A stretch of DNA of 64,000 nt from Loxodes magnus (lineage: Eukaryota > Ciliophora > Karyorelictea > Loxodida > Loxodidae). This document shows, in pieces, positions 1 to 64,000 of this stretch (position 1 is the first letter of the stretch; every line of letters begins with the position of its first letter). The notes beneath the pieces were generated by a model, which did no database searches, was not told the DNA's origin, and saw nothing but the letters and a program-made list of their open reading frames with translations. The stretch covers positions 18,533 to 82,532 of the forward strand of contig CAMPDV010002050.1 in the NCBI GenBank assembly GCA_946699065.1, given 5' to 3'. The translations under genes were made by a program, and so were the position numbers.

Positions 1-348
1 AATTTAATTTGAAAAAATAAATTTTACAGTTCATTAAAAATTAAAATTGATTATATTTTCTTATAATTTATTTAAATTGTTTAAATAAATGATAATTAAA
101 TATTTTTATGGCTACAATTTTAAAAATAATGGTTTTTTAACATAGATATAAAATAAGTAAAATTTTAAATAATTATAAGTTTAAAATTTAGAAAACTTTT
201 GTTTTTTCCTAATAAGTATTTTTGTAAAATAATTTCAAATTTCACTTTATTTACGATTTAATCAATTTATTTAGAAAATATTCATAGAAAGTTGGATTTT
301 TTAAGTGTAAAAATATTTTTTGATCTAATTGATTAATTTTATATTTTT
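1..348. other. AT-rich intergenic DNA
   Basis: Very low-complexity A/T runs. I see no convincing frame, RNA or repeat here, apart from the left target-site duplication (333-348) of the neighbouring SINE. Confidence 0.6.
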
Positions 349-661
349 AATTAATTAATTTTAATTAAAATAGTTTTGGGGACTGGAATTTCTTTTCCAA
401 ATAGATGAACAACTCTCTTTTTTAAGGAATAGCGAGGATATCATGTTGTGTTCCAGACACAGATGCCAGGGAGCTCCATCGTTATGAGCAACCAAACTTC
501 AAGCCCCTATTATGAGCGGATAATCTCGAAGATAGTGTTCCCTTCAGAAAATACTCTGACCAGGAACTTTCTCAGCGACAGGAAATGAACTTGTTCCTAG
601 ACATAAAACTATAAAGTTTAGCCTAAAAGGTCAATCTCATTTCCCATCATCTTTTTAATTG
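349..661 (-). mobile_element. SINE-like element, family S1, copy 1
   Basis: This is one of five well-matched ~300-bp copies (others at 6263-6576, 8028-8340, 17454-17773 and 29154-29465). A 16-bp direct repeat, TTAATTTTATATTTTT, flanks it at 333-348 and 662-677, which is the footprint of a retroposition event. One end is a TTAA-rich simple tail, which I take as the 3' end, giving the minus strand. The body is far richer in G and C than the surroundings and has no open frame shared among copies. A partial Pol III B-box-like palindrome (GGCTTGAAGCC type) lies in the middle, but a tRNA origin is not proven. Orientation is an inference from the tail. Confidence 0.75.
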
Positions 662-802
662 TTAATTTTATATTTTTTTAATGAACAATTTGTAAATAAG
701 AGATTATTAAAAAAATATAATTTTATTAAAAATAGAATAGCTTTTAATATTTTTAGTCATTTATTATTTAATCTTTTTAAAAAGTTAAAAATTGAGGGAT
801 CT

Positions 803-1723
803 TCAAAGAGTAAACAAAGTTTTCCACAATTTTCCTTTCATATCGTAACCACAAAGTTTGTATATATCACCAGATATTGAGTAACTATAAATAGTATTCT
901 TTGATAATAAAGGTTAAAAATTAGGATATTTCCCTGATGTTTCTGGAAAATTTGGTCCATGATCTATTATTTATTTAAAATCATATAGTGCTGTTCCTTA
1001 AAAATATTAGTACTCATCAAAAATTATTATGGATTCTTTCTTATTTATGAATAAACTTTGAATTACATGAGATTCTGGTTAAAGTATATGTTCAATTTTA
1101 AGCCATTCATTTCTCATACAATTATACTAAAATATATCTTTACTCATTTATCCTGTAAATCCACCAATACTATATACTTAATCTTTTGCATATGTAAAAC
1201 CATTTCCCGCTGCTCCCGAAGGACATTTTTAAATAGATTAAGACTTTTTTTAATTAATATCAAAAACTTCAAAAATGCCTTCTTTTGGTCTTAAACTACT
1301 TCATGCACTTAAAATATATAACTTTTTATTCGCTTTATCTAAAGTTAATTTATTTCTTTCCTCATAGTTATTTTCTAGTTTATACTCATGTTAAAGTTAA
1401 TATTTGTAAAAAAAGTAAAGTGAATTATTGGATTAAACAAATTTACTATCAGTCAGTTAAAATATATAATAATTCATTTCGCCAAATTACTTGTCAAGCA
1501 TTTCCTGTGACAAAATTTAATTTTTTTAGGTTTAGTAAACTTATCATTCAATTTTTGCAAAGTTATTTACAATAAATCTTCTAAATTCTGTGTAGCATAA
1601 ATTTGGCAAAATTTCGTACTTTAATAGTAGGAGTGGAATCCTACCTAGCAGAGAATTTTCTCTTTTTCTTAATATTTTGCGAATAAACAAGCATTAAGCA
1701 AAATATTTCTCCTTTTCTTCCAT
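803..1723 (-). CDS. Kelch-like repeat protein, paralogue B
   Basis: A single 306-codon frame runs from ATG (1723-1721) to TGA (805-803) if TAA/TAG are Gln and internal TGA is Trp. It aligns along its whole length with the gene at 4394-5317, which settles the frame. The N-terminus carries a module shared with that gene and with the SPRY gene: FIRKILR, then GRIPLLLLKYEILPNL at residues 32-47. The C-terminal two thirds have kelch-type blades: a VYSIGGF segment with the glycine pair, then ESIIIFDEY and YPNFQPLL. Kelch domains bind partner proteins; the partner is unknown. No intron is needed. It is transcribed away from the 4394 gene, with a possible transposase remnant and an S2 retroposon between them. 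Exact repeat number and start are inferred. Confidence 0.82.
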
Positions 1724-2460
1724 TTTAAATTATTAAGAACGAAAAAAATTCTTAATCCTTTATGAAAATATATTGGATGAGAAATTTTATTTATAATCAA
1801 TATTTTTGCTAAATTAACCTTATTCTTATTTTATTTTTTTTGGATATATTTTGATTTATTTTTAAAATTTATAAAAATTTAGATTTTTAGCATTAAACTA
1901 ATATTTTAAAATCTTTATTACTTAAAATTATTTAATTACATTTCCTTTATAAATATTTTATTACTATGAGTCTTTAATTTTTAAAAAATTAAGTTCATAA
2001 AAACTTTAATATTTATTTAAAAAAATAAATTTAAGCTTTTTGAAACTTTATAAAACATTAAGAGATAAATGATAACTAATTTAAGTTAGTTTTAAATTAA
2101 AAAAATTTGCTATTTATCACTTCTTTATTTTAACTTAAAATATAAAATTTATTTTTATTGATTATTAATGATTTTTTTAATTATTTAAGAAAAATATTGA
2201 AATTACAAAAAATGAATAATATGGTATTTTATTATTTTTTTATTATGTCTTTAATTTTGTTTCTATATATCCCTTTGATAAATTAAAATAATTTTAAAAA
2301 GTAAAAGCTATAAATAAATATACAATAAATCTATATGTTTAAATTAATTATTCTATGTTTCATATCTCAATTTTTTAATTATTTAATAATATACAAAGAT
2401 AAAAAGAAATGAAGACTTTAACATTTTTTATTTAAAATAAATTTATGGAATTTATTATCT
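1724..2460. other. AT-rich spacer
   Basis: A/T-rich stretch upstream of the minus-strand kelch gene. I see no other gene or repeat. It must contain that gene's promoter, but no motif is recognisable. Confidence 0.5.
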
Positions 2461-2465
2461 AGAGT

Positions 2466-2766
2466 TTATTAAATAGTTATAATATAAAAAATGGATAATG
2501 AATCTTTGGACAATGCTAGTAGGTATTCTGATACAGCATATGCTGTATTACGATTAGTCTCGTATAGATACAACCACAGATAAAATCGGATGAATTTATT
2601 GGGAGATAAATTTAACTTATTTGAGAGTTCTCTCAAGCGGTTCAAAGACTGTTCGATGATTCGGCATTTTACTTGGTAGATGAAACCCAAATCTCAGATT
2701 TTTATTGCCTTTACATGTTCCAATCGCTGCGAGAGCTGATCAACATCAAGAGAAATAGCTGAGATA
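2466..2766 (-). pseudogene. Possible ISXO2/IS1595-like transposase remnant
   Basis: Read with TAA/TAG as Gln, the minus strand gives about 100 residues that look protein-like, with a CRIIEQSLNRLREL segment followed by FIRFYLWLYLYETN. This order (a basic/cysteine stretch, SLR-like, then a hydrophobic F..F.YLWL helix) recalls the N-terminal part of ISXO2-type DDE transposases such as Merlin and IS1595. The resemblance is weak and I see no catalytic DDE region. Upstream, at about 2770-2860, another protein-like stretch lies in a different frame, which suggests a frameshift and a decayed gene. It could equally be an unrelated host gene fragment. Confidence 0.3.
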
Positions 2767-3046
2767 TTTTAAAAATATTTTAAGAAGAAAAATATTCAAA
2801 TGCTTCGTCTATTTCAAAAACAGGAAATTCCTCTATTTCCTTCTCACACAACCTTCAAAAAATTTAAAGATTTAAAATAAAGAAGGTAATTAAATTCTAC
2901 TTTTAAAAACAGAAAAAGAAGCAATTATTTTTAATCGTGGTTTTCCTATCATATATCAAGAATGATGATAAATTTTAAACAAATTTAATAGTGGAAAACC
3001 AATCAAATGTGATTCTGAATTAATAAATTGTTTTGTGGTATGATAT

Positions 3047-3500
3047 GATATTCTATTAATATAAAATGGATGTCGGCCGCGTCAGATAAATTAGTAGGTA
3101 ATTGGTTCAGTGTATACTTCATTGCGAGTAATCTCACACTAGATGCCACCATGGGGAAGGGTGGATAAGCTCCGTTGAGACATGTCTAACTTACCCCGAG
3201 GGTTCTCTCTAGCAGTATGAAAGTTTGATTGACGGGCCTTATAATTACCGACTTAATTACTCTTATTTGGACCCAATTCAAGAAGATTAAAGCATTTGAC
3301 TCAATTTTTAAGTATAATTTTTAATAAGAAGATTCCCATTTGGAGAAGCTGACATGACTCATTGGACTTCTAGAATTTTAACAAGAAACATGGGAACATT
3401 TTTCTTAATATTAAATATTAATATTGAAAGAGCTACGCGCCAATGAAGTGCTACGCGCTCTATAGTCATTTTTATTCATTTATTTATTTAATTATTTTAT
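3047..3500 (+). mobile_element. SINE-like retroposon, family S2, copy 1
   Basis: About 450 bp, matching 24908-25335 on the other strand. Both copies start just after an ATATAAAATGG leader and share a conserved head (GGTGCAG or GGTTCAG region, then a CCACCATGGGG block), a middle with a short conserved reading frame (DMTHWTSR or EMTHWTSR), and a 3' end folding into a hairpin of the type GAGCTACGCGCC...CTACGCGCTC followed by an (ATTT)n tail. The same 3' hairpin and tail occur on other elements in the window (15715, 30560, 37575). The head also resembles 33330-33460. No target-site duplication was clear. Confidence 0.65.
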
Positions 3501-4393
3501 TTACTTATTTATTAATAAATTTAAATTAGATTTAGATGAAAAATATTAGATATTATTTAACTTTTTCAGTAATTTAATTGATTTTTTAATTTTTAATTTT
3601 CAATAAAAAAAGTAAGTAAAGAATAAAAAAAATTATAGTCTCTTTATGACTTACGAAGATTTAATTATGTAAAAATTACAATATAAAAATAAATTTATTT
3701 TTTCTTTTTTATCTAAAATATTTAAAAAAAATAATATAGTAGTTCTTTAATTTGAAATAAATGCCTTATGAGATTTTTCTATAAAATTAGATATTTATTA
3801 AATAAAATAATTAAATATATAAAATAAACTGAAATTAGTATACTAATTTAATATTCAATAAAAAAATTAAATATTATTGTAAAATTCAAAATAAAATATA
3901 GCTTCAGATAAAATTGATAAATAATTCAAATTTATTAAATAAAAATTATGCTTTTAATGTTTTTAATTGAAAATTTATGAAAAGAACTCAAAGAAAAATT
4001 TAAAATTTAAGATTTTTATTATAAATTTTATTTTAAATGTAAAAAATTAGTTAATATATTAGAAATAAAGAATTAAAACTAATTAAAACAAATTTAACTA
4101 AATGATTCATTAAATATTTTAAAAATGCTTTTTAATTTTAAAATTTAAAATTTAAATAAATTTATGGATGTTTATTTATTATTAATATATATTATAAATT
4201 ATTTCACTTGAAAAAAACTAAATTTATTAAAATTTGAAGAGAATTTCAAAAAACTGAAAACACAAAAATGTTTTTTTATAGTTATTTTTATAATAATTTA
4301 TACACATTTGATTATATTATATTGATTATATTTTGAATGTTGAGAAATTTAAATGGATTTTTAAATGAAAATTTTATTTTTGTCTATTATAAA
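3501..4393. other. AT-rich spacer
   Basis: Nearly pure A/T with homopolymer runs. No gene, RNA or repeat is supported. It precedes the plus-strand kelch gene. Confidence 0.5.
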
Positions 4394-5317
4394 ATGGAAA
4401 GTGAAAAAGAAAAACATTTCACTTAAACTTTATTCTTACGAAAAATATTGAGATAAAAAGGAAAAATTTTGGGAAAAATTCCACTGCTTATATTAAAATA
4501 TGAAATATTACCTAATCTTTGCAACAGCGAAATTAAAAAATACACTATAATTAACTCGACTAAGTATGAATGATAAATTTTCGATACATAAGATAAGAAA
4601 ATATAATCTAAATAAATAAAATAAAACAGATTTAGTAATAGCAATTTCTATATATATTAATTTAGCGATAAAGATTTTGTTTTATCGAAAAATTATCTTT
4701 ATTTCTTTTCCGAATAAATGCTTCAAAATGAATATAAACTAATTTATGATTATGAAGAAAGGAATAAAATTACAGTAGATAAGAAAAATAGTTTAATCTT
4801 TATTTTAAGAGATTTTGCTTACTCATAAGAAAAACCTCCTTTTTTCGAAGTCTTTAATATAAAATAAAAAAAATCAAAATCTTTAATGTAATGCTAGATT
4901 GGAGCAATGGGAAATGGATTGGCATTTGCAAAAGAAAATGTATATAGCATAGGAGGGTACTCAGGATTTATGAGCAAAGATATTTATTAATACATATGTT
5001 TGACAAATTAATGACTAAAAATAGAGGACATCCTTCAGCCAAAATCGCACGTTATTTAGAGTTTGTTAATTACAAATTTTGAATCAATTTTGATTTTCGA
5101 TGAATTTTAATACTTTAAAGGTACAGCATTTTATGATTTCAAGAAGATTCTAAATCATGGTCCTGATTTTCCTGATATTACAGATGGATATCCAAATTTC
5201 TAGCCTATTTTATTCAAGAATAGAGTTTTTAGTTATACAGTTGTAGGCAATGGAGCATATAAACTATTTGCTTACGACTTAAATCTAAAAAGTTGGTCAT
5301 TTCTACTTTCAAACTGA
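4394..5317 (+). CDS. Kelch-like repeat protein, paralogue A
   Basis: A 307-codon frame from ATG to TGA (5315-5317), with TAA/TAG as Gln and TGA as Trp inside (for example in KYEW). It is colinear with paralogue B at 803-1723. The N-terminal module is LFLRKILRQ followed by GKIPLLILKYEILPNL at residues 29-44. A kelch blade with the GG pair (NVYSIGGYSG) starts near residue 186, followed by ESILIFDEF, YPNFQPILF and a last blade ending KSWSFL. The two proteins differ at many positions but keep the blade residues, so both look constrained. The gene is intronless as read. The standard code shows no long frame here, only shadows. Function beyond protein binding is unknown. Confidence 0.82.
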
Positions 5318-6262
5318 AAACTTTTAAATTTAAAGTGAATATGAAAAAATTTTAAATTATTTTTATTTATTAAAAATAATAATTTTTTTAATAATTACAT
5401 CTAAATATAAAAAATAGCTTTTAATTATTTTTTTAATTTTTAGATTTATATAATTCAAAAAGATTTAAAATTGGCTTTTTATATTTTTATATATAATTAA
5501 TTTAAAAAAATGCGAAAATTTATTACAAATTTTTTTTAATTTTTGTCTCTTCTCATTATAAACACATAAATAAACAAAATCGAAAAAAGTATTAAATGAT
5601 TTTTGAACACTATCTATCCTTATTTTACTAGAGCTTAGAATTTAATTTTTATTTCGATATCATTTTTAAAAGTACGATATATAATTGAGTTGTAATACAA
5701 TTTTTAATAAATTAAAATTTGTTTTAAAAATTTAATAAAACGATTAATTTTATGGTTTAGTCTATTATTAAAATTAAAAAAAATATGAACAAAAAAATTA
5801 AAAGTAAAAGCTTAACTGAACATATAATAAATAAAAATTAGACTTTTTAGTTTTAACTATTTTTTCAAAAATTAAATTAGATTTTTTATTCTTATAATTT
5901 GAAAATATTATAACTAATTATTATTTTATTCTTTATTTTCTATAATAGTTTATTATTAAACAATTTTTTTAATTATTTTTAACAAAAAAAGACAATGAAA
6001 AAAATGTATTTTCTCTCTTTTCTTAAAACAACTTTTTTTTAGATTTTTTTAAAGAATTTTTATCATAAGATTTTGAGATAACTTAATAAATTGCAATTTA
6101 AAAATTCAATTTTATGAAATTTTTCTTTATATTTTTTCTTTTATTTTTACTAGCAATATTTTATTTGGAATTTATTTTTATGGAGTTATAAATAATTTTT
6201 TATAACATTTTAGATTTATTTATTTTAATAAAATTTATAAATAATTTTATTTAAAATAATTA
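5318..6262. other. AT-rich spacer
   Basis: Long A/T tracts following the kelch gene. No feature is supported beyond the left target-site duplication of the S1 element at 6252-6262. Confidence 0.5.
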
Positions 6263-6576
6263 GATATAATTAAAAAGATGGGGGAGCTGAGATTGACCTT
6301 CTGAATCATACTTTCTGGTTTTATGGCTAGGAACAAATTCCTTTCCTGTCGCTGAGAAAGTCACTGGTCAAAGTCAACCTTTGCAAGGAAACGCCTTCCT
6401 TTTGATTATCCACTCCTGGTAGGGGCTTGAAGTCTGGCTGCCCATAGCGATTGAGCTCCCTGGCAGCTGCTTTTCGAAAGCAACAGGATATCCCCGTTAT
6501 CCCATGAAGGGAGTATTGGGGTCGTTAAACTGCAAGAAGTTGTAGTCCAAAACTCTTTAAGTTGAAATTAATTAAT
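6263..6576 (+). mobile_element. SINE-like element, family S1, copy 2
   Basis: Matches the other S1 copies in opposite orientation to copy 1. It is flanked by the 11-bp repeat TAAAATAATTA (6252-6262 and 6577-6587). It opens with AAAAAGATGG and ends with the TTAA-type tail. Its sequence is closest to copy 4 at 17454. Confidence 0.75.
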
Positions 6577-6587
6577 TAAAATAATTA

Positions 6588-8013
6588 TATAATAAAAGCA
6601 TGCTTAATTTAATTTTCTGTTTTAATTTTTAATATAGTTAAAATTAGATAAAAAATCATTAATTTAGTTAGAAAAATACATTAGCTTCTATTATTTTTAA
6701 TATTTAAATTTAAATGCTTATCTTCTTATTTTAGATATTTTTTAAGTATTTTTCGAAAGCCATTTATAAAAAACTTTTTCTATTCAAAATTAAAAACTAA
6801 GAATATTATATTAAGAAAAAAATCAAAATAATTTTATCAAGCACTTAAAATATTTTAATCACTATGAACAAATTTAAAACTACGATATTTATTTTGCATC
6901 ATGTTGCAATTGTAACATTAAAGTTTAAATATAATTTTAAAATAAATATCTATAGAAAATATAATACAGGAATTTTAATGGTAATTTTCTTGCAAAGAAT
7001 CATACAAAAACTTAATTTATTATTATAAAGTAAATTAAAGGAAATTAAATTTATTAAATTATTAATAAAATATTTATAATTCCTTTTTTTATTTAGAATA
7101 TAGATTTCTAGTTTTTAAAGCTTCATTAGAACTGATGAAATAAAAATAATCAAATATAAAATATAAGAATAAACCTAAATGGAAATTTAATTTAGTTTTC
7201 TTAATAATTATATTTTAAAATAAATTTAAAATATAATTACTTAAAGAAGTTCACAAAAAATTAGACTAAAAATGCAAAAAAATGTTTAAATAATATAAAA
7301 GATACTTAATACAATATTACATTATTTGAATAAAGATTAAATTAGGTTTATTAACATAAATAACCTTTAATAAATTTTAAAAGGAAAAAGAAAATCAAAT
7401 ATATATTTATTAATTATACAAAATTTAATAATTATCTCAATTTAAATCATTATAATATTTTAGATGATTTTAAATATAGAAAAATATTAAAAAAAGTTTC
7501 ACTTTAAATTTAGGATTTTTAATTTTGTTTCTTAAATAAATTAATTTTGAATTATATAATTATATAAAGTATTTCCTTTAAATTTACAATAATATAGTAA
7601 AAATAATGATTTTAAATTAAATGCTTTGATTTTCTATTCTATCTTAGAAATTCTCTCAAATTTTAAAAAAATCAATAAAAATAAATTTTTAAATTTTTAA
7701 AGATAAATAAATTAGCATCCAAAAATATAAATTATCATAAAGATTACTAAATTTTAATTAATTAAACTAAAGAAATTAATAATAGTTATATAAACTAGAT
7801 AAGATTAAATATTAAAACATGAGTTTTCAAAATTATTTAATTTTTTAATATAAGCAAATTAGAAAAAAAAAATTTAGTTTAATTTTTTCTTTTTCATTTT
7901 TATTTTGTTACTAGTTATTTTACGTTTCTTTTATTTATTAAAGTATGATTCTAGTTTTCAATAATAAAAGGAATTTTGGTTAAATATATAAAACTATACG
8001 AAAGTCTCTGATT
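6588..8013. other. AT-rich spacer
   Basis: About 1.4 kb of A/T-rich sequence. No frame, repeat or RNA is supportable. Confidence 0.5.
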
Positions 8014-8027
8014 TAATGAAATTTATA

Positions 8028-8340
8028 TAATTAAAAAGATGATGGGAGCCTAGACTGACATTTTAGGCTAAACTTTCTGGTTTTATGGCTAGGAACAAGT
8101 TCCTATTTTATCGTTGAGAAAGTCAATGGCCAGAGTCATTTTTTGAAGGGAACACTGTCTTCGAGATTATCCGCTCATGATAGGAGCTTGAAGTTTGGTT
8201 GCTCATAACGATGGAGCTCTCTGGCAACTGTGTTTGGAACACAACATGATATCCCCGTTATTCCTTAAAATGAGATCGTCGTTCATTTTTTGGAAAGGAG
8301 TTTCCAATCCCCAAAACTCTTTTAGTTAAAATTAATTAAT
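8028..8340 (+). mobile_element. SINE-like element, family S1, copy 3
   Basis: Full S1 copy flanked by the 14-bp direct repeat TAATGAAATTTATA (8014-8027 and 8341-8354). It is somewhat diverged from copies 2 and 4 and closer to copy 1, so S1 has at least two sub-lineages in this window. Confidence 0.75.
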
Positions 8341-8412
8341 TAATGAAATTTATAATTTTTTTACAAAATATTTAATTAAACTGATATTAAACGTAAAAAC
8401 TAATTTATTAAG

Positions 8413-9270
8413 ATGAAAGATAATTTTTAGATAAGTGTTTTGATAATTGTTTAATTGTTTGATAAAGAAATAATTCAAAATATTAAGTTTATGATCTAGT
8501 AAGAAAATATTGTAATATAGATAAAATAACACCTAAAATTACCAGGAATCTCCACCAAATATCTAAAATTTTTAGAGGATATGGACAAAAATATTTTCCT
8601 TTTTAGATGGAGAACTAAAAATTAATAAATTTTAGTAATCATTATTAGTGAACTTAAGAATTAAAAAACCTTCAGAAATTTCTAATTCTGAAAATTCAAT
8701 ATTACGAAAGGATTTGGCTCTAAGTCCATCATAGAGGCAAATTTGAGTGAGAAATTTATAGGAAAAATAGATTGTAAAGAGAAATTTAGAATGCTAGGAA
8801 CTGTAAGTCAGAACAATCCTGAATACTAAACAACCCAAAAGAAATATAACACCAACTTATAATAAAATATATTCCTTATCGAAAAATAAAGATATTCTGA
8901 TTTTGCAAACGAATAGGACATAAAAAATTAGTTATTTCAATTTAGACAAAAAAGAGAATAATATAAAATCAATGGGAACATTTATTAAGAATTTATTGCA
9001 TCTAAGAAGGTTTATTTTACAGGAAAAAAATACTCTAAATAAATACAGAAGCTTCTTATATCTAATAAGCACTTAATGAAATAAATTAAAAATTTTGGAA
9101 TTTAATTTATAGGAAATAAATAAAAAAGATAATTTAAACTTCATCTAGAATTATAGTAAAGATTCAAATAAATTAAAGCGACTACTATTTTTTAAAAATA
9201 AACGATTATGTGGTAAATTATATAAAGATGACAACACAATAAAAAATATGTTATTCTATAAAATAATTTA
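8413..9270 (+). CDS. Possible protein-coding gene, unknown function
   Basis: From ATG at 8413 a protein-like frame (MKDNFQISVLIIVQLFDKEI) runs to about 8495. From about 8520 a better frame, one base on, continues to about 9270 (DGELKINKFQ; SNSENSILRKDLALS; later SLSKNKDILILQTN and KKDNLNFIQNYSKDSNKLKR). A 22-nt candidate intron starting GTAAG and ending TATAG at about 8498-8519 would join the two frames exactly. The segment NKDILILQTN...ISYFNLDKKE vaguely resembles a kelch or beta-propeller blade. Because all three stops can be sense codons here, open length is weak evidence and other frames also read through. I treat the gene as plausible, not established. Confidence 0.35.
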
Positions 9271-9630
9271 ATCCTTTTTTTTAATTCATACTCTGTTTAA
9301 AAAAATAAAAAAAGACATTTAAAAAAGTTATAAAATAATTTTCTAGTACCTTTTAAATTATTAGATTTTAAATAAAAGATTAAAAAATGTAAATATGAAA
9401 ATAAATAATAAAATAATTTGTTGTTTAGATTTAAAATTTAATAAAATATTAATATAAAATTCATTAAGCATTCAATTTAATCTAGTTACTAAAATAAACT
9501 CACTAAAATAAAATAAAATATTTTCAGAGAAACTAACTAGAGTTTAGAATTTAAGCTTACAAAGTGACATTAATTAAATTTTTAAGCTTATAAAGAATAT
9601 AATAATAATAATTATAATAATAATAATTAA
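9271..9630. other. AT-rich spacer
   Basis: A/T-rich with an (AAT)n run at 9599-9632, which is the simple-repeat tail of the next element. Confidence 0.5.
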
Positions 9631-10310
9631 TTATAGTGATCCCACCTATCAATAGGTTCGTCACTTTTTAAAGTTTAATAGTTTTGTTAAAATTTCCATT
9701 TCCAGTCTTCTTCTGCGTCTTCTTCTTGAAGCACATATCTATCTGTGCTGTGTTCTCCCTTTTTTATTTTCGTAATCTTGCTTCAATCAATCTTCATTCC
9801 AAGCATTTGTTCATTTCTTCTTTGTCCTCTATAATCACGTCTTCTAGAATTTCATGCCCTGTGTACATCTTTCTTCTATAAATTCTTCCTTCCGCAGTGC
9901 AATATAGTTTACTTATTGTTCTTCATAGCTTTAAATTTTCTGCTTTCTATTTTTATTGGAATTAGAAGCAGTTTCTAACTTTGTTTCCTGGCCTCTTGCA
10001 GTATCAGCATCGCAGTATTTTCCTATAGGGAATATCTTTTATTGCAGACTGTTTCTCCACATCCATAGGATCATTCCCCTGTATATTTTGCAAAAATATG
10101 CTTTCAGTTAGTTCTGCGAATTAGTCGAATTTTTTCTCTAGCTCTTCTATTTTGTTGTTTCCTGTCTATTTATTTTCATTTTTCATTTATTCTTATTAAT
10201 TGTACATAAGGTGCTCTATTTTTCTTTCTAGTTCTTGAACTGTTCTTAGGAGGTTGAAATTTTCTTATTACAGCAATTGGAGTGCTTAAAATATATTTTA
10301 TTGCTCGTAA
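9631..10310 (-). mobile_element. Gag/ORF1-like retroposon, 5' truncated (G1)
   Basis: Minus-strand frame from about 10310 down to 9650. It has a Leu/Gln-rich coiled coil (VQELERKIEHL; IEELEKKFDQFAEL), the motif DPMDVEK, then a zinc-knuckle-like CWYCKRPGNKVRNC (first Cys codon at 10019-10017) in which the expected His is Asn. The downstream region is basic. The element ends in a short hairpin and an (ATT)n tail. The family layout is the same as at 12495, 17978 and 20065. No start codon is evident, so it is probably 5' truncated, and the lost His suggests decay. Such proteins bind nucleic acid in retrotransposon particles. Confidence 0.55.
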
Positions 10311-10589
10311 GATTAATCCTTTTGAGAAGAGGTTTTTTACAAGAAGTTTTCAATTTTTTTCCTATATAGATATAAATGTTTTTAATTAAAAAATATTTAA
10401 AATTAAGTTTTAAATATTAAAGAAAAAGTTTGAACTGTTCATACTAGAAATCAAAAATAAAAGCAATAGCATTTTTTGAAATAAAAATTTATAAATGAAA
10501 GTAGTAGCAAAATGAAAAAGAATATGATATTTAAAAAATCAAATTAATATTTTTAAATTTAAAAATATTATATAATAAAATATGATCTT

Positions 10590-10735
10590 GAAGTGGAAAG
10601 TCTAAGGATTAGGTGAAAAAGATCAATCTTCAAACATAGCTTCTTGGGAGGAATTTTTGAATTTCTTTAAATGAATTCTGGAAGTTCAAAATCCTGAGTT
10701 GTTAAGCAAACAAAATTTTTAATCGTAATCTTAAT
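10590..10735. repeat. ~150-bp dispersed repeat, copy 1
   Basis: Matches 14475-14625 in the same orientation, with shared blocks such as GATTAGG, AGATCAATC and a conserved AAGCAAAC. Both are richer in G and C than their surroundings. I do not recognise it; a small RNA-derived repeat is possible. Confidence 0.45.
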
Positions 10736-11276
10736 TATTAAAGTATATCATAAAATAAAGAAAGAATAATTAATAAGCTTATTTATTAGATTTAAATTTT
10801 TATCAATGATGAAGAAATTTAATAATAAATTTAAATCTATGGATCTAATTAAATTTTCTTTATTCCATTTGAGATATTACTAATAAAATCTAATTATGAT
10901 GATTTCACTTTTAAAATGAGGAATTATAATAAAATATTTAAAAAAAATTAAAATATTCTTTGATAAAATGTAAAATAAAGATCGGCTATATAATTTTTTC
11001 ATTTCTAATTCTACAATTTTTGAAATAATAATGAAACGCAAAATCTATCTTTTTAATATGCTAAAGTGATGAAAAATTCAAAATTAATAATTGAAGTTTA
11101 CTTTATCGCATTATTTGAGAATAAAATAACGAAATATTCACCTTTTATAAATAAATTTTAAGTATACTTTAATTTCTTTTTTTCTTTAAATTTTTAATCA
11201 TTTCGATAAAATTTTTTTTAGCAAATATATTTTGAGGTTTTAATAGAAAAAATTATGCTTTTAAAATAATTTTGAT
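10736..11276. other. AT-rich spacer
   Basis: No supported feature. It contains the 3' flank of the SPRY gene. Confidence 0.5.
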
Positions 11277-12125
11277 TCATTCATTTATCTTATTTAGACA
11301 AAATTATAAAATTTTAAATAAATTTAGTAAAATGATGATCAAGAGCAATCTTATGTTTACCAAGATTGACAAAAGAATTATGTAATTTAATTAAAATTTT
11401 AGTTTAATTAATTTAATTAAATTGTGAAATAGTTAAATTTATTGCGGTTTTTATTTGTATATTATTTTTGTACTTAATAATTTACAATAACTACCTTTTC
11501 CTGAAAAATTAATACCAGCATAAATTTCACCTGTTTTAAATTCGGGCTCATTTTAAAAAGCTATTCCTTAACCTTCTCCATTCAATTTAAAGCTCAAATT
11601 TCCATTTATTGTATCCACTATCATTGAAATTAAATTTAATCCAGTTGTTTTTTTACCATATTTTAATCCACCATTTCCTGAATTATGTCTTAATTCTCCT
11701 TCACCTAAAAATCAAGTCCATCCATTTTAATCATTTGAAAAGCATACTGAAAAACATTAATATGAACTTTTGCACAATCCAAGCTTAATATCAAATTATT
11801 TGCTTTACTCTATTTCAAATTCAAAGCTGTAGATTACTCCAGACAAAATTTTAGGTTCTAATAAACCAGGTTAAAACGGTCCTGATGAGTTATTTATTAT
11901 TTTATTCTTATCTATACTCAAATCAGACGACTTCATTTATTCACTCCAAGTAAAAACGCATGGTTTGTTAGCTAAACTTGGAAAAATTTCATACTTACTT
12001 AAAAGAAGCGGAATTTTTCCATATAAATAACCCAATTAATTTCCAACCCTTTATCTAAGAATTTTTCGCAAAAATAGAATTTTGGAAAGTTAAACACTTT
12101 TTAAATGATTTTAATTTATTTCCAT
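11277..12125 (-). CDS. SPRY (B30.2-like) domain protein
   Basis: Frame from ATG (12125-12123), 282 codons to TGA (11279-11277). The N-terminus, with ILFLRKILRQ and then GKIPLLLSKYEIFPSL at residues 36-51, is the same module as in the two kelch genes. Residues about 95-220 form a SPRY fold: GVIYSFEFEIE, then NGWTWFL, LRHNSGNGGLKYG (145-157), a central VDTINGNLSFKLNGEGQGIAF (split 170-181 and 182-190), and a final EIYAGINFSG. SPRY domains are protein-binding modules. The last 60 residues after the domain are low complexity, so the true end could be earlier if TAA can terminate here. No intron is needed. The link between one N-terminal module and two different C-terminal domains is notable. Confidence 0.82.
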
Positions 12126-12460
12126 TTTTTAATTAATTTAGAAACAAAGCATCTATTTTAAATTTAAATTATTACATTAAATCTTAATTTATATTAGCAA
12201 AAGCTAAATTTTATATAAGTAAATTAAATTTATATCTTGAAAAATTAATAACATTAAAATATGAAGCTTAAAGGATAATTTAATCTTACACTTTTAAAAA
12301 TAAAACTACATTTTAATTATTCATTCTGTCTTAAATAATTCAAAATATTTAGAATTATTTTAAAATCTAGCAATAGGAGTTTATTTAGAAAAATTGGAAA
12401 TTCTTAAATTAATATATTTCTCTAATTTTGCGATTGTTATCATAAATCTTTTTTCTATTA
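12126..12460. other. AT-rich spacer upstream of the SPRY gene
   Basis: Presumed 5' region of the minus-strand SPRY gene. I see nothing else. Confidence 0.45.
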
Positions 12461-12478
12461 TATAAGAGATATTAAATT

Positions 12479-13461
12479 TAAAATAACGTAAAAAATGGTT
12501 GAAGGTTTCAAGTCCGGCTTCTATACCACCTCTTCCTAAGCCAAAAAGGAAGGGAGGAAGCAAGAAACCAGGTCTTAATAATCTTAACAATCTTCTCTAT
12601 CACAACCTTAACCAACACTGAATTAACAACTTGGAATCTAACAAAACGAACGAAAGCCAACCTTGAAGAATATACACAGGGAAACTCCAACCTCAAGCGA
12701 GAAACCGAGGAAACAGATTAAGTCTGTTCTCCACCAGAAGGTATCAAAGTTCAATCCTTCTGGCCAGATGAGCATGAAGTAGCTCATCAAAGTGGTACTG
12801 AACCTCCAGGAAGAGTTCAAGAGATTGAAGAAGGACAATGATATGCTGATGGTAAAGTTAGATCTAGCAGAAGGAATTGAGTCAAGACTTATGTCCTAGG
12901 AAAGAGATCTTAACGCCTTTTGGAATATCTCCCAAAGTCAGACTAATGAATCCTAAAATTAGTTTTAGAAACAGACTGAACTGGATAACAGACTCGGAAA
13001 AGTAGAAGAGAAATTGTAAACTTTTAAGAAAGAGTAAAGCGAAACTAGAGCTATACAAATGGAAATCGAAGCCTAGAAAGAGCAAACAAATCAAGGAAAA
13101 TAATTCAAAATAAAAAAGAAATTTTTCTTCTGTGGAAGTGTATGACATTTTTATCGGAAGTGTAAGAAATTCTAATAGAAATAAAGAAACTATTGGATAA
13201 AAGAACAACAAAAGAAGAAAAAAGAAGAAGCAAAAATGAAAAAAATGTATTGCAGCCCGGATGGTTCAATATACAAGATTAAGATGGAACCAAGGCAAGT
13301 TAAAGGAGGGAAAACCTGGAAAAATCCAAGTTCTCAATCTCGCTAAAATTGGGCGACCCGAACTTTTATATTTAACAGCAGGGAGCATGAATTGCTGTAT
13401 TCCTGACGGAGTTGGAAATCCCTAAAACGGAAAACTTAAAATTGATATTATTATTATTATT
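12479..13461 (+). mobile_element. Gag-only retroposon G2, complete
   Basis: Flanked by the 18-bp direct repeat TATAAGAGATATTAAATT (12461-12478 and 13462-13479). It begins a few bases before the ATG of its single ORF and ends in an (ATT)n tail. No reverse transcriptase frame is present, so it must be mobilised in trans. Confidence 0.8.
12495..13445 (+). CDS. Gag/ORF1-like zinc-knuckle protein (element G2)
   Basis: 316 codons from ATG to TGA (13443-13445), reading TAA/TAG as Gln. The start MVEGFKSGFYTTSSQ matches the start of the 17978 gene and others. The middle is a charged coiled coil (LQEEFKRLKKDNDML; GKVEEKLQTFKKEQ) followed by the family motif AIQMEIEAQ. The zinc knuckle is FFFCGSVWHFYRKC at about residues 210-223. 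The second Cys (213), His (218) and last Cys (223) are spaced as in CCHC, but the first Cys is Phe, so metal binding is probably weakened. The C-terminus is basic (GSIYKIKMEPRQVKGGK). It is inferred to be an RNA-binding retroposon protein. Confidence 0.75.
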
Positions 13462-13479
13462 TATAAGAGATATTAAATT

Positions 13480-14470
13480 AAGTTTAAAATTTTTATCTTG
13501 TTATATAAAAAATTAGTTGATTATTTCTAATTAACTTTTTTAAGTTTATATTTAATTAAAAAATATTTTAAATATCTTAATGATTATTTAAGTAACTTTT
13601 ACTTTTATTATTTATAATAATTAAAGCTTATAAAAAACATAGATTTTCTCAAATAAAAAGCTTTAGATTTTATATTTTATCAGATCTGTATATTTTTATA
13701 TGTTTTATTTAACAAATCTTCAAGATATCGAAATTTTAAATAAGATTTTTGCAAAAACATTATTAATTCATTTTAGAAGAAAAAATCAGAATTAAAATTT
13801 AACAAAATTGAAAATTAAAATTAATACTTTTCTAAAAATTTAAAACTTTTATATGTAAGTTTTAAGTGAAAATTTAAAAGCATTCCTTAAAATTTGAATA
13901 AGATTAATTTTTTTTAATTTTTAAAACTATTTCATTTCAAATAAAATTTATTCGACATATCTAAAAATAAATTATTTTAATTTCTTTAAATATTTAACGT
14001 TTTTTATAATAGGTTTTTACATTTCTCAACCTAAAATTATTAAAAATTGACTTAGCTTATAAATTAAAATTTATTAATTTTAATTTTATTTCTAAATATT
14101 AAAATTCAATTTTCCTAGACTTTTTCATTAAGATTAACTTTTAATAAAATTTTAATTTTATTGAAAATTAGTTTCCATATATTTTAGGAAATAATTATTT
14201 AAAATTTATGACTTTTTTGATTTTAGGTCGTAAAATAAAACTTTTTAAGTCTAAAAAATACAAAAATATCTTATTAAGCTTAAAAAATTTTTAATTATAA
14301 TAAAAATAAAAATAGTTTTTTATAGCTTAAACTGAAAATATTAAAACTATTAGTAAAATAAACTAAACGTTTTAATATTTTCTTCTGCTATATGCAATTT
14401 TTCTATTTAATTAACAAGGGAATATGAGAATTCGATAAAAACGGATAAAAATAGACCTTTATTAATTTTT
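13480..14470. other. AT-rich spacer
   Basis: Nearly pure A/T. No gene, repeat or RNA is supported. Confidence 0.5.
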
Positions 14471-14474
14471 AAAG

Positions 14475-14625
14475 AGTTGATGACTTGGAATTACTTAAAG
14501 ATTAGGCAGAGAAGATCAATCCTCTAACATAAATTCTCGTGAGGATTTTATGTTTTGTACTTAATGACTTCTAGAAATCAAAAATTCTGAGTAATTAAGC
14601 AAACTAAACTTTTTATTTTTAATCT
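14475..14625. repeat. ~150-bp dispersed repeat, copy 2
   Basis: Second copy of the repeat at 10590-10735, same orientation, diverged at many positions. No target-site duplication was seen. Confidence 0.45.
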
Positions 14626-15429
14626 AATATCTGATATTTTTAATAAGATTTTTGAACATAAAATTGCAGAAGTTTATTTTAATTTAACAATTGAAAATAA
14701 TATTTTGTAGCACTTAATTTTCAGATTCTTGATTATATTTAAAATTATTTTTAAATATCCAGTTAAAGAAAAATTACATAAAGAAAAAGAACTTTCAATT
14801 AGTAAAATGTTTCTCATTTTAATTTTCTTGGATTTCTATAAAAAAAAACCATAAAATAGCAAATTAAAAAAAAATTGTTTCTTATGTTTGTAAAATAAAT
14901 TATTAATTAAATTTCAAATAGTTAGTAGTTATTTATTAAACTTCAACTAAATTAAAATGAAACATTAATTTTTTGATTATAGACTATGAATAAACACTTA
15001 AAAGTTTAAGATATAATTGTTTATAAAAATTTTTATTTTAAAATTATTAGTTATTTATCAAAAATAAGACAATCAGTAAAAAATTTAGAAATTTAAATTA
15101 ATTAAAACTTGATGAAAGTTATCTAAAGCTGCATGTAGTTTTATTCACTATAATCTATTGATACCAAGATTTTATTTAATAAATATCAACAGTATGTTTA
15201 AAAGAAAAATGGAATTTTTAATCTGTATATTTCAAAGTATTTATAAATTTTGCATATTATTGAACAAAATAAATAAAAAAAACTCTTATTTAATATATAA
15301 TACTAATAGTTCTAAATTAAAAATGCTTATAAGCTATTATATTATAAGTCTTTATAAAATTTTATATTTTGTAAAATTAAATATATAAGCTACAAATATC
15401 ATAATCTATTAATTTTCAATAAGTATTAT
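14626..15429. other. AT-rich spacer
   Basis: No supportable feature. A 76-codon standard-code frame here is simple A/T sequence with no domain character. Confidence 0.5.
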
Positions 15430-15775
15430 TATATATAAATAAATAGGGAGGAGTAATCATCCAATTGAAATTCATTTAAACTCTGGTGCCAGGATATATC
15501 CAATAAGTGAAAAAAAACAAGAATCTTTGTAGAAGCCAAGAGAAGGGAAGACAAGGCTGAAGAGGAATCAAGTAATATTAGTGAAGAAAGACGACAGATA
15601 CTAAGGTTTCTTAGATTGGCATTTCTATCATGGATCTAGAAGACAAGTCTCACAAGAAAATGTTAGCACTGTGGAAAAATTCAGCAAATAATTTTTTTTA
15701 CTTAAAAAATATTTATTAAAGAACTGAGCACCATTGAGGTGCTATGCTTCTACAATCTCATTTATTTATTTATAA
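15430..15775 (+). mobile_element. SINE-like retroposon, family S3, copy 1
   Basis: About 340 bp, matching 30548-30870 on the minus strand. Shared blocks include TTTAAACTCTGG, GGAATCAAGTAA and CAGATACTAAGG. The 3' end is a hairpin (GAGCACCATTGAGGTGCTATGC type) followed by (ATTT)n, the same 3' design as family S2. No long frame is conserved between copies. Confidence 0.6.
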
Positions 15776-16147
15776 ATTTTTTATAGAGACATTTTTCAAG
15801 TACTTAATAAATAATAAAATTCTCAAAATTTGTATCGCTTTAAATATTTCAATACTTATTTCCTAAAATATTAGAGAAATTAAATTAAATTAAATTAATT
15901 AAAATAAAATTTTTTTTATTTAATTTTTCAAAAGTAAAAGAATGTAAAATGGTTATTTTAAAAATTTATATTTTTTAATAATATGAATTACTTTACATTT
16001 ATCTATATAATTAAAATAAATTAATAAATTAATTTTTTTCTGATAGATTAAATTAAATTAAATATTTTATTATGTTAAATATAAATATATTTACAAACAT
16101 TAAATTATTTTAATTTATATCTGTTTTTATTAATCATTAATCATTAA

Positions 16148-17185
16148 TCATTAAAATAACTGCTTGCCTTCCGGATTAATTGAGTTTTAAATGTATAAAA
16201 TCTTAGTTCCTGCATGTTCTATCCTTGCTTAACTCTTTTTTCCTTGACTTCTCTCTTTTGAATAATCTGAGTTGAAACTTTTTTCTCCAGATTTTCCCAT
16301 TTTCCTATGTGAAGAATTCCGTCACTCACTACTTCAGTTGCTTTTAGTTAACATTTCTCCAGATATTCTTTTATTTTGTTCTATTGGGGACATTTCCGCC
16401 GTAAATGTCAAGTGCTGTTGCAAATGTAGCATCTTTTTCTTGCTCTCAGAAATGTCTTTTCTTGTTTCTCTATTTCCATTGGAGCTCCTTATTAAGGCTT
16501 CTACAGTTTTCTTCTATTAATTTGGTCTTGAATCTAATTTCACTCAGTTTTTCTCGTCTTGCTCTTGCATTATTCAAATATCATTCTCTTAACTTGCAAT
16601 TTTATCACAAACTCCAACTTTAAGCTCTTCGGTCTACCATATGGACTTCATCATCATCTTCATGAATTATCAAATTCTGACTTAGTACAAACATCTCTTC
16701 CTTCTGGGAGTTTAAATCCTCTTCGAATTTTTTTATGTTTCTAATAAGTTGATAAATCAGGTGCTTCATCTACTTTGAATCCATTTATTTTATTTCTGTA
16801 TTGTCTAAATAAAAGGTAATAGGATCTATATTGAATTATCGTACTTTTCCTTCTTTATTAATTTTTTATTTTTTCGTTATTATTTTTATCGATTCAGTTG
16901 ATTGGTCTCTTTTTTCAGTTTTCAATGGAGGTGTTGAGAGCTGAGTTTAATTTTTCTGTCCTGAATTTTATCTCAGTTCTTACTTGTCCTTTGATGGGAA
17001 AAATCCGCTTTATTTTAATTTGTAGTAGTTAGTATTTTTATAAGTTATTCCAATCTATTAGATAATTCTGGTTATTTTTATTAAGAACAGCGTTAAGTTT
17101 AAGAAGACGTGGTGAGATTATGTGCTTCTGGTTTTCTCTCCTATTCTGAGGAGGTGGTAAAAAAACTCTTCTTGAAGTCAGCCAT
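16148..17185 (-). pseudogene. Gag/ORF1-like retroposon protein G3, frame-damaged
   Basis: Closely matches G8 at 34532 (opposite strand). It starts MADFKKSFFTTSS, has a Gln-rich region, coiled coil (RNIKKFEEDLNSQKEEM), a GAPMEIEKQ motif and a perfect CCHC knuckle CYICNSTWHLRRKC, and ends with TGA (16150-16148) beside a (TAATGAT)n tail. In the knuckle the Trp is TGA. Relative to G8 it lacks one base just before the PMEIE region, so the frame is broken there. Both G3 and G8 also change frame once more in the N-terminal third, at a place where a 23-nt GTAAG...TTCAG stretch would restore the frame if spliced. Confidence 0.6.
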
Positions 17186-17453
17186 TCTATATTATTATCT
17201 GTTTTTATTAATATTTTTTATTACTTAATTTTTATTCTTTTTATTACTTATTTAATGTGATATAATAATTTTTTAAAAATGTCAAATTATTTTTATGACA
17301 TCCAAAAAATTTTGATTTATTTACTTCTATAATTTATTATTAATAATTAAGAACAATTATCTAAAATTTAATAATTGATATGTTAAGATTTGCATAACTA
17401 TTAGTTTCTAAATTATGAATTTATTAATTATATTAATATAAATAAATTATATT

Positions 17454-17773
17454 TATTATAATAATTAAAAAGATGGTGGGAGCTGAGATTGACCTTCTGA
17501 ATCATACTTTCTGGTTTTATGGCTAGGAACAAATTCCTTTCCTGTCGCTGAGAAAGCCCCTGGTCAAAGTCAACCTTTGCAAGGGAACGCCTTCCTTTTG
17601 ATTATCCACTCCTGGTAGTGGCTTGAAGCCTGTCTGCCCATAGCGATGGGGCTCCCTGGCAGCTGCTTTTCGAAAGCAACAGGATATCCCCGTTATCCCA
17701 TGAAGGGAGTATTGGGGTCGTTAAACTGCAAGAAGTTGCAGTCCAAAACTCTTTAAGTTTAAAATTAATTAAT
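17454..17773 (+). mobile_element. SINE-like element, family S1, copy 4
   Basis: Flanked by the 14-bp direct repeat AAATAAATTATATT (17440-17453 and 17774-17787). Nearly identical to copy 2. Confidence 0.75.
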
Positions 17774-17967
17774 AAATAAATTATATTATATTAAGTTAAA
17801 AGGAGTTAATAGTTCCAAAAGTTAGTTTCACTAATCTTAAAAAAGTTTTCTCTTGAACTAAAGAACGCCTTAGGACCTCATTAGTCCCCCTATTGCAATT
17901 TAAAAATTATTTTCGAAATTGTTAAATTTTATATTATAAAATTTTTTCCTATATATTATGTCTGAAT

Positions 17968-18902
17968 TAAAAAAAATATGGTAGAAGGTTTCAAAAAAGG
18001 CTTCTATACCACCTCTTTCTAAGCTAAAAAGGAAGAGAGGAAGCAGGAAACCTAAATTTCTAAACACCACACGTCATCTTCCAAAACCAAACCTTCTTCT
18101 TAAACCATATAGGAGCAACTCTAAACAACACCCCCCAGACAACCCTAGAAATACTAACATGCAACAATATCGACTGAGGACCTTCCCAAGAAGCAAAAGA
18201 TTAGTAACTTTCAGGCCTAGATTAGGACATTCAACCCCTACATGGACCTCGGAGATCTCAATAAAGAACAAATCTTAGGAATGACGAAGGAGGAAATGGC
18301 TAAGCTTATCTTAGCATTAATAGGAAAAAATAAAGATCTGGAAAAACTGATTGAAGAACTAGCTTAAGAACAGCAAGAGCATTTGGAAGATGAGGAAACC
18401 CATGCTCCTAGAAACTTAAACCAGGCTGCAATGAATATCAGAATTGACGAATTCGATAGGCAGCTGGAACAATTATACGAATCGAATGAAAATATTCATA
18501 TCAAATTGGAAAAATTAGAGACAAGTGTAAAATAATAGGCTATGAAATCTATCCCAATGGAGATTGAATAAGAGAATAATAAGCCAATTGAACAAACTAA
18601 AGAGAAATATTTTAGGAAAAAATGTTACATCTGCAGGAGAACAGACCACCTATGGAGACGATGCTGGAAGAGAAAGGAGATTTAATAGAAAATATGGAAT
18701 GACCTAGCCTAATTTTACCCAACCAGGAATGGAGAAATTTATAAGAAGAAAGCAAGCTATATGAAGAGACAACCATTCCGAAAACTTGACAGTGAAGGGA
18801 GGAGAAGACCACCTAGAGATCAAGTTCCTATTGGTTGGATAGGGAAGTAGGAAGCTTTTAAGTAGACAATCCTTCTTTAACACTTTAATTTAATTTAATT
18901 TA
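17968..18902 (+). mobile_element. Gag-only retroposon G4, complete
   Basis: A 17-bp direct repeat, ATATATTATGTCTGAAT, brackets the element (17951-17967 and 18903-18919). The left repeat ends about ten bases before the ATG and the right one follows a (TTTAA)n tail, so the whole element is only about 935 bp and has no room for a reverse transcriptase. This is the cleanest example of the family. Confidence 0.85.
17978..18878 (+). CDS. Gag/ORF1-like zinc-knuckle protein (element G4)
   Basis: One uninterrupted frame from ATG with no in-frame TGA until past the element. It begins MVEGFKKGFYTTSF, has a Gln/Ser/Thr-rich stretch, an acidic helical region (NKDLEKLIEELAQEQQEHLE), a second helix (DEFDRQLEQLYESNENIH), the motif SIPMEIEQEN, and an intact CCHC zinc knuckle at Cys216, Cys219, His224 and Cys229 (CYICRRTDHLWRRC). 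The C-terminus is basic (GRRRPPRDQ). The end is ambiguous: TAA and TAG codons near 18866-18880 would have to act as stops, or the frame runs on into the flank. It is the best preserved member of the family. Confidence 0.75.
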
Positions 18903-18929
18903 ATATATTATGTCTGAATAATTAGGTCA

Positions 18930-19455
18930 TATTTAAAATAATTTTTCATTCTTTTTCTTTTATTTTTTCATAATTGCATATTCTCTTATATTTTTTTATT
19001 TTTTTCAATGTCCATAGGCATGATTTCCTGATTAATTATTTAGATAATTTCTTATTATTATACTTATTTTTCTTAAGTTTTTTTATTTGATATTGGAACT
19101 AAGAATACTTAAATAAAAATATTTGAGGGATTTAATTAAATTATTTGTAAATCTTATTCAGTTAATATATCATTTAAGATTATATGCTAATAATTGCATC
19201 TTCTTTAGATGGAAATTAATAATTTAGTCCTCCACCTATTTTTCTAATATCCTTTTTAGCATTTCAACCTTTAATCTTTGTTGTTTTAATTCATATTGTA
19301 GATTTAATATTCTTTAATGATGTGATTTTGCAAAAGAACCTTGAGATTACTATTTTTTACTTATTAAGGCGATTATTCAATTAAATTAGATAATTAGGTT
19401 TTTTTAGGTATTTATTGAGAGAGGTCTGTTATTTCTTAGGCACCATTTTATTTGT
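18930..19455 (-). pseudogene. Decayed Gag/ORF1-like copy G5
   Basis: The minus strand starts MVPKKQQTSLNKYL at about 19453, matching the start MASKKQQNFEQN of the intact 20065-20799 gene. It later shows the motif MPMDIEKN. Between these the sequence is mostly degenerate and no zinc knuckle remains beyond a CNY fragment. Interpreted as a decayed copy of the G6 lineage. Confidence 0.45.
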
Positions 19456-19494
19456 CCAATAAATAATAAAAAAATAGATAAATATATTAGCCTT

Positions 19495-19985
19495 TCAAAG
19501 AACTAACTTAAAATTGAAGAAGAAAAACAGTGAAAGAAATAGAAAACAACAAAAACATAAAAAGATCCAAATTCTTCAGAAGAAGGTAAAGGTAAAGTTA
19601 TGATCAGACCAGTAATGAAAACTCAAGAATGAAATTTATCAGAATCTTTAAAATCAATTAGATTAAATAAAAGGTAGAACTAAAAAAATGAAAAAGAACT
19701 TTTAGATAAGGGAAAAGATCAGAGAACTAATGAGAAATATTGAAAACTTAATGATGAGCAATAAATTCTATGTTCCCAGGAAATCTAAATAACTTAGTGA
19801 CAGAATAGCAATTTTATTAGCAATTATAATCAATATTTAGACAAGAATAAAGCAAAATTATAGAAATTACTAAGTTAAAGTATCTGTGTTCAAGAAAGGA
19901 AGTAAGATGAAAGAACTTTATAAATTCGCAAAAGAAAATAGAATAAAAAAAAGTTAAAAAGCTTTGTTAAAGCCTTAGTAGTCAG
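19495..19985 (+). other. Protein-like stretch of unknown origin
   Basis: A plus-strand frame (KDPNSSEEGKGKVMIRPVMK; then NEKELLDKGKDQRTNEKYW) looks coding in composition but has no recognised start, end or domain. It may be a fragment of another retroposon ORF. Confidence 0.25.
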
Positions 19986-20064
19986 CCATCTGACCTATTC
20001 TATCAGCTTGTCTCCATTAGTTTGTCTTGAATTTCTACTAGGCTTAGTTAGGCGGTGTAGCACT

Positions 20065-20799
20065 TCATTAGCGCACCATCCTTTAATATTCTGAATAGTT
20101 TTCATCTTGCATGTAGTCCTAATTATTTCTCCAAGGATTAAGATTTGAATTAAAGAATTTTTTTCTATAAATTTTTCCGCTTTATGTTGGATATATCCTA
20201 AATAGTTTTCTAAAAATATCTTATTTATTCTTTCTTTAAATTTCGCTTAGTTAGTAGCAGTATTTTCATTGGTGTTATTTATTGCACACGTAGCATTTTA
20301 TTCTTCTTTTAAACTATTATTCCTGTAACACTTATTTAATTTAAATTTACTACTTATTTTAAATAAACGTTTACTGTTTATTTTAATTTGAGGCTTCATT
20401 TTCTATTTCCATAGGATCTGATTAATTCTGTTAAATTGAAAATGGCGTAACCTGAATTTATTATTAAATTTAAATAATTCTTTGTTCCAGTTTGTTTTCT
20501 ATTTCTTATGATTATTAATATTGTTTTTCAAGTAAAGACGTTATTAGTTTTTCTAATTTTTCTACTTTATCAATGAGGTATCTATTTTTAAACATAAACT
20601 CTTTTAATGGCTTAGATAATATTTCTATTTGAGTTTGTGTCGGAAGTTTTTTTAGTTCTGGATTTCCAAGTGGTTAATGTTCGTCATATCAATCATATTT
20701 CTCACTTTCACTCATTGTAATTATTTCGCTTTTTTATTTTTTAGAGAATTTTCCTGTTTAAATGTTTTGTTCAAAGTTCTGTTATTTCTTAGAAGCCAT
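20065..20799 (-). CDS. Gag/ORF1-like zinc-knuckle protein G6, intact
   Basis: 244 codons from ATG (20799-20797) to TGA (20067-20065). It starts MASKKQQNFEQN, then an acidic/Trp-Tyr patch (SESEKYDWYDEH), a helix (NRYLIDKVEKLEKLITSLLE), a Gln-rich coiled stretch, the motif SDPMEIENEA, and a knuckle CYVCNKQHQWKYC with Cys169, Cys172, His176, Cys181 (CX2CX3HX4C, one residue shorter than usual between Cys and His). The C-terminus is GKIYRKKFF, a pattern (GxIYxxK) shared with G2, G4 and G10. The TGA stop lies within a 3' hairpin resembling the S2/S3 tails, linking this element to those SINEs. Confidence 0.75.
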
Positions 20800-20829
20800 T
20801 TTATATATATGATAAAAAAATTTAAAAAT

Positions 20830-21445
20830 AGTTCAAGAAAAAATAAATAAAAAACTGCTAAAATTGCAAGGAAAATGACCATATAATAAAAAATGTTGAG
20901 TTCGAAAAAAATCTAGAAAAGAGAAGGGCAAACAATATAAAGGATGATAAATAATCTTTGAGTAACTGAAACTGGAATATAAAATTAGAAATAAATGCTG
21001 GAACTGTAGATAATAATTAATAATTACCTTCCACATAAAGAAAGGTATTGTTAATTTATTACATAAGAAAAATGTTATAGGCACCTGGTTGAAAGTGCAG
21101 GGAAAAAACTTTAGCGCTTTAGTTTATGAAATTATGCTACTACTGTAAAAGTAAATAACACCTTTGGAAGAATTGTAACGACTTTAGAAAAATCAAGGAG
21201 AAATCTTGGAAGAGATAACTATAATAATAAATACGAAAAAACAAAAATTAGATCTGGTGCAACGAAAAAGGGTTAGTTTATAAATTAAGAAGCCTTCTGA
21301 ATAAAAAGAACCAAAATAAACAATTTGAATTAATACTGGAAGAAGAAAGAGAATTTTGAATCCAAGATTCACGAGTACTAGGATTCGTAAAAAACTAGAT
21401 TTAAACTCAAAAACCTTTATTAAGTGGTGATCGGCTATACACCAC
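20830..21445 (+). pseudogene. Gag/ORF1-like copy G7, partial
   Basis: Plus strand, with a perfect CCHC knuckle CYYCKSKQHLWKNC starting at 21135 and a following basic region (FRKIKEKSWKR), ending near a hairpin at 21425-21450. Upstream segments fit in other frames (FEKNLEKRRANNIKDDK), implying frameshifts. It lies head to head with G6, its start about 30 bp from that gene's ATG. Confidence 0.5.
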
Positions 21446-22450
21446 AGACACTTTAAAATAATATTAGCATTTTATTTTATTATTATAAAATTAAAAAAAA
21501 TATTAATCAATTTTTTATTAAAAACATTTAACTATTATCTATTTTTTGTAGCCTTAGTAAAAGCTAGTATGTATTTCATTTTTTACCAAGCAAAAGGAAG
21601 TTAAAGTAAATATTATTTATATTATAAAATTAAGTAATCTATTATTTAAGATAACCTATTTTTTATTTTCATAACTTTTATTTTCTTTTTAGTACAATTT
21701 TAGTAAAAAAAGCAAACATTTAAATAATAAATTTATGAAAAATTTATCCTGTTAAGTATATTTATTGCCTAAAATAAATTAAATATATATGTAAAAATTT
21801 AAATTTAGACTATTGGCATTATAATGATTTTAAATAATTATTTATTTATATTATTAAATTTTATATTTTAGCAATTTCTCAAAATATAAGTAAAGTAAAT
21901 ATTATTATTTATTTTAAGTTGTATCAAAAATTTAAATTATGGACTGATAAATCTTTTGTAAAATATCAACGAAAGTTTAAAGTTATTTATAAATATTTAT
22001 TTTTCTCTCTGAAAGTAGATAATCTAAAATTAGCCTATATGCAGTTTCTGATATGAATGAATAATTTATAATTAATGTGAGACTAATTTTAATTATTTAT
22101 ATAATCTTATAATGTTAAATTCATAAATTTTATAACTTTTTTAGAATTTTAAGTTTAATTTTATTTTTCTAATTCTTTATATAGATAAAACTTTTTCTAT
22201 TTCCCGATTAATAGAATACCTAATCCAATTTTTATAAAGTTAAACAACAATCTTATATCAAAATAAATTTAAAAATAGCTTATCTTCTATTTAAGTTGAA
22301 TTTAACAATTAAACAAAAAACAAAAAAAAGTATCAAATTAGATATAAATTATTGAGAAAATTATGTTTATGCGTTATTTAGTTAAACTATATTAAATTTT
22401 AAACTAAAAGAGCTCTTTAATGTCTTAATTGCAATATTTAGTTATTTTAC
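21446..22450. other. AT-rich spacer
   Basis: No supportable gene, repeat or RNA. Confidence 0.5.
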
Positions 22451-22454
22451 TTAA

Positions 22455-22860
22455 AGATTTAAATAAATAATTTTTAAATTGTTTTAAATATCTTCTTTAT
22501 CTCATCATTTTTCAATTACTTTTGTTCTCTTCTCGTTTTTAGATCTTCTTTTTCATTTTCCCACTTCTAGCAATTTAAATCTTCTTTACATTAGTTTCTT
22601 GTGAAATATCTTTATTTGTTATCTATTTATTTCAACTATAGCCCTTAAAATTATTTTATATCCTTTATATCATAAAACATCTTAAAATCCATAATTAACT
22701 AATGCTAGTTAAATACAAAGAAATTATGGTCTCCTTTAAGAAGGAAAATATTAAATAAAATTAGCCTTTAAAGTAATTTATTCTTAAATATGCTCTATTA
22801 ATAAATAACTATTTTATGCTTTAATTGTATCAGAATATTATAAAATTACATTTTTAGTTA
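22455..22860 (-). CDS. Possible 3' part of a gene, unknown
   Basis: The minus strand reads a protein-like frame (GDHNFFVFNQHQLIMDFKMF, then a charged helix DLNCQKWENEKEDLKTRREQ) ending near 22455. The charged C-terminal helix would be unusual for random A/T DNA. Another frame of the same strand also looks acceptable upstream, so the start and frame are not settled. Confidence 0.3.
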
Positions 22861-23349
22861 AGTTTATAAATAGTTTCAATAAGGATAAATCACACAAAAG
22901 GTATCATATTCAAGTTAAAAAATGAAGAAATTATATTAATTAAAGTTATTTTTAAATTGCTTTTGAGGGATTGAAAGTACATTAAACTAGTATAAAAACA
23001 AAAAAAATTAATTTATAAACATTTGAATAATTAATTCTTTTCAGCAAGCTATCATAATTAGGTTCTGAAATAAATATCCTTTCATATTTTTTACTTCATA
23101 TTATTTTTTGTTTCCGCATATAAAATTTATCTTTTTACTTAATTTTTTCTATTCAAATCACTATTTAAAAACAAATTTTAACAAAATTAAAATTTTTGAT
23201 AAATATATAAAATTAATGAGTTAGGCCAGTAGAAATTATAAATGGAATAGCCAATAATTTAGGATTCTATTATAATTTTTTATAATCTAACAATAAATAC
23301 TAAGTTTATAGTCAAAATAAAGCTAAAATAAAACGATATTACAGTTAGT

Positions 23350-24166
23350 ATGAATAAAGAGTAAGAATATTAAAATTTTAAAAGTAAAAGATCTCGATCA
23401 AGAACCACTAAAAATAGTCGAACTACAAATAAAAGTTAAGAAAATGAAAAAAAAACCGATAAAAATGGAAGAATCTGTATATAAGAACATGAAATAAGGG
23501 AGAGAATCTTATATAGAAAATTAATCAATTCAAGCTTAAAATCTATTTGCCTCTTCCATGCATAAGACGCCTACTAAATTTGCATTAAACATTTCCAGCT
23601 TACTATAAGTCCATGAATCACTACTAAAATTATTATAAAACATTAAATCAGTAGAATATTTGATTAAACTAGGTTATGGCATTGAACAACTAGTAGTGGC
23701 TTGAATTAAATTAAAAGGTAACTTTGGGAAAATTTTCAAATATTTATTGCAAGTGAAGCCTTTTGAATACTAAAACTCTAAAGAACAAATTCTAATTTAT
23801 CTAGATTAAAATACAAATGATAATAGTTAAAAGAAAAGAATTATTAGCTTACTAAATGATAGCATTTTAAAATATATACAAGAAAATAAAATTGACCTGT
23901 AAAGCACATAATATGAGTTAAATAAATAAGAAACATAAATCTCGGAACATATATTTGACAATAATCATCTACCTTAAAAGCAAAATCCATCTTAGTTAAA
24001 TGATAAAAATGTTACAAAAGAATCAAAAACTTCGCAAATTCTAAAGGTAATCTTATTAATATAGATTGAAATAGAGAATTAGTTTGAGTAAGAAAATGAA
24101 ATAGATAATCATAATTTAGCATTTACTGATGAAGAAGAAAATGAAAAAGAATTTTTAGAATTATGA
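23350..24166 (+). CDS. Probable protein-coding gene, charged alpha-helical
   Basis: Starts MNKEQEYQNFKSKRSRSRTT at 23350. A candidate 22-nt intron (23477-23498, GTATA...ATAAG) shifts into a second frame that runs to TGA at 24164-24166, giving about 264 residues. The second frame reads ALNISSLLQVHESLLKLLQN, LIKLGYGIEQLVVAWIKLKG and an acidic tail (TDEEENEKEFLEL). The I..L..VHE.LL..L pattern recalls the first half of RhoGEF (DH) domains, but the rest does not clearly match and I do not assign that function. Composition is clearly non-random. The intron and first exon are inferred. Confidence 0.5.
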
Positions 24167-24907
24167 AGAAAAATTTAATTTAGAATATATATAATTACAA
24201 ATATTTTTTGGGTTTTAGCTTTAATGAAAATGAAATAAAAGAAAGATAAGCTAATTTTTTAAGGTAAAAAAGAATTTAAATAATGATATCTCTTTTTTCT
24301 CTTTCTTAATATATTTCTCGGCTAAAAATACTCTCAAAAAGTTAAACATGATAAGCTAATAATTTTAAAATCAAAATTTCATTATAAGTAAAATAATTAA
24401 ATCAATTAGAGCTAATCAAGAAAAAAATAGGAGTTTACTTAATTTTTTTTAACAATTATTGAAGTTTTTTTCGACATTCTGAAGGAAAATATCTTAAAAT
24501 TAAATTATGATTAAAAATTTCAATAAAATTTAGGTATATTTTAAATATATTCAGCAAAGTTTATTTTTTATAATAGATAAAATTAAATTTTAGCAATTTA
24601 ATATAAAATAAATGATAATAATATGTTTAAATTATAATTTTTAAAGTATTAGTATTTGCTTAGCTATAAAATTAATAACAATCGCCTTAAAAACCACTCT
24701 TTAAAATATTACAACTATAAAGTATAAGAAACTGTAACTTTATTTACCATTAATTGATTTTCTTCTTTCACAAAAAACTTTATTATAATTAAAAAAATGA
24801 GATAGTAAATATTTTGAAATATGGATAAAGCTCAGAAAAGAACTAGAATTTTTATAATTTAAAAAAGAATAAAATTTGGATTAAGATTAAGCATTAATAA
24901 ATAAATA
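24167..24907. other. AT-rich spacer
   Basis: No feature seen. A/T-rich 3' flank of the preceding gene. Confidence 0.45.
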
Positions 24908-25335
24908 AATAAAAATGATTATAGAGCGCGTACCACCTCATTGGCGCGCAGCTCTTTTAATATTAATATTTAATATTAAAAAAATGTTCTCATGTTTCTT
25001 GCTAAATCTCTAGAGGTCCAATGAGTCATTTCAACTTCTCCAAATGGAGAATCTTCTTATTAAAAATTATTCTTAAATCTTGAGTCAAATGCTTCAGTCT
25101 TCTTGAATAAGGTCCAAATAAGAAATAGTTATTAAGTCGGTAATTTGAAGTCCCGTCAATCAAACTTTCAGAACCCTCGGGGTAAGTTAGGTATTCTCAA
25201 CGGAGCTTATCCCCCCTCCCCATGGTGGAATCTAGTGCAAGATTACTCGCAATGCAGTATACACTGCACCAGATTACCTACTAATTTATCTGACGTGGCC
25301 GAGATCCATTTTATATTATATTAATAAAATATTGA
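24908..25335 (-). mobile_element. SINE-like retroposon, family S2, copy 2
   Basis: Minus-strand copy of the element at 3047-3500, about 80-90% similar by eye. It has the 3' hairpin (GAGCTGCGCGCC...GTACGCGCTC) followed by an (ATTT)n-type tail at 24890-24920, and the conserved CCACCATGGGG block in the head. Confidence 0.65.
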
Positions 25336-25470
25336 AATGGAAGATATAAATGATGGTAATAAAAATGTATAATAAATAAAATATTAAAAGTTAGCATATA
25401 ATATAGAATAATTATCATATAATAAAATATTAAATATCTTATTTTCATATTTATTAATAATCTATTTTAA

Positions 25471-26890
25471 ATGGACTAAGATAGAAGTCGCAAAGACTAA
25501 AGTGGCCAAAATCGTAAAATATAACAAAAGGAAAACTTTCACTATTCGGACAATTCAATTTGTATTAATTGAAAGATATTCAGAAGGTAAGATATTGAAC
25601 AATAGTTGAAGGTTATTATTCATAATAAGAGAGTAATATTCTATTTGTTAGACAGTAAGAGTAAAAACAATAGAGAGTAAATTTTGTTACTTGATTATAG
25701 TTAAATCAACTTAAGAGGATTCTTAATCTAAATTAGAGAGGAAAAGTATTAATTTTACACAGAAAGTATTAATTAAATACCTTTAGAAAGTAAAATTTAA
25801 GATTCCACTAGAGTGTAATGCAATTTTGATTACAAAATATAGAATAAAATTTAAGATGCTTTCAGAAGGTAATAAAACATTTTATAGAAGGTAAAAAGTA
25901 AAAATTTATAATAAATTTAAGTTTTATGTTAATAGAAAGTAACTTTGATAACTTTAGATAGTATTAATTTATCTAAGGAGGTAAGTAGAAATAAATTACA
26001 GAGAGTAAAAATTTTAAATAATAAGGAAATGAAGATTTAATGAAATAAGATATGAGTTAGATAGGAGTAGTGAATCTATCTACAATGATCATAGATAAAA
26101 TAAAAATTGTTTAAGACTGTAAATTTTAAATAATTCAGTCCGTAAGATTATAATTTACAAAGGGAGTAATCTTTAATTATATAGTTGGTAATATATTAAA
26201 GCAAGCGAGTATGAATTCTAATATTTCAGATTGTTAGCTTTTAATACAGCTTGTAATGATTATAATTTAAGTTGGTAAGATACTAAAATAAGTGAGTAAG
26301 TAATAAAGATATAGAATGTATTAAATTTAAAAAAGGTTGTAAAAATTATAATTAAGATGGTAAATAATTTAATATGTAGCTAGTAATATTTAATAACTAT
26401 AGAGCGTAATTAATATTCCATAAGATTGTAAGAACATCATAAAGACCGTAAGAAATAACTTTAAATCAGGTAGTAAGGATTAATTTTAAAGATGGTAATA
26501 GATATAATTTTAAAGTTGGTAAGTATTAAATGCTAGTTGGTAAGAAATAAATAATAGTTGGTATATAAATAAAAATATCAGTTTGTAAATACTCTTAACT
26601 AAAAGATGGTAATACTTTAATAATCAGCATGTAAATTTTAAGATGCAGGATGTAATAATTAAAATTTTAAAAGAATGTAAGCAAAATAATTTTAGGAGGT
26701 TTTTTTATAATTTATTAGGTAAAAACTATAATATAAGTCGGTAAAATATAAAATTATAAAGATTGTAGAAAATTTTTATTTACTTCAGTTGGTAAATATT
26801 TAATTTAAAAGAAGAATGTAAATCATGCTAAATATAGAAACCTTTAACTCTAATTATAACTTTATTTCATTTAAAATTTATTTATTTTAA
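25471..26890 (+). CDS. Gene shredded by ~47 mini-introns with 3-nt exons
   Basis: The ATG at 25471 opens a 91-nt exon (MDQDRSRKDQSGQNRKIQQK...). From 25562 on, GT-AG segments, mostly 17-24 nt, alternate with very short exons. Between 26119 and 26837 I place 31 consecutive introns; 29 of the exons between them are exactly 3 nt and one is 6 nt. Longer exons of 45 nt (25701-25745) and 93 nt (26026-26118) also keep a multiple of three. Splicing all of them keeps one reading phase, and joined codons give sensible protein: IKSTQEDSQSKLERK, then LMKQDMSQIGVVNLSTMIID, then KCYAKHYRNVVVV. Two units (about 25815-25868 and 25891-25935) are irregular. The 3' end is undetermined. No family is recognised. 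Confidence 0.7.
26119..26837 (+). repeat. Regular mini-intron/micro-exon array, strict part
   Basis: The motif AG-NNN-GTA recurs every 20-25 bp. Intron starts read at 26119, 26142, 26166, 26188, 26209, 26233, 26253, 26275, 26296, 26318, 26339, 26360, 26383, 26406, 26428, 26448, 26473, 26495, 26519, 26540, 26561, 26585, 26609, 26631, 26652, 26677, 26699, 26741, 26765, 26792 and 26818. Interiors are A/T and do not resemble each other, so this is not a tandem satellite. The interval 26699-26737 is either one 39-nt intron or two abutting introns with no exon between. Confidence 0.8.
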
Positions 26891-27445
26891 TTTATAACTA
26901 ATCAAATATTTATATATATTTTTAAATAAAAATTTTAATTAGAAACAGTTTCACGTTTACAGGAGAAAATCAAGGATAAGTTTTCTTAAAAATTATAAAA
27001 TAAATAAAAAAATATTTTATTAAGATAATCAATTTCAATCGATTAGATGAGATTTAAAAAATAAAATTATTATATTGGTCTTAAATATTTAATTTTTACA
27101 ACTTTAATTTTAATCTTAGTAAATAGGAAAAAATTCATTTTTATTAATGTTTTTTTGATTATTTAAGTGCTAGCACGAGGGCCTAGCGTTTCAGGCAATT
27201 TACAATTTTTATTGAAATTTTCACATGGAAATTAAAATCTTGCTAATTTTTCATTTTATGGTTATTAAAATTATAAAAACTTTTTTCTTTATCTTATTTA
27301 GAAAATTTGTACTTTATGCATAACTTTCTTCACAATATTTTTCTAATATTAATTTTATAAAACATTGATTATTTAAACTGGATTATTGCAGATTTATAAT
27401 AACTTAAATATAATTTATTCCATTAATTGATTTATTAATAAACTT
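26891..27445. other. AT-rich spacer, possible 3' part of the mini-intron gene
   Basis: The reading phase of the mini-intron gene continues open here, but composition is A/T-dominated and I cannot support an end. A short G/C-richer palindromic patch lies near 27171-27187. No other feature. Confidence 0.35.
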
Positions 27446-27451
27446 AAAAGG

Positions 27452-27690
27452 ATTCTCTTTCAAGGAACTGGAAACTCCTATCCAACTGAACAATACAGGA
27501 TCTTTCTTTATGTATATAACGCGGATTTCTTGCTTCTTAATTCAATAAACTTCGACCAGGGAGTAACATAAGCTATGAGCCGACAGACTCTAGCCGCTAG
27601 CAAGAGTGAATAACTAGAAAGATTTTTTTCACTGCTGAGATTGACATTAAATAGGAATCTTTTATTTAACAGGATAGGAACTTGACCTCA
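27452..27690 (-). mobile_element. Divergent S1-related element
   Basis: One end (GGAACTGGAAACTCCTATCC at 27464) matches the corresponding end of S1 copies 1 and 5, and the other end shares CTGAGATTGAC with the S1 opening. The middle differs strongly. It is likely an old or related SINE lineage, next to the LINE relic. Confidence 0.4.
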
Positions 27691-27694
27691 TCCA

Positions 27695-30540
27695 TAAAAA
27701 TAGAAGATTAGATTAGAGAATTAAATAAAGCTTTAAATACATCATAATTATAATACTTAATTTAAATATGTTTCTTTATTTTTCCAATAACATGTAGAAT
27801 TGCTCATGGAATAACTTCTGAGCTTTATTCTACTTTAGGGAGTAAAAGACCTTAATTTATTTAAAGTTATAAGGAATGATAATCTAATATTTTGAACAAA
27901 TTTAATATGGATCATTTCTTATACTTTTAATATTTTTCACCAAAGACTTTATAGTATTCGTTTTTATGAAAACTATATCCAAAATAAACTATTTTCTTAG
28001 ATCTTTTAACATCCTAATTGTTTAAACTAACACTAACATTAATGCCTACTTGTTTTTAATTCTTAGTTCTTAAACATATAAACTCACACTTACTTACCCT
28101 ATTGTTAAATTTTACTCATCCAAATACTTTTCATGTTGCTTTAATCATAAATTAATATACTTTTTATTAGAAATCAATAGCAAAAATCGATAAAAAATAA
28201 TCTGCCCAAGTTTTACTAGCAAATAAACGTAAATAAATTTTAATCAAAATTGTTTTAAATAATTTTTCACTTACTCGTTAACAAGATTATGAACGATAAT
28301 AACAAGAACTGGACCATGCAAACTTCCTTATAAGTTTTATGAAAATGTGTCATCTAAAATAAATCTAATATCTAGTTATGATACAATGATTCAAAGCAAT
28401 TTATTAGGGCAAGATGTAGTTTTATCCTACGTAAGTGATTAAGCAGTAGGCTTCTCATGCATATATTCTTCATCTGAAAAGTTATAAATAGATGATTTGA
28501 TTTTCCAACCTTTATGTAAATCAAAAATTGGTTATAAAATTCAAAAAGATACATCATTTTTGTCTACTCTTTAAAAATCTTTATTATGAAGGTATATAAT
28601 TTTACGTTAATAAAAATAAACATAGAACCTTTAAATTAGTTTGTTTATCTTATTTTTTTATTACATTTATGAGTGAAATTGGACTTTAATTCTTTCAATC
28701 ATTCTTAGATTCTTTTTTGTAAATCGTGAGAATTTTTAATAGTTTAAGTTAACCTGGGATGGCTTACTTTCTCAATATATTAAAATTAACCTTTATAGCA
28801 GATGAAATTCCGTATTAGCATATTTAATAAGCTCTGCTTTTATGCCATTTGCTCCAGATAATTTATTATTGGTTAGTCTCTTTATAATTTCTTAACTTCT
28901 TTATAACTAATAATATCAAATTCTTACAAATAAGAAACTTAGTATTTTTCACAAAGTTCTAATTCTAAAAATATTATCAATCCTTTAATTGCTGTTCCTT
29001 AGTTTTTTAAATATTCTTTTTTTTAATACTTTCCTAATCATTAACAAATTAAGTAAATCCTTCTAGATCCAAATACATAGTTTCTTTCCTATGATTTAGA
29101 ATTCTATTGATTTTTAAATAGTTTTGCAGGCACTAATTAATTACTTCTTTGTTAATTAATTTCAACCGAAAAATTTTTTGGACCGGAAACTCCTTTCCGA
29201 TTGCACAACTCGACGCTCTCTTTTTATGGAATAATGGAGATATCCTGTTGTGCTCCAGGAACAGCTGTTAGGGAGCTCCATTGCTATAAGCAGCCAGGCT
29301 TCAAGCCCCTACCAAGAGCAGATAATCTCAAAGACAGTGTTCCCTTCAAAAAATGACTCTGACCAGGGACTTTCTCAGCGACAGGAAAGGAACTTGTCCC
29401 TAGCCATAAAACCAGAAAGTGTTGTCACGAAGGTCATTCTCAGCTCCCATCATCTTTTCAATTATAATTACTTCTTTGTTTTTTATCTATTTTTACTTAT
29501 ATTATCAGTAATTACATTAATTCCCATCAAAATTGTTTTCTTTTTCTTATACTAGTTATATTAATTGCAAATTTTCTCTTCCCTACTATATATGTAATAC
29601 TTGAAGCTTTTATACTTATATCTCAGTAATAAACTATTTTTTATCCTTCAAGAAAGCTTGCTATAGCTATCATTTATAGTTTACATATCCTAAAAGATGT
29701 TTAGCATTATTATAGAGAGTATGAAATAACTCTTCAATATCAATAATTTTCAGATAAAAATTAAGTTATGCTGTACTCTAAAGCCTATAATTAAATTATG
29801 CTTATTTTCAATTTCTCTTATTATTTGTGTTAGTATAATCTAATTTATAAAAGAGATTAGACATAATCTTTCTTAATAATAAATCTTATGTATTTCTATT
29901 TTAATTTTATTATTAACCATATAATTCATATAATTCACTTAATTTTCTAACTAGCTTAGTTTTATTTTTACACTTGAAAAATAACTGAGGCATATCTTCT
30001 TACTTTTGCTTCAAAAAGCTCAGATACTCTTGTATAAGCATCAAGTTTATATTCAATTTCACGCTCACAATATTTGGTCAATTAAGTATTTTAAAAATTC
30101 ATAAGTATCTTACATTTTTATTAGGTTATCTTAGGTTTTATTACTTTTAGTAATTTCCAACTTATAAACAGTATCTTAGTTAAAGTTACGCAATTAATGT
30201 TATAAAACTTGTTCAGTTTAAACTAGCTAGTTAAAGATTGTATTAATTACAGATTAAGTACTAGTATTTATCATTTCTATTTTTGATTATCTTAATTTTA
30301 AATTTACTAACTAATTTTTCTTTAATTTCTAAATTAAAAGTTGGATTTAATTCTTTTAAATATTAATATTTTTAAATTTTGATATTATACATAAAATGTC
30401 TAGCATTCATTTTAAATTATTGGCCTTTCATTCTCCTTCTCATTTTTTATGTATTTTTATGTTTGTTGGTGAAATGAGTTATAATTTATATTTATTTTCT
30501 TTTGAAAGAGTTAAATTCTTTAAATAATGTAAAATTCATA
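27695..30540 (-). pseudogene. LINE ORF2 (reverse transcriptase) relic
   Basis: The minus strand carries, in several frames, hallmarks of a non-LTR retrotransposon polymerase in correct order: a pre-RT linker (YKWQLQQAFLKDKKQF, near 29660), the SG.NGI.AELIKYA block near 28850, IYKKESKNDWKNQSPISLIN near 28720, a later stretch resembling the catalytic region near 28200 (WADYFLSIF, where canonical enzymes have a YADD-type box), and the SKCEFICLR...IVYFGYSF block near 28050. Frame changes between blocks and the altered catalytic box show that it is dead. An S1 SINE is inserted at 29154-29465. No endonuclease domain was recognised upstream. It is the only RT trace in the window. Confidence 0.65.
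29154..29465 (-). mobile_element. SINE-like element, family S1, copy 5, nested in a LINE
   Basis: Flanked by the 15-bp direct repeat AATTACTTCTTTGTT (29139-29153 and 29466-29480). Same orientation as copy 1. It interrupts the minus-strand LINE relic, so it is younger than that element. Confidence 0.8.
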
Positions 30541-30547
30541 TTAAAAA

Positions 30548-30870
30548 AACTGATATTATAGAGACTGTAGCACCACAATTGTACGCGACTCTTTATTAAA
30601 TTTTTTTTAATTTAAAAAAGTTTTACATTACAAGCTTCCTCAGTGTTATCATCCCTTAAAATTATTGTTTTCTATAGTTCCAGTGTTGGAATACTGCCCT
30701 AAGAAGCCTTAGTATCTGGCATCGTTCAATAAAATGTTACTTGATTCCACAGTCGTGTCTCTTTTGGCTCCTACCAGGATGCTTGCTCAGTTCTTCACAC
30801 AGGGTACTTCCTGGAACCAGAGTTTAAATAAATGACATTGGAAGGATTGTTCCTTTCTATTTAAATATAT
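30548..30870 (-). mobile_element. SINE-like retroposon, family S3, copy 2
   Basis: Minus-strand partner of 15430-15775, sharing the CTCTGGTTCCAGGA-type head, the CAGATACTAAGGCTTCTTAG block and the 3' hairpin near 30560-30600. Confidence 0.6.
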
Positions 30871-33329
30871 TATATTAATAATATCTTAAACTTGAATCAT
30901 ATTAATTTAACTCTATTAGACTTTGGGCAAGGTTTAGCTTTTATTTGTAATAAATTTCCTTTAATTTCTTAATTAATTCCTAATAATTAATTTTCCTCTT
31001 ACTTTTAATTACTACTAATGTAATGTAATTCAAATTTAATTATTTATAGCATTACATGAGATTCAGAAAATTTCAATCTTAAAAGTTAGCTTTAAAAAAT
31101 TTATCCTTATATTACATTTATATTGTGTGTATTGCAACATCTAAGCACTTAATTTAGGTTTAAATTTGCTTATCTAGATTTATTGATCCTATTTAATCTT
31201 ATTCTTAAAAATTGGTTTAAGTTTTAGCAGTTTTTCTTAGTTATTATTTGTTTACAATAAATAAATTTATTAATTATACTCTAAAAAATTCTAAAGTAAT
31301 ACTTTTTTTAACTATAACTATAATAATAAACTCTAATCAGATTTCTGCTTACTTTTCTTATCTTTTTCTAGCTTAATTCTAGAACACTCTTTTTAAACCC
31401 TACTATTATTTAGTAAACAGTTAGATTGTTATCATTATTATTGTTCTCTAGTGATTGCTTTTTTAATTAAACTTCACTATTACTTTTTATTCACTAATAT
31501 ACTTAAATTAAACTAAATATGCTTAAGTATTTATCTACCAATCCTAACGATTATTTTAAGCTTAATTTTATTAATTATTTTAAAAATTACCCTTAGTATT
31601 TTTAATATCTTCTAAGCTATTTTTTCTTTAGAAGATTCTATATTTAATAGTAAATATTTTAAACATATATTAAAATCTAATATGACACTAAAGAATACAT
31701 TTATTTATTTATCTCTTAGTGCTCTTTTATTCTTTTTAATTTCTACAATAAATTAACACATTTTATAGCTATATTTAGCTATTTTTAAAGGAATACGAAG
31801 GTGCTTGCTTATAGATTACTAGTTACAGTTTCTTCTTAAATTTTGATTGATTCTTTATAGTTAAGCATAGTCAGATTCTATTAATTTAACTTAATCAAGT
31901 ACATACTTATGCTAATAATTCAAGATACAAGCTTTTTTATTTTAAATAAAGAAGAGTCATAAGAATAAATAATTACGATGCTATTTCTTCAAAAAATGTT
32001 TACACTCTTAATTTATATTAAAAGCTATAAAAATAGTCAGTTTATAATAGTTTTAACTTATAATTATTAAACTATAAAAGGATTATCAATTAACTTAAAT
32101 TAAAATAGCTCCTTTATTTATAAATAATTTAAATATATTTAAGGTATTTTAACAAATAAAATAGTTAAGATCTATATAAATTATTAAATTAATCTTTTTA
32201 TTAATATTTTACTTTTTGAAATATTTGTAAAATAAATATAGAATGCTTAGTAGAAAGTACCATAGTAGTATAGTGAAAATAGTTTAAAGTTATTTATATA
32301 ATTACAAATATTTAACTGTTTTAGGATTTTTTGCTTTGGTCTTGTGGATTTAAAGTAATATTTTAATATAATTACCTTTTACTACTATATGATAATTAAA
32401 GTAATAAACTAATTAAATATTTTAAATATATTCAAAATTTCTTAAAATACCTATGGTCTTTAATTTTATTACGAAATATTAAAAATGGCTCTTCAGAAAC
32501 AATATAGCTCTCTTAACGAATATCTTACAAAGTATAAATAAAAATACATTCAGACCAAATAGGAAATTAAATAATAAGAATAATACTAATAATAAGTTTC
32601 GTTGTACAATAAGCGTATCAAAGAACATAAGTCTATAGTAAGTGTTAGAATAATAAAATTAAAATTAAAAAATTTGAATATATACTAGGGAATATATTTG
32701 ATAAATAAACCTTTTTCCAAATATAGATAAGGTTATAATTAAGATTTAATCTCAAATGAGGCAAAAATTTGGACGAGATAGATTAATAGTTCAATCAGAT
32801 TCCTCCAATATTTTAATTTTAGTTTTCAAAATATTTTATTAAATAGAAGAAATGTAGGAAAAGCAGATTCTATCGAAATAAATAATTTGAAGACCTATGA
32901 ATAATAAGTATCTGTGTCTATGAATAGAAAAAAATTAAAATAAGATATAAGGAGGAAATTATTTGTCGTAAATGTTCAAAGTAGCATCATTTAAAAGAAA
33001 ATGATAGAATATTGACATTTATAACAAATTATTAAGTCATTTTGAATAATTTATTTAAGATGTGGCCACAAAAACAGGATTAATATATAAGAAGTTCTAA
33101 AATTTGAGATCTGACTAGCTTAAGAACAGTTAATTTAAGTACCTGGATTATATTTAATAAATAAATACTAATAAACAAGGATAACAAACTAAAAAAGTTA
33201 TAAGCAATCCTTTAGTTTAAGAAAATAACTGTTAAATATTAATGATTTCAAGGCTCTCTCCTAAGACTATAAACCTAATTTACTTCTTATCTTTTTTCCT
33301 TTTTATATATTAATTTTTTAAATGAATGT
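30871..33329. other. Long AT-rich stretch, no confident gene
   Basis: About 2.4 kb with frequent CTTA and TAGC words and no strand bias. It could be the decayed 5' part of the LINE (endonuclease side) or an old gene remnant. I could not settle any frame. Confidence 0.4.
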
Positions 33330-33840
33330 TGGACTCGAATCTGTCTAATAGGTATCCCGGTGCAGTTAGATTGCATTAAAAGTACTATTGTAATAGATAC
33401 CTCCACGGATAAGTAAGGGCGTTCCCTTGTGTGATAAACCTTCCTTTTTAAGGGTTCTCTCTATCAGTAGGAGAAATCTGACTAAGAATTAATAAAATTA
33501 AAATCTCAGAGTTATCCTCCTTTTACATGTCGCAAATCTGGTCCTGAATTGGAAAAACCTAAAAACATGGCTGAGATAAGAAATAATTCTTAATTAGAAG
33601 AATTTAACTCAACTGTGGATTTTACAAAAGTATTTGATTTTACTTTAACTTATGCTTTGGATGGAATGACAAGAATTAGAGAAAAAGGTAATCAATTTTG
33701 ATTTAGAAAACGGAGAAAAGTAAACAATATGATCAGGTAAAGTAGAATATTAATAAATTTTTAGTAAGACTAAAATTAGGATTCTTTATTAATCGTGGTG
33801 AACTTAAAAAAGGTGGATCCACGTTAATTTATTTATATAT
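33330..33840 (+). mobile_element. Retroposon S4, copy 1, with a short ORF
   Basis: The head (GGTATCCCGGTGCAGTTAG..., then GGATAAGTAAGGG) resembles the S2 head. Downstream from about 33567 an ORF begins MAEIRNNSQLEEFNSTVDF and continues LTYALDGMTRIREK. The end is a GTGGATCCACGTTAATTTAT terminus with a (TTTA)n tail, shared with 42420-42800, which has a matching PALDRITRIERRK segment. This suggests a composite SINE/LINE-derived element with a small coding part. Confidence 0.5.
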
Positions 33841-33849
33841 AATTTTAAA

Positions 33850-34200
33850 TTAAATAGGCTGGATCTTATTTCTTGAGAAGACCAAGAAGAAATTCCCAGT
33901 GATGAATCTGACTGAGGGCTAAAGATTCTAAATGTTGGACCGGATATATCACTTAACTTCACTTATGTTATAAAATGAAAATGTGTTTACTTGAAGGCGT
34001 CCTGATCTTTAATGACAAAGATAAGCAATCTTGCCAGCAATTTTATGAAACCTCAATCGGAATAATTTGGTATAGAGAAGCATTAATATCTTACATTTTT
34101 AACAGTGTTACACACACTTTAATAAAAAATTTTCTTTATTCACATAATTTTTGCAGATATATTTATATTCATAAAATGTTTATCAATTTTAAAAATACCT
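33850..34200 (+). other. Protein-like segment beside S4
   Basis: A frame reading GSYFLRRPRRNSQ and, from ATG at 33975, LLEGVLIFNDKDKQSCQQF is unusually G/C-rich for the window. No start-to-stop gene or domain is recognised. It may be part of another retroposon. Confidence 0.25.
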
Positions 34201-34531
34201 AACTCTCTAATTTTGATAAAAAAATAATTAATTAAAAATTGAAATAACAATTTTTATAAAATGTAAAAAAATAGTGTAATTTATTTATAATATTAAGTTT
34301 TTAATTAAAATAAAATAAATATAAATTGTATTATAATTTAGAATAATCTAATCAAAAATTGATTCTATTACTTTTGTTTTAATATTTAAACTTTTCAATA
34401 GCAACTTTATTAAAAAATGTCTATAAATATTCAAACTTAAATATTATAAAATATACATAAAATGTTCGTTTATTCTATTTAAGTTTCACTTATTAAATTT
34501 TAATTTTAAATAAAATAATTATATAATATAA
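34201..34531. other. AT-rich spacer
   Basis: No feature seen before the next retroposon ORF. Confidence 0.45.
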
Positions 34532-35562
34532 ATGGCTGGCTTCAAGAAGGGCTTTTTACCACCTCCTCAGAATAGGAGAGAAAACCAGAAGCACATAATC
34601 TCACCACGTCTTCTTAAATTTAACGCTGTTCTTAATAAAAATAACCAGAATTATCTAATAGATTAGAAGAACTTATAAAAATACTAACTACTACAAATTA
34701 AAATAAAGCGGATTTTTCCCATCAAAGGACAAGTAAGAACTGAGATAAAATTCAGGACAAAAAAATTAAACTCAGACCTCCATTGAAAACTGAAAAAAGA
34801 GACCACTCAACTGAATCGATAAAAATAATAACGAAAAAATAAAAATTAATAAAGAAGGAAAAGTACGATAATTCAATATAGATCCTATTACCTTTTATTT
34901 AGACAATACAGAAATAAAATAAATGGATTCATAGTAGATGAAGCACCTGATTTATCAACTTATTAGAAACATAAAAAAATTCGAAGAGGAATTAAACTCC
35001 AAGAAGGAAGAGATGTTTGTATTAAGTCAGAATTTGATAAATCAAGAAGATGATGATGAAGTCCATATGGTAGACCGAAGAGCTTAAAGTCGGAGTTTAT
35101 GATCAAATTGCAAGTTAAGAGAATGATATTTGAATAATGCAAGAGCAAGACGAGAAAAATTGAGTGAAATTAGATTCAAGACCAAATTAATAGAAGAAAA
35201 TCTGTAGAAGCCTTATCAAGGAGCTCCAATTGAAATAGAGAAACAAGAAAAGACATTTCTGAGAGCAAGAAAAAGATGCTACATTTGCAACAGCACTTGA
35301 CATTTACGGCGGAAATGTCCCCAATAGAACAAAATAAAAGAATATCTGGAGAAATGTTAACTAAAAGCAACTGAAGTAGTGAGTGACGGAATTCTTCACA
35401 TCGGGAAATGGGAAAATCTGGAAAAAAGTTTCAACTCAGATTATTCAAAAGAAAGAAATCAAGGAAAAAAGAGTTAAGCAAGGATAGAACATGCAGGAAC
35501 TAAGATTTTATACATTTAAAACTCAATTAATCCGGAAGGCGAACAGTTATTTTAATGATTAA
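34532..35562 (+). CDS. Gag/ORF1-like zinc-knuckle protein G8
   Basis: Near-identical partner of G3. It starts MAGFKKGF; a T-tract is one base shorter than in G3, which puts the next segment (TTSSEQERK in G3) out of frame. From about 34756 a long frame runs cleanly: KKRPLNWIDKNNNEKIK, VRQFNIDPITFYLDN, RNIKKFEEELNSKKEEM, QEDDDEVHMVDRR, GAPIEIEKQ, the zinc knuckle CYICNSTWHLRRKC (first Cys codon 35277) and NPEGEQLFQ, ending in TGA beside a TAATGAT tail. The N-terminal and main frames would be joined by splicing a 23-nt GTAAG...TTCAG stretch at 34733-34755. RNA-binding retroposon protein by analogy. Confidence 0.6.
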
Positions 35563-35714
35563 TGATTAAACAAAACACTGCAGATTATAGTGATTTTGTA
35601 AATTAATATTTTAATTTATTTTAATATATTTATGATTAAATTCTAGCTTTATTTTTATATTTTTTTATATATTTAAAATAAAAAATTTGTAAATTTAAAT
35701 GTTTCACATATTTC

Positions 35715-36425
35715 TCAAGTTGAATTCTCAACAGTATTCATTTCCTAAGCTAGATTTTTCTTTACTTCAATTATTTGAGGTTTAATTTCTTCATGATCAA
35801 CTCTGCTTGTATGTAATTGATTGTTCGTATTTATTTTGCTTTTTTAATATTTTGCAATTATTTTTTTAATTCATTGCCTTCTTTTTCATATTTGGTTAAG
35901 AAATCCTTCGTCCATTTCCGCTAAAATATTTAAAGAAGCTAAATTAAAAATGCAATCGCTAAAGTTTTCAGCTCAGTATTGTATTACAATAAGACTTATC
36001 TAAACTAGGATTTTTTAAAATAGTTCTAAATTAAGAAGTCTTTATACTACTATCACTTTTTTATTTTTACTATTATTCTTTTAAAAAGGCTAAAACTTAT
36101 ACCATCAATTATTTAGTTCTTAATTAGTTGATATGGAAAACCCTTAGCTAGCCAAAAAGAAAAAGGTAAACAAAACACAAAACCAATTTTAATCGTAAAA
36201 GCTTATTTCTATATCATTTTCTTAATTTTATAATTAGCTAGACTGTTTAGAAAATATAAGGAATAAGCATATTACTTCCTAAAGTAAAAGGTAAACCAAC
36301 TTGAAGTAAAAAACAAAACGGGTATTTTTTCTAGCAAATTATCATCCTTCTATAATTTCTAGCTATTCAGTCAAATCGTTAAATTCTTAATTGAACTTTT
36401 ACTCTTCCTAAGAATTGTTATTCAT
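35715..36425 (-). CDS. Small membrane protein, paralogue 1
   Basis: 236 codons from ATG (36425-36423) to TGA (35717-35715). Start MNNNSQEEQKFNQEFNDLTE; hydrophobic helices at about residues 36-58 and 82-98; then a conserved-looking amphipathic region (VVQRLLNLELFQKILVQ; QYWAENFSDCIFN; ILAEMDEGFLNQIWKRR); and a charged tail. It is duplicated at 53830-54582. Codon 28 is TGA here and TGG in the copy; codon 184 is CAA here and TAA in the copy, direct support for the code. The two proteins are nearly identical to residue ~187 and then unrelated. I do not recognise the family; the FSD..F NL region resembles ciliate membrane proteins only loosely. Confidence 0.7.
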
Positions 36426-36569
36426 TTTTATTACCTTTTACTGTTGTAACTGAAATTTATTTCCTTATAAAATTTTATAATGAAAAAATAAATAAATACC
36501 CTAAATTAAAATACCATTCTAATAAGTAAAAGTAAATTAAAGTAGTAAAATATAATAACTTTATTATTA

Positions 36570-37138
36570 TTTTATCTAAACTATGTTAAATCACTTAGAA
36601 ATATTAAATTTATTAATTAATGAAATCAATTAAATCTTCTTTTTGGGAGGGATGTTTTGTTATTTTAAATTTATTATTTTTAATATTTTTAATTTTGTTA
36701 AAATTACAATAATACTTAATCTTAAATATTAAAGATTAACATATTAAAAAACATAAAAAGCATACTTAATTATAGTAACTTTTTATTTACATTTATTTAA
36801 CTAAAAAGTACTTGCTTACTTTTAAGATAGCAGAAAGATTTTAGTAATTTAACATTCTAAATTTATTAAAATATAAAAAATGATTTCTTTATTAAATCTA
36901 TATTATTTTAAATTTGTTAATTATATAAATTTATAACTTAATATAATTTCTCTAATATTTAAGTAATAAATAAAAATTTAGAGAGTAGTTAAATATAGAA
37001 ATTTATTAATATTTTATATATTAGATTTATTTTAATATTTTTATTAATGCTAGTTTTAAATTAATTATAGTCTTTTTATTTTCTATTTTAATTTCACTTT
37101 TTTAACCACTTAAGTTGCTTGGTAGAAGAAATATTTAT
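36570..37138. other. AT-rich spacer
   Basis: Upstream of the small membrane-protein gene. The first few bases complete the duplicated block. Nothing else seen. Confidence 0.45.
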
Positions 37139-37650
37139 TAAAAAATTGTTGTTCGAAGGTGAGCAACAAGGTCATCTTCATCAGAGGTTGGGGAAGTTAA
37201 GTACCCATAATCGACTTTATGTCTTCCTCTGCTTTGGTTTGGTCTTGAGACATAAGATTCTTAGACCTTCAGCACTGGCTTAGTTTAGTTTAATTATGGA
37301 ACGAAAAAGAAATAATATTGCGAGCTTCATCAGAGGTGGGGAATTTAAGTACCCATAATTGACACATGTCGTCCTCTGCTTTGGTGATGCAATGAGACAC
37401 AATCCTGCCGTGTCCTTGGACCTCCAACAAGTAGAAAAGATTACGAGTATTCTTAAATTATATCAGTATTGAACATTTTTATCAGTACGGAATAATTATA
37501 CCAGTATTGAACAAGGTCTACGAGTATCTGATAATTTTATCAGTAACAAACATTCTTGTCAGCATGAAACTTTTTTTTAAAGAGCTGCGCAATAAATAGA
37601 GTGCTGCGCACTAATGAGAGTGCTACGCACTCTATAATCAAATTTATTTA
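37139..37650 (+). mobile_element. Composite repeat with hairpin tail
   Basis: Two tandem ~140-bp blocks (37150-37275 and 37320-37430), each with CTTCATCAGAGGT, AAGTACCCATAAT and CCTCTGCTTTGGT, are followed by a degenerate ~20-25 bp tandem repeat around ATCAGTATTGAACA (37445-37560). Then comes a G/C-rich multi-hairpin (GAGTGCTGCGCAC, GAGTGCTACGCACTC) and an (ATTT)n tail. The tail is the S2/S3 type. Probably a retroposon with a duplicated head. Confidence 0.5.
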
Positions 37651-37669
37651 TTTATATATTTATTTAATG

Positions 37670-38480
37670 TTGGAAAAAGCTGAAGGAGTATATGGTGAAA
37701 ATTATGAAGTAGGAAGAGAGTGTACTGTGATAAAAATTTCAGAATTATTGTCTTTAAATATAAGAAATCACTCAAATAGTTAAATATATAAATAAATATT
37801 TTTAATTTATAGAGAAAACAGAATTTTGTTATTTGATTTAATGTATAAAAATAATTTTTTTTTCTAGTATAGAATTAGAAGAAAACTTTTATTATAAGTT
37901 TGCATGAAGCAAATATTTATGAATGAAATATACTTTAAAGATTCTTGAGTGAAAAATTAGAATCAATAGTGACTTAGATTTGTAAGAAAATTTCAAAAAG
38001 AAATATTCTTACTTTAAATTTTCGAATTAAAGGTTAATATCGTTATTATTTGAATATGAGGCTAATAATCTAATTTAATTAATTTATAAGAAAATAGGTA
38101 GAAAATTTGAATGCTAAAATAGAAATTCTTAAAAGACTACTTCTTCTTTTCATTATTATAAAAATTTTAAAGAGCATATATATCGAGGAGACAGATAAGA
38201 AGAAAGGAGTACGGTGATTTTTTTAAATATAGTAAATCATTCAAGAAACAATTCTGACAATTATAGATGCTAGCAAATGTTTTAAATTTCAGTTAAATTT
38301 TAAAATTAAAGAAAATTTTAAATAAATGCATGGAATTTAATTTTTTGAGAAAGATAAAAAATTGAATATTTACCTGCTTTTTTCTGGAAACTTTCAACTT
38401 TTTTATCTTTTTTTTAACTAAATAATACTTAATCGATTCTTTTAATGTAGCTAAACTTGAATCCGATTCTAAGGTCATAT
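37670..38480. other. Protein-like fragments, unresolved
   Basis: The plus strand at 37667 reads EGVYGENYEVGRECTVIKIS. The minus strand from 38478 reads MTLESDSSLATLKESIKYYL before a possible intron donor. The segment 38170-38280 partly repeats 37675-37780. At least one gene or remnant is likely, but strand and structure are not settled. Confidence 0.25.
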
Positions 38481-39219
38481 TACTTCTCTGTCAATATTTA
38501 AAATTATTAATAGAAAACTAAAGAATAGTATTTTATAACTATTGTCTCTGAAATTTTACTCTAAATTATTCCCTTTAAGTTTAGATTAAGGAGCTTAATT
38601 TTACATTTATTGGTTTTCAACTTCTTACTTATGTTTAAATATTTTTTATCTTTTAAAAATAAAATAATTTCGCTGTAACAATCCGTGCTTGCTATTTATC
38701 TGTTTATCCATAATTATTAATCCTTCAATTTAAAATTCTCAAAATAAGTACTTTAAAATATTTTCTAAAGGGACATTTATATTGGATATCTATCATATTA
38801 AATTTCTCTTTCATTATTTTTAAATTATATTTAATTTTTTGAAATAAGACAGAAGATTTGCATTTTTTATCTAAGAAAATATTGCAAGGCATCATTAGCA
38901 ATCCTAAAACAATTAAAGAACTTTTGTTTAATTGCTATTAGAAATTAAGATTTTCATAATTTAGTATCTAAAGTTACTTTAAGTAATTATACTTTAAGTA
39001 AATCTAAATTTTTTCTTGTTGAATCAGAGTTGAAAACTCTTTATTTTTATTTTTACAATTCTTACTACTAGCTTCAAATATAAACCACTAAGATATTAAT
39101 TTTATTAAGGTAGATAAAACTTTAAAGTGCTTGTTGTCAGCTTTAATCAAAAAGATAGATTAAGAAATGTTTTCAAATGATATGGTATATTTCATAATTT
39201 ATACAATCTTATTTTTATT
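38481..39219. other. AT-rich spacer
   Basis: No frame, repeat or RNA is supportable. Confidence 0.4.
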
Positions 39220-39657
39220 ATGAACAATAATGCTTCACAGTTTTACAATAATATTTTTCAAGAATTTACCATAGATTTTGATAGGAAAAACAAATAACCA
39301 AAAAAAGAGTTTTAATAGTAAGGAAGATAATAATTTATTGGTAAGCTAATATATTAAATTAAGTTTTTAATTATAATATAAAGTTTCCTTAATTCCTATT
39401 TTTGAGGTATTTTGATTGCTTAGTTTATTTTGAACTTAAAATAAGCTTTGAAAAAAGATATAGGAAGCTATTATCTTCAAATATAAGCATCTTTCCTTCT
39501 GGCTATAAATTTTATTATTAGTAAAGCTAATTTAATAAGTTATGACTTTAGGTTAAGTAACTAAGCTATGAATACGTTTTATACTCTAATTAATTTTCCT
39601 CTAACTATAGAAAATTTATTAAATATATTAAAATGCTTATTAAATTTTCTTATCTGA
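39220..39657 (+). CDS. Small putative membrane protein
   Basis: 145 codons from ATG to TGA (39655-39657) in one frame. N-terminus MNNNASQFYNNIFQEFTIDF, a Lys/Gln-rich stretch, then hydrophobic segments (FLNSYFWGILIAQFIL; ASFLLAINFIIS) and INFPLTIENLLNILK. The Asn-rich start recalls the 35715 gene, but no further similarity is evident. The stop is 36 bp before the next Gag element's ATG. Coding status rests on composition only. Confidence 0.4.
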
Positions 39658-39685
39658 AAAATTGCTCAATTAGCAGAATATGAAA

Positions 39686-40603
39686 AGAAAAAAAGATGTT
39701 AGGATTCAAACCAGGATTCTTCGTGGCTACTAAAAAGTAGGAGTTAACAAAATCCTATAAGACTAGGACCAGGAAAAGGGTAACAAAAAGGTCATCCATT
39801 AGGATGAATCTCCCACCCCCGAAGAAAGGTCTAGGAAATAGGCTAAAAATATTATGTGCTCAGAAGTCTCAAATCTCACCACATAATAGTAAATAAACTA
39901 TGATTAGCTGATTAAAGTGGTGCTAGACCTCCAGGAAGAGGTAAAAAAGTTGAAGAAAGATAATAAGAAGTTAATGGAAAAACTTGAACTTGCAGAGAAA
40001 ATAGAATTGAGAATCATGACCTAAGAAAGAGATCTTAACGTATTTTGAAATGTATCACAAGACTAGAGCAGTTAATCTCAAAACTAGCAATAGAAGCAGA
40101 AAGAACTGGTCAGCAAATTAGAAAAAATAGAAGAAAATCAGTACAAATTGCAGATTTAAATAGGATTGAAAGAATAAAGGAATGATCCAATGATAATTGA
40201 AGGTGAAAATAACTCAAGATTTAAATCTAAACGACAAGCGAAAAGATGTTACATTGTAACTCTCAAAAGTATCTGCTGAAAAGATGCTAGAAATTTCTCA
40301 ATTTCAAGTAAGAATATTGAAACTATTAGAAGTAGTTAGAGAACAAAAGGAAGGAACAATAACAAATAAAGTTATCAAGAGAAAGATTACACTGTAACAA
40401 ATTTCGGAAAATTTACAAGAAAAAAGATATCTAGCATCTAGGTGAAAGAAAAATTAAAAGACAACATGTATGACAAGGAGAAGAGTTGTAGAGATTTTCA
40501 GATTTTTATATTAAGCCTCTAGAGTAATCTAGAGGTTGGCGGGAAAGAAGCTAAAATAACTCCAAGAATGCCAAAAACTTAATTTTGTATTTGTATTTAA
40601 TAT
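39686..40603 (+). mobile_element. Gag-only retroposon G9, decayed
   Basis: Starts MLGFKPGFFVATKKQ at 39694, includes coiled-coil-like blocks (LQEEVKKLKKDN region near 39930), the motif DPMIIEGENN near 40190 and a damaged knuckle (KRCYIV...). Frameshifts separate these parts. Short direct repeats AATATGAAA (39677-39685 and 40604-40612) flank it. Same layout as G2. Confidence 0.5.
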
Positions 40604-40612
40604 AATATGAAA

Positions 40613-42419
40613 GATCTCTATAATTATTTTAATAGTTAGGTCCATTGAAATTATAAATCAAACGCTTTATCTTAAACTTTTGAAAATCAAAATTAGATCG
40701 TTTATAATTTATTATTATGTTAAATATAAAATGTTTATTTAATTTCATAAGCATATACTAGAATATTTACAATAGTTATATATGTTCAAGCATTAAAAGT
40801 TTCCTTGGTATAAACTAAATTGGCTAGTATATTATAAAAAGATAAGATCTTAGCAACAATTAAATCTCTTACCATATAAAAAAAACTCTTGAATCGATCA
40901 TAACTTGTCTTATATTTATTTTGCTAGAAAGATGAATTAATAGTTATAAGCTTATACTCTGAAAAAATTAATGAAAAATAGACTTAAATTTGCTATAAAT
41001 ATTTGCTTAAAGAAGAATGATCAGGTTTTGTAAGTTAATTATGCTAGTGAAAGTATAAAAATATATTAAATTTATGATCTTTTTAAAGAAAAGTCTGTAT
41101 AGGTTTAATATGATTATTTGAAATATAAAGAGACTTTTTCTTACTAAGATTAATAAACTTAAAAGTTAAAAGATATAAGAAATTTAAGATAAATCATAGC
41201 CAAAATTTTAGATAAATTAAAGAATAGGCTATTAAAAATTAAATTTATAAGATGAATCTGAGATCCAAAAAAATGATTTATAGCTAAATAATAAATTTTT
41301 TTGCGTTAAAAGAGATGATTTTATTACAAAGTTAAAATAAACCATATAAGAAAGTAGAATTTTTGTAATTTATGTGTAATCGAAAAAATTAATTATCAGA
41401 AATACATAAGATATACTTAATATATTCGTCGTTTAGACTTAATTGCAATTAATAATTTTATAAATGCAGAATAGATTCGAAAAATAGTAGAATGTATATG
41501 AAATTATTAAGCAGAATAAAGGTGATTAAATAATAAAAGATATTAGGGATATAAATTAAAATGTAGAAGAATTAAAATTAAGAAATAATAATTATATTTT
41601 TTCTACTCAATAAACTTAGCTCTTTAGTATATAGCATTTTAATATATATAGCAAAAGTTTAATTAAATATTCGGAAAGATAAAAAAAATTTTGAATTATG
41701 AGACTTTTATATATTTTCCCAGAAACCTTCAGTTATTTGAAAAAGTAGAAAGTTTAATACTTTTTTTGATTATTATAATAATTTCTATGCTAGTTCGATG
41801 CGATTTATATACTCTATATTTATATGCTATACCTTTCTTAAATTTATCCTAATTCATTAATTATAACTTTTCTAGCTATCTTCTTACACTTTTTAAGCAA
41901 TAATTTTATAAATTATTATTCTTTCCTTCTGGATTTTTATTATTTAATTGTAATCCAGAAAAAAATTTTCCTTGCAAACGCATTTTTGTGAATTGCAATT
42001 ATAAAATATTTAATTTTTTGATTTATCATTTAAATCTTTATTCCTTCAAATTGCATTTTAAATCTCTTTCATCTTGCAATATAATTTTTTTATAGCTTCT
42101 TTAATTTTTATTATTCTTTTTCGTCGTTTATTTTTCCCTGATAGTAGTTATCATATTAATTATTTTAAAACTTTAAAACTCTAAAATTAATTTAAATTTT
42201 GTTCTTGCTAAGTAATTTTTTAATTTAAGAAAGAACTGACATTATAAGAATAAGGTAATTATCAAATTTGACTCAACAAATTTTAAATTAAAAGGTTATA
42301 AATTTAAAATTTATGATTAAAAAATTAGCGAAATGGTAAATTTATTAATTAGGAGAAGTTTAAAGAAATTTATATGATTTAAGCTTTGAAGAATTAAGAT
42401 TTATTATATAATTTAAAAT
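40613..42419. other. AT-rich stretch with one possible minus-strand gene
   Basis: At 42144 down to about 41600 the minus strand starts MITTIREKQTTKKNNKNQRS and continues charged and helical (KVQEDSQKSYNQQIRINLRK; LNFLLFQITEGFWENIQKS). A second frame of the same strand reads equally well (YIARWKRFKMQFEG), so I cannot decide. The remainder shows nothing. Confidence 0.3.
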
Positions 42420-42800
42420 ATGGACGGTGAGTTTTAAGCTAGTCTCTAGCTTGAGACTCAATATCAGAAAAAGCGAGTCTTATTCTGTAGTCCGTGCCTC
42501 AGTAGCTCTCCTATTCACTATGCCGTCAACTTGGATAGGAGCTTGGTGGAAAGCAAGGCATAGTTGAGGCAAAAATAAACTAAGATTTTTAACTATAGAA
42601 GATACTCAAGAATGATTTTTGTACTAGAATGAGAATTCCTTAGGAATTTCAAATCCAGCCTTAGACAGAATCACAAGAATAGAAAGAAGAAAGTTTCACA
42701 TTTGTGAATTAAAGGAGAAAAGAGTATCAAGACTATTTTATTAAAGCATTAATCCGTGGATACCCAATAATGGCAGACCCACGTTAATTTATTAATTAAT
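42420..42800 (+). mobile_element. Retroposon S4-like, copy 2
   Basis: Shares the 3' coding-like segment (PALDRITRI...) and the terminus CCCACGTTAATTTATTAATT with 33330-33840. Its head is different and rich in inverted repeats (AAGCTAGTCTCTAGCTT). A mosaic SINE is the likeliest explanation. Confidence 0.45.
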
Positions 42801-44409
42801 TAATTTATAATTAAATTATTTGAAAAAATATTTTTCGACATAAAGGTAATATACTATGTAATGATTATAAAAAATTATTTTTATAGCGGGATATTGGAGT
42901 GTTAAAATGTTCAAATCATAGAATTTTTTTCCTTAATTTTATTTTTTAAATATGCTTTATTTTATAAAGATTTCATACATGTATTATACTCAAATATCTA
43001 TTATAATTAATTATCTTATATTGATTTAATTTTATATGAAGGAAAATTTTCAGAAAAATAGAAAAAGTGTAGAGACTTAAGGTAAGGAGTTTTGTACTTC
43101 TATCTTTTTTGCTTATGAAATGAGGTTTTTTTAATTTTTATTAATCCAATTATAATAAGTTTTATTAAATGTTAGCTCTATACTTATATATCTTAAATAT
43201 AGCATACGCATAAATAAAAGCTATTAGTTATATATAAATGATTCTACATATCACATTTTCTAATCTTCTATCTATTTGATTAAATCTATACTCAGCTTTC
43301 TTATCTCTATGCTCATTATTTTTAATACTATCAAGTATAAAATTTAATAATAATAAGTTAAAGAAAATATATCTCTAAGCAAGTGACTTAGATAATACCA
43401 AAATAGCTTTAATATTAGCATTAAAATAATTGTAGTTTCTTAGTTTAATTTACTTAATTGTAAATTAACAAAAGTATATTCTTCTATTTTTCAGGTCTTA
43501 TTAAATAGAATTATCAAGCATAATTTAATAGCTATATATACTATTATAAATAGAATATAATAATCAAATAGGTATAAAAGACTTAGAACTGTAAATAAAT
43601 AAGTAGTATTTATATAGATGTTTTTTATTCCTAAATTAAATTGTAGAATGTATATATCAACTCTATTTTCTATTTTGTTCTTGCTAATAAAATGTTTTTA
43701 TCAAAATGATACGATTCGCCTTCCTTTTAAAGTCATAAAAGATTAAAATTTTATTCTACCTGAATATTATTTTTAATTTAAGTAGCAAGATTATATATCT
43801 AGTGAGATGTAATGCAAAACCAATTTCATTTGAATCAAATTAAATTTAGCAAAGTTGTCCCAATTATTTACTCAATCTTAATTGAATCTTACTTTAATCA
43901 TTATTTTTGTGATGATTTACCATGCGAACACAAAAATATTAGTTTCTAAATGTCTTTATCATGTTTTATAACTAATTTTTTTATGATATACAGCCTTCAA
44001 TTAGTTTATTATCTTGTTTCATATATCCAAAGAATTTTAATTTCGAAAGAAGATTATTAATATCTAGAAAAAGTAATTTAGAAAATGAAAGATCTTATTT
44101 TAGAAAAGGTATAGTAGTGTATTGAAAAAGCATAATATAAAGAATAATTTTTTATTTTTATAGGGCACTTTCATAATTATTTTAAATCATTCTAATTTAT
44201 ATACTCCTTAAGTTTGCTAAAATTAAGGCTTTTTATTTTTTCTATATATTTATAAACTAAGAAAAGATAAAGCATAAGCAAATAAAATAATTTTAATTTA
44301 TTATTTTAAGAATTTAATTATGTCTAGTATAAACTATAAATGCTTATAGCACTTTTAAATTATAACAAGCTTTCTTTAGCCATTATTATTTAAAACTTTA
44401 TTTTTTTGA
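42801..44409. other. AT-rich spacer
   Basis: No supportable feature before the inverted-repeat arm. Confidence 0.4.
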
Positions 44410-47400
44410 TTCTTTGCTAATTTTACTTAAAGTTATTATGCTATAGATGCACTACTAGTTATGCTATTAGCAATTTTTTCTAATATTATTATTTATTCTT
44501 TGAGCAGCATTTTATTTAATTTACCTAAGCTATCTTGTAACTAAGAGTAAGGTTATTTAAGTAATAAATTATTAAGTTAAATTTGGATAGATTAAGTGCT
44601 TACTAGTTCAATTATATAGCTTATAGCCTTTTTAATTATAACGATGATAAAAATGAAGTTATATGCTTTATTCATATGACTTATCAACTCCTTTTCTCTT
44701 GAAATAGGGTTTTTATATAGCGATTAGAATTTTGGAAGTAGAGCTGTTGGTCAGATTAATGATTATATAGCTTCTTAAAAGTTCTAGTTTACTATAGTTG
44801 ACTATCAAGTAAATGGCATACAATAAATTGAGGAAAGCTTTGATTCTCTAAAGAAGAAGCATTCTTTTATTGTAGTAGACGCTACCTTTAATGAATAGTT
44901 CTCATTTTTAATTTAAAAACTCTCTCTAGATTTAGGCTTTACTCATCTAGTTCTCAACTAAGAAAATCCTAATGTTCAGTCTGATGTCACAACCTATTTG
45001 ATTCCATCAGATTAAATGATAGCAAGCTGCATTATAAATTTCTTTGACTATTGGAATTGAACAACTATAGGATTTTTCACAGACGTAAAGTAGTCAAATG
45101 AAGCTGAATATCTAAGATAGAAAGTGTAAGTTACAAGAATCTATTAGATTCTTTCCAATCATTATTATGAATCCTTGCCTAAAGTTATTCCTATCTATCT
45201 AAAGGCATTTGGAACTCAAATCTTCTACATTTCAGCTTAAGAGCAACTTTATTGGCTAATTAATATCACTATCGCTTCTAATAACTGAAAGCCAGGAACT
45301 GCTTTTGTAATAAGCTTTAGAAACTCACGCCTTTTTTGGTAATAAAGTCAGAAGATTGAGGGATTGGTTGGGTTCAATTTTGGTAAAAAAATAACTTAAA
45401 CAGAGCAAGAATTCTAAATATACTGCTTAGAACTTCTTTTGGAAAGCCTTGGTAAATGAAAGTTAGACTATTTTGATTCATTCTAGCTTTAGCAGTTAAT
45501 CAAAACGCTAGAAAGATCAAATTAGTTTTTAGTCCCTCTTCAATTTTAAGTCTTTAATGTTCAATCTAACTAAGTCAAGTAAGTTGGAACTCTTAATTTA
45601 ACTCATTTTCTTCAGACTCAACCAATTATATGGCCTACAGGAACTACAACACATCCAACTGGAGGAGACATAGAGATTTCCATGAGTATGGTAGATGATA
45701 ACTATAATCCTGATGGATCTTATATCGAGTGAGTGAACAACTATTATAATGGCAGAAAATATGCCCTTAAGTATATTGAAGATCATCCTGAAATTTTACC
45801 TTTCTACAAACTAAAGAATACCATGATATATACTGGAGCTACGGTTGCTGACTTTGCTTATATAGAAAAAGAGTTTAATCTCAAAAAAAATGATTTAGGA
45901 ATATTTTTATGTTCTTCAGCAGCAAGTAGTGCTGGCTTAGGTCTTCACTAATATTTCAAAAGTATAGGGTGGATGTAATAAACAGGAGGGTCTAATAAAT
46001 CCCCAGATTTTTCAAGTATGTAAGAGTATCCATGATATGTAAGAACTACTATGAGTGATGCTTTTCTAGGCTTATTAATTGCGAGATTTTGTGCAGAAAA
46101 GCAGTGGAAAAATGTTGCAATGGTAGTTGGAAACTCTGCCTGACCATTAGGAATAGGAAAAAGTTTCATAGCAAATTCAAAGTCTTTTGGTATAAATATC
46201 TCAAATAGTTAGACTTTACTTCCTGAAGTAGTAAAAACAGCCAATATTTCAGACTGACATCCTATAATAGAAGAAGTGTATAAAGCTTCCAGAATCATTA
46301 TCATTCTTCATTACTTAGACGATACATGGCAAATAGTTCAATATTTGTGAGATTTAGGAGCAAGGAGTGGAGATGTAGAGATTCTTGGTTCCGAGTGGCT
46401 ACTTATGAATTTTTAAAATTACTCAGATAATCCAGAACGTTTTATGTAGCTTGTTAAGGGAAGTGTCCAGTTTTTCAACTAGGCATGAGTTGGAGAGTTA
46501 GGATAGGAAATAAAATTAGGCTATGAGCAATGGTATCATACGACGGCAAAGATAGGAGGAACGGCGTTTGAATTCGATTTAGCTTATTTAATTGCAAAAT
46601 CTTTAGCAAAATTAATTTAAGAAGGAGAAGACTACAATAAATTTGGAACTCTAGTCTCAAAAATGAGAAACTTTCAAATCATCGGAGCAACAGGAAGAAT
46701 AATTATAGAAAGCCAAAAAAATGAAAGAGCTCAACTTCAGTATTTTATATGAAACTACAGAAAATCGGAAACGGGAGAATGAACTGTATAGTAGATTGGA
46801 AACTTCTGTCCTACTTGTGAGATTGTATGAATTTATGAATAGCCTGCAATGTGAGGAGATGAAACTACTTGCGTATATTTAGATTATTGAGAATTAGAGT
46901 GTCCATTTAAAGAAAGAGAAAGAGAAAACTTTCAGAAAGGAAGATACGTAAAATTTTCGATGCTGCTAATTTTGTTCGTTATAACAATTGCTTGCGCCTG
47001 TAAAGGATTAAAGGATTGCAAATAAGTATAAATAAAATATCTAGAGTTAAATGTATTTACAACAGTATAAGATATGTTCTAGATTTCTTATTTAATTATA
47101 ATAATATTTTAGATTTTAGTTTTAGGACCTAGCTTCGAAACCTATGGAAGAGGTGCATAAGTAATTTAAGAGTTATTTCTTGGTGACATCATAAGAGCTC
47201 TTAATGTAGACTAAAGAGATTCTATTTATACGTAAATAATAACTTCAATAATCGGTTACTCTTTTGTACTTCTAAGTTTCGCCGTGATATTTAAATTTGA
47301 GTTTTAGGAAATTAAAATTCTTTCGAAGATTGGGATTTCAGCCTACTACTTAACACCATTGATGTCTTAGATTTTATTTATTCCAATATTAAATAATTTT

Positions 47401-48184
47401 ATTGACACATTTATTTGCACTGAAGCCTTTGATAGTAATAGAGATGGAAAATTGTCTTTCAAAGAAAGCTTCTTTGTAAAGACTTGCTGGGAAGGATGCT
47501 GGTAAGATAAGCATATAATAGCAGTAGTTTTAGTTAGTATTGGAATAATAGTTTATTTACCTATAGCAGTATACTTAAGACCTCTACTTTAGGAAATTTA
47601 AGGAAACTTACTTCATATTAAATTCGATGGAAGCTACATAATGATCTTAACAATAGAGAGTTCTTTCCTTGTATTGGCTAAAAAATTGTAAGACGAAAGT
47701 AGAATAGCTCATGCCTTACTTTATTTAGTAAGTCTTTCTCTCTTTCTATCAGCATCTTTGAAAATTAGACCTTGCTCTTTTAGAAAATTAACAATAATAT
47801 GGAATTTTTTTATAGTATGTAATATATACTTAGGTATAATAGGAACTATTAAAATAACTTACTAATTCAAATATTATAATTGAGTAATAATAGCAGGATG
47901 CATTATCATCTTAGTAATAGGATATATAATAAGTAGCAAGGAGAGTAACTATCTAAAAAAGAGTAACTAAAGAGATATAAGTGGATTGATAAGATGAGCT
48001 TATTAATTTAAGAGCAAATTATAATACTTATAATAGCATATTGAGCAACAAACCTTAGAAAATTTAAGGAATATGTATTTCACTAGAAAACTAATGAGTG
48101 ATCCTGACTATTTACTAACTATGCATAGCGTAGAAGAACTAGACTTAGAATTTGAAAACTTTATTAAAAATGGAAGAAACTTTA
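44410..48184 (+). repeat. Inverted repeat, left arm (3.77 kb)
   Basis: Reverse complement of 59011-62784. I compared the arms line by line and found 16 substitutions in the 3,528-nt shared coding part and a one-base T-tract difference plus one substitution upstream of the ATG. Arm ends are abrupt at both sides. Confidence 0.9.
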
Positions 48185-48517
48185 GATTGTAATTAAATAA
48201 AAGTACTTAATCTTTTGATATTTCTGATTAAACTTTTAATTTTGCAAGAATAAGTTACCAAAGCTTAAGTAAGTTTTAATACAGATTTGATTAATTTTTA
48301 TTCAAACTAAAATGAAGAAGATGTATTGTAAAATACGGCAAATAAAAAATAAGATTAGATCATCATAAAGATTAAGAATCAAAATTTATATTTTGCATCA
48401 AAAAATTTCTAACTATTAAGCCAGGTTGATCAGCTTTAAGATGTAAGTAATAAAGAAGCTAGTTAAGAGAATGATTTGAACTTGATTGAAAAAAAAAAAA
48501 TTTATGATGATTCTTGA
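44653..48517 (+). CDS. Receptor with two Venus-flytrap domains, copy 1
   Basis: ATG at 44653 opens a signal peptide (MKLYALFIWLINSFSLE). Two periplasmic-binding-protein type-1 (ANF-receptor) domains follow, at about residues 20-330 and 335-715. The second shows CSSAASSAGLG, EYPWYVRTTMSDAF and ILGSEWLLMN, the usual landmarks. After a Cys/Trp-rich linker (NFCPTCEIVW, ~716) come about nine membrane helices (766-1094), with a perfect EF-hand loop DSNRDGKLSFKE (927-938) between helices 4 and 5. A 16-nt intron (48269-48284) leads to a polar tail ending in TGA (48515-48517); 1,282 residues. By hand about 16 Trp codons are TGA and 12 TGG. It probably senses small ligands at the surface. G-protein coupling is unproven. 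Confidence 0.88.
48269..48284 (+). other. 16-nt intron in receptor copy 1
   Basis: GTAAGTTTTAATACAG. Removing it joins frames that both look coding and matches the position and length of the intron in copy 2 (58903-58918). Without it the frame would end at a TGA at 48313-48315. Confidence 0.75.
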
Positions 48518-50700
48518 AAATACTCAACTAAAGCATTTAAATTTTTAGTTTTACTAAGAAATAATTAATTATAACTCCTTTAAATAAAGAATTAATAGAA
48601 AAAATGAAATAAGTATTTATTTTACACTATATTTAAATGGTTATCTCTAAATACATTGTGTATTTATCTTTAGTATTTTCATATTAAATAAAAGGAAAAT
48701 ATAAAAATGATAAAGTGTTAAATAATAAATTTAATTATTTCTTTAATTATTTAAATTTTTATCATTATATTATATATGGGAAAGCATCAACTGCTAGTAT
48801 AAAACCATATATGGGTTTATGAAATTTGCTATTATTTCTTGATATCATGTAATAGATTAATAAAGTGTTTTTAACCTTTAAATTTCGAAGGTATATTTAA
48901 TCTTCGACTTTCATGATATCAATTAATTTTTAATTTTATTATTATTTCTTAAATGCTTAATAATTGCCTAGATCTTTTAATATATCTAAAAATAACAAGA
49001 TAGAAATCTACAACTATTTCTTTTCAAATAGAAAAAGGACAGAAGATTCAAAGATTAGAGTGATTTAATTAGATAAGTTTTAATATTAGATCTATTAAAT
49101 AAAAATAATAAACTTACTATATTCCTATTAATTACTGTTTAATGAGCAGTCCTTCTTTAATACTCTTTTTATTAGTTAAAATATCAAAATCACAATCATT
49201 TAAACACTTTTTCTTCATTAATAGGGTTATATTTTCCTATATATTCTTACTTGTTTTATTGGAGTAATAACTAAAGCTATTTTTAGGTTACTTAAATTTT
49301 CAATGTAATTTATTAATATAGTGAGAATTCATAATTTAAAAGATATTATGTCGGCTAGAGATAAAAGTCAAGCAACGTAAGCAAGGAAATTAATTACTAT
49401 AATATGCATATGCTAGATATCTTTTTCATAATGAAATTAAGAAACAAATTTATATCATTATACACTGTAAATCTGCTTTATTTCTAAAATTTCATAATTT
49501 TTCTAAACTTTAGTCAACTACGTAAAAGCAAAATGAAAGAGTGCTTTAAAAAATTAGGTAATAATAGTCATAATAAAGCTATTTAAAAATAATTAAGCAT
49601 AGAATTTATATAAAGAAATATCAATTTATTGATTATAATTTGATACTTTTAATTCAACTAAAAGCTATTAATTCTCTAAAAATTCCTAATAAGCTTACAA
49701 GAGTATTTTGAATATGCTAAGAATGATGAGTTCTAATTTTTAATAGAACTAAATATTTAAATAAGTATATTTTCTTCTCATTCTAATTAGTTTTTGCAAA
49801 TATGTCTATATAATCATTAAATATATATCCTTAAATAAAAGCGAAAGAGATAATTATTCTTAGTTAAGAGAATATATTAACTTTTGATCTCAAAGTGCAA
49901 AGTTTTTAATCCTGCTAGTTTAGTTTTATTTAGCCTTAAAATAAATATTGTTAGTTTCAAATTTATAAATAAAGTTAGAGGTATATACAATACCTTAATA
50001 TAAGCTTTAAAAAGATGTAAAAATAATATTAAATTTAGAAAAATAAATTAAATTTATTAAATCTTCGCTTTTATAATTTTTTCAATTTAAGTCAATTAAT
50101 TATAAAGAATCATTTAAAATAATTAGCTATTTTAAATTAATTAGTTAATAATGCATTTATAAAATTGTTAATAACTCAATGTCATTTAACTATGATTTAT
50201 CCTACTTGTATTATAATAGTTAGCTTTTAATATAAACCTTATTAATTGTTTTTCTTTTTTCTCAGACCTATTAGTTTATTAATTTGCTTATTATGATTAT
50301 TTACATTCTAAATAATAAAAAGCTTCATTCTATTAATTTTTACTACCTAAAAAATAAAAAGAGTAGCTAATATTTATTTAGCATCATTAAGCTTTAATTA
50401 TATGTTCTCTTATGTTTTTTATTTTGAATAACTTTAAAATTATAATAAGCAATTTAATATATTTCAAATATAATAACCATTTAGTCCGCTAAAGTACACT
50501 ATAAGTAATTTATAGCAAGTATAATATTTTATAATCATATCTAGGTTATTAAAGCCTTGGCTTACTTTTACATTATTTTATAGAAAGGCTATTCTTTTAA
50601 AAAGTGAATTAAGCATAGAATTAATACACTTTGGATATTTCATTTATAAACTAAAAGGTATAATTTTAAATAATTTATTTAGAAAGCTTTATGGAATAGC
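48518..50700. other. AT-rich stretch, no confident gene
   Basis: Balanced A/T with frequent AGCT and CTTA words. No frame stands out. 3' flank of receptor copy 1. Confidence 0.4.
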
Positions 50701-52310
50701 ATGACTAAGAAACTTAGATTTATACATACTAAAATACATTGCTAATAAATATGATTCAGATAAGTAGAACTTACAGTAGAAGACAAATAAGTAATAAGTA
50801 ACCCATAATGTAAAGCTTATAAAAAAGAAATTAATTATTAAGCAAATATTTCATTTGCTTGGCAACTTGAAATTTTTTTAATTAGCATTAGATATGAAAA
50901 ATACTTAGAATCATCTTCAAATTTAAAATTGATTTTTATCATTATCTTTATAATACCACTTTTCAATGCTTAAGATATTGTTTTATCTTAATAGATAAGT
51001 AACTTAACTTCTATTAAAAATAATATTTAAGAATATAGAAGTGATGAAGTGCAGGCATTCAAATCAATAGAATTTATTTTCACTGCTTCTTATTGTCGAA
51101 TAAATCTACTATTTATTAGCTCTTATTCTTAATCATCAAAACAGTACCTACAATAAGAAATTCATTCAGGCTATATAACTATGCTTATTCTTTAAAAGTC
51201 TAGAAATAAAGCAATCTCTTCTTAAAAAGACAATATATTTATTTAACTTTCACCCTCATTATTAGGTAAATTAATAAAATAAATCCTTTTGCTTTCCTTT
51301 AACTAAAATCAAAATTAGATTATATCTATTTTTGAAAATTTCTAGTAAGAGATATTTGGTTCTTTTGACAGCATTAGAAACTAAGCTATTATTTTAAATT
51401 TAGATTTAATAAATAAAATTTTCTCACTAGCCTAGTTAGCCTAATTAGCTTATTTATTTTTTAATTAAATGCTAGTCTTTTATATAAGAGTTTATCCATA
51501 TAATAGATAATAGCTTCATTTATAAAATTACAAGAACTAAGTACTTGAAAAATTAATAGTTTTCAAATAGATTATATTACTATGTAAATCCACTTCTGCT
51601 TTAACTTATTAAAGAAGCTATTCTAAGATTAGAATGCAAGTAGTATATCTTATTATATAGAAAGCAGGTCTTTTATCTTATAATATTTGTACTAAAGATA
51701 TTAATTATCAATAATTAGAACTCTACTATTATATGCTTAATTAATAAAGAGTTTATTATACATAGGCATAATAATTAAATAGCTAAAATCTAATTAGTAA
51801 GAGTAAACTTTTGCTTAATAGGTATAAACTTATAAAGATCATTTATAATTGAAACTATTTTAATTTTATCTAAAAGAAATACTAAAAGGATTTTAAGATA
51901 TAATATTTTAATAAATTTAACTTGCTTGTTGATAAAATTCCTAGTTAGTCAATTTTCTTTCTTGTCTAATATTTCAGCTTATGCCCTTTAAAATATTTTT
52001 AAGATTAAGTACCGAAAAAAGCTTAAAATGTTTTATGTAATTGTAAATTAGACTTTATTTTCCCTCAATTGGGATTTATCTCTTTGTTGTATAGATTTAT
52101 ATTTTTAAAAAATTAAGAAACATGATGCATTTATTTAAATTAAGATCTTTCAAGCCTTAAAATGAAAAGATAGATAAACCTTTTAGAAATTTATAAAAGC
52201 TTCAGATATTTAGGCGTATTAGCAATAAGCTTGTCTATTTTTTTCCTTCAATCAATCTATTTCTAAATTATTCTAAGCACTTCACACTATTTTTTTCTTT
52301 CAAGATGGTA
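50701..52310 (+). other. Long TGA-poor frame, possible gene or relic
   Basis: From 50701 one frame has only two TGA codons (read as Trp) in about 530 codons. It includes a hydrophobic leader followed by polar sequence (LIFIIIFIIPLFNAQDIVLS), and stretches such as QEYRSDEVQAFKSIEFIF and QLELYYYMLNQQRVYY. No domain is recognised and other frames also stay open, so coding status is unproven. Confidence 0.3.
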
Positions 52311-52983
52311 ATAAATATAAAAAAACCAAAAATTAAAATACTAAGTTATAATCACAAGCGCTACTTAGTTTTTAAGATTAAAACTCTCTTAAAAGCTGAT
52401 TTATTATGCAATAATTGAAAAATTAAATTTTATCTTTAAGCTATTTTATATTCTATATAGTTTTGACTTATTTATTTTATTTAAAAATTAAAAGTTACTA
52501 TATTCCAAAACTTTTATTACTTTAATCTGAGTATATTATATTTAAAAATAAAATATATGAAATAGTTTAATATAAGGAATAAAAATACTTATTTTACTAA
52601 AATCTAAGTACTTAATTAATAATTTAATTTCATTATATCTATTTTAAAATTTAAAATAGATATTTAAACTAAATAAAATACTTTAGTTAGTATATTTATT
52701 TTAAGAAAGCTATTATATTTTTATAATCCTTATTATATTACCTTACTAAACATTTTTTTTATATTATTCACTGAAATTTATTTAAGCAAACTTTTAAAGT
52801 TGTAAAGACTTTAAATAATATGGGGATATATTAAATTACTAAACGTTGAAAAATGATTTAATTAGGTTATTTTAATGTTTCAAACTAATTAAAGTATTGA
52901 ATATTATTTATCTTAATTTTCTTATATTTAGAATATTCTTATTTTATTAATAAAAAATTATTTTTATTTCAAATATTTCAAAT

Positions 52984-53800
52984 AGATACAAAAAATGGCA
53001 GAAGGTCTCAAGATGGGTTTTTTTCTAGATCCATAGAAAAAAAACAGAGACTTCTAATTCTTCTTCTAACATGTCTTCTTTAGTAACATAATCATTTTAT
53101 TAGGCTCTTTAACCCCCAAATTTAGAAAAATATAGATAATCTTAAATTGAATAAGAAATTAAACCAACTGAAACTGACTAAAGCAAGCGAGTCTTTTTAC
53201 TCCCATAGCCACGATCAAGCAACTACATGAAAAGTGGTAACTAAAAAATAATGTAGAAATAGAAAAATGATGAATAGATAATAATAGAATAACTTATGAA
53301 ATCTATCCTATAAGAAGAAGTTTAAATATTAAAGAAAGAAAACCAAAAATTATTATAGAAAAGTTAAAACAATGAAGAAAGATTAATGAAACAGGAAATC
53401 GAAGTGAAACTTTTGGGAGAAAAAAGAATTTAACATTAAACCTTAGCTGAAAATAAAATGGAACTAGAATACATAAAACCCATAGAGATAACTCCTCCCA
53501 GAAGAATCGTCAAGCTGTGCTACCTTGCAAATCAAGATTTCACACATACAAGAGATGCAAGATATATTTGGATAAACAGAGAAGAAACAGTGAAGAGATT
53601 TGGAGAGAACTGTCAAGAATTTATGTAGAAAAGGATGGAAGAATATTTAGAAGGAGGTTTTTTCAAGGGAGTGCCAGAACACCAAAAAAACTAGGAGTCC
53701 CGAACTTATTTTAAACCTCAAGGAACGAACTCTGGAGGTATGTATTAAAGGGGTTTAAAATCCCCGGAGATACGAACACTTTAATTTAGTATATTATTAA
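52984..53800 (+). mobile_element. Gag-only retroposon G10, frame-damaged
   Basis: Starts MAEGLKMGFF at 52995, has an IEITPP-type motif and a zinc knuckle in which the first Cys (LCY) and the rest (CKSRFHTYKRC, from 53523) are in different frames, a one-base lesion. The basic C-terminus has the GRIFRRRFF pattern. Flanked by AATATTTCAAAT (52972-52983 and 53801-53812). It sits 3' of the second small membrane-protein gene. Confidence 0.6.
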
Positions 53801-53829
53801 AATATTTCAAATTTAAAATATTTAATGTT

Positions 53830-54582
53830 TCTATCAAAAAAGTTGACTATATTTATTAATGTAAATATACTTTAATTATTAATATATCCAATTTTTTTTT
53901 CAAAATCTTTGCTTTTCTCTACATCATTTTTTTGATATTGATCCGCTTCAAAAACAGTTCTATTTTACTATTAGTTATCAGATGTTTCTTCTTATTAAAT
54001 TTTATACTTATCAAGCATTTTTTTAATTCATTACCTTCTTTTTCATATTTGGTTAAGAAATCCTTCGTCCATTTCCGCTAAAATATTTAAAGAAGCTAAA
54101 TTAAAAATGCAATCGCTAAAGTTTTCAGCTCAGTATTGTATTACAATAAGACTTATCTAAACTAGGATTTTTTAAAATAGTTCTAAATTAAGAAGTCTTT
54201 ATACTACTATCACTTTTTTATTTTTATTATTCTTCTTTTAAAAAGGCTAAAACTTATACCATCAATTATTTAGTTCTTAATTAGTTGATATGGAAAACCC
54301 TTAGCTAGCCAAAAAGAAAAAGGTAAACAAAACACAAAACCAATTTTAATCGTAAAAGCTTATTTCTATATCGTTTTCTTAATTTTATAATTAGCTAGAC
54401 TGTTTAGAAAATATAAGGAATAAGCATATTACTTCCTAAAGTAAAAGGTAAGCCAACTTGAAGTAAAAAACAAAACGGGTATTTTTTCTAGCAAATTACC
54501 ATCCTTCTATAATTTCTAGCTATTTAGTCAAATCGTTAAATTCTTAATTGAACTTTTACTCTTCCTAAGAATTGTTATTCAT
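53830..54582 (-). CDS. Small membrane protein, paralogue 2
   Basis: Copy of 35715-36425. ATG at 54582-54580. Identical or nearly so through residue ~187, including both hydrophobic helices and the WAENFSDCIFN...MDEGFLNQIWKRR region. Differences I saw include TGG for TGA at codon 28, TAA for CAA at codon 184, one synonymous AAT/AAC and a few replacements. After KKM the tail is unrelated (LDKYKIQQEETSDNQQQN; FEADQYQKNDVEKSKDFEK) yet still charged and open. No TGA occurs before the G10 element, so the 3' end may have been altered by that insertion. Confidence 0.6.
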
Positions 54583-54716
54583 TTTTATTACCTTTTACTG
54601 TTGTAACTAAAATTTATTTCCTTATAAAATTTTATAATGAAAAAATAAATAAATATCCTAAATTAAAATACCATTCTAATAAGTAAAATTAAATTAAAGT
54701 AGTAAAATATAATAAC
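54583..54716 (-). repeat. 5' flank shared by both small membrane-protein copies
   Basis: The duplication extends about 135 bp upstream of the ATG in both copies (to 54716 here, 36560 there), so the promoter region was copied with the gene. It contains an alternating run of short A/T blocks but no recognisable element. Confidence 0.6.
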
Positions 54717-56639
54717 TTTAAGTATATATTTGATTATAAATTAAAAAAGGTATAAAATTAAAATAATTAAGAATAATTAGAACTACTAAAATATTTATTT
54801 AAATAAACTATTTAATATAAATACTTTAATAATCTAATGTTTTTATTTTTAAATAGTCAGTTAAAAAAATTATAGAAAACTAACTAATTTATAGATAGAA
54901 AGAAAATTGAATATTCTATTACTAAAATATAAGTAAAAATAAATAATATTTTATTAATTATAAGTTTAAACTTAAAACGCCTATCATTTATTTTGTTGCT
55001 ATTATAACTAATATTATTTGCTATAAATTAATTAAATTTTAAAATTAAAGGAAATTTGCTATAAAAAGTAATGTTTATATTTATTTTAAAACATATATTA
55101 AGTATTAAATGCTAAATATTGAATTTAAGATATAATCATTAAAGAAAATTATTCTTAGATGCAAAATAAATTTCTACTAATTTATTAAATTTAATCAATT
55201 ATTTATTATCAAAAATTATAGTTTAAACTTATTCATTTATAATACTTTAAAAGCTTAAATTTTTTTAATTTTCACTAATTTTTATTATATTAGTTAAAAT
55301 ATAAAATTTATTATAAATTTTTCATTATAAATTATATCAGCAAATAATACGATATTAATTAAACTATCTTAACTTAAATTTGTAGATAAATCTTGAAAAT
55401 TAATTTAAATAAAAGGTAAACTTTAGATTTAAAAATTATCGTTGATACTAAATAAATTATTAACTCATATTTTAATTTAACTATTTTTACTTAATAAATT
55501 AATTATGACTTAAAAATTAATAATACTTCTAATAGCCAGATATTATATTATACTATATTTAAATAGTATTAAATCTTTAACTTTACGTTTGTTTTATATC
55601 AAGTATTTTTTAAAGGAGTTTAACTTTAAAATTTTGACTTTATTTATCTAACTATGAAATACTTATAGCCTGTATTAAACTTATTAGTCTATTTTGGATT
55701 ATTTTAATTAATTATAATATATTTAAAATATTTTTTTACAGATACAATTGTATTGAGTCATTAAATCTCTATGCTTTAGTTAAGAATGTTTAGAATCATT
55801 AGAGTCATTATCTCATTAAAAGGCTCTGCTCTATACTTTTTATTATATAAGCATTGGCATCTAATTAAATACTAAAACAGATAAATTTAAACTATTCCTG
55901 CTAATTTTAATATAACTTTTAGACTAAAAATTAATAGCATTCTAAATTATAAAAGCAAATAGAATATTTCACATAAGGATTATTTTAAATACATATGTAA
56001 ATCTATTTACAATACTTTTATATTAAATAAATACAATTATGACTTAATTAATAGAATTATCAATTATACTTATTATTTATATAATACCTTATTTATTTAT
56101 CTTAATTTCTCTTAATTCTTTAAATTGCTAAAATTAACTTATTGTTAACATTTTCTATATTTTAAATAAATAAAAAGTATTAAATTTATTCTATGCAATT
56201 TAAGTTATTTCAAACTATAATTATCAATTTTTGTCATGCTTTCTAAATAGATGCAATGATAGTTTATTCTTTTAATAATCTAGTATAATGAAGAAGTTAT
56301 AATTTAGAATAAAGATTTATAGGTTTTATAAAAATGCAACTAATAACTATAAAAACTTAAAATTTATATACAATAATTTAACTACAAGTATAATAGAGAC
56401 ATGCTTATATAATTTTGATCTTAAAATTATTTTGCGAAAACTATTATTTCTATAAACTTAATTTAGTTTGCTTATAATTTGTTTTCTTTAAGTAATAATT
56501 TAGGAAATGTTAATATCTAATATTAAACATGTTCAACAGCTCATTGAATCATAATTTTATTACTCAAGAAATGTTGCAATTCAATAATTTTGATTTAAGA
56601 AAATATTTTATTATTATCTATTTTTCGATGAATGTTTAA
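54717..56639. other. AT-rich stretch, no confident gene
   Basis: No supportable feature on either strand. Confidence 0.4.
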
Positions 56640-56643
56640 AAAC

Positions 56644-56722
56644 GACAACAGCAGGATTTGAACATGCATGGGAATTTCCCAACAGCTTTCGAGTCTGTCG
56701 TCACTAGGTCATAGTGTTATAT
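56644..56722 (-). tRNA. tRNA-Ser(CGA)-like, probably a pseudogene
   Basis: The minus strand has a T-arm with a perfect B box (GTTCAAATCC), a long variable arm with a perfect 5-bp stem (TGGGA...TCCCA) typical of tRNA-Ser and tRNA-Leu, and an anticodon loop CTCGAAA (anticodon CGA) on a stem with four pairs. The A box (TGACCTAGTGA) and the acceptor stem each carry two or so mismatches, apparently G-to-A or C-to-T type. Probably a decayed tRNA-Ser gene. A functional but unusual tRNA cannot be excluded. Confidence 0.6.
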
Positions 56723-58758
56723 TATTCGCTTATCCAAAATATATCTATTTGCTCTTTAGATTTTTTTTTCAAGTCTAAAAACAATTAAGACTTGCAAATT
56801 TCCTTTTTATCTATCATAGTAGTATCTTCTGCTTTATATATTTAATATATTTATTTTAAATAAAAATAATTTAAACTTTTGGTATCTACTTTTATAATTA
56901 AATACATTCATTTTTAACTACTCACTTTTGTAAGATTATAAATCAATTATTTTATAAAATACTAATGTCGAGAAAAATTGAACTGATAGAACAGATAAAG
57001 ACGAAATAAAATCCAAAAAATAGAAGGAAACAAAATTGATCTTCTAGTTCGGAGCTATGATTATATTTTTAAATCTCTATTTAAATAAAGCTATACTGTC
57101 AATTGAAATCCAATTCTTTTATAGCTTTATATATAAAATTAAAATTAACTTATTCTGAAATTATTTAAGAAATCCTTTAAATTTGAAATGGAACTAAAAA
57201 ACTTATTTTGGGAAATGTATAATAAAATAAATTAATTTGAGTTCTTAATAAACTTACTTTCATAAATAAAACTTGCTAGCCATGATTGCTGTAGTATCTT
57301 GTAAAGAATGGTTTTAATAGTTGAAGCGAAAAAATAAAAAGGAGAATTGAATTTATAATTTTAAAGTAAGCAATAAATAGATAGAGAATAGATATCTTAG
57401 TATTAAAGCATTAATAAAAGTAGCTTTAGTATGAAATTATACAATAATTAGATAGATGTAATATATCTAATCTTGCTAATAAAAAAGTTAATAATTAGTT
57501 ATTATTTAATTAGTAGAATTTATCATTGATGAGATATACTAAGATAATAAGAAATAATTAATATAAATTATAACTTCTAGCTATAATAAGAAGTTACTAA
57601 TATTTGCATTATCATAAATAATTTAATTATTAATTGTCTTTATTTCTAATCAATCTTTTAAATTTTTAGTTCCAGGAAAATAAAAAAGCTAGTATATTTA
57701 TAAATTAAATAAGAAAATCTTTTTAGGTTTAAATTTTAAGTTTCATTAAAAATGAAAATGATATTATTAAGTGAATAAGCAGAAGGAGCATGAGATAGGA
57801 TTAATCATTTTACTAGAAATATCTTCCTACTTATTTACCTTTATGATAAAAGATTTGACGAAATCCGTAGAAATGTTCAAAAATAATCAATTTTTAGTAA
57901 TTTTTAGGTCTTTTATTTTTTTATAGTTTAATACTAAACAGAGAGAACAAAACTCAAAAAATTGTAAAAGAAGAAAGGCAATCAAATAAACTCATTTTTG
58001 CTCTTTTACTAATAACTAGGGAAGTAATTAAGCAAAGGATTAACAAAAAAAGCAAAAATATTGGTATTTTTATAAATAAACTTAATAGATAATGCTTAAT
58101 TTACTAAATCTCTCTAAGTTTTATTTCTATTTAAATTAATTTTTCAATTGCAGTTCTATAGATTAAATTATTTTATTATTTGAATGTTTCTTCCTAGAGA
58201 AAATTAAAAAATCTTAAAAATGTTTTAAATTGTAAAGATAAAAATAAGCTAAGCATTACTTAAGAATTTAAAAATACTTTAATAGTTTAAGAAAGAATTC
58301 TCTTTAGCCTATTTATTTAATTTATTATTTTTCTTTTTAAAATCTAATAAAATTGCTTTCAATTATTATTAGACTTTGATTAAAAAATTTATAAGCTAAA
58401 AGATAAAAAATAATTGAAGATAATCCTATTTAATAAATCATTAAAAGCTTGTACAATTACTTGAATTTTAATTTCTTAATAAAAGCTAATTAAGGGATTT
58501 ATAAAGTTATACTTAAAAGGTAATTCGTAATAAATACTTAGAATGATGTAGCCAGAAAACATAGTTGCTAATAATTTTTAATGCATATGATTTTAGTTTA
58601 AAATAATAAAACTGTTAGATTATATGATTTTTAACTTTATTACCTTTTCTTTTAATGTTAGTAAAGTTTTCTCATAAATTTTCTTTACTTGCATTTTTTA
58701 AAGTTAGTTTTGATTGCTTTATTTCCTAACTTTTTTTAAACTAGTATTTAAGGGTTGT
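56723..58758. other. AT-rich stretch, no confident gene
   Basis: Contains the 3' flank of receptor copy 2. No other supportable feature. Confidence 0.4.
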
Positions 58759-61700
58759 TCAGCTTGTATAAAAGGTTAGAAAATTTAATTTGGAGTATTA
58801 AATTTTAGATTCTGTAACTTCTAAGAATTTTCGGGGTTTCTTTACTTTAAACATTTTAAAAGCAAAGATCTTCATTTACAATAGAAGAAAAATTAAATTG
58901 ATCTACATTAAAACTTACTTTAACTTTATTAGCTTGTTTTGGCTTATTTTATTGCTATATCAAAAGTCTCATCAAAAGAACATAAATTATTCTTTATAAT
59001 GCTTTGAAATTAAAGTTTCTTCCATTTTTAATAAAGTTTTCAAATTCTAAGTCTAGTTCTTCTACGCTATGCATAGTTAGTAAATAGTCAGGATCACTCA
59101 TTAGTTTTCTAGTGAAATACATATTCCTTAAATTTTCTAAGGTTTGTTGCTCAATATGCTATTATAAGTATTATAATTTGCTCTTAAATTAATAAGCTCA
59201 TCTTATCAATCCACTTATATCTCTTTAGTTACTCTTTTTTAGATAGTTACTCTCCTTGCTACTTATTATATATCCTATTACTAAGATGATAATGCATCCT
59301 GCTATTATTACTCAATTATAATATTTGAATTAGTAAGTTATTTTAATAGTTCCTATTATACCTAAGTATATATTACATACTATAAAAAAATTCCATATTA
59401 TTGTTAATTTTCTAAAAGAGCAAGGTCTAATTTTCAAAGATGCTGATAGAAAGAGAGAAAGACTTACTAAATAAAGTAAGGCATGAGCTATTCTACTTTC
59501 GTCTTACAATTTTTTAGCCAATACAAGGAAAGAACTCTCTATTGTTAAGATCATTATGTAGCTTCCATCGAATTTAATATGAAGTAAGTTTCCTTAAATT
59601 TCCTAAAGTAGAGGTCTTAAGTATACTGCTATAGGTAAATAAACTATTATTCCAATACTAACTAAAACTACTGCTATTATATGCTTATCTTACCAGCATC
59701 CTTCCCAGCAAGTCTTTACAAAGAAGCTTTCTTTGAAAGACAATTTTCCATCTCTATTACTATCAAAGGCTTCAGTGCAAATAAATGTGTCAATAAAATT
59801 ATTTAATATTGGAATAAATAAAATCTAAGATATCAATGGTGTTAAGTAGTAGGCTGAAATCCCAATCTTCGAAAGAATTTTAATTTCCTAAAACTCAAAT
59901 TTAAATATCACGGCGAAACTTAGAAGTACAAAAGAGTAACCGATTATTGAAGTTATTATTTACGTATAGATAGAATCTCTTTAGTCTACATTAAGAGCTC
60001 TTATGATGTCACCAAGAAATAACTCTTAAATTACTTATGCACCTCTTCCATATGTTTCGAAGCTAGGTCCTAAAACTAAAATCTAAAATATTATTATAAT
60101 TAAATAAGAAATCTAGAACATATCTTATACTGTTGTAAATACATTTAACTCTAGATATTTTATTTATACTTATTTGCAATCCTTTAATCCTTTACAGGCG
60201 CAAGCAATTGTTATAACGAACAAAATTAGCAGCATCGAAAATTTTACGTATCTTCCTTTCTGAAAGTTTTCTCTTTCTCTCTCTTTAAATGGACACTCTA
60301 ATTCTCAATAATCTAAATATACGCCAGTAGTTTCATCTCCTCACATTGCAGGCTATTCATAAATTCATACAATTTCACAAGTAGGACAGAAGTTTCCAAT
60401 CTACTATACAGTTCATTCTCCCGTTTCCGATTTTCTGTAGTTTCATATAAAATACTGAAGTTGAGCTCTTTCGTTTTTTTGGCTTTCTATAATTATTCTT
60501 CCTGTTGCTCCAATGATTTGAAAGTTTCTCATTTTTGAGACTAGAGTTCCAAATTTATTGTAGTCTTCTCCTTCTTAAATTAATTTTGCTAAAGATTTTG
60601 CAATTAAATAAGCTAAATCGAATTCAAACGCCGTTCCTCCTATCTTTGCCGTCGTATGATACCATTGCTCATAGCTTAATTTTATTTCCTATCCTAACTC
60701 TCCAACTCATGCCTAGTTGAAAAACTGGACACTTCCCTTAACAAGCTACATAAAGCGTTCTGGATTATCTGAGTAATTTTAAAAATTCATAAGTAGCCAC
60801 TCGGAGCCAAGAATCTCTACATCTCCACTCCTTGCTCCTAAATCTCACAAATATTGAACTATTTGCCATGTATCGTCTAAGTAATGAAGAATGATAATGA
60901 TTCTGGAAGCTTTATACACTTCTTCTATTATAGGATGTCAGTCTGAAATATTGGCTGTTTTTACTACTTCAGGAAGTAAAATCTAACTATTTGAGATATT
61001 TATACCAAAAGACTTTGAATTTGCTATGAAACTTTTTCCTATTTCTAATGGTCAGGCAGAGTTTCCAACTACCATTGCAACATTTTTCCACTGCTTTTCT
61101 GCACAAAATCTCGCAATTAATAAGCCTAGAAAAGCATCACTCATAGTAGTTCTTACATATCATGGATACTCTTACATACTTGAAAAATCTGGGGATTTAT
61201 TAGACCCTCCTGTTTATTACATCCACCCTATACTTTTGAAATATTAGTGAAGACCTAAGCCAGCACTACTTGCTGCTGAAGAACATAAAAATATTCCTAA
61301 ATCATTTTTTTTGAGATTAAACTCTTTTTCTATATAAGCAAAGTCAGCAACCGTAGCTCCAGTATATATCATGGTATTCTTTAGTTTGTAGAAAGGTAAA
61401 ATTTCAGGATGATCTTCAATATACTTAAGGGCATATTTTCTGCCATTATAATAGTTGTTCACTCACTCGATATAAGATCCATCAGGATTATAGTTATCAT
61501 CTACCATACTCATGGAAATCTCTATGTCTCCTCCAGTTGGATGTGTTGTAGTTCCTGTAGGCCATATAATTGGTTGAGTCTGAAGAAAATGAGTTAAATT
61601 AAGAGTTCCAACTTACTTGACTTAGTTAGATTGAACATTAAAGACTTAAAATTGAAGAGGGACTAAAAACTAATTTGATCTTTCTAGCGTTTTGATTAAC

Positions 61701-62542
61701 TGCTAAAGCTAGAATGAATCAAAATAGTCTAACTTTCATTTACCAAGGCTTTCCAAAAGAAGTTCTAAGCAGTATATTTAGAATTCTTGCTCTGTTTAAG
61801 TTATTTTTTTACCAAAATTGAACCCAATCAATCCCTCAATCTTCTGACTTTATTACCAAAAAAGGCGTGAGTTTCTGAAGCTTATTACAAAAGCAGTTCC
61901 TGGTTTTCAGTTATTAGAAGCGATAGTGATATTAATTAGCCAATAAAGTTGCTCTTAAGCTGAAATGTAGAAGATTTGAGTTCCAAATGCCTTTAGATAG
62001 ATAGGAATAACTTTAGGCAAGGATTCATAATAATGATTGGAAAGAATCTAATAGATTCTTGTAACTTACACTTTCTATCTTAGATATTCAGCTTCATTTG
62101 ACTACTTTACGTCTGTGAAAAATCCTATAGTTGTTCAATTCCAATAGTCAAAGAAATTTATAATGCAGCTTGCTATCATTTAATCTGATGGAATCAAATA
62201 GGTTGTGACATCAGACTGAACATTAGGATTTTCTTAGTTGAGAACTAGATGAGTAAAGCCTAAATCTAGAGAGAGTTTTTAAATTAAAAATGAGAACTAT
62301 TCATTAAAGGTAGCGTCTACTACAATAAAAGAATGCTTCTTCTTTAGAGAATCAAAGCTTTCCTCAATTTATTGTATGCCATTTACTTGATAGTCAACTA
62401 TAGTAAACTAGAACTTTTAAGAAGCTATATAATCATTAATCTGACCAACAGCTCTACTTCCAAAATTCTAATCGCTATATAAAAACCCTATTTCAAGAGA
62501 AAAGGAGTTGATAAGTCATATGAATAAAGCATATAACTTCAT
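58759..62542 (-). CDS. Receptor with two Venus-flytrap domains, copy 2
   Basis: ATG at 62542-62540, same domain order as copy 1. The first 1,176 codons are colinear with copy 1 without any indel, with 16 differences: ten synonymous (for example GGT/GGC, CGT/CGC, AAT/AAC) and six replacements (V/I, G/E, T/I, G/S, C/G, M/I). Past 59011 the sequence diverges sharply but remains homologous (SFDETFDIA against SFDISDQTFNFA), and a 16-nt intron is present at 58918-58903. The divergent stretch is 8 nt longer, so the frame entering the intron is not the one matching copy 1's tail. Spliced as read, it ends at TGA 58761-58759, 1,255 residues. The tail may be altered or damaged. Confidence 0.8.
58903..58918 (-). 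other. 16-nt intron in receptor copy 2
   Basis: GTAAGTTTTAATGTAG on the minus strand. It differs from the copy 1 intron at two positions and sits at the homologous site, inside sequence that has otherwise diverged strongly. Confidence 0.7.
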
Positions 62543-62784
62543 TTTTATCATCGTTATAATTAAAAGGCTATAAGCTATATAATTGAACTAGTAAGCACTT
62601 AATCTATCCAAATTTAATTTAATAATTTATTACTTAAATAACCTTACTCTTAGTTACAAGATAGCTTAGGTAAATTAAATAAAATGCTGCTCAAAGAATA
62701 AATAATAATATTAGAAAAAATTGCTAATAGCATAACTAGTAGTGCATCTATAGCATAATAACTTTAAGTAAAATTAGCAAAGAA
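59011..62784 (-). repeat. Inverted repeat, right arm (3.77 kb)
   Basis: Reverse complement of 44410-48184, about 99.5% identical in the coding part. Includes about 240 bp upstream of the ATG. Confidence 0.9.
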
Positions 62785-64000
62785 GGTGAATAAATTTTTT
62801 TTTGTGTAATAAGTAATAGGCAAAATTCTCAAATTTTTTCAGAAAATCTTCAAAAAAGCGAAATAAAAATCTAAATATAAGTATAAGTTAGGCCTAAAAT
62901 GCATAAATAAGTTTTAATTGTTAAAATAATAATTTATCTTCACTTTAAATTAAAATTTATTTATACTAAGATTGACTAAAAGAAAATTAATTTTTTGCTG
63001 TCAATCTAAAGTAATAAGTATAATAGCATTATTTCCAATATTTTGATTTTTTCATTATTTAATTATAAATCAAATAATAGCAACTAATATTTTCTATTTT
63101 TATTATATTCTTTACAACTTTTGAGTGATTTTAGTTCACTTATATCATACGTAGATGAATTGAAAGATGCTAGAAGAAAGATTGGAATTATAAAGGAGTA
63201 ATCATCATAAGCAAATTAAAGTAAGAATCTTTTAGGATTACTGTATATTCTTGCATTAAAGAATAAACAGATAATGAAAACAGCTAGGTTTTAGGAAATA
63301 ATTGAACAAACTATGTTAAAATTGTATTTAATGGTTAAAAATTAAATAAGCATCCTTTAATTTTTAAGTAAAGATATGTGCTTTTTTATAATTGCTTAAA
63401 TATAACCATTTTAATTTTAATTTTCCTTTTTAAAGATACCAGTTTAAATATCGTTTGGGTCTAGAATTATCATATTCATATAAATAGGAATAAGGCAGAA
63501 ATCTATCAAGCTTTGCTTTTTAAATTTAAGATAAATTCCAACCTCATTTTATAAAAATAAAATAAATATAATAAAGTTTTATTTCTTATTTTTTAAATTT
63601 AATAAATAGTTTATAAATATTTATAAATAGTAGAAAACATCTTAACTAGATGTTATATTCTAATTTTGTTCTGATATTTAAGTTATCTAAATATTCAGAT
63701 ATAAAGGAAAGTTAAATTTAAGTTTTGTTTTTAGCAAAATTTATACATTTTAAAAATTATTAATTATCTAAATTTTGCAGTATAAATTTACAGATAATTT
63801 TAAATTTTAATTATAAATTTTATAGATTTTAGGGAAAATTTATTTAATTAGTTTTTACATATAAAAGCTTAAATAAATTAAAATTAAGGATAAATTAGTT
63901 GGAAATTTTATTTTCTTTAAGATGAAAATCTATTTTTACTATTTCTTGCTTAGTTTTAATTTTTCATCTTTATATAATCTTAATAAAAATAAAGTAATAA
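62785..64000 (+). other. AT-rich end of window with a possible gene
   Basis: Around 63090-63360 the plus strand reads LLSDFSSLISYVDELKDARR and KIGIIKEQSSQANQSKNLL, a plausible helical protein. Near 63922 an ATG opens a hydrophobic leader (MKIYFYYFLLSFNFSS) cut by the window end. Neither is certain. Confidence 0.3.

Follow-up and report, generated by a model that had tools for sequence, protein, structure and literature searches.

The stretch of Loxodes magnus DNA analyzed here (64,000 nucleotides, referred to as the window) carries an array of very small putative exons at 25562–26837, in which our curated parse recognizes 47 segments with GT-AG borders and, between them, 46 inner exons. Exactly 3 nt were found for 43 of the 46 exons and the remaining three measure 6, 45, and 93 nt, i.e., all 46 are divisible by three, as an earlier note on this DNA had claimed for the longer ones. 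Segment lengths are 17–24 nt in 44 of 47 cases; the other three segments, of 39, 45, and 51 nt, look like fused units in which an inner splice site was lost. For the strict part of the array, 26119–26837, the earlier note had given 31 introns and 29 exons of 3 nt. We found the same number of introns but counted 30 exons, as one acceptor choice differs. The array region has the following features:

25338..25561, plus strand: possible 5′ coding exon or exons, assigned by eye, starting at ATG 25338, which gives phase 0 on entering the first intron, or at ATG 25471, which gives phase 1.
25562..26025, plus strand: first array part in the curated parse, with 16 GT-AG segments (17–24 nt, and fused ones of 51 and 45 nt) and exons of 3 nt apart from one of 6 and one of 45 nt.
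26026..26118, plus strand: inner exon of 93 nt in the curated parse, the frame of which is not decided by codon usage.
26119..26837, plus strand: strict array part with 31 GT-AG segments and 30 exons of 3 nt, from the parse, spacing counts, and shuffles.
26268..26402, plus strand: six-unit stretch in register with the micro-exons of another locus, L057, from a weak DNA alignment.
26648..26697, plus strand: candidate stop cluster inside the array, phase-1 spliced codons TGA TAA TGA, from translation of the parse.
26699–26737, plus strand: fused segment of 39 nt within the strict part, from the curated parse.
26838..26960, plus strand: sequence 3′ of the last acceptor, by eye free of TGA in phases 0 and 1.

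Between 25500 and 26840, the pattern AG-N3-GTA occurs 43 times, compared with 0–6 matches for each of the spacings 0–2 and 4–9. In 1000 dinucleotide shuffles, AG-N3-GTA reached a mean of 3.18 and a maximum of 9 matches, and the longest run was at most 3, compared with 27 in the array. The rest of the window has no other place with four or more AG-N3-GTA per 500 bp on either strand. The G+C content is 31% in the 3-nt exons versus 12% in the intron interiors. The interiors, claimed to share no sequence, do share little: neighboring introns were not more similar than in random order (p 0.19), although Tandem Repeats Finder detected short periodicities of 21–25 bp at 26448–26588. Despite mutually unlike interiors, GT, AG, and the 3-nt register are kept in 44 of 47 segments. 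The branch-point motif YTNAY was present in 21 of 47 introns, versus 19.7 in shuffles. A near-identical copy of the array lies on contig C134, with three differences in 1571 nt. Two of them affect the 5′ exon and the third a fused intron; the micro-exons are identical. A home-made gene finder called neither of two arrays. Just upstream of the window array, a G+C-richer repeat (24896–25332) has a diverged inverted copy 21 kb off at 3043–3488 (87–92% in pieces).

Introns of L. magnus have a mean length of 19.3 nt with a mode of 17 nt, and 93% are 25 nt or shorter (PMC11441545). By size, the 17–24-nt segments of the window are hence ordinary introns, and the oddity of the array is its 3-nt spacing. 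The genetic code was read from a window gene at 44653–48000, where an ANF_receptor domain was found with E 1.3e-21 when TAA and TAG were translated as Gln and TGA as Trp, versus E 0.01 at best for any one piece delimited by TGAs. Within genes of this genome, UAA and UAG encode Gln and UGA encodes Trp; with TGA as a sense codon, Tetrahymena and Paramecium were rejected as hosts. UGA has been described as stop or Trp according to context in this species, with coding UGAs depleted near the gene end (PMC11441545). The ANF-receptor-like gene is present twice in the window, in inverted arms (44410–48184 and 59011–62784; 3555 + 223 nt, 100% complementary, about 10.8 kb apart) that are either a palindrome, an inverted duplication of recent date, or a fold-back artefact of assembly. 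Elsewhere in the window, an ORF at 17966–19090 (also 12490–12569) has a CCHC zinc-knuckle-like motif, seen by eye, and a repeated start region, and is probably a retroelement gag-like gene; near it, 16137–17163 has an inverted copy at 34553–35569 (97%). A Kelch repeat lies on the minus strand at 803–1300 (Pfam Kelch_4, E 8.5e-5, above cut-off).

The window array is not the only one of its kind. We searched 705,730,643 bases on 7,843 contigs and found the 3-nt-spaced design genome-wide and tied to a large gene family. The scan for AG-N3-GTA spacing that the earlier note had proposed gave 42,234 three-unit runs (20152 + 22082) versus 1,157 (670 + 487) in the reversed control, where overlapping matches within one array were scored separately and some matches are simple repeats, e.g., on C6 near 517 kb. 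At 4-nt spacing, 675 runs (419 + 256) compare with 1,261 (513 + 748) in the control. Twenty random 10-kb pieces of the genome contained no 3-nt runs of four or more, i.e., the arrays are local.

Outside the window, we read six array loci (L009, L032, L033, L034, L035, and L057), five found via the array pattern and one via similarity to the window array. In all six, some of them judged by eye, the array lies directly 3′ of a ubiquitin-like domain, and it follows the coding gene in one orientation; L032, L033, and L035 are mutual relatives. Pfam placed ubiquitin above its curated cut-off in L009 (E 6.6e-7) and L034 (E 2.5e-6), and a RING finger in L032 (PF13923, 3.5e-6). Below cut-off were ubiquitin in L032 (4.1e-4) and, just so, RING in L009 (4.9e-5). 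The fetched piece of L034 contains no RING finger, the ubiquitin-like domain of L057 was assigned by eye, and L033 and L035 match the L032 protein and look decayed by eye. From these domain matches, the array carriers appear as a large gene family with a ubiquitin-like domain and, where the 5′ part was seen, a RING finger upstream. The L009 protein (P0002) gave at least 111 scored matches in the genome among 2,595 first-look candidates, the weakest at 56% identity; these identities are underestimates because Gln codons were treated as stops, and even at its own locus the query reaches 87%. For 20 of the 111 matches we fetched the 3′ flanks, and all 20 carry arrays; since these paralogues were found via the protein, they are no test of the link between array and gene. 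In the protein database, P0002 had 1660 candidates, none at E ≤ 1e-5.

Three of these loci showed further peculiarities. The largest array read, in L032 (1748–4941), is a chain of 113 triplets of which the first few are doubtful, i.e., about 110 single-codon units; several of its long introns can be resolved into a pair of 24-nt introns flanking a triplet, where GC has replaced GT. On the minus strand of L034 (836–1551 of the reversed piece), an array of another type follows the ubiquitin-like domain, with mostly 28–29-nt related introns and variable triplets. At C1798:26214–35138, the 3′ constant micro-exons lie 8.9 kb from the domain end and this is perhaps a single array of nearly 300 codons, the first 1.7 kb of which was read (L041).

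Family arrays have a common order of domain, 5′ constant triplets, variable block, 3′ constant triplets, and final exon. After the domain, the constant triplets are a variable ATN, AACAAG, GAT, GGG, ATA, ACT, and ATT with variants; at the 3′ side, they are ATC GTG AAT GGG GAC with variants. The 3′ end is reached in 12 of 21 members, and in all 12 the final exon starts with TGA (TGATGA in 11, TGATTA in L055). The distance between the domain end and an exact copy of the 3′ constant triplets was 0.8–2.8 kb in 12 cases and the 8.9 kb of C1798 in one; a fourteenth copy had no partner among the listed genes. Introns between constant triplets are mutually different, and the variable block repeats one intron. 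Young arrays are tandem units, each of one near-identical intron and one triplet; the units that flank them, though in the same register, contain unrelated introns. For 22 arrays (L009, L036–L055, and L057), the median per-site diversity was 0.0138 in introns versus 0.603 in triplets, counting only units of modal intron length with at most five mismatches, which lowers intron diversity. Triplets were more diverse than introns in 22 of 22 arrays, and six arrays with 16–36 counted units had no intron difference at all. Different genes use different small triplet sets. The closest pair, L047/L048, had no intron differences and three changed triplets in 44 aligned units, although the alignment of such repeats is ambiguous. 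Multi-unit repeats occur in L039, L043, and L047. Read as codons, the variable blocks differ strongly in their amino-acid sets, e.g., TGG, AAC, and AAA in L051, TTC and ATG in L050, and also in L054. In the arrays parsed for triplet sets, 23 of 64 triplets were never seen; some TAA in these lists are artefacts of overlapping AGTAAGTT, a few TAA remain after correction, and the corrected parse ends early in some members.

Constraint in the arrays is position-specific. We aligned 90 units of the old array in L032 without requiring splice sites and found 3.1% divergence at GT/AG versus 20.2% in the interior (Fisher ~5e-19, from rounded counts). Changes at the T of GT went to C in seven of eight cases, GC being the usual tolerated donor variant of GT. 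Deletions fell 69 times in intron columns and never in triplet columns, where 10 were expected, and all 12 insertions were likewise in intron columns. In L049, L050, and L051, GT/AG diverged by 1.2–1.4% versus 5.1–7.1% in the interiors, and 21 paralogues had 0.12 changes per site at GT/AG versus 0.76 in intron interiors. The conserved GT/AG together with indel-free triplets indicate selection for splicing and for triplets staying at three.

The constant triplets also change in a codon-like manner. Among 21 paralogues, their changes per site amounted to 0.46 at position 1, 0.62 at position 2, and 1.54 at position 3, where the 3′ part rests on 11 of the 21 members and the 5′ flanks of L039 and L055 were trimmed to a fixed length. 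The corresponding rates for codons in the ubiquitin-like domain were 0.87, 0.57, and 1.48. Position 3 took 20 of 34 constant-triplet changes (p 0.002), though this base touches the donor site. The lack of changes in TGATGA is uninformative, since the 3′ members were chosen for holding it. Constant triplets as whole codons in phase 0 would fit these rates. Against phase 0 count the ubiquitin-like exon, which enters the array in phase 1 and ends at GTAAGTTC in 21 of 21 members, and UGA triplets that L009, L036, and L054 contain 8–10 codons from the end, where coding UGAs are reported to be depleted. Between L032 and L057, moreover, 6, 4, and 0 of 15 triplets differ at positions 1, 2, and 3, opposite to a codon pattern. 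In 12 members, by eye, the final exon opens with a TGA in phase 0 and has another TGA in phase 1 nine bases further, hence the 3′ end does not choose between the two. Codon usage in 25 arrays scored −4.062, −4.087, and −4.074 per codon, with the phases split 9/8/8, and thus favors none of the three frames.

How does the window array relate to this family? Its upstream part had no Pfam, RING, or ubiquitin-like match; the ubiquitin-like domain, sought in the first part of the window in one frame, scored inside the shuffle range, and blastp of three proteins gave no match to it. At DNA level, 26268–26402 aligns with the micro-exons of L057 (C2403) just 3′ of its ubiquitin-like domain, with 74% identity over 144 nt, six units in register, and indels in introns only. 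In a three-sequence search this match had E 1.5e-12; as other registers also match with up to ~1e-6, composition contributes to the similarity. A genome search with the window array returned 41 partial matches at 71–77% in the 26268–26402 part. We consider the window array weakly tied to the array family by this DNA match, and its copy is best seen as an old or diverged, unhomogenised member of the array class.

Taken alone, the window array showed no codon signal and no domain. One reading phase set by the first exon had been claimed for all of it: phase 1 is open, but it meets TGA TAA TGA up to 26697 and is not favored by codon usage, which in the 3-nt tail scores below 99.7% of shuffles of the triplet order. 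Translated in phase 0, the tail is hydrophobic and resembles a membrane segment, which does not prove this phase. The homologue expected for the spliced product was not found, as its protein database search gave four candidates, none at E ≤ 1; the earlier note had named such an absence as one part of the evidence against its reading. It is conceivable, if rather doubtful, that the window copy is a dead relic (pseudogene) of an array class that functions elsewhere. Three fused introns, the missing codon-usage support, and the lack of a recognizable upstream domain would agree with this, and the decayed-looking L033 and L035 show by eye that such relatives exist. On the other hand, GT, AG, and the 3-nt register are intact in 44 of 47 segments with unlike interiors.

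The central claim of the earlier note, a gene of codon-sized exons cut by tandem mini-introns, gains support from the 47 parsed segments and from relatives with signs of splice-site selection and codon-like rates. We think that the array is probably a real run of spliceosomal mini-introns between one-codon exons, ordinarily spliced and forming a variable C-terminal tail. From the sequence patterns, we infer that each intron is excised individually, that translation includes the triplets, and that the arrays are driven by unit exchange. If the mini-introns were spliced out successively by intron definition, single codons would be joined, the unit being one intron plus one codon. With exons of 3 nt each, a unit could be gained, lost, or skipped and the frame would be kept, and such frame-neutral units would allow arrays to grow and shrink by unequal exchange, which is suggested by the multi-unit repeats in three arrays. 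In young arrays, introns are kept near-identical while codons vary, which would leave each gene with its own C-terminal tail. Plain duplication would copy introns and codons alike and does not account for the contrast between the two; candidate causes are selection for tail variety, intron-limited conversion, and targeted triplet change. Only tentatively, we propose in addition a codon-by-codon diversity generator. Identical introns would then serve as recombination spacers and single-codon exons as shuffled cassettes, giving each RING/ubiquitin-like gene a hypervariable tail, as in recognition or defence, and the generator could possibly also vary each transcript through frame-neutral skipping.

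Other readings have to account for the same patterns. The whole array might be skipped as one long intron, its inner sites acting as decoys or recursive-splicing steps, so that the triplets never appear in mRNA. Exon definition is difficult with only 3 nt, every donor may be joined to any later acceptor without changing the frame, and some units do fuse into longer introns. We regard this as unlikely, since codon-like changes of constant triplets, 20 of 34 at position 3, and the indel-free triplets of L032 would be needless in a skipped stretch. About equally unlikely is the serial insertion at 3-nt spacing that the earlier note had suggested, i.e., mobile, introner-like introns that entered between the codons of an intronless variable tail. 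Identical introns beside different codons are the trace expected from insertion into existing coding sequence. However, spacing in the parsed variable blocks stays at one triplet with few exceptions, no half-filled tail with long exons was seen in the 22 arrays read, and young arrays consist of tandem units of near-identical intron and triplet with multi-unit repeats that point to tandem exchange.

Less probable still is an unspliced repeat built on an AG-N3-GTA core, either a minisatellite or a protein-binding sequence. Tandem repeats abound in this genome (PMC11441545), and young arrays are tandem repeats of near-identical units. But in-register flanking units have unrelated introns, conservation centers on GT and AG with GT changing to GC, the arrays follow coding genes in one orientation at 6 of 6 loci, and constraint is position-specific, with GT/AG constrained and the triplet hypervariable. 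Removal of the segments from DNA rather than RNA, as germline-limited elements, had been offered as a further mechanism. The host is a ciliate, but the segments are still present in an assembly equal in size to the macronuclear one (706 Mbp; PMC11441545), their sizes and borders are those of ordinary L. magnus RNA introns, and the title of that paper states that extensive DNA elimination is lacking in this species. We consider this the least plausible of the readings.

Several known systems resemble the arrays in part. Aphid bicycle genes likewise form a fast-evolving family with many small exons, but these exons are far above one codon and their introns are not known to be homogenised. TAL effectors consist of repeat units that are almost the same apart from one short variable position. 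This is an analogy only, as the constant part is protein in TAL effectors but an intron, which would be spliced out, in Loxodes. Introners and introner-like elements are the subject of, e.g., PMC4457414 and PMC3879977. They occur dispersed among many genes, whereas the Loxodes copies stand in tandem, one codon apart, in one gene. Introners do provide near-identical introns at many positions, as in young arrays and unlike the window array. Schistosoma micro-exon genes (MEG) also contain series of very short exons, most with lengths divisible by three, and are suspected of protein variation (PMC10526429). MEG exons, however, have 6–81 bp (most 15 bp) with 10–20 per gene, compared with 3 nt and tens to more than 100 in Loxodes arrays; MEG introns span 0.1–5 kb and are not said to be copies in the parts of that work drawn on here, while Loxodes introns have 16–34 nt and are near-identical in young arrays. 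Long introns of the MEG type are absent from the window array (17–51 nt). Single exons of 3 bp are known from the literature; isolated cases such as in RPS24 show that splicing of a 3-bp exon is possible, but these are not arrays (PMC12686416, PMC11162997). The mini-introns of heterotrichs and karyorelicts are of the same size class with GT-AG borders, and the available portion of their description contains no arrays of codon-sized exons, naming 'orphan introns' once, unexplained, in a legend (PMC11441545). A limited literature search of titles and abstract openings yielded no description of arrays of codon-sized exons.

Minimal exon size and splicing order have mostly been studied on isolated micro-exons; here, tens to more than 100 consecutive one-codon exons would be joined across 16–34-nt introns. 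Near-identical introns next to hypervariable codons are the reverse of what is usual, namely conserved exons and drifting introns. The arrays make testable how introns multiply, how a reading frame tolerates this, and whether a cell uses such a design for variable proteins. If this reading is true, a large family would be absent from, or wrongly annotated in, the gene models of such genomes.
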